Origin: Bacteroidota bacterium
GTDB taxonomy: Bacteria > Bacteroidota > Bacteroidia > Chitinophagales > Chitinophagaceae
NCBI GenBank assembly: GCA_004292605.1
Contig: RDXK01000099.1
Coordinates: 1 to 55,664 of the forward strand
Length of the DNA: 55,664 nucleotides
Direction of reading: 5' to 3'
Shown: positions 1 to 55,664 of the stretch, piece by piece
Position numbering within the stretch: position 1 is the stretch's first letter
How the letters are laid out: each line of letters begins with the position of its first letter
Translations under genes and position numbers: made by a program
Notes under the pieces: generated by a model
What the model saw: the letters and a program-made list of their open reading frames with translations, nothing else
The model's database searches: none
Told to the model about the DNA's origin: nothing

Positions 1-683
1 GGTAGACCGGGTAGACCGGCAAACGTATTGCCTGTAGTGGTGGGTAAGCCCGAACCTACAGTACCTATACGAGGGTTGCTACCAGAAGCGTTAGACATGT
101 ACAACTGGCCATTGGCTATGGCTAAACTCCTTGTATTGGTTACTGTGCTAGCTACTAATACGGACGTATTACCAGCACCTTTCGCAATATAATACTGACC
201 CGAATTAGACCCTGCAAACCATATATTGTTACCGTCATCGCTTACCGCGGATCGAATGGAACTAGTACCATAGGTAAACGTTGTGGAAGCGTCAACTACT
301 TCATTACGGTCAATCACCGCTACCACCCTATTACCGGCTGCACTGACTACTGCGGACACCCCAACCGGCTGATCATAACCACAAAGCAACAATACACTTC
401 CATTTGCCGAACGACTTAACTGCCCCTCGGAACTAGCCGAGCCCGCAATGGTTAGTCTATTTCCAGCTGTTGTATTAGGAATCACTACTGTTTGTACATA
501 AGTGCCTGTGGGGGTGTATTCATCTAAGAATACTGGTACGGATGTGTTACTTAGGTTAGCTGTGCCTGCCCCATTACTGGCATCGCCACCTGCACGGGAA
601 ACTACAATGTTTCCGGCGGTAAACTGTGCCATGGCCACTTTCCCCAGCAAACTAAAAACGAACAGGGTGTACAATTTTTTCAT
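1..683 (-). CDS. Secreted repeat-type surface protein, N-terminal part (runs off the left window edge)
   Basis: Reading leftward from an ATG at 683 there is an open frame to base 1 (227 codons visible; the C-terminus lies outside). The first ~20 residues are a signal peptide (MKK, then a hydrophobic run ending KVAMAQ), so the protein is exported. The rest is rich in Gly, Ser, Thr, Asn and Val, with segments such as VSDDGNNIWFAGSNSGQYYIA and SLAIANGQLYMSNASG, in the style of beta-propeller or NHL-like surface proteins of Bacteroidota. The last visible residues repeat LPGLPGLP. No enzyme motif is seen. A T9SS sorting domain would be expected at the missing C-terminus but cannot be seen. A good promoter lies just upstream. 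Confidence 0.8.
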   Translation of the reverse strand, partial: MKKLYTLFVFSLLGKVAMAQFTAGNIVVSRAGGDASNGAGTANLSNTSVPVFLDEYTPTGTYVQTVVIPNTTAGNRLTIAGSASSEGQLSRSANGSVLLLCGYDQPVGVSAVVSAAGNRVVAVIDRNEVVDASTTFTYGTSSIRSAVSDDGNNIWFAGSNSGQYYIAKGAGNTSVLVASTVTNTRSLAIANGQLYMSNASGSNPRIGTVGSGLPTTTGNTFAGLPGL

Positions 684-704
684 ACGTAGAATTATTTTTT
701 GGCA

Positions 705-735
705 CAAAATTAAAAGAATTTAGAAAATGTTAAAA
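705..735 (-). promoter_or_regulatory. Bacteroidota-type promoter of the left-end secreted protein
   Basis: On the minus strand the -7 box TAATTTTG (712-705) matches TAnnTTTG exactly. It is preceded at 19 bp by TTTT (735-732), one mismatch from the -33 TTTG. The start codon is 21 bp further on. The surrounding sequence is AT-rich, in contrast to the GC-rich element directly upstream. Confidence 0.5.
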
Positions 736-750
736 AATTGTTTAAGCCCT

Positions 751-850
751 GGCTGAGGGATGCAGCAGGCCGCTGAAAGCGGGTACGAAGTACGGAACCC
801 TGTAGCAGCCCGACGGCGAAGCGTGGCCCTGTGTGTGGCCGCCGGCAGCC
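751..850. repeat. GC-rich intergenic element made of consecutive small hairpins
   Basis: This ~100-base block is far more GC-rich than the rest of the window, and it is non-coding, where most intergenic DNA here is AT-rich. It is a chain of short inverted repeats: GCTG/CAGC (752-755, 763-766); CCGCT-GAA-AGCGG (770-782); GTAC-GAA-GTAC (783-793); an ACGGC-GAA-GCGT hairpin with one bulge (813-824); GGCC/GGCC (825-828, 837-840); and the palindrome GCCGGC (841-846). GGCTG at 751-755 can also pair with CAGCC at 846-850 and close the whole block. Three of the hairpins have the same GAA triloop. It sits between the GSCFA stop and the next promoter. It looks like a dispersed intergenic repeat or structured RNA, but only one copy is seen in this window. 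Confidence 0.6.
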
Positions 851-860
851 CCAAAAAAAT

Positions 861-1853
861 CTATTCGCCCAAAGGATGGCCACCAAAGTAGCTCAACTCC
901 TCGGAAAAATTAAGATTGGGATGCTGTGCTTGCAAGTTGCGGGCTCTGGCCAACTGACTAGCCAAAAACCGCAGATGTAGCTGCGATGTGGGGTGAGAGG
1001 AACGATGTTTTTTGGCAATATTGAGCTGCTTTATCTCTTCCAGCAGGGCAATGGTGGCTGGCTGCATAGCATATTTGGTGAACTCCTCCATTACGTATTG
1101 GGTAGCCAAATAATTGGGGTGAGCCAAATCGATATCGTAAAACCGATAATCTCTCAGCACATCTACCACCAATTCATAAGCGGGGAAATAGTGTAACTTA
1201 TTAAACTTTTGTACCAGGTGATGAACGGCTTCTATCAGTCGGGCTTTGCTTTTATTATTTTCTACCAAACCATCGCGTAAATGGCGTACCGGACTAATGG
1301 TAAACAGCACCTGAATACTAGGATTGTACCTAAATAGCTGGTACAAAACACCATCTAAAGCGGTGACGGTTTCCTCAATGGTGCACAAATGTTTATGAAA
1401 GGTTTGCAATGGAGCTTTATGGCAGTTGGCCACGGCGGTATGCGGTGGCTGCTGTAACCGGTAACTATAGCTGGAACCTAGTGTGATGATAAGCCAATCG
1501 GCCTTTTTTAAAAACGCCGAAGCGGCTGCTTGCGAGGCATTGATGTTTTGTAAACAAGTAGCTTTATCGGGGTGTGAAAACCGGGAGTGATGGGCCCAAC
1601 TGTTCCAAGTTTCGTTGAGGTAAAACAAATCGGCGTCGGTATAAGTATGCTGCTGTATATAGCTTAACAGGCTGTGGCAAACACTAGCAGGATCGAATAA
1701 AATGCCGTGTGGATTTTGCAGTACGGGAAACTTACCATCGGCCAAAAAATTACCGATATGCTCCGTAAAACAGCTACCTATTAGCATGATAGATTGCTGG
1801 TGATGCAAGCTTGGGCTTAGCGGCGGTATGGTGATGGATGCTTGTAGTTTCAT
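861..1853 (-). CDS. GSCFA domain protein
   Basis: The 330-residue protein carries the family signature GSCF at residues 26-29 (GSCFTEHIG), then NPHGILFDP, LGSSYSY, TISPVRHLRDG and the typical late block with ELVVDVLRDYRFYDIDLAHPN. The GSCFA family is related to GDSL/SGNH hydrolases, with the early GS segment and the late D..HP block in the expected catalytic places. It is common in Bacteroidota and its substrate is unknown. No signal peptide is seen, so it is probably cytoplasmic. The ATG overlaps the stop of the HMG-CoA-lyase-like gene by 4 bp (ATGA), so the two are translationally coupled in an operon that begins with rlmB. Confidence 0.85.
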   Translation of the reverse strand: MKLQASITIPPLSPSLHHQQSIMLIGSCFTEHIGNFLADGKFPVLQNPHGILFDPASVCHSLLSYIQQHTYTDADLFYLNETWNSWAHHSRFSHPDKATCLQNINASQAAASAFLKKADWLIITLGSSYSYRLQQPPHTAVANCHKAPLQTFHKHLCTIEETVTALDGVLYQLFRYNPSIQVLFTISPVRHLRDGLVENNKSKARLIEAVHHLVQKFNKLHYFPAYELVVDVLRDYRFYDIDLAHPNYLATQYVMEEFTKYAMQPATIALLEEIKQLNIAKKHRSSHPTSQLHLRFLASQLARARNLQAQHPNLNFSEELSYFGGHPLGE

Positions 1854-2710
1854 GCTTGAAAAATAGAAGATGCCATGTGTAAAGCTTGCTGATAAGCTGC
1901 CTCATTAAACTGTGAAGGCAACAGACTGTTTTGCCGCAGATATTGTAACACCCAATGCGTATCTACATTACCTACTAAATGATCTTGTGCCATGGGGCAG
2001 CCGCCAATGCCCAGCAAAGCCGCATCGAAACGGGTACAGCCACTGTTAAAAGCCGCCATTAATTTGGGCTGCCAGTTGGTGGCGGTGGCGTGTAAATGTA
2101 CGCCCCACTGTATACTTGGGTAGGCCTGCGTTAAAGTAGTAAGGGCGGTTTCAATTTGCTCGGGTGTGGCTATGCCCACGGTATCGGCCAGGGAAATAGT
2201 TTGTACCCCTAGCTGCACCATGGTTTGGGCCCAATGCAACAGAATGGCGGTACAATACTCATCGGCATACGGATTTCCAAAACCCATACTTAGGTATACT
2301 ACTAGCTGCTTATGGTTTTTTACACAAAGCTCCTGAATGGCCTCTACCCTTTCCACACTTTGCTGTTGGGTGCTATTGGTATTACGCAGCTGAAACGTAG
2401 GCGATACCGAAAAGGGAAAGCCTAAATAGCTAATTTTTTCTTGTGCGGTAGCTTCAATAGCTCCACGCTCATTGGCCACAATAGCTAATAGCTTGGTGGC
2501 AGTATTACTTACATCGAGCTGGTTTAATACCTCCTGTGTATCGGCCATTTGTGGTATGGCTTTGGCCGATACATAGCTACCAAAATCGATGGTATGAAAA
2601 CCAACGTTTAGGAGTTGCTGAATATAAGCCACTTTAGTAGCCGTGGGTATGGGCGTGGCCCAACCTTGCATAGCATCCCTAGGGCATTCTACTAACTGTA
2701 ATGGTGGCAT
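1850..2710 (-). CDS. Hydroxymethylglutaryl-CoA lyase-like protein
   Basis: The 286-residue protein is a DRE-TIM-type TIM barrel of the HMGL-like family. HMG-CoA lyases split 3-hydroxy-3-methylglutaryl-CoA into acetyl-CoA and acetoacetate in leucine breakdown. Visible family residues are the N-terminal VECPRDAMQ (Arg and the metal-binding Asp kept), FGSYVSAKAIPQMAD, LADTVGIATPEQI, the metal-binding HLH pair and GIGGCPMAQDHLVGN with the active-site loop Cys and metal-ligand Asn. Some positions differ from the classic enzyme (ECPRDAM for VGPRDGL; HLHATAT for HCHDTYG), so the exact substrate is not certain. It starts 2 bp after the rlmB stop and overlaps the GSCFA gene by 4 bp. Confidence 0.8.
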   Translation of the reverse strand: MPPLQLVECPRDAMQGWATPIPTATKVAYIQQLLNVGFHTIDFGSYVSAKAIPQMADTQEVLNQLDVSNTATKLLAIVANERGAIEATAQEKISYLGFPFSVSPTFQLRNTNSTQQQSVERVEAIQELCVKNHKQLVVYLSMGFGNPYADEYCTAILLHWAQTMVQLGVQTISLADTVGIATPEQIETALTTLTQAYPSIQWGVHLHATATNWQPKLMAAFNSGCTRFDAALLGIGGCPMAQDHLVGNVDTHWVLQYLRQNSLLPSQFNEAAYQQALHMASSIFQA

Positions 2711-2712
2711 AT

Positions 2713-3453
2713 TTACAATCGTTGTTTCAAAGCTTCGTATAACATAATTCCGGCGGCTACACTTACGTTTAAGCTATCAAAATTACCCGCCATGGGTATG
2801 GCAAATTTTTGGTTGGCGGCTTTACTCATATAATTGGCTACGCCTTTTTCCTCGTTTCCTAAAACAAAACAAGTAGGCTCTGCCAATGGCAATTGGTGAA
2901 GTAAAGTAGTGGCCTTCATTTCGCTGGCATACACCATAATACCGCTGGTACGGCAGGTTTCTAAGGCTACCAGTAAGCTAGGTACACGGCAAATATGAAT
3001 TTGCTCTAAAGCACCGGCACTACTTTTTACAGCATCTTCCTGCAGGGCACCCACCCCTTTATCGGGTATAATAATGGCCTGGGCACCGCAGCATAAGGCA
3101 CTTCGGGCAATGGCGCCAATATTCCGAACATCGGTTACACCATCGAGCATTAAAAAAAGCGGCACCTGGCCGGCTTGCAAAACCTGCTCAATTACCTCCT
3201 CTAAATTTTGGTAAACAACGGTGGTTTTAAATGCTACCACACCTTGGTGCTGCACACCGCTTAGGGCATTGAGCTTTTCGTTAGGTACGTATTGTATGGG
3301 TATGTTTCGCTGCTGAGCTAGGGTGCGTATTTCGTGTACGGCTTCGCCAGAGGCATTTTTAAACAACAGTATTTTATCGATATTGGTAGTACCTTTTAAC
3401 GCCTCAATAACTGGGTTGCGACCGCTAATTATATTTTTCTTTTGCTGAAACAT
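2713..3453 (-). CDS. rlmB: 23S rRNA (guanosine-2'-O-)-methyltransferase RlmB
   Basis: The 246-residue SpoU/TrmH-family enzyme is expected to methylate the ribose of a guanosine in 23S rRNA (G2251 in E. coli) from S-adenosylmethionine. The N-terminal substrate-binding domain starts with ISGRNPVIEALKG. The trefoil-knot catalytic domain shows motif 1 DGVTDVRNIGAIARSA, motif 2 LGNEEKGV and motif 3 IPMAGNFDSLNVSVAAGIMLYE. The length is normal. It is the first gene of the operon with the HMG-CoA-lyase-like and GSCFA genes. That pairing is metabolic happenstance as far as the sequence shows. Confidence 0.93.
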   Translation of the reverse strand: MFQQKKNIISGRNPVIEALKGTTNIDKILLFKNASGEAVHEIRTLAQQRNIPIQYVPNEKLNALSGVQHQGVVAFKTTVVYQNLEEVIEQVLQAGQVPLFLMLDGVTDVRNIGAIARSALCCGAQAIIIPDKGVGALQEDAVKSSAGALEQIHICRVPSLLVALETCRTSGIMVYASEMKATTLLHQLPLAEPTCFVLGNEEKGVANYMSKAANQKFAIPMAGNFDSLNVSVAAGIMLYEALKQRL

Positions 3454-3510
3454 GCCGCAAAAATAGAGAACTTGTAGCGGAATGCACGGTAGGCTACCAT
3501 AAAGCGGCGT

Positions 3511-4626
3511 TTATTGGCTGGCACCACTAAGTTCCGCCTGTGCCAATAACCACTCTGCCAACTCTATACTTTTTAAACGCTGGCAAATACGCTGCATAGA
3601 ATAAAGTGTGGTGGGAGCATGGTATTTTTTTAACAACTGTACTTTTTTAGCCACGGGTAGCCGGCTATAGGTAATGGCCCACATATTACAAATAAGCTGT
3701 GTTACGGGCATACGATGTAATGATAACAGGAAATTGGCTCCCAAATCGGGCACACCCACGGGGTACCTTTTGCCACCACCAAAATCATGTTCTATATACT
3801 TACCTTTTAGTTCCATGGTAGGAATATGCATTTTAGGATACACTTCTCCAAACTCATCAGGTTCATGCTGTGGTAGTAAATGGGCAAAGTTTTTTTGAAT
3901 CAATTCGTTCGCTTCTAATTCCGTCTCGTACCTATCTACGGCGGCAATATCGTGTGTATGTACAGCCATCAAATCGTTACCCAATGTTTCCATTGTTATT
4001 TCAAAATCCGGGTTTTCGTCTATCACCCAACTGGCCAATTCTGCACGGCGGTGGGCAAATGCAGGGTTAGCATATTCCTTTACGGCCCAAGCGGAAATAA
4101 CTGCCGATGGCTGTGGATAATGCAATACACGTGTAAGTATATTTTTATGAAAGATGGCCTGCTGGCAAAGCCAAGCTTGCTCCGCTGTTGTAAAAACTAT
4201 GTTCCGCGTAAAGCGATACATTTTGTCTATACATTCCTCCCGCTGTAGCTCGGTTAAGTTTCGGTTTTCCGTGTAACAAAGTTGAAACACTCGAAATAGT
4301 AAGCTACTCGTAGCTGCTGGCAGTACGGCCACAGTACCCTCGTACCAAACCGTAGGGTTAGCGGCTGGCAAAACTTTTGGCATTTTGGCACCATACTGCA
4401 AACTACGGATAACCAATGAATGCCTACTTATACGCTGCGATGAAAACCAACTATCGCATGTAAGTTGTAGCAATGTATGAAAAACATTTACATTAAACTG
4501 AAACAAACGAAGCGTTTCTCGTACATACAAAAAATCTTTGTAAGTAGTAATCAAATCATCGGGTGGGTATTGGTTTTTCCATTCCAGAACCATGCGTTGC
4601 AGTTCCCGTTTCATGGTGTTTTTCAT
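3511..4626 (-). CDS. Hypothetical protein, 371 aa
   Basis: I do not recognise this family. The protein is soluble, with no signal peptide or membrane segment, mostly helical in appearance, and rich in Trp, Tyr, His and Leu. A Gly-rich stretch (HDFGGGKRYPVGVPDLGANFLLSLHR, about residues 287-312) splits it into a larger N-terminal and a smaller C-terminal helical part. The start could be the ATG at 4626 or the one four codons later at 4614. It lies downstream of sprA in the same direction, but a strong terminator at 4698-4727 separates them, so it is probably a separate unit. There is no reason in the sequence to link it to secretion. Confidence 0.75.
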   Translation of the reverse strand: MKNTMKRELQRMVLEWKNQYPPDDLITTYKDFLYVRETLRLFQFNVNVFHTLLQLTCDSWFSSQRISRHSLVIRSLQYGAKMPKVLPAANPTVWYEGTVAVLPAATSSLLFRVFQLCYTENRNLTELQREECIDKMYRFTRNIVFTTAEQAWLCQQAIFHKNILTRVLHYPQPSAVISAWAVKEYANPAFAHRRAELASWVIDENPDFEITMETLGNDLMAVHTHDIAAVDRYETELEANELIQKNFAHLLPQHEPDEFGEVYPKMHIPTMELKGKYIEHDFGGGKRYPVGVPDLGANFLLSLHRMPVTQLICNMWAITYSRLPVAKKVQLLKKYHAPTTLYSMQRICQRLKSIELAEWLLAQAELSGASQ

Positions 4627-4697
4627 GTGGGTATTTTTTACAACATAAAGCTAGTTACAAAAAGATATTACAAAGGCTTTGGTGGAAAAAAAATTCA

Positions 4698-4727
4698 TAA
4701 AAAACCAGCGTTGGTGTGCCGCTGGTT
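4698..4727 (-). terminator. Rho-independent terminator after sprA
   Basis: On the minus strand an 8-bp perfect stem, AACCAGCG (4727-4720) and CGCTGGTT (4710-4703), with a 9-base loop is followed by a T-run (4702-4698). It lies 32 bp after the sprA stop. Confidence 0.85.
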
Positions 4728-4758
4728 CGAGTTATTTTGAAGCTTGGTAAATAAGTTT

Positions 4759-7700
4759 CTACTGTGCCAAGCTGATACGTATTTGTATACCGGCCCTAGT
4801 ATCGGTAGTGGGGGCACTGGTGCTTATGTACGGTATCACTCTACGCTGGTTAAAATACAGTTTTACATTGAACCTATTGTTCAATACATAATCGATACTT
4901 GGCTGTATTTGAATTACTTTTTGGCCACCTGTACCAAAGGAATTGGGCTGATCGAGTCGACTATTGGTTTGAATATCGTCTCTCATACTTAAATCGAGTC
5001 GAACATTGATATCGTTCTCTAATTTCTTTCCCTTCATTCCGGGAATTTTAAATGGCAGGCGAACACCTCTTTTGCGGTAACTACCACCTATTACCCATTC
5101 CGTGCTACGAACTTCGCTCAACTGATAATCTACCAAGCTTAAACTTAGTTGGCGACTTTTTTTGTACTCAAACTTAATATTCATTTGATCTACCGTAGTA
5201 ACATCAAAACCTATCAATGGCATAAACTGCTCCTGCATAGTTAAGTTAGGTACTAGGAAAAACGGTACATAGTTACCAGAAATGGTATCAATAAAGCCGG
5301 GAGCATTTAACCTAAATGGATCTAAATAATTCAACGCACTTGTGAAACTATTCATACTTAAAGTACCGCTATAACCATGCGTTACCGCTATGTTGCTAAA
5401 CTTTTGCTGCAAGCCCGGTAACCGTGTTAAGCCAGTATAGGTAAGGCGCCAATTGGGCAAGGGCCGTATACCACGGAAAGGGTTACTACGTATACTACTA
5501 TTGTTTTGGTTTAATAAACTTACACTACTAACATCTCTACCTGTGTAGGCCGCAATAAAGGCGGGTATCAATACATCCTGCGAGTATTTGCCATAACCAC
5601 GGGCAAAACCATCTGCCGTAAACTTTTGCGATTGTGGCAACGATTGCCAGTAAGGGTTGCCTTCTGCCACACGGCGGCTGATACTAACTCTATTCTCCTG
5701 AAACTCCTTGAATGTATTGCTAAGCTGGCCCTGTTGTATTTTTTCAAAAAGGGTATTAAAGGCAATATAGCTTACACTAAAACCACCGGCTGCGTACGGA
5801 CTCAAATGCCCAAAATTATTTCCAGAACCTGTGGTATCCTTAAATAGTTCGCTGTATTCTTTATTATAACTTTTATCAATATTTACATCAATAATTAATT
5901 CCCTTATGGGCTCTAGCTGTGCCGTAACACCTAAGCGTTGTTCAAAGTTTTGGCGAAACATCAGGTTAAACGTGCTATCTCTGGAAATCAATCCTTTGTT
6001 GGCTTTATCTCTTAACCAAGCTTGGTTAGGCTGGCCACCAAACACATAATCTAACCCCGGCTGCATGCTGGCAAAATTGTTACCCAATAGGCGAGCACTA
6101 TCCATAAAACCCGGTACACGACTTCTAAAGTTTTCGCTATAGTTTACACTTACTCTTTTTAACATGGTAAGCAGTTGGCCACCCGTACGTACAAACGGAT
6201 TCAGCTCCATGGGTTCGTTCATTCGCATTTGCCTTGCTTGCTGGCGTGCATTGCGTTTTAGCTCCCTCCATTTACGTAGTGCCAACACTTTTTCTCTACC
6301 CTTTTTATTTTTAACTACTTCTTCCCTAGTAGGAATATTGGCCATTGGGTCGAAGCTAGCTTTAGCGGCAGGTACATTTAAGGTTTCGGGTTTTTTGTTT
6401 CGCTGGGACCCTTTGGATGGGGCGTTGTTGACCGATACCGATGGGCCGTTTTCTAAATTGCGGAAGAAGCGACTTTTTTGGTACAATCGGGTAAAATCAA
6501 ACTCACCATTGAACGTATTTTCCTGGCTATTCTCTAAAAAATTTCCAAAATTGCGAGCCAATAAACTTGCTGCCAACCAATTGTAACCAGTGCTATAATT
6601 GTACCTGGCGGTTATCCAATCCGTCATCGGAAATTTACTCAGCGGGAATGTATAACTTACAATTGCTTTTTGTTTGTAATCGGTATTACGACCACCATTT
6701 AAAAAGTTTCTTCGTACGGTATCTCGTTTGGCTTGCGTATTTAGCGAACCAAAAGGTTCATCTACCCTTGCCATGTTAGAAGCAGTAAAATCAAAGTTGA
6801 GGCTACGGCTCATATCCCACCGCATATTGTAAAACCTATCAAACGTGAAAAATTTATCGTAGGTAGTATCCACTCTATCTATCTTACCATCAAAACTTAC
6901 AATACGGGGTATAAACTGCCCAAACTGTCTGTTTACATCTACCCTAACACCCAATAGCTGTGGCTTCAAATTGAAATTAAAATCTCGAACCAAACTAAAC
7001 CAAGCCGATTTATTGCGGAATAGTTTTTTAAATGGCTCCACAAATTTTGGTGCGGAATTATAGGTGTAGCCAAGCCCCACACGGTGCCTAGTAACTTGGT
7101 TTTGTGTAATTACTGGCGTGGTTTGCGTGGTACGAATGTAGGAGTAGCTAAAATCAAAATTCTTCAAATTCCACAGCCTGTTTTTCTTAGCATTTTGGCC
7201 AAAACGTACATTGGTAAAATTAAGCGTGGTAATGGTAGTTTGATCTAGCGCCGCCCTGCGTACACTATCCCTATTAGTGGCGGTACGTAACTTATCTTTA
7301 AAAAATACATCCTGATCGAACGGATCGTATTCGGGTGTTTTGATGGTACGATTAATACTAGCAAAAACAGGTATGGATGCACCTGCACTTTTGGGCACTA
7401 GCTTACCTACATCTATTTGCGTAGCAGCATCAAACTGCACCATATTATCTCGGGCTCGTTCGTTTACTCTTTGCTCTATTGCACCAAACCCCTGTGTGTA
7501 GGTATTGGCACTTACACTAAAGGTTCCTAAATCGGCCAATTTAAAATCTACTCTCCCTAATGCTGCCCAGCCACCTTTTTCATCTATTCGGCTTAGTCGT
7601 AACTCGTTTATCCATACCTCAGTACTCAGCGGAGAGGTAACACCACCTTGGGCGTTTTCTACCGCAAATAAAATACCTCTCACCTCTGCCAAATTCGGGT

Positions 7701-10700
7701 TACCTAGCAATGAGTATGTCTTATTGCCAATACGTTCTCTATAAATATTTCCTAGCGAGGCTCCGCCTGCGTTTCGCCGCAGTTTAAGGTTCACCAATTC
7801 CTGCAGGGCAAAATCTAAATTATTGGCAGCTGGCCATACCAAAGTATCGCTTGCATTGCTATTAAACGGCGTTACTTGCAGCGGAATTTTTATTTCGTAG
7901 TAGTTGTTCAAAAAGTCTTGCCCTATTCTTATCACCGCATTCAAATCGCCATTATTTACAGGGCGTGCACCCAATACGCTTTCGGCGTGTATAAACATGT
8001 TTAATTGACCGTATTGACGTAAATCAAGATTGAGTGTTTTGAAAACCGCTCTTGCATCACCTTCTTGTAAATCGGTGATTTTCAAACTCATGCTTTGCTC
8101 GTTCTGCAAAAGGTTCACGCCATTGTTACTCAAAAATTGCACACGCTCTATACCCGGTGGTATACGGTATGGTATGGGAGTACGGTTGCTGTTTTCTTCC
8201 ACGTTTACGGCCAACGTATTCAATACAGTTCCTGTATTGGCTGGTAAAGGATTGTACTGGCCCACCGTATCTAACTTAAAGGTAAAATTACGCCACTGGT
8301 TACGCACCAAATCTAAGCGGGCAAAACGTAGCACTACACTATCCTCAAAGCCACTCATAAACATGCGTATAAAACGTATGCTTTTAAAGTCGGGAATATT
8401 ACCTACCCGGCGGTTAAAATCTCTAATGGGCACTCTGAATAAATACCAGCGTTCATTGCCTGTGCTACCATTGGCATAGCGAATATTTACATTTCTTACA
8501 TCGGTAATAAAACGGGAATTGCTTACGTTCATGCCGGGTTTTAAATCTACCTCATACTCGTAAAACTCTTCACTTTCGTTAAGGGTGTTATCGCGGTTTA
8601 AATCTTCATTATCAGGAAATAAAGTTGCTGCACTGGAAAACTGTGCACCACCTTCAGCCACACTAGAGTTGCCTTCCGGGTTATTAAACGCCTTGTATCT
8701 ACCCAAAATACCGGTTCCACGGGCATCGTACAAACCATTTCTATACCATACATAATCATCGTTTCCAGGGTCGTTTTGAAAGCGTTGCAGTGTAGCAGCA
8801 TTCACCACCGTACTTAGTGCTTGCAAGTAGCGGGCATGTTTTCTACGCTCATCGGTATTGCTATAGCCATCAAAACCTACATCCTGAAACGGTCTGTCGG
8901 CAGGGTCGTTACTAAAGGCCTGTGTTACTTGTATAGGGTTTACTGGTGTACGGCCCCAAGCATTGGAGCTATCCACCGCTGCCGGCTGGTTTGGCGTAGG
9001 CATACCGTTTTCGTAAAAACGTTTCCCGTCTTTCAGTACATCTTCACTCACATTTCCCAAGTTCAGGTATAGCTTTCCACCATTGCTGTTGGGGTTGCGT
9101 ATAAAAGGATCTTGCACCCAAAATTCTACAAACTCCACGTTACCTGTTTCAAAATCAGTTTGGTCGATATTTCGCATGATACCACCCCAACGGTTACGAG
9201 GATTGCGTAACCTACCATTGGCATCTATTTCGCTACTACGAGCTTCAAAATTATAGGGCCCTTTTTCGGTGGGGTAATACGCCATATCAAAGGTGGCGGT
9301 TTGCACATCGGTAATATTGGTAGTACGCTGTGGAAAAAGCTCACGGGTAAACACCGCTCTCACACGTGGGTCGCTTAGCTCATCTAGGTTTCTACGTACT
9401 GGGTTATTAGGGTTATCCTTATCCTGTAATACGGGTTCTATATTGTACCAAGCTAGTTTTGCTCGGTTTTTATTGTAATCTAAACTATCGGGCAAACTAC
9501 CTTCTGGGAACAAACCATTGCCTTGCGGTGTACTGGCAAGTGTCCATGCCACAAACGGGAAACGTAAATCAATACTGTTACGGGTTCCTTCAAAATCATC
9601 TATATAAATCAATCCATTTTCGCCCTTTCCAATTTGTGGTGGATGCCCTGGCTGTAACAAAGCTGCTTCACCATACGCATTTACACTACTCATGGCGGTG
9701 GTACTGTAGAAAGGTAATTTATCGAGCCACTTGGTTAGTCGAGGTAAATCGGACCGATAACTAAAATCTAGTCCGTACATCGTGTTTCGAATTGGGTCCT
9801 CGCCAAAGTTCATTTTGGTGAAAAATGGTCGCTCCCTTAACCTCGTTAGCGATGCACCTACATTCAGTTTTTTGGAAGCCATATAATCTAACCGAAGACC
9901 AAAAAAACTACGCTGCTGTATACCAAAAGTTCCATTATTCTCAAACTGTACCTGCACAGGTAAACCAGCATTGGATATAGCAGGATTAATAATTTTAAGC
10001 GAACCAAGGTTATAGTCGATAGAATAATCTACCCCTTCTCGCAATAGCTGCCCACCTGCGGTAACGGTAACACTACCTTGCGGAATATTAAAAGCTCCCA
10101 AATAAATTTCGGAACTAGAACTTCCTTTGGCCGAGCCTTGGGCAATAAATCGGTTCAGGTTTGCAAAAGTTTGTGCAATGGCTTTGATGCTATCATATAA
10201 CTGATAGTACACATATTTATTTTTCACCGGTTGTGGCAAACCACCAAATGCCAAGGTGTCTAAATCTCTACCAAATGGTTCTAGCACAGGGAAGATGATT
10301 TTTCCCTGCTGCGGTAGTACCGTAAATCCATCCACAAAATCGTATAACCCATCGGGCTGTGGATCGTTTCGGTTGTTCAATCTATCTGCTTTCAAAATAG
10401 AAATCAACGGCCTACCTTCCACACTGGGTGAGGTTTCTGGTAAAAAACGCTTGAAGCCGCTGCTAGGTTCTTGGTATAAAATGTTTAACTTAAAGTCGGG
10501 CTGAGAAATTCCTGCCACATCTAACGAATAAATATTTTTCATCATCAGTTGCCAGATGGGTAAGTTCACCCTAGCAGACGTGGCTTTTAATAATTTTAGG
10601 AACAATACACGCTGTACACCTTGGGTACTGTCTACTGCTATTTCCTGCGAAAATTCACCGACTTGAAAAGTTCTACCATTGAAAGTATATTGATACGCTA

Positions 10701-12027
10701 CTGCCAAAACTTCATCGGGCTGTAGCGTTTGGTTTAAACTAATAAAACCCACTTGTGGGTTGAAATAATACTCGGACGGATTGAGTTTGCGAGCAAAAAC
10801 TTTTTCAAAATCTTCTACTTGGCGTAAACCTAACCCTTGTAAACGAGCGGTAACCGTACTTGGGTTTCTATTGGCAGGGTCAGCAGTTAAGGTGGAATAT
10901 AGCGTGTTAGCTCCGTTAGATGGTACCGGGTTTCCGGTAAGTGGCTGAATAATGCCCGTACGGAAAGGATTGGTTTCACCCAAATCCATAAAGCCCACCA
11001 CATCTCTCACATCGTTGGTGGCAGCGGTACGGTGAGTAATCCACACTTCCATGCGTAAAATTTGCACCTGACTGTTTACTACAGGTAGGTTGCTCATAGC
11101 ACGGTTATAGTTATTCTTAAAATACTGTCCTAGTAAAAAGTGGCGGTTATCTTCATAATCGTCTAAGCTTTTATTGATTTGTTGGGCTATGCCACCACCT
11201 TGTAAATTCACGGCTTGGCGTTGGGCTCGCTGGTTAGCCAATGCAGTGGTTACAAATAGTTTCCCAAACTGTAACTGGGTTTTTATACCAAACAAACTTT
11301 GCGAGCTTGGTATTAATGTACCTTTAGATTGGAATGAAATATTACCCGCTTCTACACTTTTTAAAATTTCATCATCCATGCCTTTGTAATCTAGCTTTAG
11401 CTGATTTTCAAAATCAAAGTTGGCTAGTGTGTTATAGTTGATAGGAAGTTTTAATTTATCGCCAATGTTTCCAATTACGTTTAGGTTGGCATTCATGTCA
11501 AAATCAAAACCACCATTGCGTCGGGCACGTTCTGGTAAGGTGGGGTTTTTAATTCGCTGCCCTTGGTAGCCAAGAAACAAATCTACATTACCTTGTGGCC
11601 GAATATCTACCTTCATACCATTGGGCCCAATACCAAAAATTCTATCAAATAATTTAGGGTAGGCTTGTACAGGTGGGCGTTTGGTTTTTTGGTTTAGCGC
11701 CTGCATGGTACGGGCACGCTGCTGGTAATAAGCTACATCGCTTACCCTGTTTTGCTGCTGCCAAAACTCATCAAAACCCACACTCATGGGTTTACGATAA
11801 TATTGGTTGCCTATTTTTTCTACAATTACATATTGTTTGGTAACAGGATCGTACTCAATAGATTTTTTTACCAAGCTATCCATCTTAAAATCCATAGAAC
11901 GCCTAGCATTGCCCAAGACCGGGCCACGTGTATCTTTTATAGGATACTTCAAACTATCTTGTGCGTGCAGCCGAACGCTTATTGGCAAGGCCAATACCCA
12001 CAAAATAAAAATAATATACAACCGCAT
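4759..12027 (-). CDS. sprA: SprA, outer-membrane translocon of the type IX secretion system
   Basis: The protein is about 2,422 residues, close to the ~2,400 of characterised SprA. SprA (Sov in Porphyromonas) is the giant outer-membrane beta-barrel through which T9SS cargo leaves the periplasm. The sequence has an N-terminal signal peptide (MRLYIIFILWVLALPISVRLHAQ region), the conserved early block around VDIRPQGNVDLFLGYQGQ, many amphipathic beta-strand segments ending in aromatic residues, a cellulose-binding-like stretch near LYIDDFEGTRNSIDLR, and a C-terminal strand ending in ISLAQ. I chose the ATG at 12027 over an upstream TTG at 12039 because it gives a clean signal peptide. ruvA lies directly upstream, an arrangement common in Bacteroidota, and a strong terminator follows. 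Confidence 0.95.
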   Translation of the reverse strand: MRLYIIFILWVLALPISVRLHAQDSLKYPIKDTRGPVLGNARRSMDFKMDSLVKKSIEYDPVTKQYVIVEKIGNQYYRKPMSVGFDEFWQQQNRVSDVAYYQQRARTMQALNQKTKRPPVQAYPKLFDRIFGIGPNGMKVDIRPQGNVDLFLGYQGQRIKNPTLPERARRNGGFDFDMNANLNVIGNIGDKLKLPINYNTLANFDFENQLKLDYKGMDDEILKSVEAGNISFQSKGTLIPSSQSLFGIKTQLQFGKLFVTTALANQRAQRQAVNLQGGGIAQQINKSLDDYEDNRHFLLGQYFKNNYNRAMSNLPVVNSQVQILRMEVWITHRTAATNDVRDVVGFMDLGETNPFRTGIIQPLTGNPVPSNGANTLYSTLTADPANRNPSTVTARLQGLGLRQVEDFEKVFARKLNPSEYYFNPQVGFISLNQTLQPDEVLAVAYQYTFNGRTFQVGEFSQEIAVDSTQGVQRVLFLKLLKATSARVNLPIWQLMMKNIYSLDVAGISQPDFKLNILYQEPSSGFKRFLPETSPSVEGRPLISILKADRLNNRNDPQPDGLYDFVDGFTVLPQQGKIIFPVLEPFGRDLDTLAFGGLPQPVKNKYVYYQLYDSIKAIAQTFANLNRFIAQGSAKGSSSSEIYLGAFNIPQGSVTVTAGGQLLREGVDYSIDYNLGSLKIINPAISNAGLPVQVQFENNGTFGIQQRSFFGLRLDYMASKKLNVGASLTRLRERPFFTKMNFGEDPIRNTMYGLDFSYRSDLPRLTKWLDKLPFYSTTAMSSVNAYGEAALLQPGHPPQIGKGENGLIYIDDFEGTRNSIDLRFPFVAWTLASTPQGNGLFPEGSLPDSLDYNKNRAKLAWYNIEPVLQDKDNPNNPVRRNLDELSDPRVRAVFTRELFPQRTTNITDVQTATFDMAYYPTEKGPYNFEARSSEIDANGRLRNPRNRWGGIMRNIDQTDFETGNVEFVEFWVQDPFIRNPNSNGGKLYLNLGNVSEDVLKDGKRFYENGMPTPNQPAAVDSSNAWGRTPVNPIQVTQAFSNDPADRPFQDVGFDGYSNTDERRKHARYLQALSTVVNAATLQRFQNDPGNDDYVWYRNGLYDARGTGILGRYKAFNNPEGNSSVAEGGAQFSSAATLFPDNEDLNRDNTLNESEEFYEYEVDLKPGMNVSNSRFITDVRNVNIRYANGSTGNERWYLFRVPIRDFNRRVGNIPDFKSIRFIRMFMSGFEDSVVLRFARLDLVRNQWRNFTFKLDTVGQYNPLPANTGTVLNTLAVNVEENSNRTPIPYRIPPGIERVQFLSNNGVNLLQNEQSMSLKITDLQEGDARAVFKTLNLDLRQYGQLNMFIHAESVLGARPVNNGDLNAVIRIGQDFLNNYYEIKIPLQVTPFNSNASDTLVWPAANNLDFALQELVNLKLRRNAGGASLGNIYRERIGNKTYSLLGNPNLAEVRGILFAVENAQGGVTSPLSTEVWINELRLSRIDEKGGWAALGRVDFKLADLGTFSVSANTYTQGFGAIEQRVNERARDNMVQFDAATQIDVGKLVPKSAGASIPVFASINRTIKTPEYDPFDQDVFFKDKLRTATNRDSVRRAALDQTTITTLNFTNVRFGQNAKKNRLWNLKNFDFSYSYIRTTQTTPVITQNQVTRHRVGLGYTYNSAPKFVEPFKKLFRNKSAWFSLVRDFNFNLKPQLLGVRVDVNRQFGQFIPRIVSFDGKIDRVDTTYDKFFTFDRFYNMRWDMSRSLNFDFTASNMARVDEPFGSLNTQAKRDTVRRNFLNGGRNTDYKQKAIVSYTFPLSKFPMTDWITARYNYSTGYNWLAASLLARNFGNFLENSQENTFNGEFDFTRLYQKSRFFRNLENGPSVSVNNAPSKGSQRNKKPETLNVPAAKASFDPMANIPTREEVVKNKKGREKVLALRKWRELKRNARQQARQMRMNEPMELNPFVRTGGQLLTMLKRVSVNYSENFRSRVPGFMDSARLLGNNFASMQPGLDYVFGGQPNQAWLRDKANKGLISRDSTFNLMFRQNFEQRLGVTAQLEPIRELIIDVNIDKSYNKEYSELFKDTTGSGNNFGHLSPYAAGGFSVSYIAFNTLFEKIQQGQLSNTFKEFQENRVSISRRVAEGNPYWQSLPQSQKFTADGFARGYGKYSQDVLIPAFIAAYTGRDVSSVSLLNQNNSSIRSNPFRGIRPLPNWRLTYTGLTRLPGLQQKFSNIAVTHGYSGTLSMNSFTSALNYLDPFRLNAPGFIDTISGNYVPFFLVPNLTMQEQFMPLIGFDVTTVDQMNIKFEYKKSRQLSLSLVDYQLSEVRSTEWVIGGSYRKRGVRLPFKIPGMKGKKLENDINVRLDLSMRDDIQTNSRLDQPNSFGTGGQKVIQIQPSIDYVLNNRFNVKLYFNQRRVIPYISTSAPTTDTRAGIQIRISLAQ

Positions 12028-12070
12028 GTACGTTCTCAAAAAATAGTTAGGTAGAGGTGCTATCTATAAG

Positions 12071-12679
12071 CTATAAATTTTTTAAAGCGAGTTTAATATA
12101 ATCTTCTAACGTACTACTAGGGTTTGTGTCGGTTACCTTTTTTACAGCCGCATCGGCAGCGGGTTTAGGTATACCAAGGTTTACTAATGCGTTTACCGCA
12201 TCCATCGTTATATCCGCTTCTTGTGTACCGGTGCCCACACTCCATTGTACACCATGGCTAGTAACCGATTCTAGGGCTTGCTTCCCTAACTTATCGCGTA
12301 ATTCTACAATAATGCGTTCGGCAGTTTTTTTGCCTATACCTTTTATAGATTCTAGTTGTTTTACATTGCCATGTATAATACACTTTATCAGCTGCTCCGC
12401 ATTCATGCCGGAGAGCATAGCACGGGCTGTAGAAGCCCCCACGCCGGAAACCCCAATGAGGTGAATAAACAATTCCTTTTCTGCCTGGGTGAAAAAACCA
12501 AACAGGGTGTGTGCATTCTCGGTAATTTGTAGATGGGTGAATAGTTTGCCCTCTACACTGTTTTGAATAGCAGCATAGGTTTGCGTGCTTATATACACGG
12601 CATACCCCACGCCACCCACATTTACCCAAACCTGCGAAGGGGTAACTGCTTCAAAACTTCCTTTTAAGAATGCAATCAT
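12071..12679 (-). CDS. ruvA: Holliday junction branch migration protein RuvA
   Basis: The 202-residue RuvA binds four-way junctions as a tetramer and loads the RuvB motor. The start MIAFLKG matches the conserved RuvA N-terminus, so the ATG at 12679 is preferred over a GTG two codons upstream. Domain I is the OB fold. Domain II has two helix-hairpin-helix motifs, GVSGVGASTARAMLSGM and IKGIGKKTAERIIVELRDKLG. Domain III is the RuvB-contacting helical end (DAVNALVNLGIPKPAADAAVKK). It is 43 bp upstream of sprA in the same direction and probably co-transcribed with it. Confidence 0.96.
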   Translation of the reverse strand: MIAFLKGSFEAVTPSQVWVNVGGVGYAVYISTQTYAAIQNSVEGKLFTHLQITENAHTLFGFFTQAEKELFIHLIGVSGVGASTARAMLSGMNAEQLIKCIIHGNVKQLESIKGIGKKTAERIIVELRDKLGKQALESVTSHGVQWSVGTGTQEADITMDAVNALVNLGIPKPAADAAVKKVTDTNPSSTLEDYIKLALKNL

Positions 12680-12697
12680 AAACACAAGTAGTTAAAA

Positions 12698-12728
12698 CAA
12701 ATATAAAGGCTACCGGGTAAAATGCATA
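12698..12728 (-). promoter_or_regulatory. Probable promoter of ruvA-sprA
   Basis: The -7 box TATATTTG (12705-12698) matches the Bacteroidota consensus TAnnTTTG exactly. At a 19-bp spacing upstream lies TATG (12728-12725), one mismatch from TTTG. The ruvA ATG is 18 bp downstream, giving a very short leader. Confidence 0.5.
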
Positions 12729-12740
12729 CATTTTGTTAAA

Positions 12741-13358
12741 TTATAATGCTTGTTTTGGTCGCTCTACCCACTCATTAGCGGTAGGCATTTTACTAAACGA
12801 TATGGCTACTGGCTTTCCAATTAAATTACCCAAATACCGCTGCTGATCTGCAAGCGACTGATTCTGAACTTGTTGTATAATACCAGGTAGGTATTTTTGC
12901 AAAGCCACAGCATCTAACTTTTTAATTACCGCCTCCTTGTCTATATTCAAAGTGGGGTCCAACGATGATTCTTTGGTTTGCTGCATTGCACTTAGCTGCA
13001 TGGTTACATAGGTAATTTTGAGCGGTGCTTGAATAAAAACAGAGTCTTTTGTGTGCTTAATTTTAGTGTGGATGGTATCCGATAAATCGATATGAAAACC
13101 CATTTTGCCAGGTACTTGGGTACTTAATTTCTCTTCACTGGTAAATAGCCCGAGATAGTTTTTTTGTAAAGTAGTAACATCGGTTAATACAAACTCTTGC
13201 TCCCAAATTACCAGCTTGGTTACCGATTGCAATTTTTGAAGTACCAGCATAGTTTGTTCCTGTTCCTGATGCTGAAGCCATTTTTTGTGCTGCCAAGTGT
13301 ATACTTGAAAGCCAATAAAGGCAATAACAATAGCAATTAGAAACCACTTGAATTTCAT
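12741..13358 (-). CDS. Membrane-anchored protein, DUF4230-like
   Basis: The 205-residue protein starts MKFKWFLIAIVIAFIGFQVYTW, a single N-terminal membrane anchor, followed by a basic turn and an exported domain of ~180 residues. The layout (a helix ending LQKLQSVTKLVIWEQEF, then GFHIDLSDTIHTKI, then VFIQAPLKITYV) resembles DUF4230 proteins, whose function is unknown. This assignment is by pattern only. I moved the start from a longer upstream frame to the ATG at 13358 because it gives the anchor directly. It runs towards ruvA, whose own promoter lies between. Confidence 0.7.
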   Translation of the reverse strand: MKFKWFLIAIVIAFIGFQVYTWQHKKWLQHQEQEQTMLVLQKLQSVTKLVIWEQEFVLTDVTTLQKNYLGLFTSEEKLSTQVPGKMGFHIDLSDTIHTKIKHTKDSVFIQAPLKITYVTMQLSAMQQTKESSLDPTLNIDKEAVIKKLDAVALQKYLPGIIQQVQNQSLADQQRYLGNLIGKPVAISFSKMPTANEWVERPKQAL

Positions 13359-13385
13359 ACAAAAAGTTTTGGTATTACGTAAAAG

Positions 13386-13412
13386 TAAAAAAGGTTGCCT
13401 GTATGGCAACCT
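13386..13412 (-). terminator. Rho-independent terminator after the 106-aa membrane protein
   Basis: On the minus strand AGGTTGCC-ATACA-GGCAACCT (13412-13392), a perfect 8-bp stem with a 5-base loop, is followed by five or more T (13391-13387). It ends the transcript of the gene at 13499-13819 before the DUF4230-like gene. Confidence 0.85.
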
Positions 13413-13416
13413 AGTA

Positions 13417-13436
13417 TTTCTGTAAGACTACAGAAA
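13417..13436. repeat. Perfect 8-bp inverted repeat beside the terminator
   Basis: TTTCTGTA-AGAC-TACAGAAA is a perfect hairpin with a 4-base loop, 4 bp from the terminator hairpin at 13392-13412. It has no T-run of its own, so it is probably an accessory 3' stem or a protein-binding palindrome. Confidence 0.5.
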
Positions 13437-13498
13437 ATGTTTTTGAAACTAATTCATATATCCCTAAATGAATACGCTTCAGCTAAACGAAATAGCTA

Positions 13499-13819
13499 TT
13501 ACACGTATTGGTTCACTCTACGCATGGGCAATTTGTTTAAACGTTGTACCTGACTTTCGAATAGTGCCGCTGTAACACGTGCCTTTTTAGATCGTTTGTA
13601 CTTAATGGTAGCAAATAATACTATGATTGTTACTACCGCTGCAATTACTATATCCATATGTATAAATTGGTAGCCCGTAACCTCTCCATAGGCACCTGCT
13701 TCGTAAGCAGCAGGATCGTACCCAGGGTAGCTTTTAGGACTGGTTAACAAATACTGAATTTGAAAGTATATAAGCCCTATGGTACCTACATACGCTAATG
13801 GTTGCAATACATTTTTCAT
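13499..13819 (-). CDS. Small two-span membrane protein, 106 aa
   Basis: I do not recognise the family. The N-terminal hydrophobic stretch (LAYVGTIGLIYFQIQYLL, residues ~7-25) and a second one (MDIVIAAVVTIIVLFATI, ~55-72) flank a ~30-residue loop rich in Gly, Tyr and Ala (YPGYDPAAYEAGAYGEVTGY). The C-terminal ~35 residues are basic (KYKRSKKARV, then LPMRRVNQYV) and so probably cytoplasmic. Its 5' leader shares CCAATTCC and repeated AATATCC words with the two genes upstream, suggesting shared control. A terminator follows at 13386-13412. Confidence 0.7.
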   Translation of the reverse strand: MKNVLQPLAYVGTIGLIYFQIQYLLTSPKSYPGYDPAAYEAGAYGEVTGYQFIHMDIVIAAVVTIIVLFATIKYKRSKKARVTAALFESQVQRLNKLPMRRVNQYV

Positions 13820-13879
13820 GGAATTGGTTTTAAATTTGATGATTGGATATTTGGATATTTTGAATATTTTTTTATTTAT

Positions 13880-14125
13880 CTACGAAATTTGCCATTGAAA
13901 GGATTGTAGTACTTTTTTATCGTGTTGCTTACGAGCAAGATACCCTACCGCTGCCGCCATAATAATGGTTAAACCACCATCTACAGGCATGCTGGCATCA
14001 TCAGGGTCGAGAGGTAGTTCCCCTGGGTCATCAAACTGTGCCGACGCTACCGCTGTAATACTGCTGAATACAAGAGCAAGGCATAAACTTTTAGCCATTG
14101 GCCAGATTAATTTTCTACGTTTCAT
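13880..14125 (-). CDS. Tiny exported protein with PID-CTERM-like tail signal, 81 aa
   Basis: An N-terminal signal peptide (MKRRK, hydrophobic core, ASAQ at about residue 30) is followed by a short acidic stretch (FDDPGELPLDPDDAS) and then a tripartite tail: MPVDGG, a hydrophobic segment LTIIMAAAVGYLA, and a basic cluster RKQHDKK. This P-x-D-G-G/hydrophobic/basic pattern looks like the PID-CTERM class of sorting signals known from Bacteroidota. Unlike a typical tail of this kind, ~10 extra residues (VLQSFQWQIS) follow the basic cluster. If processed, the mature peptide would be only ~15-20 residues. No exosortase gene is in the window. It lies between a T9SS cargo gene and a small membrane protein. 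Confidence 0.65.
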   Translation of the reverse strand: MKRRKLIWPMAKSLCLALVFSSITAVASAQFDDPGELPLDPDDASMPVDGGLTIIMAAAVGYLARKQHDKKVLQSFQWQIS

Positions 14126-14305
14126 GGATATTGGTTTTTTAGGATTTTACAATTTTTGAACACACCTCCGGCACCACGGTTTTACCTTGTGCCTTAGGCT
14201 TGGATTTTATATTTAATAATGAAGGTTACAATTGCATTTTTTGTGGCAAACCTCCGGCAGTAACGTACGATGATACGCTTACAAAGGGTTACCAGTTTTT
14301 GCTAT

Positions 14306-17300
14306 TTATAGTTGAATAATACTTGTGGTAAATTCTTTTGAATCGGTAAAAATGGTTACTGTGTACATACCAGCTCCCAAACCGTTAGGCCAACTGATGG
14401 TTTCGTTTAGTTGCGTATAAGTACCCAAATTTCGTTGCAGCACCACCCTACCATCAGTACCAGTAACTCTCATACTCATTGGTGAAGGTTCTAGTAACGC
14501 TACTTGTATTTGTATACTTGTACCAGCACTAAGTACGGTGGGGTATACTTTGCAGCTGGCATTAGTAATAGCCACAGTGGCCGCCGGTGTAAGTTTGTTG
14601 GACAGTCGTACAGTAAATCTATCCCCATTTCTGCTAGTGCTATCCGCTGTAGTTTGGAATGGGTAAGTTATAATGCCATTGGTATTGATTACCACCGTAG
14701 TTTCAGTTTGTAAAAAATTATCTACAACCACGCATTGCTTATTGGTGAAAGCCGAGCTACTAGGCAGCTGCACTTGTAAATTATAATTACGTATACGTAA
14801 ATTTCGAATATTAAATAATAACGAATCGTTGGCTTCTAAAGCCTCTGTTCTATCAATGGTAAACAATCGATTTTCCTTTACTAATGCAAGATTTTCACCT
14901 TGACTATTGTTGAGTTTTATTACATCTTCATTGGGCAATGCAAACTTTGAAAAACTGCTATGGTATTGTTGTAAAACCTCATCGGCTACAATAGTTTGTG
15001 AATTGTGTGCGTAGGTAAGCTGTGCTGAAACTTGCTCAATTACCGCACTATTGGCCGACTCTAGTGTGGGTTCACCATCCACTTGCTCTACAGAAGGCAT
15101 GCCATTTCTAAATCCAATGGTACCACGCTGTGAGGGAGAGTTAACCACCTTTGCTTGCTCGGTTATGGTAAGCGCTGGAGAAACGGTATTGCTTTGAATC
15201 AAAAAGGCTTGGCCTGGCTGGATACGAGTATTTACATTACTTGTAGATGGCGTAACGGTATAGTTGCGGGTAGCGGCATTAAAACTTACTACAGCCCAGC
15301 CACCCGTACGGTTATTAATAGTAGGATCCCACACCCACATGGTATTAGCTATACCAGTTTTAGTAATACCACTGCTTGCCCAGTCGATGGTAGCTTGGTA
15401 GGGGTTACCAATTAAGGTAAATCTACCTGTGGCCATAGGCAACGGCGGAGTACCTTGTGTACCATCGTTTCCTGTTTTGAAATAAATTGGTCCAGTATAC
15501 AAAGTTCCGTTGGCACGTAGCGTGGTATTGTTGCTATTGGTAGGAATGAAGTTGCTCGTATTTCTGTCGCCACGTATAAAAATTAAATAGCCAGTACCAG
15601 GTGCTAAAAACCCATTACCTAAAACAGGGTTAGCGTTGTTGGTATTATTTAAAGCTACAAATCGTGTTACGTTTACATTGGTATTACCTGGGCTAATACT
15701 ACCATCGTATCTAAAAATAGATGCCCCAGAAGAACCTGCATCAAAACCGTTTGCCGTGCTTCCACCGGTAACAAGTGTACCATATCCGTTACGTTGGGTG
15801 CCACGCTCCTGCCAGTTATTATAAATGCTCCCCGCAGTTACAGGTGCACTCACCATTCTAAATCCTCTAAAGCCCGCGGAAGGTATATACCGCTCTACAA
15901 TAACCGAACCTACTATGGCGCCTGTTACTGGTGCTACGTATGCTGTACTATCTGCCGTACTAGCAAAAGTGAGCCGATTCTCCGTATGCAACGAACCTGC
16001 ATTTACAAACAAACCACCTGTGAGCCGAATATTTTCTGCCAGCGTTACCCGCCCGTTAGAGCCAGTAAGCTCTATAAGTATTCTGCCAATTCTGGCTGCG
16101 TTACTATTTAGTGAAAAAACATAATTAGCATTTGCAAGCCCGTTCCTAAAGGCAATACCTGAACTATCTGTGCCGTGTAGTTTGGATGACCCAATCAATG
16201 CACCTCGAATGGTAAGCATGCCCCTTTGTAACAATACACCACCGCCAGATAAATTTAGCTCTTGGTTGACGGTAGCGTTATTAATAAACCGAACTGGTGT
16301 AGCCAATGCGGTACTTGTGTTATTAATTTCTAAACGATCAAAGTTGGTAATAGCGGCATTAATTTCTTGAATATCGTTACCATTTAGCAGCAGCTTATGA
16401 TCGGCTCCATATACCACTCTACCTCCAGTGTGGGTAAAATTTCCACCTATTTGTGTGTTTCCATTAGCGGGAAAGGTAAAAAAGCCACTGCTGCCGGTAG
16501 AGGCAATAGTAATACCGCCCGAGCATTGAAATTGTGTTGGGAGCGAAAAAACACTAGATTGGTTAGTACAAGACCATATAAAATTGCCAAACGATTGATT
16601 CAATCCACCTAACGAGGTTGCGGTGGTTACTCCACTAATTCTGCAAGTGCTATTCTTTTCCCAAAACGCTCGTACTAATTGGGTTTGTGTTGCTCCGTTG
16701 GCATACTCATACTCCGAACCATTTTTAAAATTTACATCGTAGTCGGTACCATTGGCATCAGTGATAAAGGTACCCGCTGTATGCGTAATTTTCCCCCAAA
16801 CATTTATTACAGCGTCATTTTTTAACGTAAGAACGGTACCATTACCCAAGGTTAGGTTAGCACCGGGGCGTATTCCCAACCCATCGAGAGAAAATGATGC
16901 AGCTGTGGATGCGTTACTATTTACTACAAATGCTCTTCCGCCACCAAACAACGTGTAATTACCTGCCACATCTCGGTTAAAAAACAAATAAGTATAGTTA
17001 GTATTGGGAACTATAGAATCTGAAAACTCTCTTACCATAGCACCATTGTAGCGAACCTGAAAATTAAACGGAATATTGCTAGGCCCATTCACAGCTACAT
17101 TACTGTACATAACATGACTTTGTGGCGTAGGCTGTAAAGCCGAAAATCCAGCAATTCGGGCTACCAATATTCCTGAATTACCACTACCTCCCGCTTCATC
17201 TGCTCCTGCCGTAAATGAAAAATTTACCTTGTTTACCTCGGCATTGTTATAAACTGAAATGGCCGTTGGAGCGGTCGGGTTGGTATTATCAAAACTATTG

Positions 17301-17806
17301 CTCGCCGCCTCATACATAAAAGCATCGTCGATATGTATGGTACGGGCAGCTGTGGTGCTTGTACGGGCGGCTACCACCAAACGGTAGGAACGGCCTGCCT
17401 GTACAGCGAAAGCACCATTGATACCACGGAAAGCGGTGCTTATGGGCGTCCAACTCGGCTGAAAAATAGTATTGCCTAAATTATCAATTACTCCTACCCT
17501 TACCTCGGCCCCTACTGCTGTAGTGGTAGTTCTGGCGTAAGTAACTACATGTAAAAATCGGCCACTTTGTGTGATGCCTGTGTTTACACCATTGTTGGTA
17601 AGACTTACAAAATCGGTACTGGAAGCTGGCGTGATGATTTGAGCTGCTCGTAACCCCGTACGAAACGTGTTGGTAGCTGTAGTGATTGCTACAGTGCCAT
17701 TGCTGCTAGTTTGCCAACTAGCGAGGCCGTTTTCAAAGCCCAAATTCTGGGCTCGGGTTACGGAAAAGCAGCCTGCCGCAAGAGCAAGCATTAATACTTT
17801 TCTCAT
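14306..17806 (-). CDS. Large secreted protein with type A T9SS sorting domain
   Basis: The 1,166-residue protein begins with a signal peptide (MRKVLMLALAAGCFSVTRAQ) and then a carbohydrate-binding-like beta-sandwich (NLGFENGLASWQTSS...). A long middle region is rich in Asn, Gly, Thr and Ser, with repeated GTV/GTI-type strands that suggest a beta-helix. The block RYIPSAGFRGFRMVSAPV, common in Bacteroidota surface proteins, lies near residue 640. The C-terminus (VYPTVLSAGTSIQIQV, then GLGAGMYTVTIF and FTTSIIQL) is a type A sorting domain, which directs export through SprA and is then cleaved. No catalytic motif is seen, so an adhesin or structural role is likeliest. A promoter is visible at 17841-17871. 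Confidence 0.9.
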   Translation of the reverse strand: MRKVLMLALAAGCFSVTRAQNLGFENGLASWQTSSNGTVAITTATNTFRTGLRAAQIITPASSTDFVSLTNNGVNTGITQSGRFLHVVTYARTTTTAVGAEVRVGVIDNLGNTIFQPSWTPISTAFRGINGAFAVQAGRSYRLVVAARTSTTAARTIHIDDAFMYEAASNSFDNTNPTAPTAISVYNNAEVNKVNFSFTAGADEAGGSGNSGILVARIAGFSALQPTPQSHVMYSNVAVNGPSNIPFNFQVRYNGAMVREFSDSIVPNTNYTYLFFNRDVAGNYTLFGGGRAFVVNSNASTAASFSLDGLGIRPGANLTLGNGTVLTLKNDAVINVWGKITHTAGTFITDANGTDYDVNFKNGSEYEYANGATQTQLVRAFWEKNSTCRISGVTTATSLGGLNQSFGNFIWSCTNQSSVFSLPTQFQCSGGITIASTGSSGFFTFPANGNTQIGGNFTHTGGRVVYGADHKLLLNGNDIQEINAAITNFDRLEINNTSTALATPVRFINNATVNQELNLSGGGVLLQRGMLTIRGALIGSSKLHGTDSSGIAFRNGLANANYVFSLNSNAARIGRILIELTGSNGRVTLAENIRLTGGLFVNAGSLHTENRLTFASTADSTAYVAPVTGAIVGSVIVERYIPSAGFRGFRMVSAPVTAGSIYNNWQERGTQRNGYGTLVTGGSTANGFDAGSSGASIFRYDGSISPGNTNVNVTRFVALNNTNNANPVLGNGFLAPGTGYLIFIRGDRNTSNFIPTNSNNTTLRANGTLYTGPIYFKTGNDGTQGTPPLPMATGRFTLIGNPYQATIDWASSGITKTGIANTMWVWDPTINNRTGGWAVVSFNAATRNYTVTPSTSNVNTRIQPGQAFLIQSNTVSPALTITEQAKVVNSPSQRGTIGFRNGMPSVEQVDGEPTLESANSAVIEQVSAQLTYAHNSQTIVADEVLQQYHSSFSKFALPNEDVIKLNNSQGENLALVKENRLFTIDRTEALEANDSLLFNIRNLRIRNYNLQVQLPSSSAFTNKQCVVVDNFLQTETTVVINTNGIITYPFQTTADSTSRNGDRFTVRLSNKLTPAATVAITNASCKVYPTVLSAGTSIQIQVALLEPSPMSMRVTGTDGRVVLQRNLGTYTQLNETISWPNGLGAGMYTVTIFTDSKEFTTSIIQL

Positions 17807-17840
17807 AGAATTGGATTTTCTGGATATTAGGATATTGGAT

Positions 17841-17871
17841 GCAAGATAAAACTAATTTTCCATTTTCCAAA
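17841..17871 (-). promoter_or_regulatory. Probable promoter of the T9SS cargo gene
   Basis: On the minus strand TTTG (17871-17868), a 19-bp spacer and TATCTTGC (17848-17841, one or two changes from TAnnTTTG) lie 35 bp upstream of the ATG. The leader in between contains two AATATCC words and CCAATTC next to the start. Confidence 0.45.
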
Positions 17872-18005
17872 TTTATTTTCCCAAAAATGGAAAATAATTT
17901 CTAATATCTTTAAAATATCCTTCTTATGTATTGATAATCAACAATTTACAAGAAACCCAAAATGGGTATTTTTTTCCTAAAATTAATTTTACCCGTGTTA
18001 GAAAT

Positions 18006-18031
18006 AAAAAAAAGCCACTCTACTGAGCGGC
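18006..18031 (-). terminator. Rho-independent terminator after rpsL-rpsG
   Basis: On the minus strand GCCGCTC (18031-18025), loop AGTA and GAGTGGC (18020-18014) form a 7-bp stem with one G-T pair, followed by eight T (18013-18006). It lies 25 bp after the rpsG stop and ends the ribosomal transcript. Confidence 0.85.
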
Positions 18032-18056
18032 TTTTCTATCCGAAAAAATTGGTTTG

Positions 18057-18524
18057 TTATATTTTGAAGTGTGAGAACGCTTTGTTAGCCTCGGCCATTC
18101 TGTGGGTATCTTCTTTCTTTTTGAAAGAAGCACCTTCACCTTTGCTGGCGGCTATTATTTCGTTAGCTAATTTGTCGGCCATTGTTTTACCGTTTCTTTC
18201 ACGGCTGTAACGTACCATCCATTTGATAGCTAAGGAAATTTTTCTATCCGGGCGAACTTCGCTTGGTATTTGGAAAGTAGCACCACCAATACGGCGGCTA
18301 CGAACTTCTACAGCTGGAGTGATGTTAGCTAGGGCTTTCTTCCATATTTCATAACCATCTTCGCTGGTTATTTTCGATACTTTATCGATAGCATCGTAAA
18401 AAATGGTGATCGCGGCACTCTTCTTTCCGTCCCACATAATGTTGTTCACAAAACGGGTAACTAAAATATCGTTGAAACGGCCATCTGGCGCTAAGGGTAA
18501 TTTTTTGGCTTGTGCTTTACGCAT
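18057..18524 (-). CDS. rpsG: 30S ribosomal protein S7
   Basis: The 155-residue protein begins MRKAQAKKLPLAPDGRFND, the normal S7 N-terminus, followed by RFVNNIMWDGKKSAA and VRSRRIGGATFQIPSEVRPDR. S7 nucleates assembly of the 30S head by binding the 3' domain of 16S rRNA. It follows rpsL by 70 bp in the same direction. A terminator closes the unit and fusA, which usually comes next in bacteria, is absent. Confidence 0.97.
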   Translation of the reverse strand: MRKAQAKKLPLAPDGRFNDILVTRFVNNIMWDGKKSAAITIFYDAIDKVSKITSEDGYEIWKKALANITPAVEVRSRRIGGATFQIPSEVRPDRKISLAIKWMVRYSRERNGKTMADKLANEIIAASKGEGASFKKKEDTHRMAEANKAFSHFKI

Positions 18525-18594
18525 TGTTGTTAATTTTTACTTTTTAACTGAAGTTCTTCAAGTATTAAAACTTTACTCAGTTGTTTTACTCAAT

Positions 18595-18975
18595 TTATTT
18601 CTTGGCCTTCTCTTTCTTGGTTCCGTATTTAGAGCGGCTTTGTTTTCTATCTTTTACGCCAGCAGTATCTAAACTACCACGTACGATATGATAACGAACA
18701 CCTGGTAAATCCTTTACACGACCGCCACGTATTAAAACAATGGAGTGTTCCTGTAAATTGTGACCTTCACCTGGTATGTAAGCAATAACCTCTATCTTGT
18801 TAGTCAAACGTACTTTCGCTACTTTACGTAGTGCAGAGTTTGGCTTTTTAGGAGTAGTGGTATAAACCCTTGTACAAACGCCACGGCGCTGTGGACAAGC
18901 ATCTAGAGCTCTTGATTTACTTTTAGCCTTAATTATTTCTCGGCCTTTTCTTACTAATTGTTGAATTGTAGGCAT
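18595..18975 (-). CDS. rpsL: 30S ribosomal protein S12
   Basis: The 126-residue S12 starts [13 protein letters not shown], which fixes the ATG at 18975 (an upstream in-frame extension is not part of the family). The decoding-centre segments [12 protein letters not shown] and [17 protein letters not shown] are intact. The two lysines where streptomycin-resistance changes commonly occur (K43 and K88 in E. coli numbering) are both lysine here, the wild-type state. The gene has a near-ideal promoter 28 bp upstream and leads a two-gene unit with rpsG. Confidence 0.97.
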
Positions 18976-19002
18976 GTGTACCCTTTTGATTTTTTCGGAC
19001 GG

Positions 19003-19034
19003 CAAAGGTAGGAGCAACAGGAGCAAATTCCAAA
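19003..19034 (-). promoter_or_regulatory. Promoter of rpsL-rpsG
   Basis: On the minus strand TTTG (19034-19031), a 20-bp spacer and TACCTTTG (19010-19003) match the Bacteroidota consensus TTTG/TAnnTTTG exactly. The rpsL ATG is 27 bp downstream of the -7 box. Confidence 0.75.
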
Positions 19035-19086
19035 ATTATTTGTTTGTTTTTCCACATAGTACTGTACCATCCGCATTTTTGTATAT

Positions 19087-19110
19087 AAAAAGGGAGCTGT
19101 AACACTCCCT
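19087..19110 (-). terminator. Rho-independent terminator after ilvE
   Basis: On the minus strand AGGGAG (19110-19105), an 8-base loop and CTCCCT (19096-19091) are followed by TTTTAT. It lies 31 bp after the ilvE stop and insulates ilvE from rpsL. Confidence 0.8.
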
Positions 19111-19141
19111 ATGTTCTTTATTTCAATAAATCCTTGGTTCA

Positions 19142-20209
19142 TTAATCTACTGATACCATCCAGCCGTGGTTGTCGGGCACTTGGTTATACCTAATAGCAT
19201 TTAACTGTTGTTTTACAGCCGGTGCTACCTGCCAAGTACTAACATCAAACTGCATTACAGCCTCCTTATACCTTAGTTCTTTAATTAAACTAATAGTAGC
19301 TGCGGTTCCGGCCCCAAATACTTCTACTAGCTCGTTGTTATTATAATACGCCACTAGCTCATCTACACTTATTTTACGTTCCTGCACATCGTAGCCATCC
19401 GCTTTTAACAAAGCAATTACACTTTTACGTGTAACGCCATCTAAAATACAGCCGTCCAATGCCGGTGTTACTACCCGCTTGTTCGTAAGGGCGAAAAACA
19501 CGTTCATGGTACCAATTTCCTCTAAATATTTGTGCTCGCTAGCATCGGTCCATAAAACCTGATCATAGCCTTTTTTCTTGGCTTCTGCTGTGGCCAACAT
19601 ACTGGCTCCGTAGTTACCGGCTGCTTTTGCATAACCCACCCCACCAGGTGCTGCTCTCGTATATTTCTCCTCCACATAAATACGCATAGGAGTAGCGTAA
19701 TAAGGCCCTGTAGGACTTAATACAATCATAAACTTATACGTAGCACTTGTTTGCACACCTAACACATTATCGGTAGAAAACATGAACGGACGGATGTATA
19801 AAGAATGATCGGCCTTTGCAGGAATCCATTGTTTATCCAAAGCAATGAGTTGCTTTAAGCCATCCATAAAAATACCTTCTGGTACCGTAGGCATATTCAT
19901 GCGTTCGGCAGAAATATTGAACCGTAAAAAATTATCAAACGGTCTGAAAATAAAAGCATTACCATCGGCATCTTTATAAGCTTTTACACCTTCAAAAATG
20001 GCTTGTCCATAATGTAATGCTGCCATAGAAGGCTCTATCACCAAGGGTTGGTAGGGTTTTATTTCTACATTTTTCCACTCGCCGTTTTCATAATCGGCTT
20101 CCAACATATGATCGGTAAAATATCTACCAAATGGTAAATTTTCTAAATTCAAATCATTTAACTTGCTGCGTTCTACCTTTGTTACAGCAATATCTATAGC
20201 ATTGACCAT
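19142..20209 (-). CDS. ilvE: Branched-chain amino acid aminotransferase
   Basis: The 355-residue PLP enzyme of fold type IV makes or breaks down valine, leucine and isoleucine by transfer of the amino group from glutamate. Family segments: FGRYFTDHMLEADY, ALHYGQAIFEGVKAYK, LYIRPFMF, YAKAAGNYGASMLATAEAK (Lys region for PLP), YLEEIGTMNVFF and EVFGAGTAATISLI. This longer layout is the type II BCAT form. The ATG at 20209 (MVNAIDIAV) is preferred over a TTG six codons upstream. It is divergent from the gene at 20271, with 61 bp between. Confidence 0.92.
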   Translation of the reverse strand: MVNAIDIAVTKVERSKLNDLNLENLPFGRYFTDHMLEADYENGEWKNVEIKPYQPLVIEPSMAALHYGQAIFEGVKAYKDADGNAFIFRPFDNFLRFNISAERMNMPTVPEGIFMDGLKQLIALDKQWIPAKADHSLYIRPFMFSTDNVLGVQTSATYKFMIVLSPTGPYYATPMRIYVEEKYTRAAPGGVGYAKAAGNYGASMLATAEAKKKGYDQVLWTDASEHKYLEEIGTMNVFFALTNKRVVTPALDGCILDGVTRKSVIALLKADGYDVQERKISVDELVAYYNNNELVEVFGAGTAATISLIKELRYKEAVMQFDVSTWQVAPAVKQQLNAIRYNQVPDNHGWMVSVD

Positions 20210-20270
20210 ATGAATACTTTTGTACAAAGAAACAAAAAAAAGAAAACTAACAACTGTTAATAATCCACAA

Positions 20271-20810
20271 ATGTCGAATACAGATCCCGTGGTTTTGCCG
20301 CCAATAGCCTTAGAATATTTGTTTCAGCAACAGTTTTTGGTGCCTGATAATTCGGTGAAAAATGTGCAAGAATCGCCCATACCCGCAGAAATTACCCCAG
20401 AACCTGAGAAACCTTTGCTGTTTTTAGGCGGGAACGAGCAAAAAATAACGATTATAAACGCAGATGAACACCATAAATACATTAGCGATGCTGCCTTAAC
20501 TGCCTTGGAAAAAATTTTAGAACGCAGCCAATTAAGTATGCAGGATGTAGCTATTGTAAACATATTTGGTCAGGAATTAACCATGCAATACATACAAAAC
20601 CAGCTGCAGCCACGTAAATGCTGGTTATGGAACATAGAAAGTAAACAACTACATATACCTTTTGTAATACCTAATAATAAAGTGTTTGCCCATGGCGGTA
20701 TACAATATTTGTTTACAGATAGTTTAGATAGTGTTTTGGGCAATAGTGCCGAAATACTACAAGCCAAAACCATACTTTGGAATGCCTGGAAAAGCTTGGT
20801 TACCACCTAA
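20271..20810 (+). CDS. Hypothetical protein, 179 aa (possible psi-like fold)
   Basis: Not a family I can name with confidence. An acidic, Pro-rich N-terminal third (residues ~1-55) leads into a compact alpha/beta domain: FLGGNEQKITIINADE, a helix ALTALEKILERSQLSMQDVAIVNIF, then KCWLWNI and a C-terminal AKTILWNAWKSL. The order (strand, helix ending in a 'LL.KIL.A' style run, strand, late helix 'K..LW..LK.L') resembles the psi subunit (HolD) of DNA polymerase III, but this is a pattern impression only. The ATG at 20271 is preferred over an upstream TTG. A perfect -7 box TACTTTTG (20214-20221) lies in front. rdgB follows 10 bp after the stop, so the two are probably one transcript. Confidence 0.75.
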   Translation: MSNTDPVVLPPIALEYLFQQQFLVPDNSVKNVQESPIPAEITPEPEKPLLFLGGNEQKITIINADEHHKYISDAALTALEKILERSQLSMQDVAIVNIFGQELTMQYIQNQLQPRKCWLWNIESKQLHIPFVIPNNKVFAHGGIQYLFTDSLDSVLGNSAEILQAKTILWNAWKSLVTT

Positions 20811-20820
20811 CAATACTAGT

Positions 20821-21414
20821 ATGATACCTTTAATATTTGCCACACACAATGCCCATAAGGCTGCGGAAATTCAGCAGTTGGTGCCTTCTTCAATAAAAAT
20901 TATCACCTTGGCTGAAGCTGGCATGCTAGAAGATATTCCAGAACCCTACCCTACTTTACAAGAAAATGCTGCTACAAAAGCTACCACTATTTTTAGCCGT
21001 ACCCAAAGCAACTGTTTTGGGGAAGATAGCGGCCTACTAGTAGCGGCTTTAGATAACCAACCCGGTGTATTGAGTGCCCGCTACGCTGGCGACCATAAAA
21101 GCACTGCAGATAACAATGCCTTATTGTTACGCAATATGGAAGGTATAGGCAACAGAGCAGCAAAATTTGTAACGGTGATTGCTTTGCATTGGCAGGGCCA
21201 ATTGCATTTTTTTACAGGCGAATGTACTGGTACCATAGGGCTTGCACCCAAAGGCGAGCAAGGGTTTGGATACGATCCGCTTTTTACACCAGATGGCAGC
21301 ACTAAAACCTTTGCCGAAATGGATTCTAAGGAAAAAGCAGTGTACAGTCACCGTGCAAAAGCCACCCAACAGTTAATAGCTTTTTTACATCAATATAGTA
21401 CTACCCATGCCTAG
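20821..21414 (+). CDS. rdgB: XTP/dITP diphosphatase (RdgB/HAM1)
   Basis: The 197-residue enzyme hydrolyses inosine, xanthosine and related non-canonical nucleoside triphosphates to monophosphates and so keeps them out of DNA. It has the N-terminal ATHNAHKAAEI, EDSGLLVAALDNQPGVLSARYAG, FGYDPLF and the late F.EM.S.EK...SHRAKA block. The start MIPLIFATHN at 20821 is chosen over an upstream in-frame extension. The 3' end overlaps the next gene by 8 bp. Confidence 0.95.
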   Translation: MIPLIFATHNAHKAAEIQQLVPSSIKIITLAEAGMLEDIPEPYPTLQENAATKATTIFSRTQSNCFGEDSGLLVAALDNQPGVLSARYAGDHKSTADNNALLLRNMEGIGNRAAKFVTVIALHWQGQLHFFTGECTGTIGLAPKGEQGFGYDPLFTPDGSTKTFAEMDSKEKAVYSHRAKATQQLIAFLHQYSTTHA

Positions 21415-22954
21415 GTTACTATGCTTGCTAGTAAGCTGCTGCCTCTTGTTAGCAGGCTGTACACAGCCCCCAATAAGCTACCAAGTGGTACCCGCCAAAC
21501 TAAGCTTTGATAAATTTATAGGTGCTAATGTGTACGAATGGAACTTTCAGGAAAATTTTGAAAAACAACGTGTACCCGAAATTATTTTCCAACAAAAGGC
21601 CCAGTGGATAGATACTTTAGCCTGGGTACGGCACTACATAGATTGGGATAAAATAGAAGCCCAACCTAACCAATACACGTTTAACCCCACTGCATTTGGT
21701 AGCTGGAACTATGATGCCATTTACCAATATTGTAGCCAAAAAAATGTGCAAGTATTGGCTTGTATAAAAGGCATACCGGCATGGTTACAAGCTAGCTACC
21801 CCGCTAACCAACGCGATTTGGAAAATATTCCCGCTGCGTGGCAGGCCCCTTTGGAAAATCCGGCAAGCTATACCGCTCAGGCCAAAATGGCTTTCCAGTT
21901 TGCGGCAAGGTATGGGCGTACCAAAGTGGCTACCCACCTACTATCGGTACATGCTACACCAAGGTGGCAAAATGATAGTACCAACAAAATAGCTACCGGC
22001 CTAGGCACCGTACAGGCTATGGAGTGCGATAATGAACGAGATAAATGGTGGAAAGGCCCACAAGCACAGCAAACGGCGGAGCAATATGCCGCTAATTTAT
22101 CGGCTTATTACGACGGTCATTTAGGCACGCTTGGTAAAAATGTAGGTGTAAAAAATGCCGACCCCACCATGCTAGTAGTAATGGCAGGTTTGGCCAAACC
22201 TGATACCAATTTTGTACACGCCATGGTAAATTGGTGTAAAAAGAACCGTGGGTATAAAAAAGATGGCAGTATAAACCTTTGTTTCGATGTAATAAATTAT
22301 CACTACTACGCCAATAACACCAGCTCGCAACAGTTTGTAAGTGGTAGCAAAGGCGTGGCTCCAGAATATTGTTCCGCGGCGGCCACCGCTACTGCTTTTT
22401 ACGCACTAGGTAAACGATTGCAACTACCGGTTTGGCTTACCGAAACTGGCTACGATGTACACCAAGAAAGTGCCCAAGGCGTGCCAGGAAAAACTGCCGA
22501 ACAGCGGGAAAACCTACGTGCCGCTTGGCTTTTGCGTACTTGTTTACTGTATTATAAAACAGGCATTGAAAAACTGGCACTCTACCAACTGTGGGATGAT
22601 GGCTCCCAAACAGCTACCACTTTTGCCACTACGGGCTTGGTTACAAAAAACAAAGCAAGTACTAGCTTACAAGCCATTTTGGGAATGTCGAAAATATTGA
22701 ATGGATATCGTTTTGTGCGGCAATCGGTCGACAAGAAATTGACGGTCGATAAATTCATTCACCCACAAAAAAAAGCTATTTGGCTAGCCTACTTACCCAG
22801 CAAAGATTTGCATGATGCTACACAAAAACTAATGTTTCCATCTAATGCCAAAGTGTTGGTGTTTGATTTTGCGAAGCAACAGTACATTTTTCAAAAAACT
22901 GTGGGTAGTAACACCGTTGATGTTGGTGGAATGCCTGTAATACTCCTACTATGA
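21407..22954 (+). CDS. Glycoside-hydrolase-like lipoprotein (clan A type TIM barrel)
   Basis: The 515-residue protein has a lipoprotein signal (LLLAGC, Cys 18), so it is membrane-anchored. The body reads like a (beta/alpha)8 glycosidase: VRHYIDWDKIEAQPNQY, VQVLACIKGIPAWLQ, a likely acid/base Glu in ECDNERDKWW (E210), INYHYYAN, and a likely nucleophile Glu in PVWLTETGYDVH (E346), then an active-site-edge WDDGSQ. These are the spots expected in clan GH-A enzymes (GH39-like), but the exact family and substrate are not clear. It overlaps rdgB by 8 bp and the thioesterase by 4 bp, so all three are in one operon. Confidence 0.75.
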   Translation: MPRLLCLLVSCCLLLAGCTQPPISYQVVPAKLSFDKFIGANVYEWNFQENFEKQRVPEIIFQQKAQWIDTLAWVRHYIDWDKIEAQPNQYTFNPTAFGSWNYDAIYQYCSQKNVQVLACIKGIPAWLQASYPANQRDLENIPAAWQAPLENPASYTAQAKMAFQFAARYGRTKVATHLLSVHATPRWQNDSTNKIATGLGTVQAMECDNERDKWWKGPQAQQTAEQYAANLSAYYDGHLGTLGKNVGVKNADPTMLVVMAGLAKPDTNFVHAMVNWCKKNRGYKKDGSINLCFDVINYHYYANNTSSQQFVSGSKGVAPEYCSAAATATAFYALGKRLQLPVWLTETGYDVHQESAQGVPGKTAEQRENLRAAWLLRTCLLYYKTGIEKLALYQLWDDGSQTATTFATTGLVTKNKASTSLQAILGMSKILNGYRFVRQSVDKKLTVDKFIHPQKKAIWLAYLPSKDLHDATQKLMFPSNAKVLVFDFAKQQYIFQKTVGSNTVDVGGMPVILLL

Positions 22955-23391
22955 ACCGATTAAAACTTACCCTACCCCAGCAGTGGCAGTGGCACCAAAC
23001 CGTACAAATACCTATTTATTTTATCAATTACGGCGGCCACATGGGGAATGATGCTTTTTTACAACTGTTACACCAAGCCCGTATCGATTTCTTTAAGTCG
23101 AAAGGATTTACAGAATTGGATATAGATGGAACGGCAAGTATTATGGCCGATTCCCAACTTTGTTATAAAGCAGAACTAAAAGAAGGCGATACGGTAAAAA
23201 TTAGTGTGGCCTGTACCGATTTTGACCGCCTTGGTTTTGATATGTATTATTGCGTTCAAAAGCAAACGCCCACTGGCTGGGTTACTGCATTAGAAGCCAA
23301 AACAGGTATTATGGGGTTTGATTATAAGGTAGGAAAAAAGAAGTCGTTCTCCGAAGTAGCGGTACAGCAATTACAACTATTGCAGCCATAA
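22951..23391 (+). CDS. Acyl-CoA thioesterase, 4HBT (hotdog) family
   Basis: The 146-residue protein has the 4HBT layout: an early strand into INYGGHMGNDAFLQLLHQARIDFF, where a typical 4-hydroxybenzoyl-CoA thioesterase has D.D..GH..N, then ADSQLCYKAELKEGDTVKISV and a final aromatic strand. The catalytic Asp position of some members is Asn here (INYGGH). It probably hydrolyses an acyl-CoA or acyl-ACP of unknown chain. It overlaps the lipoprotein by 4 bp and runs convergently into aroE with a 15-bp overlap. Confidence 0.85.
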   Translation: MNRLKLTLPQQWQWHQTVQIPIYFINYGGHMGNDAFLQLLHQARIDFFKSKGFTELDIDGTASIMADSQLCYKAELKEGDTVKISVACTDFDRLGFDMYYCVQKQTPTGWVTALEAKTGIMGFDYKVGKKKSFSEVAVQQLQLLQP

Positions 23392-24108
23392 ACGGGCATT
23401 TTCCTCGGCTTGTAGATGCAACATTTGCAGTCCGTTAGCAGCCGTAGCACCATACTGCAGAGCCGTGGCCATAAAAGCTGTTTCCGCAGGGTTGTACACC
23501 AAATCAAAACATAGATGTTCCGGGGTAAGGAAATGGTATGGAATAGCAGGTTTTTCCAAAATATGGGGAAACGTGCCCAAGGGTGTAGTATTTATTACCA
23601 ATGTATGCTGCTGAAAATGCTCTGCCGTTAATTGCTCATAGGTAATCGTTTGTTCTGCAGCGGTTCGGGTAACTACCGTGTACGCTATTGCATGCTGTTT
23701 TAGTGCAAACAATACGGCTTGTGCAGCGCCGCCATTACCCAATACCAATGCCCTTTTATGGTGCTCCTGCAAATACGGCTGAAGCGAATACCAAAAACCC
23801 AAATAATCAGTATTATAGCCCCACCACTTTCCGTTTTTTACCACCACACAGTTACAGGCTTGCATGGTACTAACCTCCGGACTTATGTGCTGTAGGTAAG
23901 GAATAATGGCCTGCTTAAAAGGTATGGTAATACAAAAGCCGCCGAGCTGAGGTATATTCCTCAATTCCTCGACGGCTTCTTGTATGGTAGGAAAAGCTAT
24001 ATTTTCGAAACGGTGCTGCGTAAATGGTTCTTGAGCAAACTTCGCATCAAAAAAACGCTTTGAAAACGAGTGGGTAAGCGGATAACCAATTAACGCAAAA
24101 ACCGCCAC
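23377..24108 (-). CDS. aroE: Shikimate dehydrogenase
   Basis: The 243-residue enzyme reduces 3-dehydroshikimate to shikimate with NADPH in the aromatic amino acid pathway. It has GYPLTHSFSK (shikimate binding), ITIPFKQ (catalytic Lys), NCVVVKNGKWWGYNTDYLGF (catalytic Asp) and LVLGNGGAAQAVLFAL (NADP loop). It is the short form. It starts 3 bp after the ComA-like gene, and its 3' end overlaps the thioesterase gene on the other strand by 15 bp. aroQ of the same pathway is 21 kb away. Confidence 0.93.
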   Translation of the reverse strand: MAVFALIGYPLTHSFSKRFFDAKFAQEPFTQHRFENIAFPTIQEAVEELRNIPQLGGFCITIPFKQAIIPYLQHISPEVSTMQACNCVVVKNGKWWGYNTDYLGFWYSLQPYLQEHHKRALVLGNGGAAQAVLFALKQHAIAYTVVTRTAAEQTITYEQLTAEHFQQHTLVINTTPLGTFPHILEKPAIPYHFLTPEHLCFDLVYNPAETAFMATALQYGATAANGLQMLHLQAEENARLWLQ

Positions 24109-24111
24109 TGC

Positions 24112-24876
24112 TTATTGTTTATCTAAATAAAACATAAAGGTATCGCCACGTAGGCCAATACGCATTGCCTCCAACGGAATTACCTCGGTAGGTGCAATAT
24201 TTCCAAGATTGGCATTGCAACCCAATAACTCCAAAAAGTACAATTGCTGTGCTTTTTGCGGAGCTTCCCAAATAATTTTTTCACCGGGTATTTTGGTTAA
24301 AATTTCTTGCACCAAACCTTCCCTTACTTCGCCGCTACCACGGTAAATACCCACATTACCTGCTTCACGGGCTTCGGCTATTACATACGTACTACCCGCA
24401 TCTAGCTCGGCTTGCATTAATTCAATCCACTTATAAGGTGGTATTATATGGGCAGCATCCTTACTACCTACTTCGCTTAGTACGGTGCCGTATTGCGTCA
24501 TTTTTTCAATATACCCACATTTCTCGGCATGCGGAATAGTGATGGAACCATCACTTACTTCCATATAGGTAATGCCATATTCTTTACACAAGCTCAAATA
24601 ATCGTTGAACTGGTTGCGAATTAAAAACGCCTCAAACAGTGTACCACCAAAGTACACAGGGATGTTGTACGACTGGTAAACTTCTATTTTTTCTTTTAAG
24701 TTGGGTGTTACATAACTGGTACCAAAACCAAGCTTCACCACATCTACATGCGGCTCGGCTACACTCATAAAATTATGTACCTCTTGTATACTTAACCCTT
24801 TATCCATTACCATAGTAATACCACTAACACGTGGCTTGGTAAAACGCTGGGGCATTTGCGTTAAATGAAAGTTCAT
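24112..24876 (-). CDS. Phosphosulfolactate synthase (ComA family)
   Basis: The 254-residue TIM barrel matches ComA, which adds sulfite to phosphoenolpyruvate to give phosphosulfolactate. Visible: GITMVMDKG near the N-terminus, VDVVKLGFGTS, YFGGTLFEAF, YMEVSDGSITIP, VLSEVGSKD, YVIAEAREAGNVGIY and IWEAPQKAQQ with LGCNANLGNI. In archaea this starts coenzyme M synthesis, and in Bacillus spores sulfolactate. In Bacteroidota a link to sulfonate lipids is possible but unproven. The ATG at 24876 (MNFHLTQ) was chosen because upstream residues do not fit the family. No comB or comC is seen nearby. It lies between the TPR gene and aroE. Confidence 0.85.
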   Translation of the reverse strand: MNFHLTQMPQRFTKPRVSGITMVMDKGLSIQEVHNFMSVAEPHVDVVKLGFGTSYVTPNLKEKIEVYQSYNIPVYFGGTLFEAFLIRNQFNDYLSLCKEYGITYMEVSDGSITIPHAEKCGYIEKMTQYGTVLSEVGSKDAAHIIPPYKWIELMQAELDAGSTYVIAEAREAGNVGIYRGSGEVREGLVQEILTKIPGEKIIWEAPQKAQQLYFLELLGCNANLGNIAPTEVIPLEAMRIGLRGDTFMFYLDKQ

Positions 24877-24940
24877 GGAGTGAAATTTGGCGGCAAATGT
24901 ACAGAAATTGCTTGGGCTACAGTCTACAATATTAATAGAC

Positions 24941-26380
24941 TTAAATTTTTTTGTTCTTTTTGTACCTGGCCAATACATCTACCACGGAACCATATTGTAG
25001 CACGGCCGGATTTAAGTCGATGAATTTTTTTACCAGTTTTGGTGCCAATTCTATGGCTTGTTCTAGCAATAAGATAGCTTGTTTGGATTGCGACATTTGC
25101 AGCAAACAAGCACTTTGTAAATAAATAAAAATTGGCTTTCTATCAGTAGCTAAATAGGCTCTTTCGCATTGGCGGCTAGCCTCTTCAAACTGGGTGAGTT
25201 TGTACAGCGATTCTATCAATGCCTCCCATGCCGCGGTATTTTTGGGCCGATGTTTAATGGCCGATGAAAAATAAAAAACGGCTTCCTCATATTGCTCTAA
25301 CTGTAATTTACATTCACCCATGGCCATATTATAATCGGCATTGCCTTTATGAATTCGCATGGCATGTTCCAATTGCTTTACGGCGGGTACATATTGCCCC
25401 TCCTGCATATAGGTTAGGGCTATTTTGTAATTTAATTTACTGTCCTCTGGGTTTAGGTGCGATGCTTTTCTGTAATGAAATCTTGCCTGAGCATAATTAT
25501 TCATTCTGTCAAAGCAATGCCCAATAGCTTCATAAATTACATCTTCCGGGCGGGTAAGCGATAGTACTTTTTGCAATACTTCTATAGCATCTTTGTACTT
25601 GCGTAGCCTAATGTAGGCATCGCCCATATTGCGGTAAGCGTATTCAAATTTTTCATCTATTGATATGCAATACTCATAGGCATCTATGGCTTTCTCGTAT
25701 AGCTTTAAACCTTGGTAAGCACAAGCCAAATTAAACCAAGCTAACTCGCTGTAAGGTAGTTTTTCAATAATGTTTTTGTGTAATTGTATACTTTCCTCGT
25801 TCCGGCCCGTAAAATCGGCCCAAAAACAAATTTTATACAAGGCTTCCTCGTTGGTAGGTTCGGCATCTAAAACCATTTGCAGGCAATCGAACACCTTATC
25901 AAACTCTTCATAATCATCGTATACGTCGGCCAGTTCAAACAGTAAATCTATTTTCTCGGCCCCCTCGAACATGGTTAAAGCCTTTTCCAATACTTGTACG
26001 GCTTTTTCCTGCTGATCGATGGCCAAATAAGCATCGGTTTGTAAAATGTATAAGTTGATATCGCTTTGATCTAGTATTTCCACCTCTTCCAATACGGCTA
26101 AACAATCCAAGTATTTTCTGGCCACCAGCAATAAATCGGCTTTTCGGATGAGTAGTGAGGCACTTTTGGGGAAAAACTGCAAGCCCAATTCTACCGCGTC
26201 GTTTGCTTTGGCAGTGTAATCGTTCTCTTGAAAATAATCGATTAATTTTTCAAAGGCTTCTTCGTCTAAAAACGTACCTATTCTTCCCGCTTGAAGACCT
26301 TCAAACCGGCTAACTAGGTGTTGCATTTGTTCCAATTCTTCACCTAAATTGAAATCGTCGTTTTCCTCTTCGTCGAACAT
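24941..26380 (-). CDS. TPR-repeat protein, 479 aa
   Basis: After a short acidic N-terminus (MFDEEENDDFNLGEELEQ), nearly the whole protein is a tandem of ~34-residue tetratricopeptide repeats, for example LAWFNLACAYQGLKLYEKAIDAYEYCI, YAYRNMGDAYIRLRKYKDAIEVLQKVL and YEAIGHCFDRMNNYAQARFHYRKAS. There is no signal peptide or membrane segment. TPRs bind other proteins, and nothing shows the partner. It is the first gene of a unit with the ComA-like gene and aroE (64 bp gap, then 3 bp). Confidence 0.88.
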   Translation of the reverse strand: MFDEEENDDFNLGEELEQMQHLVSRFEGLQAGRIGTFLDEEAFEKLIDYFQENDYTAKANDAVELGLQFFPKSASLLIRKADLLLVARKYLDCLAVLEEVEILDQSDINLYILQTDAYLAIDQQEKAVQVLEKALTMFEGAEKIDLLFELADVYDDYEEFDKVFDCLQMVLDAEPTNEEALYKICFWADFTGRNEESIQLHKNIIEKLPYSELAWFNLACAYQGLKLYEKAIDAYEYCISIDEKFEYAYRNMGDAYIRLRKYKDAIEVLQKVLSLTRPEDVIYEAIGHCFDRMNNYAQARFHYRKASHLNPEDSKLNYKIALTYMQEGQYVPAVKQLEHAMRIHKGNADYNMAMGECKLQLEQYEEAVFYFSSAIKHRPKNTAAWEALIESLYKLTQFEEASRQCERAYLATDRKPIFIYLQSACLLQMSQSKQAILLLEQAIELAPKLVKKFIDLNPAVLQYGSVVDVLARYKKNKKI

Positions 26381-26505
26381 AAGCTAATGGTTAACTAAAT
26401 ATATCTACTTTTTTCAAAGTGAATACAATTTTTTCAAAATGCTAACGTTTAATTCATAGTAAAAAAATTTCTGGTTTTGAACTACAACGACTAACTTCGT
26501 ATAAC

Positions 26506-26847
26506 ATGCGTACAAAAACCATCATACTATCTGCGGTTTTGGTTGCGGTTAGCTCCGTTACTGGCTACGCTATTACTATAAGCACCGGTTTTACCAAAGC
26601 CGATGATGAACGCTATAGTTTACGCATGCTTCACCACTACAAACGTAGTAATTTGAAAATAAGTTTAGCACCTACCACCCGTTCCACTTGGTTATTTGGT
26701 GGCAGTACCACTGCACCATCGCACGGGGCAGCTACTGAGCAAGGCTTTTTGAAATTAGAAAATGGCAACACGGCTATTGTGCTAAAATTTCAGTACAAAG
26801 TAAAAGCCACTTCACAGCCAAGAATAAAAGCTGGTTTTGGTTTATAA
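26506..26847 (+). CDS. Small secreted protein, 113 aa
   Basis: Not recognised. A signal peptide (MRTKTIILSAVLVAVSSVTGYA) is followed by ~90 residues rich in Ser, Thr, Lys and Gly with no motif (KADDERYSLRMLHHYKRSNLK, then a beta-rich second half ending KAGFGL). It stands alone between a TPR gene and a convergent GLPGLI-like gene. Codon use looks like the neighbours, so I take it as real. Confidence 0.65.
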   Translation: MRTKTIILSAVLVAVSSVTGYAITISTGFTKADDERYSLRMLHHYKRSNLKISLAPTTRSTWLFGGSTTAPSHGAATEQGFLKLENGNTAIVLKFQYKVKATSQPRIKAGFGL

Positions 26848-26865
26848 TTTCTTCTTCCCTCCTAT

Positions 26866-27534
26866 TTATTGCAAAATTCTGTAGCCTTTGGTAGGCACAT
26901 CAAACATGAACCCTGGTACAGGTAGCGTATTCATTTGCGAAACAGTGTACTGCAAATAGCCGCCAGAAACTTCATCTTGCATAGCATATTGCAAAACAAA
27001 CCCGGGAACCAATTTAAACTGGTATTCATTATCGGTAGCACTGGTAACAAAATCTTTGGTATACCAAACTTGGCATTGGGTACCGTTGCTTAGCTGTAGT
27101 GTGCCACGGGCACAAGCGTAGCCCAGAATTACTAAGGAATCTGCGGTGGACGGTACAAATTTTGCCTGCACAAACTTATCGTTCATTTTTCGCCATTGGC
27201 TATGCTTGAGCTGGGTTAAAAACTTATTGGCACCGATAGTGCGTAGTATGGTAATAACGGAATCTTCGTAATTGAATAATGTAGTTTGCGAGAAAGAAGG
27301 AGAAGCCACATCCGACCGGCATTGCAAGCCTTTTACAAATACCGTTTTGGTGCTTTTATCTAAATTTTCTCGTATTTGTTTGCTTACACTGGAATCTAGA
27401 TTTTTAATAGAATAAATAATGGTAGCTTCTGCCACTATTCTCGGTCCTTTTTGTGCCAATAAAGTACCAGTGCCGCCCAAAACTAACGCCATACAAAAGC
27501 TGAGCACCTGCTTATATTTTACGTTAGGCCCCAT
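26866..27534 (-). CDS. GLPGLI-like exported protein
   Basis: The 222-residue protein has an N-terminal signal (MALVLGGTGTLLAQ end) and a body in GLPGLI style: VAEATIIYSI, LFNYEDSVITILRTI, VILGYACARGTL, QVWYTKDF and, where the family motif GLPGL usually stands, VPGFVLQYAM. The family is common in Bacteroidota envelopes and its function is unknown. Its start overlaps the 3' end of the aminotransferase gene by 16 bp. Confidence 0.7.
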   Translation of the reverse strand: MGPNVKYKQVLSFCMALVLGGTGTLLAQKGPRIVAEATIIYSIKNLDSSVSKQIRENLDKSTKTVFVKGLQCRSDVASPSFSQTTLFNYEDSVITILRTIGANKFLTQLKHSQWRKMNDKFVQAKFVPSTADSLVILGYACARGTLQLSNGTQCQVWYTKDFVTSATDNEYQFKLVPGFVLQYAMQDEVSGGYLQYTVSQMNTLPVPGFMFDVPTKGYRILQ

Positions 27535-28394
27535 AATGGCTGTATAAATTTTTGATATAATTGGTACGATTCTGATACCGTAAAGCTACTATTTTCTACC
27601 TGCTTTACCCATTTAATGCCATGTATGCTGTTCATTAAAAACACTTCCTTAACATCTGCTAACATGCCTTGGTGCAGCGGTGTGTTTTTCCAAACTATAC
27701 CTGCTTTGCTTGCTTGCTGCTGTAAGTAATTTTGCATTACGCCATTTACGGCTCCACATTGCGGTGTTACGGTAATTATTTCATCGGCTTTGGTAAGTAC
27801 CCCAATATTGGTAATAGTAGTATCGGCCCAGGTGCCACGGCAATTAGTTACAATAGCATCGTTGTATTTATGTTGCTTGGCCCAAATAGCCGCCATAACA
27901 TAAGGTAAATAATTGTTGGTTTTTAATGCTGAAAAAACATCGGTAGCCTTAGCTGCATGTGGATACATTCCTAGCACCAAACCATTTTCCTGCAAAGCGT
28001 TTTGTGTAACGGCTAATTGCCAAGTTTCTATTAAAAAGCTGGGCACCCTTGGCTCAAATTCAAAAACGCCACCATTACCAGCGTACACGGTAATACGCAC
28101 CCTAGCTAAGGATGCATGCTTATTTTTTGCGGCCAATTTAGTCACCTGTTCTAGCAGTTGCTGCTCGGTAAAATGCTTAGGTATAGCGAATTGCAGCAAG
28201 GCCAGAGTGTGCCATAAACGCTGTACATGCAAACCCCATAATGGAATAGTGCCATGCACCATTTTTAGTGTTTCAAAACAGCCATCGCCATACCTAAAAC
28301 TTCGGTTGCTGGCACAAATATTGGCATCATCAGCCGGAATTATTGAATTATTTTGGTAAACAAAAGCACCATATTGCATAGGCCAAATATACAT
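27519..28394 (-). CDS. Class IV aminotransferase (4-amino-4-deoxychorismate lyase-like)
   Basis: The 291-residue PLP enzyme has the fold IV pattern: NRSFRYGDGCFETLKM, FETLKM with Arg and Tyr near the start, LKTNNYLPYVMAAIWAK (catalytic Lys region), DAIVTNCRGTWADTTITNIGVL (E-T in most members is D-T here) and VFLMNSIHGIKWV. It is short like PabC, which makes 4-aminobenzoate for folate, but D-amino acid and branched-chain transaminases share the fold, so the substrate is not certain. The start could be the ATG at 28394 or the one at 28379. Confidence 0.8.
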   Translation of the reverse strand: MYIWPMQYGAFVYQNNSIIPADDANICASNRSFRYGDGCFETLKMVHGTIPLWGLHVQRLWHTLALLQFAIPKHFTEQQLLEQVTKLAAKNKHASLARVRITVYAGNGGVFEFEPRVPSFLIETWQLAVTQNALQENGLVLGMYPHAAKATDVFSALKTNNYLPYVMAAIWAKQHKYNDAIVTNCRGTWADTTITNIGVLTKADEIITVTPQCGAVNGVMQNYLQQQASKAGIVWKNTPLHQGMLADVKEVFLMNSIHGIKWVKQVENSSFTVSESYQLYQKFIQPLWGLT

Positions 28395-28426
28395 GCCTAC
28401 ATTAGTTTTAACCCATACATTTGACT

Positions 28427-29527
28427 ATGCAAGTAAAAAATTTAGTGCAGTTTTTGCATCAATGGGCACCACCCGCCCATGCCGAAGGCTACGATAATGT
28501 AGGATTAATAATAGGCGATGCCGCCGCCACAGTTACGGGTGTTTTATGCACGCTAGACGTTACTGCCGAAGTAATAGACGAAGCTATCGCCGCCCACTGC
28601 AATGTAATAGTAGCTCACCACCCGCCCATTTTTTTAGGGTTGAAACAACTTACGGGGGCTAATTATACACAGCGGCTTGTGGCTAAAGCATTGCTTAGTA
28701 ATGTGCACATTATAGCCGTACACACCAATTTAGATAATCAATTGGTTAACGGTGTAAGCAGCTACCTTGCTCAGCAGCTGCAGCTACAGCATATTCAAGT
28801 ATTGGCACCCAAAGCCCAAACTTTGGCCAAATTGGTGTTCTACTGTCCCTCCGCATTTGCTACTCAGGTAGCTGAAGCTGCCTTTTCCGCGGGTGCCGGT
28901 ACCATTGGTAACTACAGCGAGTGCAGTTTTACCATACAAGGCATGGGTACATTTAAACCTAACCAAGCTGCCAATCCACAAATAGGTGAAAGGGAACAAA
29001 CTACCCAACTGCAAGAAACATCGGTAGCAGTGCTAGTACAGCAACATTTAGCCGCCGCCGTAATAGCGGCCGTAAAAAACGTGGGCTTTTATGAAGAAGT
29101 GGCTTACGATTATATCCCGCTGCTAAACACCAACCAAACCGTAGGTAGCGGCATTGTGGGAACTTTACAGGAACCGTTGCCACTCCCTCAATTTCTAGAA
29201 AAACTACAAGGCTGTGTGCAAACCAAAGCTATTAAATACACCCAAACGCATCATTCATTGATTTCTAAAATTGCTATTTGTGGCGGTTCTGGAGCTTCGT
29301 TTATTGCCGCGGCGGCGGCACAGCAGGTGCAGGCGTATGTTACGGCCGATTTAAAATACCACGATTATTTTATACCCGATGGTGCTTTTTCCTTGATAGA
29401 TATTGGCCACTATGAATCGGAGCAATTTACCTCAAATTTGCTGGCACACGTTTTACAACATAAATTCCCTAACTTTGCAGTCCTTAAAAGCAAAATAAAT
29501 ACCAATCCGGTACAATATTTTGTATAA
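28427..29527 (+). CDS. Nif3-like dinuclear metal centre hexameric protein
   Basis: The 366-residue protein belongs to the Nif3/YbgI/YqfO family. Metal-binding residues are visible in AHHPPIFLGLKQL, VHTNLDN and the C-terminal DIGHYESEQF. Residues ~125-230 form an inserted CutA1-like domain, as in the long YqfO type. The family is often annotated as GTP cyclohydrolase I type 2, but the true role is unsettled. I use the ATG at 28427, two codons after a TTG. It is divergent from the aminotransferase (32 bp between), with the zinc-ribbon gene 25 bp downstream in the same direction. Confidence 0.9.
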   Translation: MQVKNLVQFLHQWAPPAHAEGYDNVGLIIGDAAATVTGVLCTLDVTAEVIDEAIAAHCNVIVAHHPPIFLGLKQLTGANYTQRLVAKALLSNVHIIAVHTNLDNQLVNGVSSYLAQQLQLQHIQVLAPKAQTLAKLVFYCPSAFATQVAEAAFSAGAGTIGNYSECSFTIQGMGTFKPNQAANPQIGEREQTTQLQETSVAVLVQQHLAAAVIAAVKNVGFYEEVAYDYIPLLNTNQTVGSGIVGTLQEPLPLPQFLEKLQGCVQTKAIKYTQTHHSLISKIAICGGSGASFIAAAAAQQVQAYVTADLKYHDYFIPDGAFSLIDIGHYESEQFTSNLLAHVLQHKFPNFAVLKSKINTNPVQYFV

Positions 29528-29552
29528 ATGATTTAAAGCAAATTCAGAGCTT

Positions 29553-30305
29553 ATGGCAGCTATTAAAGATTTTTCTGTAGAAGAGAAATTGGTGTCGTTA
29601 ATCAAAATTCAAAAGATAGACAGTAAGTTAGATGAGTTTCAACAGTTGAAAGGCGAGTTACCTATGGAGGTAAACGACTTGGAAGATGAAATTCTAGGTT
29701 TGAATAGTAGAAGAACGCATATTGAGCAGGTGATTAATGGTATGACTGCCTATATAGACGATAGGAAAAAAGCCATTGTAGAAGCCCAAGAATTGGTAAA
29801 GAAATACGAAAAACAAAGCGAATCGGTTAAAAACAGTCGTGAGTTTGAAGCTATTACCAAGGAAATTGAGAACGAGCAATTGAATGGTCAGCTTGCTGAA
29901 AAGAAAATTAAAGAAACCAACGAGGAACTTGCCGAAAAGGTAAAGGCTTTGGAAACGGTTAAAAAACAAATAGCTACCAAAGAAGGTGTTTTGGCACACA
30001 AAAAAGGTGAGCTAGATAAAATTATTGCCGATACAGAAAAAGAAGAAACCAAACTACGCAAAGTAGCTGAACAAGCCCGTGCTGGTGTAGATGAGCGTTT
30101 GATTTATGCATACGACCGTATACGTGGCAATTACCGCAATGGTTTGGCCGTAGTGCCTGTAGAAAGAAATGCTTGTGGTGGTTGTTTTAACAGCATCCCT
30201 CCACAAAAGCAAAGCGAAATTAAAAATCGCAAGAAAACCATCGTTTGTGAAAACTGCGGACGAATTTTGGTAGACGACGATTTAAATAACAGCGTAGAAA
30301 TTTAA
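29553..30305 (+). CDS. Coiled-coil protein with C-terminal C4 zinc ribbon
   Basis: The 250-residue protein has a long central coiled coil (about residues 15-185, with Lys/Glu/Leu heptads) and ends in a zinc ribbon, ACGGCFNSIPPQ and VCENCGRILVDDD (two CxxC pairs). This is the bacterial C4-type zinc-ribbon family (CT398/HP0958-like) that is found next to Nif3 in many Bacteroidota. Proteins of this kind have been reported to bind RNA or secretion-system parts in other phyla, but no role can be claimed here. A strong terminator follows. Confidence 0.9.
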   Translation: MAAIKDFSVEEKLVSLIKIQKIDSKLDEFQQLKGELPMEVNDLEDEILGLNSRRTHIEQVINGMTAYIDDRKKAIVEAQELVKKYEKQSESVKNSREFEAITKEIENEQLNGQLAEKKIKETNEELAEKVKALETVKKQIATKEGVLAHKKGELDKIIADTEKEETKLRKVAEQARAGVDERLIYAYDRIRGNYRNGLAVVPVERNACGGCFNSIPPQKQSEIKNRKKTIVCENCGRILVDDDLNNSVEI

Positions 30306-30325
30306 TTTCAATAGCAATTTAATAC

Positions 30326-30358
30326 AAAGGCTATCTTTCAAAAAAGATGGCCTTTTTT
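30326..30358 (+). terminator. Rho-independent terminator after the Nif3/zinc-ribbon unit
   Basis: AAAGGCTATCTTT and AAAGATGGCCTTT form a 13-bp stem with one G-T pair and a short loop, then TTTTTT. An ATG at 30347 lies in the 3' arm. It is in frame with the next gene but is not its start. Confidence 0.9.
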
Positions 30359-30367
30359 ATACAAACT

Positions 30368-31858
30368 ATGCGTAGCACAATCTTTGCTTTTATCATAGCT
30401 TGGTTAAGTATACTACCCGCCACGGGGCAGCAAGTTTTAATACTTACGCCCGGCTGCCAACAGGCCTTAAAGCAAATTTTTCAATTACAAATTCAAGCCG
30501 GAAAAGATGCGTGCCAGCAGGAACGTACGGCCCAGCCGCAAAATATAGCCCCACAAATTATAGAATGCTACGCCCTATTTTTTGAGGTTTTTTTTAATGA
30601 AGATGCTGCTACCCACAAACTTTTAAAACAGCGGCATACCCTAGCCTTAGAAGCCTTAGATGCCTTGCCCGCCAATAACCCCTACCGTAACTATTTTAAG
30701 AGTGCCTTACACCTACAAAAAGCCGTAATAGGCATAAAATTTAATGAAAAAGTGGCGGCGGCTTTTGATATACGCAAAGCCGGCCAGTATATACAGCAAA
30801 ACGTAGAACAGTTTCCGCAATTTGCCCCAAACAAAGTAATTCAGGGCCCGGTGCAGGTGGCTGCGGGAGTGGTGCCCGATGGCTACAAATGGATAGCCAA
30901 TTTATTAGGCATTAAAGGCAGCGTAAAAAATGGTATGATGCTTATTAGGCAAGCATTAAGCCAAACCGATGCGGTAAGTAAACTGCTACATAACGAGGTA
31001 GTTTTTTACTATTGCTACCTAAGTTTTTATGTGGAAAACAAGCCCGATGAAGTGATTCAATTTATAGCACAGCAAAAGCTTGATTTGGTAAACAACCACT
31101 TGTTTGCCTACCTAGCTAGCAATTTATGTTTAAACAGCAAACGCAGCGAGCAAGCCAAACAAATTATCACAAACCGCTCCAAACTTCCTGGTTATTTGGA
31201 AACACCCGTATGGAACCTAGCCCTAGGTAACGCAGCTTTATACAAATTAGATTACACGGAAGCTATTACCCAATACCAGCAATTTGTGCAGCAATTTCAA
31301 GGTGGTATTTATTTAAAAGATGCTTACCAACGCATGGCTTGGTGCTATTTACTACAAGGCAATACCAAGGCTGCCACGGAAGTGCGAAAACAAGTGTTAA
31401 CCAAAGGAAGCAGTGTAACCGATGCCGATAAAAAAGCATTAAAAGATGCCAAAACCAATACTTGGCCTAACACCGTTTTGCTGAAAGCTCGACTGCTAAA
31501 CGATGGAGGTTTTTTTAGACCTGCCTTAGCGGTGCTACATGGCCTTACTGCTGCCGATTTTACAAGTATACCGGAGCAATTAGAATTCTACTATCGTGTA
31601 GGTAGAATTTACGACGACTTACAGAAAGATACCGAAGCCATCCAATTTTATGAAAAAGCCATTCAATTAGGGAAGTACCGACCGGAATATTTTGCCGCCC
31701 GTGCAGCCTTACAAATAGGAATTTTATACGAAAAAAATAAGCAGTTTACACAGGCCATTGCCTATTATGAAATGTGCTTGGCCATGGACGATCATGATTA
31801 CAAAGACTCATTAGACCAAAAAGCCAAAGCGGGTATTGCAAGGTGTAAAAATGAGTAG
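30368..31858 (+). CDS. Secreted TPR protein, 496 aa
   Basis: The signal peptide MRSTIFAFIIAWLSILPATGQ fixes the start at 30368. The body is helical repeats, the clearest in the second half: YLKDAYQRMAWCYLLQGNTKAA, YRVGRIYDDLQKDTEAIQFYEKAI and ALQIGILYEKNKQFTQAIAYYEMCL are tetratricopeptide repeats. The N-terminal half is helical with Cys and is less repeat-like. It is probably periplasmic or surface-attached, and no partner is indicated. It begins only 10 bp after the preceding terminator, so its promoter should lie in or before the hairpin. Confidence 0.85.
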   Translation: MRSTIFAFIIAWLSILPATGQQVLILTPGCQQALKQIFQLQIQAGKDACQQERTAQPQNIAPQIIECYALFFEVFFNEDAATHKLLKQRHTLALEALDALPANNPYRNYFKSALHLQKAVIGIKFNEKVAAAFDIRKAGQYIQQNVEQFPQFAPNKVIQGPVQVAAGVVPDGYKWIANLLGIKGSVKNGMMLIRQALSQTDAVSKLLHNEVVFYYCYLSFYVENKPDEVIQFIAQQKLDLVNNHLFAYLASNLCLNSKRSEQAKQIITNRSKLPGYLETPVWNLALGNAALYKLDYTEAITQYQQFVQQFQGGIYLKDAYQRMAWCYLLQGNTKAATEVRKQVLTKGSSVTDADKKALKDAKTNTWPNTVLLKARLLNDGGFFRPALAVLHGLTAADFTSIPEQLEFYYRVGRIYDDLQKDTEAIQFYEKAIQLGKYRPEYFAARAALQIGILYEKNKQFTQAIAYYEMCLAMDDHDYKDSLDQKAKAGIARCKNE

Positions 31859-32040
31859 TGGGAATTTGATAAGTGATAGTAGAAATACCTAACAAAAACG
31901 GTCAATACAAGAATTTTACCTCTTATTGTAATTGAAAACTAGTGTGGATTAAAACGAGGTTTTAACTACTAGCTTTTTAGTAAAAACCAACTTATTTTAT
32001 ACTAAAAATATTAGCTATTTTGCAACTCAATTTCCTAGGC

Positions 32041-33702
32041 ATGTTACAGCATTTAACCATATCTAATTACGCAATTATTCAGCACCTAACCATTCAGTTT
32101 GGCAAGGAGTTGAACATTATTACAGGTGAAACAGGCGCTGGTAAAAGTATCTTGCTAGGGGCATTGGGTTTGTTGCTTGGCAACCGAACCGATACCTCTG
32201 TGCTGCGTAATAAACAACAGAAATGTGTGGTAGAGGCTGAATTTGCGCTAGCCAATGATACCGATGTAAATGTATTGTTAGAACAATGGGAATTAGATAC
32301 GCTACCCAACAGCGTTACCCTAAGAAGGGAAATTACTGCCAATAGTAAGAGTAGGGTTTTTATAAATGACACACCCGTAACACTAGCACAGCTAAAAACC
32401 GTAGCTGCCCTACTGGTAGATTTACATCAACAATTTGATACGCTTGATTTAGGCAATAGTAGTTTCCAGCGAAACATTGTAGATGCCATTGCCCAAAATA
32501 CCGCCACACGTGCCAGTTACAACCAAGTACATAAGCTTTGGCGCCAGCAGCAGCAGCAACTAGCAGAGCAATTAGAGCAAAGAAATCAACTGCAAAAAGA
32601 ACAGGATTATTACACCTTTTTATTTCAAGAACTTTCCGATGCCGCCATACTTCCGCAAGAGGTAGAGCTGCTAGAAGATGAACAAAAAACCCTGGCAAAT
32701 GCAGAAACCATTACCCGCCAATTAGCCACCGCTGAAGCGATTTTAAAAACCGGCGACGATAACGCAGTAAACGCTGTAAAGCAAGCTATTACTGCCTTAC
32801 AGCAGATAGCTAAATTAAACACCACTGCCCAAACTCTTGTAAATAGGCTGCAAGAATTACATATAGAATTAAAAGATATTGCCGACGAAGTGCAATACGC
32901 TTTAACGGATGTACAAATAAATGACGAACGTTTAGCGTGGGTAGATAATAGATTAGCATTGCTATACAAATTGCAAAAAAAACATGGTGCCACCACTACA
33001 GATGAATTGTTAACTATTCAGCAACAGTTAGAAAACAAACTACAATTGGGTGAACAAACCGATGAACAAATAGCCCAATTACAAAAAGATATTCAAAAAA
33101 ATTATCAACAATTATTAGTCATAGGCGAAACATTGCATACCCAACGCAGCCAAGTAATAGCACCATTTGTAAGTGAAATAAATACACTGTTAAAACAAGT
33201 GGATATGCCCAACGCCAAACTGCAAGTACAGGTACAAAAAGGCGAGCCAACTGAGTTTGGCCTAGATACCATTCATTTTTTATTAGATGCCAATAATACC
33301 CAAAAATGGGAACCATTACACAAAGTGGCTAGCGGTGGTGAACTAAGTAGGTTAATGCTTTGCATAAAAAGCTTAGTAGCAAAACACAGCACCATACCTA
33401 CCCTAATTTTTGATGAAATAGATACAGGAATTTCTGGCGAAGCCGCCAAAAAAGTGGGAAGTTTATTACGGGAGCTTTCGCAAAATGCCCAAATTATTTG
33501 CGTAACCCACCAGCCCCAAGTGGCGGGAAAAGCCCACCAACATTTTTATGTATACAAACAAACCGTCAACAACGAAATACAAACAGCCATAAAACTTTTA
33601 AGCAAGGAAGAGCGTATACATCAAGTGGCCCAAATGCTGAGCGGTAATAACCCTACGCAGGCCGCTTTACACAACGCTCAGGAACTTATGCAGCTGAATT
33701 AA
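32041..33702 (+). CDS. recN: DNA repair protein RecN
   Basis: The 553-residue SMC-like ATPase acts in double-strand break repair. The start MLQHLTISNYAIIQ is the family N-terminus, so the ATG at 32041 is used. It has Walker A GETGAGKS at residues 29-36, a long coiled coil in the middle (LEDEQKTLANAETI... to IQKNYQQLLVIGE), the ABC signature ASGGELSRLMLCIKSL and Walker B TLIFDEIDTGISGEAA. The final ICVTHQPQVAGKA block is present. About 180 bp without a gene lie upstream. Confidence 0.95.
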   Translation: MLQHLTISNYAIIQHLTIQFGKELNIITGETGAGKSILLGALGLLLGNRTDTSVLRNKQQKCVVEAEFALANDTDVNVLLEQWELDTLPNSVTLRREITANSKSRVFINDTPVTLAQLKTVAALLVDLHQQFDTLDLGNSSFQRNIVDAIAQNTATRASYNQVHKLWRQQQQQLAEQLEQRNQLQKEQDYYTFLFQELSDAAILPQEVELLEDEQKTLANAETITRQLATAEAILKTGDDNAVNAVKQAITALQQIAKLNTTAQTLVNRLQELHIELKDIADEVQYALTDVQINDERLAWVDNRLALLYKLQKKHGATTTDELLTIQQQLENKLQLGEQTDEQIAQLQKDIQKNYQQLLVIGETLHTQRSQVIAPFVSEINTLLKQVDMPNAKLQVQVQKGEPTEFGLDTIHFLLDANNTQKWEPLHKVASGGELSRLMLCIKSLVAKHSTIPTLIFDEIDTGISGEAAKKVGSLLRELSQNAQIICVTHQPQVAGKAHQHFYVYKQTVNNEIQTAIKLLSKEERIHQVAQMLSGNNPTQAALHNAQELMQLN

Positions 33703-33752
33703 AGCCATTTAGTGCAAAACCCTATCTTTATTACTTTTAATAGAATAAACGT

Positions 33753-34568
33753 ATGCCAAACAACTTACTCAAAGGAAAAAAAGGAATCATATTTGGTGCC
33801 CTGAACGATCAAAGTATAGCTTGGAAAACCGCCTTAGCCTGTTACGAGCAAGGTGCTGAAATAGTACTTACCAATGCCCCTATAGCATTACGCATGGGCG
33901 AAATAAATAAATTGGCGGAGCAATGTGGCAACACACCTGTAATAGGTGCCGATGTAACCAATATGGACGATTTAAAAAACCTACTTACAAAAAGTATGGA
34001 ACATTTTGGTGGTGGTATTGATTTTATGCTGCACAGCATTGGCATGAGCATGAACATACGTAAGGGCAACGGCTATACAGGTTTAAACCACGAGCTAGAG
34101 CACAAAACACTAGATATTAGTGCCATGAGCCTTCACCGTTTGTTACAAACCGCTTATCAGCTAGATGCTTTAAATGAGTGGGCAAGCGTGGTGGGCCTTA
34201 CCTATATTGCCGCTCAAAGGGTTTTCCCCGATTATAGTGAAATGGCCGATGCTAAAAGTTTGCTAGAAAGCATTGCCCGTAGCTTTGGCTACCACTACGG
34301 TATTAAAAAGAAAGTTCGTATCAATACCATCTCCCAATCGCCTACACGTACTACTGCAGGTAGTGGCGTAAAAGGGTTTGATGGCTTTATAAATTATGCT
34401 GAAAAAATGAGCCCTCTTGGTAACGCTAGTGCAGAAGATTGTGCTAACTATTGTGTTACCCTGTTTAGCGATTTTACTCGTATGGTTACTATGCAAAACT
34501 TGTTTCACGATGGAGGCTTTAGCTTCACCGGTGTTACACAAGCTGTAATAGAACAAATGGAAAAATAA
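33753..34568 (+). CDS. fabI: Enoyl-[acyl-carrier-protein] reductase (NADH) FabI
   Basis: The 271-residue short-chain dehydrogenase carries out the last reduction of fatty-acid elongation. It has the N-terminal cofactor block GIIFGALNDQSIAW, HSIGMS, and the active-site pair Tyr 161 and Lys 168 in FPDYSEMADAKSLLESIAR (the FabI Y-x6-K form), plus Tyr 151. It is the target family of triclosan. It starts 50 bp after recN, in the same direction, with the PAP2 gene 41 bp downstream. Confidence 0.95.
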   Translation: MPNNLLKGKKGIIFGALNDQSIAWKTALACYEQGAEIVLTNAPIALRMGEINKLAEQCGNTPVIGADVTNMDDLKNLLTKSMEHFGGGIDFMLHSIGMSMNIRKGNGYTGLNHELEHKTLDISAMSLHRLLQTAYQLDALNEWASVVGLTYIAAQRVFPDYSEMADAKSLLESIARSFGYHYGIKKKVRINTISQSPTRTTAGSGVKGFDGFINYAEKMSPLGNASAEDCANYCVTLFSDFTRMVTMQNLFHDGGFSFTGVTQAVIEQMEK

Positions 34569-34609
34569 GCGATTGAATTTTGTGTGTATTTGAATTAATG
34601 ATGTAGTGT

Positions 34610-35248
34610 ATGAGTCCGCTATCGTTCCACCATTTCCAAAAGGCTAAAAGCATTGCCTTAATTATTGGATTATTTTTTGTAGCCACATCGGCCTTGGTAG
34701 GTAAAGTACCTTTTTTTCTATACCTCAATGCCGATTTTGGTGCATGGATAGATAAAATTATGCAGGCATTTTCCTTTGCCGGCGAATGGGTAAGCTGGGT
34801 AGTACTGCTGTTTTTAGTAATAGTAGTTTTCAAAAAAATAAATACCCTTCCACTGCTACTAGCTAGTTTCCTTATTGTAACCATCTTGGTACAAACCGCT
34901 AAACGCACTATACCCGATATGGCGAGGCCCGTAAAGGAAATTGGTAGTAGCCAAGCTATACATACTACGCCTGGCATTACCCTGCACGACTGGAATAGTT
35001 TTCCCTCGGGGCACACGGCTACTGCATTTACTATTTATTTTTTGCTGTGCATGTATATACCCAATAACAAGACGGTTATTTTCGGTTTACTACTGGCATC
35101 GTTGGTAGGTTACAGCAGAGTTTATTTAGCTCAGCATTTCCCGGTAGATGTGGGTGGCGGAATATTAGCCGCCGTGTTAGCCGTGCTGTTGGCTATTAAA
35201 GTGCAATTGTATTTTGATAGAAAAAGAAAAAGTCCACTAGCTTCTTAA
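34610..35248 (+). CDS. PAP2-family membrane phosphatase
   Basis: The 212-residue integral membrane protein has several hydrophobic spans and the three-part phosphatidic acid phosphatase signature: KRTIPDMARP (motif 1), PSGHTATAF (motif 2) and SRVYLAQHFPVDVGGG (motif 3). Such enzymes dephosphorylate phosphatidate, undecaprenyl diphosphate or related lipids, and the sequence does not tell which. The stop overlaps that of the symporter on the other strand by 12 bp. Confidence 0.9.
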   Translation: MSPLSFHHFQKAKSIALIIGLFFVATSALVGKVPFFLYLNADFGAWIDKIMQAFSFAGEWVSWVVLLFLVIVVFKKINTLPLLLASFLIVTILVQTAKRTIPDMARPVKEIGSSQAIHTTPGITLHDWNSFPSGHTATAFTIYFLLCMYIPNNKTVIFGLLLASLVGYSRVYLAQHFPVDVGGGILAAVLAVLLAIKVQLYFDRKRKSPLAS

Positions 35249-36955
35249 ACTCAACGTTTTACCACTTTTTGTAATCAAGGTATAAGCAAGGCTTAATATA
35301 TACACCAGCAAGGCCCCTACTACATTGAGCCATAAAAAACCCAACCCAATTATACCATTATAATCTAGGGTGAACAATAACACCACAATAAATTCGCTAA
35401 TTAGTGCCACCGTAAAAACCGTTTTTCCAGTTACCTTGGGTGCCATAAAAGCCACTAAAAATATGCCCAAAATAACCCCGTAAAAAAGGCTACCCAAAAT
35501 ATTAACAGCTTCTATCAAGCTACCGAGAGCACTACTAAATTGTGCTACTATTACACAAAAAATACCCCAAGCTAGCGTTATCCATTTAGCATACACATAC
35601 TCCTGCTTTTCCGATAATGGAGCCGAAGAAAACGGCACCACAAAATCTACCAAGGTACTACTAGCCAAGGCGTTTAAGGCGGCCGCTATACTACCCCAGG
35701 CGGCTAAAAAAATAATAGCAATTAACAAACCCACTAAGCCACTAGGTAACGTAGTTTTTATAAAATGTAAGAAAATATAATTGGTATCGTTGGTATCGGC
35801 CACACCTGCGTTGGTAAGTATTTGCTTGTATTGCTTTCGTAAAGTTTGTTGTTCAGCTATCAAAGCTCTTGCCTGCTCTGTATTCGATGGCGTAGCATCG
35901 GAAGTTGCCACAAAATGATGTGTTTCCTCGGCCAATAATTGTTGGTTAGCACCAAACGATTTTTCTATACGCCATAACTGCTTTAAGGCGGCTGTATCGG
36001 TTACATTGCTCACCGCAGCTGTGTTGTAAAAAATAGGTTGCGGAGCAAATTGATAATACGCTAACAATAAAATACCCAATAGCAAAATACCTAACTGCAT
36101 AGGAATCTTTACCACGCCATTCATTAACAAACCCAACTTAGTTTCCCGAATATTTTTACCGGACAAGTAACGACCAACCTGACTTTGATCGGTACCAAAA
36201 TACGACAGGGCCAAAAAAAAGCCGCCCACTAAACCACTCACAATATTGTACTTATCCTTCCATTGAAAAGTTCCGTTGCTTACACCCGTAGTAATGATGT
36301 TCATTTTTTCGTGCAGGCCAGCAATACGCAAACTATGGTTAAACGAATAATTTTCAGGTAAATGACTTACCAAATAATACCCACAATAAGCCAAGCCAGA
36401 AAATATAATCAACAGTTGCAACTGCTGTGTATAGGCCACAGCTTTTGCACCGCCACTTACAGTATAAATAATAACTATACCACCCATGATACAGTTGGTA
36501 ACAAATATATTCCATCCAAATAAGCTCGATAAAATTAAGCTCGGTGCATATATACTAACACCGGTACTTAACCCACGACCCAGTAAAAACAGAAAGGCCG
36601 TAAACGTTCTTGTATTTTTATTGAAACGCTGTTCCAAATACTCATAGGCTGTGTACACATTTAACTGCTGAAACTTTGGCACAAAAAAAATACATATTAC
36701 TATCATGGCTAGTGGTAAGCCAAAGTAATACTGTACAAACCGCATACCATCGGTAAAGGCTTGCCCCGGTGCAGAAATAAAGGTAATAGCACTAGCTTGT
36801 GTACCCACAATACCCAATAATACAAGGTACCAAGGCATGGATTGATTGCCTCTAAAATAACCATCAATATTCTTGGTAGCCGTACTTTTATATAAACCGT
36901 ATAATACAATACCCACAAGGGTTATTGCCAGTATATACCAGTCGAGCGTACTCAT
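35237..36955 (-). CDS. Sodium:solute symporter (SSS family)
   Basis: The 572-residue protein has the SSS layout of about 13 membrane spans. Conserved parts: YFRGNQSMPWYLVLLGIVGTQASAITFISAPGQAF, TAYEYLEQRFNKNTRTF, YTVSGGAKAVAYTQQLQ, GFFLALSYFGTDQSQVGRYLS and LAAWGSIAAALNALASSTLVDF. The substrate cannot be read from sequence. A ~100-residue insertion with AEQQTLRKQYKQ (residues ~340-370) interrupts the transport core. It is the last gene of an operon with an exported PIG-L deacetylase, and its start overlaps the stop of the 33-aa micro-protein (ATGA). Confidence 0.9.
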   Translation of the reverse strand: MSTLDWYILAITLVGIVLYGLYKSTATKNIDGYFRGNQSMPWYLVLLGIVGTQASAITFISAPGQAFTDGMRFVQYYFGLPLAMIVICIFFVPKFQQLNVYTAYEYLEQRFNKNTRTFTAFLFLLGRGLSTGVSIYAPSLILSSLFGWNIFVTNCIMGGIVIIYTVSGGAKAVAYTQQLQLLIIFSGLAYCGYYLVSHLPENYSFNHSLRIAGLHEKMNIITTGVSNGTFQWKDKYNIVSGLVGGFFLALSYFGTDQSQVGRYLSGKNIRETKLGLLMNGVVKIPMQLGILLLGILLLAYYQFAPQPIFYNTAAVSNVTDTAALKQLWRIEKSFGANQQLLAEETHHFVATSDATPSNTEQARALIAEQQTLRKQYKQILTNAGVADTNDTNYIFLHFIKTTLPSGLVGLLIAIIFLAAWGSIAAALNALASSTLVDFVVPFSSAPLSEKQEYVYAKWITLAWGIFCVIVAQFSSALGSLIEAVNILGSLFYGVILGIFLVAFMAPKVTGKTVFTVALISEFIVVLLFTLDYNGIIGLGFLWLNVVGALLVYILSLAYTLITKSGKTLSLRS

Positions 36956-37053
36956 ATACTATAGGTTTTGGTTAACCAATAATACAAGGCTATTTGTGCC
37001 AACAGCAAGAGTACTAACAGTGCATAACCCCATTTCCATTTTTGCTGCTGCAT
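36952..37053 (-). CDS. 33-aa single-span micro-protein upstream of the symporter
   Basis: An ATG at 37053 opens a 33-codon frame: a short basic head (MQQQKWKWGY), one hydrophobic helix (ALLVLLLLAQIALYYWL) and a short tail (TKTYSI). Its TGA overlaps the symporter ATG in ATGA, the same coupling seen between real genes elsewhere here. It is too short to be found by a length cut-off. It may be a small subunit or stabiliser of the transporter. This is inferred from position and topology only. Confidence 0.6.
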   Translation of the reverse strand: MQQQKWKWGYALLVLLLLAQIALYYWLTKTYSI

Positions 37054-37059
37054 GTTCTG

Positions 37060-37218
37060 TTATTTTTTATTCCCCCCGAAAGATAAGCCCGTGGCCACAA
37101 TACCTAAAATCAACCCAATGATCAAGCCAATTTTCACACTTTTAATAAACAATCCTATGCCTATACCCAATGCTATTAAAAACCATAAACTAACCTTTCT
37201 TCGCTTTTGTGTTGGCAT
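37060..37218 (-). CDS. 52-aa two-span micro-protein
   Basis: The frame opens with the ATG at 37218, 4 bp after the PIG-L deacetylase stop, and ends 6 bp before the 33-aa micro-protein. It has a basic head (MPTQKRRKVS), a hydrophobic segment (LWFLIALGIGIGLFI), a short polar link (KSVK), a Gly-rich second segment (IGLIIGLILGIVATGL) and a Lys tail. The spacing on both sides and the clean membrane topology argue for a real gene. I do not know a named family for it. Confidence 0.6.
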   Translation of the reverse strand: MPTQKRRKVSLWFLIALGIGIGLFIKSVKIGLIIGLILGIVATGLSFGGNKK

Positions 37219-37222
37219 ACAT

Positions 37223-39676
37223 TTAAGGGTTTGGTGGTAAGCTTACAATATTGGCTAATAAACGGTAGGCACCCGGCACACCAGCCGGTAACTGACGAAA
37301 TAGCGCCAAGGCATTGTATACAAAATTCCCCTTGCCATAAGGTGCTATTACTAAACTACCGTTCGATGGCTTTTCATTGGAATCGTTCATAACGATGGGG
37401 GCTACATAATTTTTTTCTAAGTTCTCGGCTTGGTACACACTTCGCTCCTGCACCCAACCCGTAAAATCGGCCTGGGTAATTTTATTGGGCAATGTAAGTA
37501 CGGCATGTTCTGGCACAGCGAAACTTACAGCAGCATTTTCTTCCGTAACACGAGTTCTGCCAATTTGCAACGGATAGGGTGCAATATTTGCCTTAACAGG
37601 GCCTATTTGGCTATTGGTATTGTATTGCACTATTAAGTTACCTCCTTGCTGCACATACTGCATTAAAATGGCATACTTATCCTGTAAAAAACTGTGAATA
37701 TTATATGCCCGTACGCCAGTAACAATGGCTTGTAAATGCTGTATGTTTTCTAATGTTATGTTTTGAGCGTTTAATGGCACTACTGTATAACCAATGGCTT
37801 CCAACGCCGCCGCTACATCGTCGCCTGCACCAGCAATATAACCTACAGTTGTACCCTGCTTCTTTACATCTAACGGTAAGTAATTGGCGGTAGTAGGTAC
37901 ATGATAATAAATTGGCGGAATATGTGTGTGCCGTATAGCTTGCTCCGTAAACAGCTTTTGCTTATTGAAGGTAGCCGTAAGTATTTGCGGTTTATTGCTC
38001 AAATTCAACTGCTTGCTGGTAATGGTAAAAATAGTATCCAAGGTTTTGGCCGCAGCGGCTTTATAAACTACATAATCGTTTACTGCTACTTCATGGCCAC
38101 TACTAACTTTTCCTTTAAATCTTAATTGTATCGGCTGTGCTTGTGTACCAGTAGCCACTATGTTAACCAATGTAAACTCGGCTTGTACGGGTGCGGTAAT
38201 AGCAATGGGTTCGTACAGTTCGCCACGTATGGGGTCGGTATATTTATACTGCACGGGAACCTTTACGGATAAAGCATGGCTGCCTACCATAAATTTAAAC
38301 TGAACAGTTACAGGTGGCTGGTTCCAAGGCTGACCAATATCTGCCGGATTTTCGACACTAAAATATCCCAATTGCTTGGGTAGGCGTAACCAATATGGCT
38401 GGGTAAGCATACCAGTGTTGGCAGCTATTTTGGTGGTTTGCTGCCATAATACTTGCGTAGTTAGCATGGCATTAGGAAGCAACTCGGTTTTGTTGCCTGC
38501 TGCTATCTCCACGGCTTGCAGTTGTACCGCCGCTCCTGATATTCGCTGAAGGGCTTGTATGTTTATGGCTAATGAATCGCCTAAAATATATTTTGGTTGT
38601 GTTACAAAGGCATCGGCATAAATACCCGCCAAATGTGCTAGCAGCTCATCTATTTTTTCTAGTTTTTCAGTAAGGCCTACAGTTTTGGGTAGTTTGGTTA
38701 GTTGGTTCCGCACGGCCACTAATTTTGTGAATGTTTCCGCATAGTTGTTTACTGAAAAGTTTTGAGCAATTTGGTGTAGCGTTGCTGCTACATCTACAGC
38801 CTGCCAAGCAGCCCATTTGCTAGGTACACCGTCCATAATATCGGTAGTAGCACTGTCACCTGCTACAGGCAAAAAATATTCTTTTAATGTGCCACGCTGG
38901 GCGGGTACACCAAAGCCTTGGCTTTTATGTTCGCTTCTACTTTCGGCAGCTAGTTCGCCGTAACTTTTACCCAATACCCAGTTGTAATTGCTCACATTTA
39001 ATTGCAATTGATTTTCCGATGTGGTGTTGGTACTTCCAAAATTAAACGTATTCCAAAGTAGTCGCTTTGCTTGCCAAGGTTGCACACCAAGGTCAAACTG
39101 CTCTGCAAACATTGTTTTATCGGCCGCTGCATCAAAAGCCTGTTTGGCCAATACGGCCGACGCACTGTGGTGACCATGGCCTGCTCTAGCATCGGGCGGG
39201 AAACGGGTGATAATTACATCTGGCTGAAATTTTCTGATCACCCAAACCACATCTGCCAAAACATTTTTCTCACCCCAAAAACGAATGGCTTCTTCGGTAG
39301 TTTTTGAAAAACCAAAATCGAACGCACGGGTAAAGTATTGCACCGCACCGTCTAACCGCCGTGCAGCTAGCAATTCCTGTGTGCGAATAAATCCTAAGCC
39401 CACCCCTTGTTCATTACCAATAAGGTTTTGGCCACCATCGCCTCTTGTAAGACTTAAATAAGCCGTAGCGTATTTTCTCTCCTTAGCCAAATAGGCCAAC
39501 AGCCTTGTGTTTTCATCATCGGGGTGTGCGGCAATGTATAGCACCCTTCCTGTTTCCGGTAGGGTTTGCACTGCCTGATATAATTCGCTAAAACTTTGGG
39601 CGGTTTTGCTTTGCGAGAAGCTAGTTTGAGTACCTAATAACAACCATACACCCAATACAGCAACAAAATGTTTCAT
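37223..39676 (-). CDS. Exported PIG-L (LmbE-like) deacetylase
   Basis: The 817-residue protein has a signal peptide (MKHFVAVLGVWLLLGTQTSFSQ). Residues ~40-260 form a PIG-L deacetylase domain with the zinc motif AHPDDENTRLL, SLTRGDGGQNLIG and the late metal His in GHGHHSASA. PIG-L enzymes remove acetyl groups from N-acetylated sugars. The remaining ~550 residues are beta-rich and then carry a Rossmann-like segment (QAIVTGVRAYNIHSF, GGNLIVQYNTN) like the amidotransferase-like tail of some large secreted relatives. It is 6 bp after the CpcT-like gene and 4 bp before the micro-protein, in an operon with the symporter. Confidence 0.88.
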   Translation of the reverse strand: MKHFVAVLGVWLLLGTQTSFSQSKTAQSFSELYQAVQTLPETGRVLYIAAHPDDENTRLLAYLAKERKYATAYLSLTRGDGGQNLIGNEQGVGLGFIRTQELLAARRLDGAVQYFTRAFDFGFSKTTEEAIRFWGEKNVLADVVWVIRKFQPDVIITRFPPDARAGHGHHSASAVLAKQAFDAAADKTMFAEQFDLGVQPWQAKRLLWNTFNFGSTNTTSENQLQLNVSNYNWVLGKSYGELAAESRSEHKSQGFGVPAQRGTLKEYFLPVAGDSATTDIMDGVPSKWAAWQAVDVAATLHQIAQNFSVNNYAETFTKLVAVRNQLTKLPKTVGLTEKLEKIDELLAHLAGIYADAFVTQPKYILGDSLAINIQALQRISGAAVQLQAVEIAAGNKTELLPNAMLTTQVLWQQTTKIAANTGMLTQPYWLRLPKQLGYFSVENPADIGQPWNQPPVTVQFKFMVGSHALSVKVPVQYKYTDPIRGELYEPIAITAPVQAEFTLVNIVATGTQAQPIQLRFKGKVSSGHEVAVNDYVVYKAAAAKTLDTIFTITSKQLNLSNKPQILTATFNKQKLFTEQAIRHTHIPPIYYHVPTTANYLPLDVKKQGTTVGYIAGAGDDVAAALEAIGYTVVPLNAQNITLENIQHLQAIVTGVRAYNIHSFLQDKYAILMQYVQQGGNLIVQYNTNSQIGPVKANIAPYPLQIGRTRVTEENAAVSFAVPEHAVLTLPNKITQADFTGWVQERSVYQAENLEKNYVAPIVMNDSNEKPSNGSLVIAPYGKGNFVYNALALFRQLPAGVPGAYRLLANIVSLPPNP

Positions 39677-39682
39677 TACTCG

Positions 39683-40288
39683 TTAATTCTGCTTTATAAA
39701 AATATAACCACCCTTTTCCGCTCCCCAAACTTGTTTGTCTGCGGCACTCCATCCCCTATCCCAACTCAATAATTTATCGCTAAAAATTTCTACTTCACTG
39801 GTAGCATAGCTAGCACCTCGTAAGCTACTTAGGCATTCTTTCCCGGGCGTGCTTCCTTTGTATAGGTTTCCGGCTTGGGTTAAATAAATGGCACAGCCTT
39901 GTCTGTCAATCAATGAATCCGGGGTTAGGTGGGTCAATAACTCTTTGTTCTTCCAGCCATTGATGAATTTATTGGCCGATTTTATCTCGTACACTTTGCT
40001 AACTAATTTACCGCCTTCGGCGTAAATTTTATATACCCGCTGGCGGTACGGACGGTTCAGTGCGGTAGTCATTGCCTGCTCTACATATAACCAATAAGCG
40101 TTGGCATCGGCCTCCCAAATGGGGTACATGTGTAAACTTATATCAAAATAACTTGTATCGGTTTTGGCTTGTACTCCACTATGGAAACTGCCCGTCATCC
40201 AATTAAAAAGCTCCGTAGCTTGCCGCTTTTGGGCATTTGCCGACATTAGATTTGCCACTAAGCACAGTAATAAAAGAGTTCTCTTCAT
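39683..40288 (-). CDS. CpcT/CpeT-like exported protein
   Basis: The 201-residue protein has a signal peptide (MKRTLLLLCLVANLMSANAQ), then LFNWMTGSFHSGVQAK, HMYPIWEADANAYWLYVEQAM, PYRQRVYKIYAEGG and GCAIYLTQAGNLYKGSTPGKEC. These blocks (GSF.S..QA, PIW...WLYVEQ, PYRQRVY) are the signature of the CpcT/CpeT family. In cyanobacteria these attach bilins to phycobiliproteins, but non-photosynthetic members exist and must do something else. A lipocalin-like barrel is expected. The ATG at 40288 gives the signal peptide. It opens the deacetylase/symporter operon. Confidence 0.82.
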   Translation of the reverse strand: MKRTLLLLCLVANLMSANAQKRQATELFNWMTGSFHSGVQAKTDTSYFDISLHMYPIWEADANAYWLYVEQAMTTALNRPYRQRVYKIYAEGGKLVSKVYEIKSANKFINGWKNKELLTHLTPDSLIDRQGCAIYLTQAGNLYKGSTPGKECLSSLRGASYATSEVEIFSDKLLSWDRGWSAADKQVWGAEKGGYIFIKQN

Positions 40289-40324
40289 TCCAACTATTTG
40301 GTAGCGAAGGTAACGGTATAGCAC

Positions 40325-40356
40325 AAAAAAACTCCCCGAAGTTTCGGGGAGTTTTT
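40325..40356. terminator. Strong terminator after the Oar-like gene
   Basis: AACTCCCCGAA (40330-40340) and TTCGGGGAGTT (40343-40353) form a stem of about 10 bp. It is flanked by a T-run on the minus-strand side (7 T, 40331-40325) and a 5-T run on the plus side. It lies 24 bp after the Oar-like stop and separates that gene from the deacetylase operon. Confidence 0.9.
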
Positions 40357-40379
40357 ACTATCGAAAAAGCTAGTTTCTA

Positions 40380-43300
40380 CTAGTTAAAGTTAAACCTTAC
40401 ACCTACTTGGCTTACCCAACGGGCAGCTACTGCAGGTACTGAAGATATACTTACGTTCCATGGGTCGCGACCAACAAAAGAAGTGTTGAATTGATACACT
40501 GGTTGTGTTTGGGTAGCAGTAGGACCGTTGGTAGAAATTTGAGCATTGGTAGGGTTGGTGTTGCCTGGTGTAGTAAAACCACGGAAGGCGATGGCGCCAA
40601 ACTGATCGTTACCTAGGAACCAAGTTCTACCCCAATCTCTGTTCAGCATGTTACCTACGTTAAATACTTCGTAAGTTAACTGGAACTGATAACGGTTTTT
40701 ACCTACACGTACGTTAAAGTCTTGAGCTACTTTTAAATCGATAATATGAGTGAAAGGCAAACGGCTACCGTTTCTTTCAGCAAAATTACCTCTTCTACCG
40801 TTTAGGTAACGGTTGCTAGCAATATACTGATCCAAAGCAGCTAACTGAGTAGCTCTTGGTATAGCAGCAGCGGCAGTAGCACCACCGGCTACTTGCTGAG
40901 CTATGCTCATGTTGCCCATTTGAGCGGCTGTAGGTACAAAAATTAAATCGTTACCACCAGCACCACCTACACTAATATCGTCACGTACAAAGGCACCACC
41001 ATATACATAACTCATTGGTGAACCACTTTGGCCCGTGTATACTAAGCTGATAGTAGTAGCCATAGTTTTGTTAGCATAAGTGAATCTTTTGCTCATGTAA
41101 GCAAAAATTCTGTGGCCCATGCTAAAGTCGCTTTGAGAACGAGTGATATTATTTCTACCATTTACAGTTTCCATAAACTGCCATTGGCTTAAGTTTACAG
41201 AGCTTGTACCATCGTTTACAGCAAATGCATTACCGTAAGTGTAGTTAACATTAAAGTTGAAACCGGTACGAGTTTTCTTGTCTAAAGTCCAAGTTAAGTT
41301 ATAAGTAACACCTTTTTGACCTTGGTTATTGCTTAACAATATAGCATTATCATAAGGGTTTCCACCTGGGATAGCTATACGAGCACCGGAGTAAAGTACC
41401 CTTGAATCGTCGCCCGTACTTCTTCCTACAGGTGCACCAGCACTTAAGTTAGTGTAGTAAATTTCGTTGATACCTTTAGTGATTAAACCTTCGATAGTAG
41501 TGCTCCAGCCATCGTTAAATTTCTTATCTACGGCTACAGAAGCTCTTAATACACGTGGGTTTCTAAAGGTTTCAGAAATTAGGTTCAAACCACCTTTGTT
41601 TAAGCCAATACCCAATTCGTTGGCACCCCATTGGTTGAACGGATCCTGACGGAAACGAATTTGGTTCCAAGCAGCCACGTTATTTGAACTGTTAGCAGTA
41701 AAACCGCCAATGAATAAACCATTGTTATTGTAAATACCAGCAGGCCATACTAAAGGAATTCTACCTGTGAAGAAACCAACACCACCACGTACAGTTATGT
41801 TTTCCTCAGGAATTTTATACGTAAAACCTAAGCGAGGAGAAATAGACAATGGTATGTTAGGGCGCTGACCGCTACGAGCACCTTGCATATCAAACGCAGT
41901 AGCAAATGCAGGGATAGCTACATTGTTTGCATAAGGATCTTCAGCTGGGTTGCTCAACCATTTGTTATAATCACCACGAACACCTACGTTCAAAGTAAAG
42001 TTATCGTTTACACGAATTTCATCGTTAAAGAAACCAGCAGCACGGGCCACCATGAAACGAGCAGCAGCATTAGTAGCATCTGTGTTTTCGTTATCTACTA
42101 AAGAGAAAGCTCTTCTGAACTGGCGTGGGCGTAAGTTTCTGTAGAACTGACCAATACTATCGTACTGGTACTCACCCCATACACGCTGAATAAATGAGTT
42201 TTTATATTGACCAAATTCATATTCCACACCCATGTTTATGTTGTGCTTCTTATAAGTGAATTTGAAGTTATTGATCAAACTAAACTGACGCTGACTTAAG
42301 AAGTTGATAGTAGAACTTACATCAGGACCAATGTTGATAGATTGAGCAGTACTAGTACCACCAGCATCAAAAATGGTAATTCTTGGGTAAGCCTGACCGA
42401 TAGGACCACGGTCGTCAGTTACATCAGAGTAAGTTAATAACAAACGGTTGCTTGCACTTCTACCCACTACACTCTTTAATTCTAACGAAGTAGAGTTGGT
42501 GCGGTTAGGGAACACAAAACCATTGTTGTTAAAGTTGATAGCGTTGGCGCTACTACCGCTTGTATTGAAACGCTCAGCTTGTGTAAAACGGTGACTTACT
42601 GAAAGTTTATGACGATCAGAAATATTCCAGTCTAATTTCACTGCAATACGATCAGCGTTTACAATTTCTGGGTTATCTAAATAAGAACCAGGATTATAGC
42701 CACCTCTTGCACGTAAGGTATCTACCAAACGTTGAATATCGGCTGGGCTACGTGTTAAACCTAAGTAACCGTTGGTTACATCGAATGGTTGAGGGCGAGT
42801 ATCACGCTGAGACTCAGCAGAGATAAAGTAGAAGAATTTATTTTTCTTTAACGCACCACCTACTCTAAAGCCGTAAGTTTTAGCGGTAAAGTCGGCAAAA
42901 CGAGTGGCCGCAGCTTTATCACCTGTAGGTGTTTTACCAGCTAAATCTTGGTTACGGTAAAAATAGTACACAGAACCTTGTGTAGTGTTGGTACCACTTT
43001 TAGTAATGGCATTGATACCACCACCAGTAAAGTTACCTAAACTAGCATCGTAAGGAGATACTACCACCTGGAACTGATCGATAGCATCGATAGAAAGTGG
43101 TGGAGTGTTGGTTTGGCCACCGTTGGTACCACTACCAGCTAAACCAAACGCATCGTTGTTCAAAGCACCATCAATGTAAAAACCATTGTAACGGTTATTT
43201 TGACCAGCAATTGAAATACCATCTCCGTTGGCACCTGTGGCTCTTGCCTGAGGTACGGCACGTAAAAAGTCGTTCAAGTTTCTACCTACAGAAGGTAAAC

Positions 43301-43742
43301 CGGCCATTTGCTCTCTACCAATGGTAGTTTCAGTACCACCACGACCAGAGGCTAAACCAGTAGTTTTTCTAATACCGTTCACGGTTACATCGGCCAAAGC
43401 AGCAGATTTTTCCACTAGAGAACCCGTGATTTTCTGTGTTTCTCCTAAATCTAAGTAGATGTCGGTTTTTACATCATCGGCATAGTTCAAAAACGAAATC
43501 ACAATACGGTAAGGCCCACCTGGGTTCATATTTGCCAAGGCAAATGTACCTCCAGAGCGGGTTTGGGTTTTGTACTGTGTGCCCGTAGGCTCATGCGTGG
43601 CAATAACAGTGGCACCTACTAAGGGCTGGCCAGCTGCTGTTTTTGCAATACCACTAACGGCACTTGTAGTTACCTGAGCCCATACGGCCGCCGGCAAGGC
43701 AAGCACCAAGACTAAGAGGGGTAGAATTTTTTTCAAATACAT
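40380..43742 (-). CDS. Oar-like TonB-dependent transporter
   Basis: The 1,120-residue outer-membrane protein has a signal peptide (MYLKKILPLLVLVLALPAAVWAQ), a carboxypeptidase-regulatory-like domain (VSGIAKTAAGQPLVGATVIATHEPTG), a TonB plug (LNDFLRAVPQA, YNGFYIDGALNNDAFGL, SIDAIDQFQVVVSPYDA, GGGINAITKSGTN) and a long barrel ending in VGVRFNFN. The plug motifs match the Oar group rather than SusC. Oar-type proteins have been linked to protein or large-substrate movement across the outer membrane. Codons are strongly biased (CGT for Arg, GGT for Gly, AAC and TAC preferred), unlike most neighbours, which suggests very high expression. Its ATG at 43742 is preferred over an upstream extension. Confidence 0.92.
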   Translation of the reverse strand: MYLKKILPLLVLVLALPAAVWAQVTTSAVSGIAKTAAGQPLVGATVIATHEPTGTQYKTQTRSGGTFALANMNPGGPYRIVISFLNYADDVKTDIYLDLGETQKITGSLVEKSAALADVTVNGIRKTTGLASGRGGTETTIGREQMAGLPSVGRNLNDFLRAVPQARATGANGDGISIAGQNNRYNGFYIDGALNNDAFGLAGSGTNGGQTNTPPLSIDAIDQFQVVVSPYDASLGNFTGGGINAITKSGTNTTQGSVYYFYRNQDLAGKTPTGDKAAATRFADFTAKTYGFRVGGALKKNKFFYFISAESQRDTRPQPFDVTNGYLGLTRSPADIQRLVDTLRARGGYNPGSYLDNPEIVNADRIAVKLDWNISDRHKLSVSHRFTQAERFNTSGSSANAINFNNNGFVFPNRTNSTSLELKSVVGRSASNRLLLTYSDVTDDRGPIGQAYPRITIFDAGGTSTAQSINIGPDVSSTINFLSQRQFSLINNFKFTYKKHNINMGVEYEFGQYKNSFIQRVWGEYQYDSIGQFYRNLRPRQFRRAFSLVDNENTDATNAAARFMVARAAGFFNDEIRVNDNFTLNVGVRGDYNKWLSNPAEDPYANNVAIPAFATAFDMQGARSGQRPNIPLSISPRLGFTYKIPEENITVRGGVGFFTGRIPLVWPAGIYNNNGLFIGGFTANSSNNVAAWNQIRFRQDPFNQWGANELGIGLNKGGLNLISETFRNPRVLRASVAVDKKFNDGWSTTIEGLITKGINEIYYTNLSAGAPVGRSTGDDSRVLYSGARIAIPGGNPYDNAILLSNNQGQKGVTYNLTWTLDKKTRTGFNFNVNYTYGNAFAVNDGTSSVNLSQWQFMETVNGRNNITRSQSDFSMGHRIFAYMSKRFTYANKTMATTISLVYTGQSGSPMSYVYGGAFVRDDISVGGAGGNDLIFVPTAAQMGNMSIAQQVAGGATAAAAIPRATQLAALDQYIASNRYLNGRRGNFAERNGSRLPFTHIIDLKVAQDFNVRVGKNRYQFQLTYEVFNVGNMLNRDWGRTWFLGNDQFGAIAFRGFTTPGNTNPTNAQISTNGPTATQTQPVYQFNTSFVGRDPWNVSISSVPAVAARWVSQVGVRFNFN

Positions 43743-43933
43743 AAATGTTTCAGATTTTTCCGTTTGCAAAGAAATACAATATTTTAACAGAAAACCCGCC
43801 GAAATGTTAACAAAATATTACTAAGGTGGAAAGTTAGCCCTACCAATGTTAAACAATTTAACGAAAAACCTACCAACTAATTGAGTATTTGACAGTTATA
43901 ATATATACGCAAAAACGGGCCAAACAATTGCTG

Positions 43934-43941
43934 TACTTTTG
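43934..43941 (+). promoter_or_regulatory. -7 box of the ribBA promoter
   Basis: TACTTTTG matches TAnnTTTG exactly and lies 32 bp before the ribBA ATG. No clear TTTG is seen at the -33 distance, so the assignment rests on the -7 box only. I saw no FMN riboswitch in the 230 bp between the Oar-like gene and ribBA. Confidence 0.4.
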
Positions 43942-43973
43942 CCCGTAATTATTTATTGTAATCCTAGAATCGT

Positions 43974-45167
43974 ATGTTACATAGTATTGAAAGTGCTATT
44001 AAAGATATTCAAGAAGGTAAGTTAGTAATAGTGGTAGATGATGAAGACCGTGAAAATGAGGGTGATTTTATAACAAGTGCCCGAAATGCCACCCCAGAAA
44101 TCATCAATTTTATGGCAAAAGAGGGCCGTGGACTTATTTGTGCCGCCCTTACCCAACAACGCTGCATAGAGTTAGAGTTAACGCCGATGGTAAACAGCAA
44201 TACCAGCCTACACGAGACTGCTTTTACCGTATCGGTAGATTTAATTGGTCAAGGTACCACCACCGGAATATCGGCTCAGGATCGTTCCAAAACCGTGCAA
44301 GCGCTGATAAATCCGGCTACCTTGCCTGGCCATTTAGGCAGGCCGGGACATATTTTTCCGCTTATTGCCAAAGATGGCGGTGTACTACGCAGAACAGGCC
44401 ATACCGAAGCCACGGTAGATTTAGCTCGCCTTGCAGGCCATGAACCCGCCGGCGTATTGGTAGAAATAATGAACGAAGACGGAACCATGGCTAGGCTACC
44501 CCAACTGCTAGAACTTGCCGAAAAATTGCAGATTAAGATTATTTCTATCAAAGATTTAATTGAATACCGTTTACAGCAGGATAGTTTGATAGAACCCATA
44601 GTACAGGTAGATATGCCTACCAAGCACGGCCATTTTACTTTACATGCTTTTAAAGAAAAACTTACGGGTAACGAACATTTGGCGCTAACCAAAGGAAACT
44701 GGCAACCCAACGAACCTATACTTACCCGTGTGCATAGCAGCTGTTTTACAGGAGATATTTTGGGAAGTTTTAGGTGCGACTGTGGCGAACAGCTAGCCAA
44801 AGCCATGGAAATGGTAGAGCAAGCGGGCAAAGGCATTATTTTATACATGAACCAAGAAGGTCGCGGTATAGGTTTAATCAACAAACTAAAGGCTTACCAA
44901 TTACAGGAGCAGGGATACGATACCGTAGAAGCCAACATTAAATTAGGTTTTGGAATGGATGAGCGTGATTATGGTGTGGGAGCACAAATATTAAGTCATT
45001 TAGGTGCCACAAGCTTGATACTAATGAGTAATAATCCACGCAAGCGGGCTGGCCTAAAAGGTTATGGAATAGAAATAGTAGATGTAGTGCCTATTCAATG
45101 CCCGCCTAACAAACACAACGAAAAGTATTTACAAACCAAGAAGGAAAAACTAGGCCATAGTTTATAG
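43974..45167 (+). CDS. ribBA: Bifunctional 3,4-dihydroxy-2-butanone 4-phosphate synthase / GTP cyclohydrolase II
   Basis: The 397-residue fusion carries out two entry steps of riboflavin synthesis. Residues ~1-200 are Rib[22 protein letters not shown], and RPGHIFPL with [16 protein letters not shown]. Residues ~205-397 are Rib[24 protein letters not shown] (zinc Cys), [18 protein letters not shown], and [19 protein letters not shown]. Both catalytic halves look complete. The 3' end overlaps the convergent aroQ by 6 bp. Confidence 0.96.
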
Positions 45168-45584
45168 TTGCAAAAGGTACTGCACCGCCAATTGGTAACC
45201 ATATAAGCCCATACCACTAATGGTGCCTTTGCACTTGGCCGATACATGAGATAATTGCCGAAAGGCCTCCCGGGCATGTACATTACTAATATGTACTTCT
45301 ACCACTGGCGAGGAAATACCTGCTATGGCATCGCCCAAGGCTACTGAGGTATGGGTATAACCACCAGGGTTTATAACGATACCGGAACCATCAAACCCGT
45401 GTGCATGTAGGTAATTGATAAGCTCCCCCTCCACGTTCGATTGCAGGTACACCAATTCTACTGAAGGGAACACCCTTTTAAGTTTTTCAAAATAGGCTTC
45501 GAACGATTCCGTACCGTATACTTGGGTTTCACGAAGGCCCAAAAGGTTTAAATTAGGACCGTTGATAATAACTATTTTTTGCAT
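45162..45584 (-). CDS. aroQ: 3-dehydroquinate dehydratase, type II
   Basis: The 140-residue dodecameric enzyme dehydrates 3-dehydroquinate to 3-dehydroshikimate, the step before AroE. It has the N-terminal [18 protein letters not shown] (catalytic Arg and lid Tyr), [36 protein letters not shown] (catalytic His and the Arg of the substrate pocket) and GLYGYQLAV. It starts 4 bp after the stop of the exported racemase homologue and is co-directional with it. Confidence 0.96.
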
Positions 45585-45588
45585 GTAT

Positions 45589-46929
45589 TTAATCGTTATA
45601 CGTAACTATACTAGCTACTTTGGGTAAAGCAGCTTCAATACGATTACGTGTTTCTAAGCTGATATATTTTTTTGAAAAAGGCACAATGGTTAAATAATTG
45701 GCATCGCCTACCTGCCTACCATATTTATAATTGTATTGTAACCATCCATCCGCCTGCACTAATTCGCTAGGAATATTGCTGGCTGGAACTTTCATGTAAA
45801 AAGTATGGCTTGGTGCAACACTGCCTCTATTTTGTAATAACTGATTTTTTTGTAATAGAAATACACACTGTTTGGCAGTTTCTACAGCGGGGTCAATAAT
45901 GGCTATAGAAGGCATCATCACATGCCTGTATCGGTATATATTATTCTCCTGATAGTTGTACAAAAACGCCAATGTTTGCTCTATGGTGGTACGCATATAT
46001 GGGTAATGTGTACATGCTAGCACCAAGCTGGTAAGCGGTGGTGTATCATTCTGTAGTCGTAATTTTTCCAACATAGTAACCAAATGAAACTTGGTATAGT
46101 TTTCGGCACTATTTAGCTGCATGTTTACACACTGTAATCCATCGTTGTATTCGCATAGCAATGCATTACGGGAAGTATCAAAATGGTACACTTTTAATAA
46201 AGAATCTTGTATGGGTAATTGTGCATGTGCTAAGGCCGGGCCTTTGTATTGCAACCGAATTTTGGTAGCAGTATCGCTAATAAAGCTGGCATCCTTATCT
46301 ATACTTTCGGCTAGGCCTACACCGCCTTGCTCCACAAAAAAAAGTTTACTAGTTACACCTTCACTGGCTGCCATTTGTTGTAGTATGGTGGGGTAACCTT
46401 TGCTAGCCACCGTACCCGCTGTGGCAAAAATACCAATAGTGCCGGGCTGCAGTTTTTGATGCTGTAAAGCCGCTTTGGCGCCAGCCTCAATTACACCCAA
46501 TACAGGTATTTGCACTCCATTCGCCGTGAAGGATTTTTTGATGGAATCTAATGCGTAAGCAGTAGCAGTATTACACGCAAGCACGATTATTTTTACGGGA
46601 AGCTTTCGGTTTTTCGATAGAAAGAACTGCATGTTTTCCGCTATTTGCTCCCTAAGTAGATCTGTTTTTTGTACAGCAGCATAGTTGCCGTAGGGCATAT
46701 TAGCTTGATCGGCTAAATATTGAAAGGCCTCCGCTTGCAAATCGGGTATTCCATCACTTTTTAATTCGCCAGTGGTATTGTTCATTACATCTACCAATAA
46801 AAGCTGTTCTAAAACGGTTAGGCCTCCCGTACCAGAATCGAACACGCCGATGGGTAGTAGTTTCGTTTTTCGCTGTGCAGCAGCGGCCAAACTTATGAAT
46901 GCGACTACAAGAGTGAGTATTTTTTTCAA
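45589..46929 (-). CDS. Exported glutamate racemase homologue
   Basis: The 446-residue protein starts with a signal peptide (MKKILTLVVAFISLAAAAQ), with no lipobox Cys. The rest reads as a glutamate racemase (MurI): IGVFDSGTGGLTVLEQ, MPYGNY, VLACNTATAYALDSI with catalytic Cys 119, VLGVIEAGAKAAL, IGIFATAGTVASKGYP, and LVLACTHYPYM with catalytic Cys 306. It is ~180 residues longer than MurI, through an insertion near residues 50-75, more spacing before CTHYP and a C-terminal extension. MurI normally supplies D-glutamate in the cytoplasm, so an exported copy with both catalytic Cys is unusual. aroQ follows 4 bp after the stop. Confidence 0.85.
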   Translation of the reverse strand: MKKILTLVVAFISLAAAAQRKTKLLPIGVFDSGTGGLTVLEQLLLVDVMNNTTGELKSDGIPDLQAEAFQYLADQANMPYGNYAAVQKTDLLREQIAENMQFFLSKNRKLPVKIIVLACNTATAYALDSIKKSFTANGVQIPVLGVIEAGAKAALQHQKLQPGTIGIFATAGTVASKGYPTILQQMAASEGVTSKLFFVEQGGVGLAESIDKDASFISDTATKIRLQYKGPALAHAQLPIQDSLLKVYHFDTSRNALLCEYNDGLQCVNMQLNSAENYTKFHLVTMLEKLRLQNDTPPLTSLVLACTHYPYMRTTIEQTLAFLYNYQENNIYRYRHVMMPSIAIIDPAVETAKQCVFLLQKNQLLQNRGSVAPSHTFYMKVPASNIPSELVQADGWLQYNYKYGRQVGDANYLTIVPFSKKYISLETRNRIEAALPKVASIVTYND

Positions 46930-46988
46930 CCGATAAACTTTGACCGTAAAGTAATATGAACCAACTAGAAAAAATAATTGAATATTTT

Positions 46989-47019
46989 TTTGGAGAATAA
47001 AGCTTGGCTCCTATATTTG
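46989..47019 (+). promoter_or_regulatory. Promoter of the tRNA-Val gene
   Basis: TTTG (46989-46992), a 19-bp spacer and TATATTTG (47012-47019) match the Bacteroidota consensus exactly. The tRNA begins 18 bp downstream of the -7 box. Confidence 0.75.
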
Positions 47020-47036
47020 CACTCCAATTACGGAAA

Positions 47037-47111
47037 GGGAGTTTAGCTCAGCTGGTTTAGAGCATCTGCCTTACAAGCAGAGGGTCGGCGGTTCGATCCC
47101 GTCAACTCCCA
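47037..47111 (+). tRNA. tRNA-Val (anticodon TAC)
   Basis: A 75-nt cloverleaf: acceptor GGGAGTT / AACTCCC (7 bp), D-arm GCTC/GAGC, anticodon stem TCTGC/GCAGA with loop CTTACAA (anticodon TAC at positions 34-36, reading GUA), variable region GGGTC, T-arm GGCGG/CCGTC with loop TTCGATC, and discriminator A. The CCA end is not encoded. Confidence 0.95.
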
Positions 47112-47116
47112 CAAAG

Positions 47117-47139
47117 CCCAAACAATGTTTGGGTTTTTT
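47117..47139 (+). terminator. Terminator after tRNA-Val
   Basis: CCCAAAC-AAT-GTTTGGG is a perfect 7-bp stem with a 3-base loop, followed by TTTTTT, 5 bp after the tRNA end. The ATG in its loop and arm (47125) is not a gene start. Confidence 0.9.
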
Positions 47140-47199
47140 ATTGCCTTTTATTTAACGGTTTTTACGCAACTGCTACCCCAGCCCGCTTGTTTTCACCAC

Positions 47200-48237
47200 A
47201 TGAAAAATATTTTTTCTACCCTCTTGCTACTGCTGCTACAAGGCCCTATTTTTTCCCAAAAAAATCAGTGGTGGGGTGCTTCCAATTACGGCGGAAGCAT
47301 AGTAGCCCACACAGAAGATGTAGAAAATACACGTGGCGCCAAACCTACCGGCCTATTTGCATTTTATCAATGGCAACGATTAGATAGCAATCAATTCAAA
47401 AAATTTAATGGGTTACCCACGCAGCAAGTTTCCTTTGCGTGGCACCAATTTGGCACACCCGTTTTGGGCAAAAGTGCATCGGTTCAGTACCATGTATTGC
47501 CAGAAATTAGCTTCTCCCGCCATGCGGGTATTCAGTTTGATATTGCTGGTGGTTTGGCTTGGCTTAGCAATCCGCATCACCCCATTAAAAACCCGAACAA
47601 TAACTCGTACAGCACTCCCATCGCCGCTTATTTGCAAGTAGGTGTGCAGCCCTATGTACGTTTAGGAAACTATGTACAGCTATTTGCCGGCGCCAAATTT
47701 CAGCATATTTCAAACGCAGGCGTGGAGCTACCTAACAAGGGCATCAACTGGTTTACTACCCATGTAGGGCTGCAAGTAAGTACGGCACCTTATATACACA
47801 AACAGCCTTTTGTAAAACAATACAAAAACAAAGTATTTACACCTTATAGCTATAAAACCGTAACTGCTTTAGCCGCTTTGCGAAGCAATGAGGTAGATGC
47901 CACGGTAAAATATGGTATAGCTGGCGTAGCATTTCTATACACAAAAGTGTTTAAACCTACCCATGGCTACACCCTTGGCAGCGAAATACTGGTGGATGGT
48001 AGTATACAAAATCCTTTACTGGCAAGTGTTTTGGCGGGTCATGTTTTTATTTGGGGTAAATATTTGTTTAGTCAGCAAGTAGGTATTTACGTACACCCAC
48101 AAACTGCCTACGATGCCTGGTACCACCGCTGGGGAATAGAATACCGGGTAAGTAAGAGCTGGCAGGTAGGTATTAGTTTAAAAGCCCATAGGCAAGTAGC
48201 TAATTTTCCGGATATACGAGTGGCTTATCGCTGGTGA
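47200..48237 (+). CDS. PagL-like acyloxyacyl hydrolase (lipid A deacylase family)
   Basis: The 345-residue outer-membrane barrel has a signal peptide (MKNIFSTLLLLLLQGPIFSQ). PagL 3-O-deacylates lipid A, and its catalytic His and Ser lie in an HxSN motif, seen here as FQHISNAGVELPNKGINW (His 169, Ser 171, Glu 176). The protein is longer than PagL (~150-185 residues) because ~130 residues follow, as in Bacteroidota relatives. Whether it acts on lipid A is not shown. I use the ATG at 47200 because the upstream ATG lies in a terminator. Confidence 0.8.
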   Translation: MKNIFSTLLLLLLQGPIFSQKNQWWGASNYGGSIVAHTEDVENTRGAKPTGLFAFYQWQRLDSNQFKKFNGLPTQQVSFAWHQFGTPVLGKSASVQYHVLPEISFSRHAGIQFDIAGGLAWLSNPHHPIKNPNNNSYSTPIAAYLQVGVQPYVRLGNYVQLFAGAKFQHISNAGVELPNKGINWFTTHVGLQVSTAPYIHKQPFVKQYKNKVFTPYSYKTVTALAALRSNEVDATVKYGIAGVAFLYTKVFKPTHGYTLGSEILVDGSIQNPLLASVLAGHVFIWGKYLFSQQVGIYVHPQTAYDAWYHRWGIEYRVSKSWQVGISLKAHRQVANFPDIRVAYRW

Positions 48238-48324
48238 TGGTTTACTTCTTAATAAGATTATAAGCTAGTTTTCCATAAGTTATTGGTAGTGCACGCCTAT
48301 TTTTAGGAACCAAAACTATCAACA

Positions 48325-48864
48325 ATGAAATGGATTAAAAGAATCGGCCTAGGGATTCTTGGCTTTGTAAGTGCAATTTTACTAATTGCCGCCTTTGTAC
48401 CAAAAGACATGAAAGCTGTGAAAACAGTCGTAATAAACCAACCAAAATCGCTGGTGTATGGCTATGTAGTGCTACTAAAAAACCAAGAAAATTATAGCAA
48501 ATGGGCCACGATGGATAAAGATATGGCTAAGAGCTTTCGCGGCACCGATGGAACCGTGGGTTTTGTTTCGGCATGGGAAAGTAAAAACGATGAAGTGGGC
48601 AAAGGCGAACAAGAAATAACCGCCATACAGCCAGGTACAAGATTAGATTATGCCATCCGTTTTATGGAACCTTTTGAATCAAAGGCTACCAGCTTTATGC
48701 AGCTGGAAGAGGTAAACGCAGCCAGCACCAAGGTTACTTGGGGTTTTGAAAGCGAAATGGCCTACCCCATGAACATGATGAAACTATTTGTAGACATGGA
48801 TGAAATGATAGGAGCTGATTTCCAATTTGGACTGGATAAATTAAAAACTACTTTGGAAAAATAA
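48325..48864 (+). CDS. SRPBCC-type protein with N-terminal membrane anchor
   Basis: The 179-residue protein has one N-terminal span (IGLGILGFVSAILLIAAFV), then a SRPBCC/START-like domain: VVINQPKSLVYGYVVLLKNQENYSKWATMD, WESKNDEVGKGEQEITAIQPGTRLDYAIRF and VTWGFESEMAYPMNMMK. Such domains bind lipids or polyketides, and the ligand is unknown. It is followed by a bidirectional terminator. Confidence 0.8.
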   Translation: MKWIKRIGLGILGFVSAILLIAAFVPKDMKAVKTVVINQPKSLVYGYVVLLKNQENYSKWATMDKDMAKSFRGTDGTVGFVSAWESKNDEVGKGEQEITAIQPGTRLDYAIRFMEPFESKATSFMQLEEVNAASTKVTWGFESEMAYPMNMMKLFVDMDEMIGADFQFGLDKLKTTLEK

Positions 48865-48914
48865 AAACATCCGGCTCGGATTCCACGTTTTAAAACATAG
48901 TAAACCTAAAATAC

Positions 48915-48943
48915 AAAAGGCTGCTTTATAAAGGCGGCCTTTT
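48915..48943. terminator. Bidirectional terminator between convergent genes
   Basis: AAAAGGCTGCTTT and AAAGGCGGCCTTTT form a stem of about 13 bp with two G-T pairs and a 3-base loop. It ends the SRPBCC gene (48864, plus) and sits directly against the amt stop (48944, minus). Confidence 0.75.
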
Positions 48944-50260
48944 CTATAGACTTTCGCCGTGCTGCGACTTATCTAACCCCATTTCTTCTTCATGTGGTAA
49001 TACACGCAAAGGTGTAACAGCATCGGTAATAAGCAGTAGTAAATAGGTGCCCACAAACACAAAAACACTTACACCTATTAGTGCCACTACATGTTTTATA
49101 AATAAGGTAGATGTGCCAAATATCAATCCATTATTTACTACAGCGGGGTTTATATTGCCGTGAGCAAATACGCCGGTAAGCAACATACCCACCATACCAC
49201 CTACACCGTGGCAGGGAAACACATCTAAGGTATCGTCTATATTGGTTTTGGTACGCCAGTCTACCATCAAATTACTTACTACACTGCTAATAATGCCTAT
49301 GGCCAAACTGTGTGGAATAGTAATAAAACCAGCTGCTGGTGTAATGGCTACCAACCCTACCACTGCCCCTATACAGGTACCCATGGCACTGGGTTTACGC
49401 CCTTTTACGGCATCAAAAATTATCCAAGTAAAAGCAGCGGCTGCACTGGCTGTAGTAGTAGTGGCCAAAGCAATTGCCGCAATGCCATTGGCGGCAAAAG
49501 CACTACCCGCATTAAAGCCAAACCAGCCAAACCATAATAGGCCTGTGCCCAAAAGTACATAGGTAACCCTGGCCGGACTATGACTATTATTGGTTCTGCC
49601 TTTTAAAAATAAGGCCCCCGCTAAGGCAGCCCAGCCAGCACTCATGTGCACCACTGTACCACCAGCAAAATCGAGTACACCGTATTTAGCCAAAATACCC
49701 TGTGGATGCCAAGTGGCGTGTGCCAACGGACAGTAGATGAACAGCGTAAATAGTACAATGAAGAAAATATACGAGGTAAATTTAATTCGTTCTGCCAAGG
49801 CTCCGGTAATGAGTGCCGGTGTAATGATGGCAAATTTTAATTGGTACAATGCAAATAGCACAAAGGGTATGGTGGGTGCTAGCTCCCAAGGGCGACCATC
49901 TATCACATGCTGAAAAAAGAAATACGATGTAGGGCTACCAATGATACCGTTTATGCTATCGCCAAAAGCTAAGCTAAACCCAACTACCACCCATAATATG
50001 GTTACCACGGCCATGCTAATAAAGCTTTGCAGCATGGTACTTATTACGTTTTTTTTGCCCACCATGCCGCCATAAAAAAAGGCTAGGCCCGGCGTCATAA
50101 TCAGTACTAAGCCCGTGGCACTAAGCATCCAGGCGGTATCGGCAGCGGAAATTCCTTCCACAATGGTTTGTGTGGGTACGCTGGGGTGAAGAAATGTTCC
50201 CAATAAAATAAGCAGCAGTAAGGCAAAGGGAACAATGGCTAATCGCTTAGTCATTGACAT
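48944..50260 (-). CDS. amt: Ammonium transporter
   Basis: The 438-residue Amt family channel has 11-12 spans. Family blocks: AWMLSATGLVLIMTPGLAFFYGGMVGKKNV, FAGGTVVHMSAGWAALAGALFLKGR (first pore His), WFGFNAGSAFAANG, and DDTLDVFPCHGVGGMVGMLLTGVFA (second pore His). The extra N-terminal ~40 residues hold a hydrophobic segment. No P-II (glnK) gene is next to it, although the two usually travel together. The AT-rich 230 bp upstream presumably holds its control region, but no motif is clear. Confidence 0.95.
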   Translation of the reverse strand: MSMTKRLAIVPFALLLLILLGTFLHPSVPTQTIVEGISAADTAWMLSATGLVLIMTPGLAFFYGGMVGKKNVISTMLQSFISMAVVTILWVVVGFSLAFGDSINGIIGSPTSYFFFQHVIDGRPWELAPTIPFVLFALYQLKFAIITPALITGALAERIKFTSYIFFIVLFTLFIYCPLAHATWHPQGILAKYGVLDFAGGTVVHMSAGWAALAGALFLKGRTNNSHSPARVTYVLLGTGLLWFGWFGFNAGSAFAANGIAAIALATTTTASAAAAFTWIIFDAVKGRKPSAMGTCIGAVVGLVAITPAAGFITIPHSLAIGIISSVVSNLMVDWRTKTNIDDTLDVFPCHGVGGMVGMLLTGVFAHGNINPAVVNNGLIFGTSTLFIKHVVALIGVSVFVFVGTYLLLLITDAVTPLRVLPHEEEMGLDKSQHGESL

Positions 50261-50491
50261 ATAACATTTATTTATATAAATAATAATTCCGTGTAAATTT
50301 CTATTTTTTTAGCGATTTAACTGATTTTTATTTACATTATTATTTTTTTAATTTGATTGATAAGTCTAAAAATCACCATCAGCTTCGGTAAGGAACAGTT
50401 CAGCTACCGCACAATTTATCAGTCGCTTACTTGAGCAATAAATTTGGCACAGCAATGCTATGATACTTGTAAACCCTCCAAAGTTGGGTGC

Positions 50492-50950
50492 TTATTTATG
50501 AGAGATTTGAATTTGTCGCCCTTCTTCGGCAGCCTTTGCGTCGAGCCGTTTACCCATCAAAAAGCCAATGATCATCCCAAAGGGTAATCCTACTCCCAAC
50601 AGCCCCATATTACCCGTAAATGTACCAATGGCAGCACCAATGGGTAAGCCAATACCGCTAAAGCCTAACAAACTCATGATTTGCTTATAGTAACCTGCAG
50701 GTACTATTTTATGTTGCTTTAGCAAAAGTTGCAGCACCACAGCCTTCTTTTTAAAAACCAATCTTGTAAACCCTTTACTTGCTCCATCGGCTGCATTTAG
50801 TTCAGCGGTATGTGTGTTTATTTCTGTTACTACGGCTTCAATAATATTTTTAAAAGCAAGCTCGCCAAGGATAGCATCGTACTCATTCCAAATTTTTTGG
50901 GTAGATGCTGCTTTATCTATCGGAAACTGCTTTAACGGAACTAATTTCAT
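50492..50950 (-). CDS. Hypothetical membrane-associated protein, 152 aa
   Basis: Not recognised. A helical cytoplasmic-looking N-terminal part (KQFPIDKAASTQKIWNEYDAILGELAFKNII...) is followed by a Gly-rich hydrophobic stretch (MSLLGFSGIGLPIGAAIGTFTGNMGLLGVGLPFGMIIGFLMG), a glycine zipper that may form membrane hairpins, and a charged tail. The ATG at 50950 is used instead of a TTG three codons upstream. It starts 9 bp after the thioredoxin-like gene and so is in its operon. Confidence 0.65.
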   Translation of the reverse strand: MKLVPLKQFPIDKAASTQKIWNEYDAILGELAFKNIIEAVVTEINTHTAELNAADGASKGFTRLVFKKKAVVLQLLLKQHKIVPAGYYKQIMSLLGFSGIGLPIGAAIGTFTGNMGLLGVGLPFGMIIGFLMGKRLDAKAAEEGRQIQISHK

Positions 50951-50959
50951 TACTATCAA

Positions 50960-51487
50960 TTAAGGTTTTGTTGCGGTTGGCTTTGGCAGTAGTACATCTA
51001 CAATTTCCTGCACATGAAAGCCATTTTCGTAGGCTTTTACAAACCTTCCATACTTATTATACACCGCCACAAACGGTAACATTTTCACTTGAAAAAAACT
51101 GGGTATGGCGTAGGCAATATCTCTACCCATAAATACTTGGTTACGTGCATACAAACCTGTTTCCATAGCGTAAGATTGTATGGCAGGCAACTCATGATAA
51201 CTGGCGAGCACGATATTTACTCCGGGTAAAAATTGTAAACTATCTGCCAAAGCCTTGCCCGATATTTTGCAATGTCCACACTCCGGACTAAAATACATAA
51301 TAAACGTAGGTGCCCCTTTTACTAAGCTGCGTTGGGTAATGGTGCTGCTATCCGCGGCTAACAAGGTAAAAGGCGGAATGGTGGGAATAAGTTTATAAGG
51401 TGCCTCAGAACTTTGGGCTTGGCTACTGAAGGAAAACATACATATCAACACCACCCATAACCCATATTTTGCTGTAATAGCCTGCAT
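50960..51487 (-). CDS. Exported thioredoxin-like (TlpA-type) protein
   Basis: The 175-residue protein has an N-terminal signal (MQAITAKYGLWVVLICMFSFSSQAQ) and a redoxin domain with the active-site CGHC (Cys 70, Cys 73) in FSPECGHCK. The later cis-Pro region is MLPFVAVYNKYGRFV. It is probably a periplasmic thiol reductase or isomerase. The ATG at 51487 is chosen because upstream residues do not fit the signal peptide. Confidence 0.85.
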   Translation of the reverse strand: MQAITAKYGLWVVLICMFSFSSQAQSSEAPYKLIPTIPPFTLLAADSSTITQRSLVKGAPTFIMYFSPECGHCKISGKALADSLQFLPGVNIVLASYHELPAIQSYAMETGLYARNQVFMGRDIAYAIPSFFQVKMLPFVAVYNKYGRFVKAYENGFHVQEIVDVLLPKPTATKP

Positions 51488-51642
51488 AACTTTTTTGCCT
51501 AAAAATAATTGATTAACACCAACTGTAATTGAATTAATGCTGTGCTGATGCTGACTATGCACGCAAAATTTTACAAAAACTGAGCTGGTAAACCATTGCT
51601 TTTTTATAGTGTTATAGGGGCAATACATAACCCATTTTTGCT

Positions 51643-51840
51643 ATGAAAAGAAACTCGCCCAAACAAATTCAAGCGGCGGACGATTTGAATAGGCTGGAGC
51701 AAATAGTAACCGATAAGCGAAACAATAAACGAGCCGATGCTAAAAAGCACCGCAGAAATAGGCATTACCAAAAGCAATTTATTCGCAATGCACTTAGCAC
51801 TGGTGTTGTGTATAAAAACGAAGAGGTTGGTGATGAATAG
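51643..51840 (+). CDS. Small basic protein, 65 aa
   Basis: Not recognised. It is soluble and highly charged (KRNSPKQIQAADDLNRLEQIVTDKRNNKRADAKKHRRNR), with many Lys, Arg, Asn and Asp and an acidic tail (NEEVGDE). It is divergent from the thioredoxin-like gene (155 bp between). The composition resembles small nucleic-acid-binding or ribosome-associated proteins, but there is no direct evidence. Confidence 0.45.
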   Translation: MKRNSPKQIQAADDLNRLEQIVTDKRNNKRADAKKHRRNRHYQKQFIRNALSTGVVYKNEEVGDE

Positions 51841-51846
51841 TCCCTC

Positions 51847-52752
51847 TTACTCCCCAAAAGTACTGGGCGATAAGTTGGTATTGGCGGTGCAATATTGTAC
51901 CACCGATTGCATAAAAGCTTTAGCAAACTGTGCCCGCTGAGCAGCGGTAGCCCTTACACCTGTATAGTTAGATTCTATTTGAAAACCAAAAACGTTTGCC
52001 CTATTGGTGTATCTAGCAGTATTATAACCACCATCAAAATAATCATCCGCCACAGCAGGAAAAGGCATAGCAGCACTAGGCACTGTTGGAAAGCCTTTGG
52101 CCTGCATAATACTTCCGAAGGAATTGCTTCCTGTTATCAAGTTGGCCAGTGTTTGTCCACCATTTTGAACAGCCAACGCTCGAACACTGGTATTACCAAT
52201 GGTTACGGAACTGATATTTTGCAGCTGTGCTTTGCTTATTAAATAACCTAGCTCCAAGCGCTGGATAGGGTGACCATGACCATGTAAATCGATATACAAA
52301 CAGCTTGGATACTTTGCTAAGACTGTATTGATAGAGCTATCGATAGCGTTATGAAAATTGCTCCAATACATATATTTAAAAGGTGTACTACAAGTAGCTT
52401 CGGGTAAATCTCTATTTTGATCCAGCTTTATTCTACGCAGTTGCGTTAACACAATAAAAGGTTGAAATTGATAATCCTGCTTTGCTACGCTATCTATGGC
52501 TTTCACCAATTCTACAGTGTATGTATCTACTGCCGTGGTAATGTTGGGGCAGGTTCTGTCGGCTATGCTATCGGGCGCCAAAGTACCGCCATGTGGTACA
52601 CTTATTACCAGCGGCATAGTTCCGTTTTGCACCCAAGTAAAAGCATCTATATACTTGGCTGTAGCAGTAGCTCGGCCTTGCTCCGCTAAAGGCTTTTTAC
52701 AGCTTGCAGAAAGTAATATGGTTACTAAACAAGGAAACAAGCATTTACGCAT
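51847..52752 (-). CDS. N-formylglutamate-amidohydrolase-like lipoprotein
   Basis: The 301-residue protein has a lipoprotein-type signal (LLSASC at the cleavage site). The body has the metal-peptidase-like pattern of the FGase family: ISVPHGGTLAPDS, an Arg/Asp-rich RRIKLDQNRD, YIDLHGHGHPIQRLE and a late FGFQIESNYTG with the expected Glu. FGase hydrolyses N-formyl-glutamate, but lipoprotein relatives are common in Bacteroidota and their substrates are unknown. The C-terminus overlaps nothing, and the next gene upstream on this strand is 330 bp away. Confidence 0.75.
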   Translation of the reverse strand: MRKCLFPCLVTILLSASCKKPLAEQGRATATAKYIDAFTWVQNGTMPLVISVPHGGTLAPDSIADRTCPNITTAVDTYTVELVKAIDSVAKQDYQFQPFIVLTQLRRIKLDQNRDLPEATCSTPFKYMYWSNFHNAIDSSINTVLAKYPSCLYIDLHGHGHPIQRLELGYLISKAQLQNISSVTIGNTSVRALAVQNGGQTLANLITGSNSFGSIMQAKGFPTVPSAAMPFPAVADDYFDGGYNTARYTNRANVFGFQIESNYTGVRATAAQRAQFAKAFMQSVVQYCTANTNLSPSTFGE

Positions 52753-53081
52753 AGTTTAAAGGTAAGGTGAAAATGTGGTTACCCACCGTGACGATACACG
52801 AAATATGAACATTCGTACTCCAATATAATCAGAACTAGCCACGCATGAAACAAATCAAATATTCTATCGGCAACCTTTTGAATAGATTTGTAAAAAGACT
52901 AATCCTACATACAAAACTAATTTTAAAAACTGTTCTATTCTTAGTAATAACTTGCGTTTCGGACACCTCAAGAACCATTAGTTACGAGAATACCAATTGT
53001 AGATTTATATAAAGTGACTACAACGAAATATTAAATTATCTTACAAGCATAATGTATAACGAATGTGAATAGTTGAATCAC
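52753..53081. other. 329-bp gene-poor AT-rich gap
   Basis: Between the FGase-like gene and the PorP/SprF gene there is no clear gene, terminator or promoter on either strand. The only open frame of note is a weak one of 55 codons at 52845-53012 (plus). The sequence has many A/T tracts. It may carry the 5' control region of the FGase-like gene. Confidence 0.5.
52845..53012 (+). CDS. Doubtful 55-aa frame in an AT-rich gap
   Basis: ATG at 52845 to TAA, with a hydrophobic run (LILKTVLFLVITC) and a Ser/Thr tail. The base composition is far more AT-rich than genes nearby, no ribosome-binding site is visible and I cannot support a function. It could be a micro-protein, a remnant or chance. Confidence 0.15.
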   Translation: MKQIKYSIGNLLNRFVKRLILHTKLILKTVLFLVITCVSDTSRTISYENTNCRFI

Positions 53082-54116
53082 CTACCACTGTACTATTTGC
53101 TTGTTGGGCTTGTTGCTTAGTTTTTTATGGGGTAATTGAATCACAAAACTTAGCTCCATACTACGAACGGAGTTGAACGCTGTTTTAACCTGACTGGTAA
53201 CAGCATCGTAACTGAGGCCCAATAGCCAATTCTGGGCTTGTAAGGAAACGTATGGGTAGAACGAATCGCCTACTCTATGGTATAAACCTAGGTTCACGCT
53301 CTTCAAGGCTTCTTCGCCATGTAATGGTATTTGATACATAGCACCTACGGTGTATAGCCTTGTACTACCTTGCAAACTTGTGAAGGCATTGATATGTAGC
53401 TTAGCTTGGTTACTCCCCACCTCATACCAATTATTGAACGATAAGGTGGTACGGGTATCTAACTGATACCGATTGTTCTCATATACGCCCTCCACCGGCC
53501 TACCCGCATGAAAATATCCCACACCTACGGTATAACCCCATTTCTTTTTCGTGTGGCTGTAATTTACTCCAGCATTAAAATCAACATAACTATTCTTTTG
53601 AATAGCTATAAAATCATTGCTAGGAATACTACGCTGGAAACCCATGCTCCCAAACTGATCCTGAAAACGAAACTTACCCGCATCTAACACTCGGTTAGCA
53701 TAGTTCATGGATAATCCTACACCTAAACTATTTACACCATCCGCATTTAACCCTTTGTTATACGCTACAGACAAGCCAAAATAATTGTTCTTTAATATGT
53801 TATTATTACTACCATCGGTAAGCATTAACGCACCTATTGCCAGCTCATCGTCGCCCGTTCTATTGGCCGCAATTCGCTGCTCTATAGACAAGGTGGCGGT
53901 ATTATACGGACTGATAGAAGAACCCCACCACTGGGAGCGTACATTGGCAGCCACTCGCATATTCTCCACACCTTTCCCCGTAAATGATGGGTTAACGGTT
54001 AATGGCGACGCAAAGTATTGCGAAAAATGAGGATCCTGTGCTTGACAAAATTGACTGCTTACCATAGCCAAGAAAAGTGTGATTATACCGCTCGAAATTT
54101 TAGTTTTTGTTTGCAT
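53082..54116 (-). CDS. PorP/SprF family T9SS-associated outer-membrane protein
   Basis: The 344-residue protein has a signal peptide ending CQAQ and the PorP/SprF start DPHFSQYFASPLTVNPSFTGKG, followed by barrel strands (NVRSQWWGSS, AIGALMLTDGSNNNILKNNYFGLSVAYNKGL, YVDFNAGVNYSHTKKKWGYTVGVGYFHAGRP). In Flavobacterium such a protein works beside a large adhesin (SprF with SprB) and is needed for its placement on the surface. The neighbour here is an MBG-type adhesin with a type B sorting domain, the expected partner. Confidence 0.92.
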   Translation of the reverse strand: MQTKTKISSGIITLFLAMVSSQFCQAQDPHFSQYFASPLTVNPSFTGKGVENMRVAANVRSQWWGSSISPYNTATLSIEQRIAANRTGDDELAIGALMLTDGSNNNILKNNYFGLSVAYNKGLNADGVNSLGVGLSMNYANRVLDAGKFRFQDQFGSMGFQRSIPSNDFIAIQKNSYVDFNAGVNYSHTKKKWGYTVGVGYFHAGRPVEGVYENNRYQLDTRTTLSFNNWYEVGSNQAKLHINAFTSLQGSTRLYTVGAMYQIPLHGEEALKSVNLGLYHRVGDSFYPYVSLQAQNWLLGLSYDAVTSQVKTAFNSVRSMELSFVIQLPHKKLSNKPNKQIVQW

Positions 54117-54145
54117 GGTACTTTAGTTGAGGAATCTTTAAAATA

Positions 54146-54176
54146 CCCTCCTGTTTTGTTACTCTAAACGGGAGGG
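54146..54176 (-). terminator. Hairpin between the adhesin and PorP/SprF genes
   Basis: On the minus strand CCCTCC (54176-54171) and GGAGGG (54151-54146), with inner GTTT/AAAC pairs across one mismatch, form a ~10-bp stem. Only TATTTTA follows, a weak T-run. It may be a partial terminator that sets the ratio of the two products. Confidence 0.45.
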
Positions 54177-54232
54177 GTTGATTGAACTAGGGTGGTGTTC
54201 GTTTAACTGTTGATGATTGATTGGTTGGTATA

Positions 54233-55664
54233 CTATCGTAATAGTGTTACGGTTCCTTCTCTATAAATACTGTTACCATCTTTATCTAACCCGCGGGCTG
54301 TCCATACATACGTGGCTAGTGGCTGTAATACACCGCCATAGGTACCATCCCAACCGCTGGTAATATTTGACGTTTCAAACAAACGCTTACCGCTTCTATC
54401 AAATACTCTAAAGAATTGTAACTCTTTTATACCTACCGGCACTATCATTAACCTATCGTTCACGCCATCGCCATTGGGTGTAAATATGTTGGGCACAAAT
54501 AGGTTGTAAGCTTGCTGTATCCTCACTCTTAAGCTATCTACAGTTATACACCCACTAGCTGCTTCTATACGTATTCTATACTCTTGCTCGGCGGTAATAT
54601 TGGTAGTAGGATTGCTGATGAAACTGTTGCTTAAACCTGTACTAGGTGTCCATGTGTAGCGTGTACCAAAGGTTCTAGCCTGTAGTGGTAGGTTCTCACC
54701 TAAAATAGCATCTTGTGTTGCTAGGCGTACCGCTGTTCTTGGTGCCTCTACAGCTACTACCCTAGTAATGCTATCTGCTAAATTACTACATACATTGCTA
54801 CGTACTATTAGTTTTACACTATAGTTGTTTGCAGTGCTATAGGTAAATGCTGCGTTGGTACTGTTGCTACTATTGCCCACATTATCACTCCATACATAGC
54901 TTACTGCTCCGCTTGTATTTACGGTACTTTGGTTGGTAAAGTTTACCGCAGTGTTGGTACAAAATCTATCAAAACTGAAGGAAGCTACCGGTGCAAATAA
55001 TTGTGTTAATGTTACACTATTTGTTGCATTGGCTACACAACCTTGGGCTGTAGTAATACGTACTGTATAGTTACCTACACTACTGGCAGTAATGCTGCTG
55101 TTCAATGCTCCGCTGATGGCGGTATTATTTAAGAACCATTGATAATTTGCTCCGCCGCTTGTACTTAGTACTATACTGGCTGAAGGGCCGCATAGCACAG
55201 TGGTAGCGGATGTAATGGCGGCCACCGGTAAAGCATTTACCGTAAATGTTCCGTTTACATATACAATATTATAGTTACTTAAACCTGTGCCTACTGCTGC
55301 ACTTGGTGTAATAGTGTAAGTACCGGCTGCTGTGGCGGCTGTGGCTCCCAAACTATTTAACGTAGCGGCTGTTACGGTATTGCCATTTACCAATCCGGCT
55401 ACTGTATAATCTGCGTTGGTAAAGCTGTACGCTAGGCCTTGGCATTTTACTTGGTTGCTGGCGGTGATGGTTAATGTGGCTGGTGTAACAGTTAAGGTAC
55501 CATCTGTGTAACTAATACTATAGTTACTTAATCCCGTACCTACCGCGGCACTTGCTACTATTGGGTATGTACCCACATTGGCTGTTGCTGGTGAACCGGT
55601 ACTGCTTAAACTTACTGCTGTTATGTTGTTACCGTTTACTAAACCAGTGGCGGTAAAAGCTGTG
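54233..55664 (-). CDS. MBG-repeat adhesin with type B T9SS sorting domain, C-terminal part (runs off the right edge)
   Basis: The frame is open from the right edge to the stop at 54233 (477 codons visible; the N-terminus lies outside). Visible, in order: two MBG-like units (LTITASNQVKCQGLAYSFTNADYTVAGL... and the preceding copy ending NYSISYTDGTLTV), an Ig-like unit (CGPSASIVLSTSGGANYQWF), a PKD-like unit (FDRFCTNTAVNFTNQS... YVWSD), and the final gliding-motility-associated C-terminal domain (FVPNIFTPNGDGVNDRL, RSGKRLFETSN, GWDGTYGG). This C-terminal type B signal routes the protein through SprA for attachment. A PorP/SprF gene follows 116 bp downstream. Confidence 0.93.
   Translation of the reverse strand, partial: TAFTATGLVNGNNITAVSLSSTGSPATANVGTYPIVASAAVGTGLSNYSISYTDGTLTVTPATLTITASNQVKCQGLAYSFTNADYTVAGLVNGNTVTAATLNSLGATAATAAGTYTITPSAAVGTGLSNYNIVYVNGTFTVNALPVAAITSATTVLCGPSASIVLSTSGGANYQWFLNNTAISGALNSSITASSVGNYTVRITTAQGCVANATNSVTLTQLFAPVASFSFDRFCTNTAVNFTNQSTVNTSGAVSYVWSDNVGNSSNSTNAAFTYSTANNYSVKLIVRSNVCSNLADSITRVVAVEAPRTAVRLATQDAILGENLPLQARTFGTRYTWTPSTGLSNSFISNPTTNITAEQEYRIRIEAASGCITVDSLRVRIQQAYNLFVPNIFTPNGDGVNDRLMIVPVGIKELQFFRVFDRSGKRLFETSNITSGWDGTYGGVLQPLATYVWTARGLDKDGNSIYREGTVTLLR
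55229..55664 (-). repeat. Tandem MBG-type repeats in the adhesin
   Basis: Two units of about 80 residues share the pattern AGLVNGNxxTAxxLxSxGxxATAxxGTYxIxxSAAVGTGLSNYxIxYxxGTxTV. The DNA copies are also alike (GCAGTAGGCACAGGTTTAAG-type blocks around 55290 and 55530), a sign of repeat duplication. More units probably lie beyond the window. Confidence 0.8.

Follow-up and report, generated by a model that had tools for sequence, protein, structure and literature searches.

The GC-rich DNA at positions 751 to 852 of the window, the whole stretch of 55,664 nucleotides that was analyzed, appears to be a divergent member of a structured repeat family that is dispersed in Bacteroidota and of which Flavo-1 would be one branch, and it is most likely a miniature non-autonomous mobile element (probability of about 0.6). 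It is a repeat, its fold is borne out by covariation, its edges are mostly bounded, and it shows no significant strand preference. Because the copies are mostly intergenic, lack that preference, are absent at 80 homologous GSCFA loci, and, where at least 85% alike, mostly stand between unrelated flanks, a small non-autonomous mobile element fits them better than a small RNA gene or a terminator does. One strand (here the plus strand) folds into a closing stem (P0), a long main arm, and a short side arm (P3); the long arm has purine mismatches and variable hairpins at its tip, and the element ends in CC before AAA. We propose that the element was copied with its boundaries intact, as one unit, into DNA that is mostly intergenic, presumably by an enzyme acting in trans, and that a protein supplied in trans would recognize the fold, in the form of folded single-stranded DNA rather than RNA. 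The element was probably once mobile, or still is, without being autonomous.

Sequence and predicted fold of the window copy

A preliminary description of this DNA had read positions 751 to 850 as an array of small hairpins with a shared GAA triloop. All of the pieces that it named are in place, including both GAA hairpins, GCGAAGC at 816 to 822, and the outer GGCTG/CAGCC pair, and the GC excess over neighboring DNA was confirmed (0.68 at positions 750 to 849 versus 0.25 at 650 to 749). The features are as follows.

751..852, + (the folding strand): whole element; limits from covariance-model matches
751..755, +: outer stem P0, 5′ side (GGCTG), partner 846-850; DNA and RNA folds, P0 covariation across copies
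846..850, +: outer stem P0, 3′ side (CAGCC), with a near-constant CC after it; DNA fold, outer-stem test, covariation in alignment A4
757..769, +: main arm P1/P2, 5′ side (GGG-A-TGC-A-GCAGG); DNA fold, family-wide conservation of the GGGAT box
799..811, +: main arm, 3′ side (CCTGT-A-GCA-G-CCC), within the family box AGCCCGA; DNA fold, conserved family box
770..782, +: apical hairpin 1 (CCGCT-GAA-AGCGG); sequence, GNA loop enrichment in 13 copies taken as the subtype
783..793, +: apical hairpin 2 (GTAC-GAA-GTAC); sequence, apical counterparts in copies L007 and L037
814..844, +: side arm P3 (CGGCG...CGCCG, inner GCC/GGC); DNA fold
816..822, +: GCGAAGC mini-hairpin; alternative fold to side arm P3
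744..750, +: 5′ flank AAGCCCT; common to one other copy of the same genome, on contig C48
861..1853, −: GSCFA-family gene (context); Pfam PF08885, E = 4.2e-84
3..707, −: next gene (context); open reading frame (ORF), no Pfam match at E ≤ 0.001

Whether such triloops are easily obtained by chance was assessed by shuffling. Positions 756 to 852 hold three GNA-triloop hairpins with stems of at least 2 bp (shuffled mean, 0.6), a count reached by 7 of 300 shuffles, and two with stems of at least 3 bp (shuffled mean, 0.1), reached by 4 of 300. Folded as DNA, positions 749 to 854 form a closed three-way structure of the outer pair, the main arm with both GAA hairpins, and the side arm. Two of the three GAA hairpins first proposed are present in this best fold; the third, GGC-GAA-GC, competes with the side arm at 814 to 844 and is absent there. 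Closure of the whole by the outer pair, also part of the preliminary description, is seen in the DNA and RNA folds alike, and P0 covaries among copies. The DNA fold has an energy of −24.2 kcal/mol, equaled by 15 of 200 shuffles (27 of 200 for the complementary strand). The RNA fold of the same positions has nearly the same shape, with a stability not above that of shuffles (119 of 200, and 89 of 200 for the complementary strand), and 153 of 200 shuffles were as stable as the RNA fold of positions 731 to 870. Energy by itself is no proof of the structure of the window copy; that proof comes from its related copies.

Related copies and covariation

A direct BLAST search of the element against its own genome (2.97 Mb), a copy count that the preliminary description had suggested, returned the element itself and three weak, short matches, of which two lie in other copies (one on contig C48, one in a copy end on C130) and one does not. 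The C48 element is homologous, has the same boxes, and as a query finds many more copies. The proposal of a dispersed repeat was substantiated by 27 copies in this genome, that of the window included: 20 from covariance model R1 (E ≤ 0.01) and seven more from the Rfam Flavo-1 model (RF01705), model R2, and other matches. The search covered Bacteroidota genomes and IMG/VR; the assignment of the host to Chitinophagaceae and of the phylum to Bacteroidota is judged from homologues of the GSCFA gene. R1, made from 22 copies including the window's, has matches in 24 of 59 genomes of relatives, its own among them. R2 was made from 78 copies, leaving out the window copy and copies L007, L037, and L039, and its matches at E ≤ 0.001 fall in 32 of the 198 phylum genomes, the window's own again included; its counts per genome are "at least" figures, with no more than 22 candidates per genome scored, and the E-values of both models are rough. 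Within one genus (g99), each genome with R2 matches has 5 to 22 of them. Copies are 68 to 189 nt long (75 to 150 nt in 76 of 80).

R2 matched the window copy at 751 to 852 with 24.4 bits and an E-value of 0.0011, its sole match in the window at E ≤ 10. R2 was trained without this copy, and its training rows were collected and aligned using R1, which had seen it, so that the membership test is not wholly independent. By these scores, membership in the family is significant, clear but weak, and the score is weak because the main arm is shortened relative to the family. The copy has the extended family's architecture, with P0 closing GGGAT...AGCCCGA and the side arm, followed by CC.

RF01705 gave 15 matches in this genome at E ≤ 10, of which 4 are above the Rfam cutoff. 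Since weak RF01705 matches, none above the cutoff, also occurred in 10 of 14 control genomes, only matches showing the boxes in their sequence were accepted. Two of the four above the cutoff (on contigs C282 and C311) are R1 matches, and the one on C18 is an R2 match at E = 0.0013. The fourth, on C230, reached 61.8 bits with RF01705 despite an R2 E-value of only 0.19.

Some candidates were set aside. A copy search with the pattern GGGATGCAGCAGGC, allowing 3 mismatches, was not specific enough, and among four BLAST matches in relatives only L007 was a copy, with no element seen on reading L005, L006, or L008. Also excluded by reading before counting were L060, L061, and L062 of the window's own genome and the pattern matches L029, L031, L035, and L036; an RF01705 match on contig C307 was excluded before counting as well. 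Alignment A1 omits some real copies: L058 and L059, which lie at contig ends, and eight of type B/C that had been recognized by that stage (L071, L072, L075, L076, L077, L079, L082, and L083).

Two further repeats were seen in or near copies in the same genome. Read by eye, the apical loop of eight copies (L207, L208, L211, L213, L214, L218, L219, and L221) contains a CCCCCnTTGGGGG-type palindrome, and this palindrome of a C run and a G run suggests that a second repeat family may be nested in the first. Upstream of four copies is another dispersed or tandem repeat, of the TTCATCGC-TTGCGAAGAATGT-GAAATGAC type (L208:1345-2200, L217:350, L219:1979-2127, and L221:160).

The covariance check on aligned copies, likewise suggested at the outset, gave compensatory changes above shuffles in all three alignments. 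In A1 (MAFFT, 22 copies, the window's included), which was not fitted to structure and in which part of the 3′ side of P0 was misplaced by MAFFT, 12 of the 20 pairs showed changes in both partners, in 52 cells versus 18.9 in shuffles. The covariation score was 0.295, against 0.014 to 0.066 for slid controls. RNAalifold recovered only 7 pairs from A1 (P1 and the base of P2), P0 not among them. The counts from the other two alignments are inflated by fitting to the structure: 16 of 20 pairs changed on both sides in A4 (38 matches; 115 cells versus 26.9 shuffled), which has no row in common with the R2 training set but was aligned to R2, and 20 of 20 in A2 (80 matches; 275 cells versus 66.9 shuffled). 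P0 pairs were kept in 97.3% (A2), 98.9% (A4), and 92.4% (A1) of cells. P3 is the least supported arm in all three, with 81.0%, 81.5%, and 62.2% of cells paired, respectively.

Of the structured RNA put forward in the preliminary description, the structure thus stands, and the folded form may be RNA or DNA. A single copy without compensatory changes, which would have told against the description, is not what was found: there are 27 copies, and their stems covary. The same results bear on the idea that GC-rich DNA folds here by accident. Such a fold would be in keeping with the unexceptional RNA folding energy of the window copy; it is refuted by the homologous copies, by the match to a model trained without the window copy, and by the covariation, and we give it hardly any credence.

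G082 and G094, two species of one genus with 73% identical DNA over 950 bases, both carry a copy at the same orthologous site; the two copies show compensatory changes and differ in the apical hairpin. Retention at one site is also consistent with a host function under selection.

The window copy belongs to a rarer subtype with a shortened main arm and two apical hairpins, which is missed by Rfam. The apical part reads GTGC-GCA-GCAC in L007 and GCAC-GAA-GTGC in L037 by eye. Among 396 genomes of the order, 7 contain matches to a two-core-box pattern for the subtype, 10 in all. In nine of the 10, which include the window copy and four from a single genome, CC follows a perfect 5-bp outer stem, and neither feature is part of the pattern; the tenth (L029), without the outer stem, is probably a chance match. 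These nine outer stems have six sequences (GGCTG, GCGTA, GCGTG, GCGCG, GGGTT, and GCGTT), and the shifted 5-mers used as a control at all 30 places examined paired 4 times in 660 trials. From viral contigs, 3 of 19 subtype matches (L302, L303, and L317) were kept, chosen after the outer-stem results were known, so that the resulting split of 12 of 13 versus 0 of 17 places with an outer stem was not blind; the unselected figure comes from the genome places, 9 of 10. Loop counts in the subtype used 13 copies chosen likewise, after those results. In L037 (genome G056), a hairpin GCCCG...CGGGC apparently separates the main arm from the outer stem as an insertion, as judged by eye.

Placement, flanks, and the form of the element

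Placement was assessed with ORFs called by a simple longest-ORF rule. At ORF cutoffs of 110, 130, and 150 amino acids, 8, 5, and 4 of 86 copies lie mostly within an ORF. With the 150-amino-acid cutoff, 70 copies have genes on both sides, 18 between convergent genes, 10 between divergent genes, 18 in tandem contexts in the same direction as the genes, and 24 against it. Strand preference in tandem contexts was not significant at the three cutoffs (16:27, 17:26, and 18:24; P = 0.13, 0.22, and 0.44).

The preliminary description had also offered the end of the GSCFA operon and a spacer as an explanation. A broader form would make the element a bidirectional transcription end or a stabilizer of mRNA 3′ ends, here ending the GSCFA operon transcript. 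In favor of such a role, the window copy is 8 bases from the GSCFA stop codon (and 43 bases from the start codon of the ORF at 3 to 707); gene ends lie within 60 bases of an element for 28 of 84 neighboring 3′ ends versus 17 of 74 5′ ends, and convergent contexts outnumber divergent ones. However, the ratio of convergent to divergent contexts does not differ from that of neighboring gaps (P = 0.30, 0.17, and 0.16 at the three cutoffs), divergent genes do flank 10 of the 70 copies, and the sole terminator call between 600 and 1000 is at 968 to 987, outside the element. As a negative control, R1 at E ≤ 1 had no match in the surroundings of 80 homologous GSCFA genes (535,585 bases; best protein identity, 65%); the element is therefore not tied to the GSCFA gene. 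The operon-end proposal is not supported by these results, and a terminator or stabilizer is quite unlikely.

Flanks were compared for 47 within-genome pairs of copies whose elements are at least 85% identical (19 from G027, 13 from G071, 9 from the window's own genome, and 6 from G011; three pairs without upstream sequence were omitted). These pairs come from four genomes only and are not independent. Downstream, mean flank identity was 0.51, 0.77, and 0.68 at the first three bases, which reflect the common AAA, and 0.19 to 0.45 at bases 4 to 30. Upstream, it was 0.30 to 0.57 over the first 13 bases and 0.17 to 0.43 at bases 14 to 30. Exceptions are L201/L204, with 13 of 15 bases shared upstream, L228/L229, with 13 of 15 downstream, and G071, where at least 8 of the 15 upstream bases agree in 9 of 13 pairs. 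For elements of 85% identity or more, the flanks are thus mostly unrelated, and similarity mostly stops at the element edges. Across 110 copies, G is rare at the two positions that precede P0 (0.03 and 0.01), the three bases after the element are A in 0.65 to 0.76, and GC content is 0.59 in the element versus 0.38 and 0.31 in the flanks.

No direct repeats beyond those in shuffles, as a target-site duplication would leave, were found in the 110 copies; some mobile elements make no such duplication. In a search for an empty site, genome G001 was too distant, matching the flanks of the window copy at 64 to 70% only and on two contigs; the shared site of G082 and G094 is filled in both, and the phage relatives of L257, L258, and L259 gave no clean pair of empty and filled sites. 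For L257 and L259, these relatives were too few for site comparison. For L258, the homology between L325 and L323 ends at the element edge, and L324 matches only from 113 bases past that edge.

Copies are also present on phage-like DNA. Among the proteins of three IMG/VR contigs with good copies are a portal-like protein, a head maturation protease, and a transposase plus a phage-type repressor; a stricter Flavo-1-like pattern gave 0 matches in viral contigs. One contig (L259, 9.2 kb) has three clear copies and a weak fourth (E = 0.13), together with a transposase and a CI-like repressor. When L323 is set beside its phage-like relatives L325 and L324, the DNA homology is lost at the element edge or close to it, as if at a module boundary. 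No transposase or binding protein was linked to the element in this analysis.

Loops and energies bear on whether the folded form is DNA or RNA. RNA prefers GNRA and UNCG tetraloops. In the accessible part of one study, C-GNA-G loops such as that of GCGAAGC are described as extra-stable DNA mini-hairpins (PMC10527192). Among 87 copies, GNA triloops on stems of at least 3 bp numbered 34, versus a shuffled mean of 11.3 (maximum of 21 in 100 shuffles), and neither GNRA (4 versus 6.3) nor UNCG (2 versus 1.3) tetraloops were enriched over shuffles; TNC, the complement-strand form, was also up (10 versus 5.0; maximum, 9). In the 13 subtype copies, with stems of at least 2 bp, GNA numbered 25 versus 5.4 (0 of 300 shuffles reached 25), TNC 2 versus 1.8, GNRA 0 versus 3.1, and all tetraloops 40 versus 54.6; GNRA and UNCG loops are absent from the subtype. 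The 84 other copies gave 65 GNA versus 42.4 shuffled, 32 TNC versus 17.0, and 23 GNRA versus 24.3 at stems of at least 2 bp. At stems of at least 3 bp, these copies had 10 TNC versus 4.4, a deficit of triloops (105 versus 138.1), and an excess of tetraloops (175 versus 135.9). The loop evidence is clean in the window's subtype and mixed in the wider family, where the excess of TNC and of tetraloops weakens part of the argument for DNA loops. On the sense strand of the 87 copies, the mean z-score was −1.71 as DNA versus −1.48 as RNA, a small difference (P = 0.01), and this strand folds better than its complement under both DNA and RNA parameters. Because the copies are related and the energy models differ, these loop and energy differences are hints.

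Under an RNA reading, the family would be a small RNA or an RNA-protein binding module, and its copies would be RNA genes or parts of mRNAs. Strong covariation that includes G-U pairs would suit this well, as would sense RNA folds more stable relative to shuffles than antisense ones (mean z, −1.48 versus −0.72), the overall tetraloop excess of the wider family, the retention of a copy at one site in two species, and the entry of Flavo-1 in Rfam as "Gene; sRNA" (RF01705). Against it are the lack of a significant strand preference relative to neighbors, copies at least 85% alike in mostly unrelated sites, and loops enriched for GNA rather than for GNRA or UNCG. In Flavobacterium psychrophilum, moreover, the accessible part of a transcriptome study places Flavo-1 matches "indistinctly" sense or antisense and many of them outside transcribed regions (PMC9723704). 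On balance we consider the RNA reading unlikely.

Comparison with known systems

The behavior of the element fits the "REP-like" label of the preliminary description, but the family does not, in size, in three-way architecture, or in the setting of the genome's one Y1 match. Like GTAG/CGTC REPs, the element is dispersed, mostly intergenic, and palindromic, with hairpins, very short loops, and presumed non-autonomous mobility, and CGTC-type REPs are reported from Bacteroidetes in the accessible part of a published account, which puts REPs at 20 to 40 bp (PMC3733652). A REP mobilized by a RAYT-type Y1 transposase would also be in line with the one Y1_Tnp match of this genome (L086, at the start of contig C311). 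Unlike REPs, the element is larger (102 nt with three arms, and mostly 75 to 150 nt among copies), has an enclosing stem, and has no associated transposase that was found. Neither GTAG nor CGTC was read at the edges of the window copy. The association with RAYT was checked in this genome only, where R2 finds no element in the 2-kb Y1 locus; RAYT was rejected as the carrier because the Y1 gene stands beside another repeat and has no R2 match there. A REP of this kind is highly improbable. Beside the Y1 match are three tandem units with CCGTAGTC...GACTACGG-type arms, REP-like and unrelated to the element.

GCGAAGC-type DNA mini-hairpins offer a second likeness, as C-GNA-G triloops recur in the element and its subtype. 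In the part of the work consulted, those hairpins are synthetic oligonucleotides (PMC10527192); a role within a natural dispersed element would be our extension.

The closest relative is Flavo-1 (RF01705), published by Weinberg et al. in 2010 (PMC2864571). A core arm with purine-rich 3-by-3 internal loops is the same in both, and R2 and RF01705 match the same stretch in loci L284, L286, and L288, with L270 matched weakly by R2. The two differ in that P0 and side arm P3 of the R2 copies are unpaired in Rfam's 76-position model, and RF01705 above its cutoff coincides with the main element in only 3 of 20 fetched R2 loci; its fourth match above the cutoff is elsewhere in L270, at a weak R2 match. 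The window subtype, with its shortened main arm and two apical hairpins, differs further: Rfam gave no match at E ≤ 10 in positions 600 to 1000, so that the RF01705 gathering cutoff of 42 bits was not reached. These comparisons of sequences and models suggest that Rfam's model covers less than the whole Flavo-1 superfamily, of which Flavo-1 would be one branch.

In the accessible part of a review, Flavo-1 is among the most abundant bacterial small RNA families, with no function given there (PMC9029176), and the F. psychrophilum study found that its matches give no real functional clue, as strand is ignored and many matches fall outside transcribed regions (PMC9723704, as far as consulted); Flavo-1 is reported there as widespread in Flavobacteriaceae. 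The literature on Flavo-1 and RF01705 covered here, in its accessible parts and with most subscription journals outside coverage, holds no description of it as a mobile DNA element. We tentatively suggest, as a possibility well short of an even chance, that Flavo-1 is a branch of a phylum-wide single-stranded-DNA element with a closed three-way fold and GNA mini-hairpin caps, which a hairpin-recognizing enzyme would spread and which phages would carry too. Such a DNA element predicts the strand- and transcript-blind matches seen in F. psychrophilum, and Flavo-1 as a dispersed DNA unit would, if true, explain them. The outer stem and side arm described here are supplied for a better Flavo-1 model, to which the window copy adds a subtype that Rfam misses.
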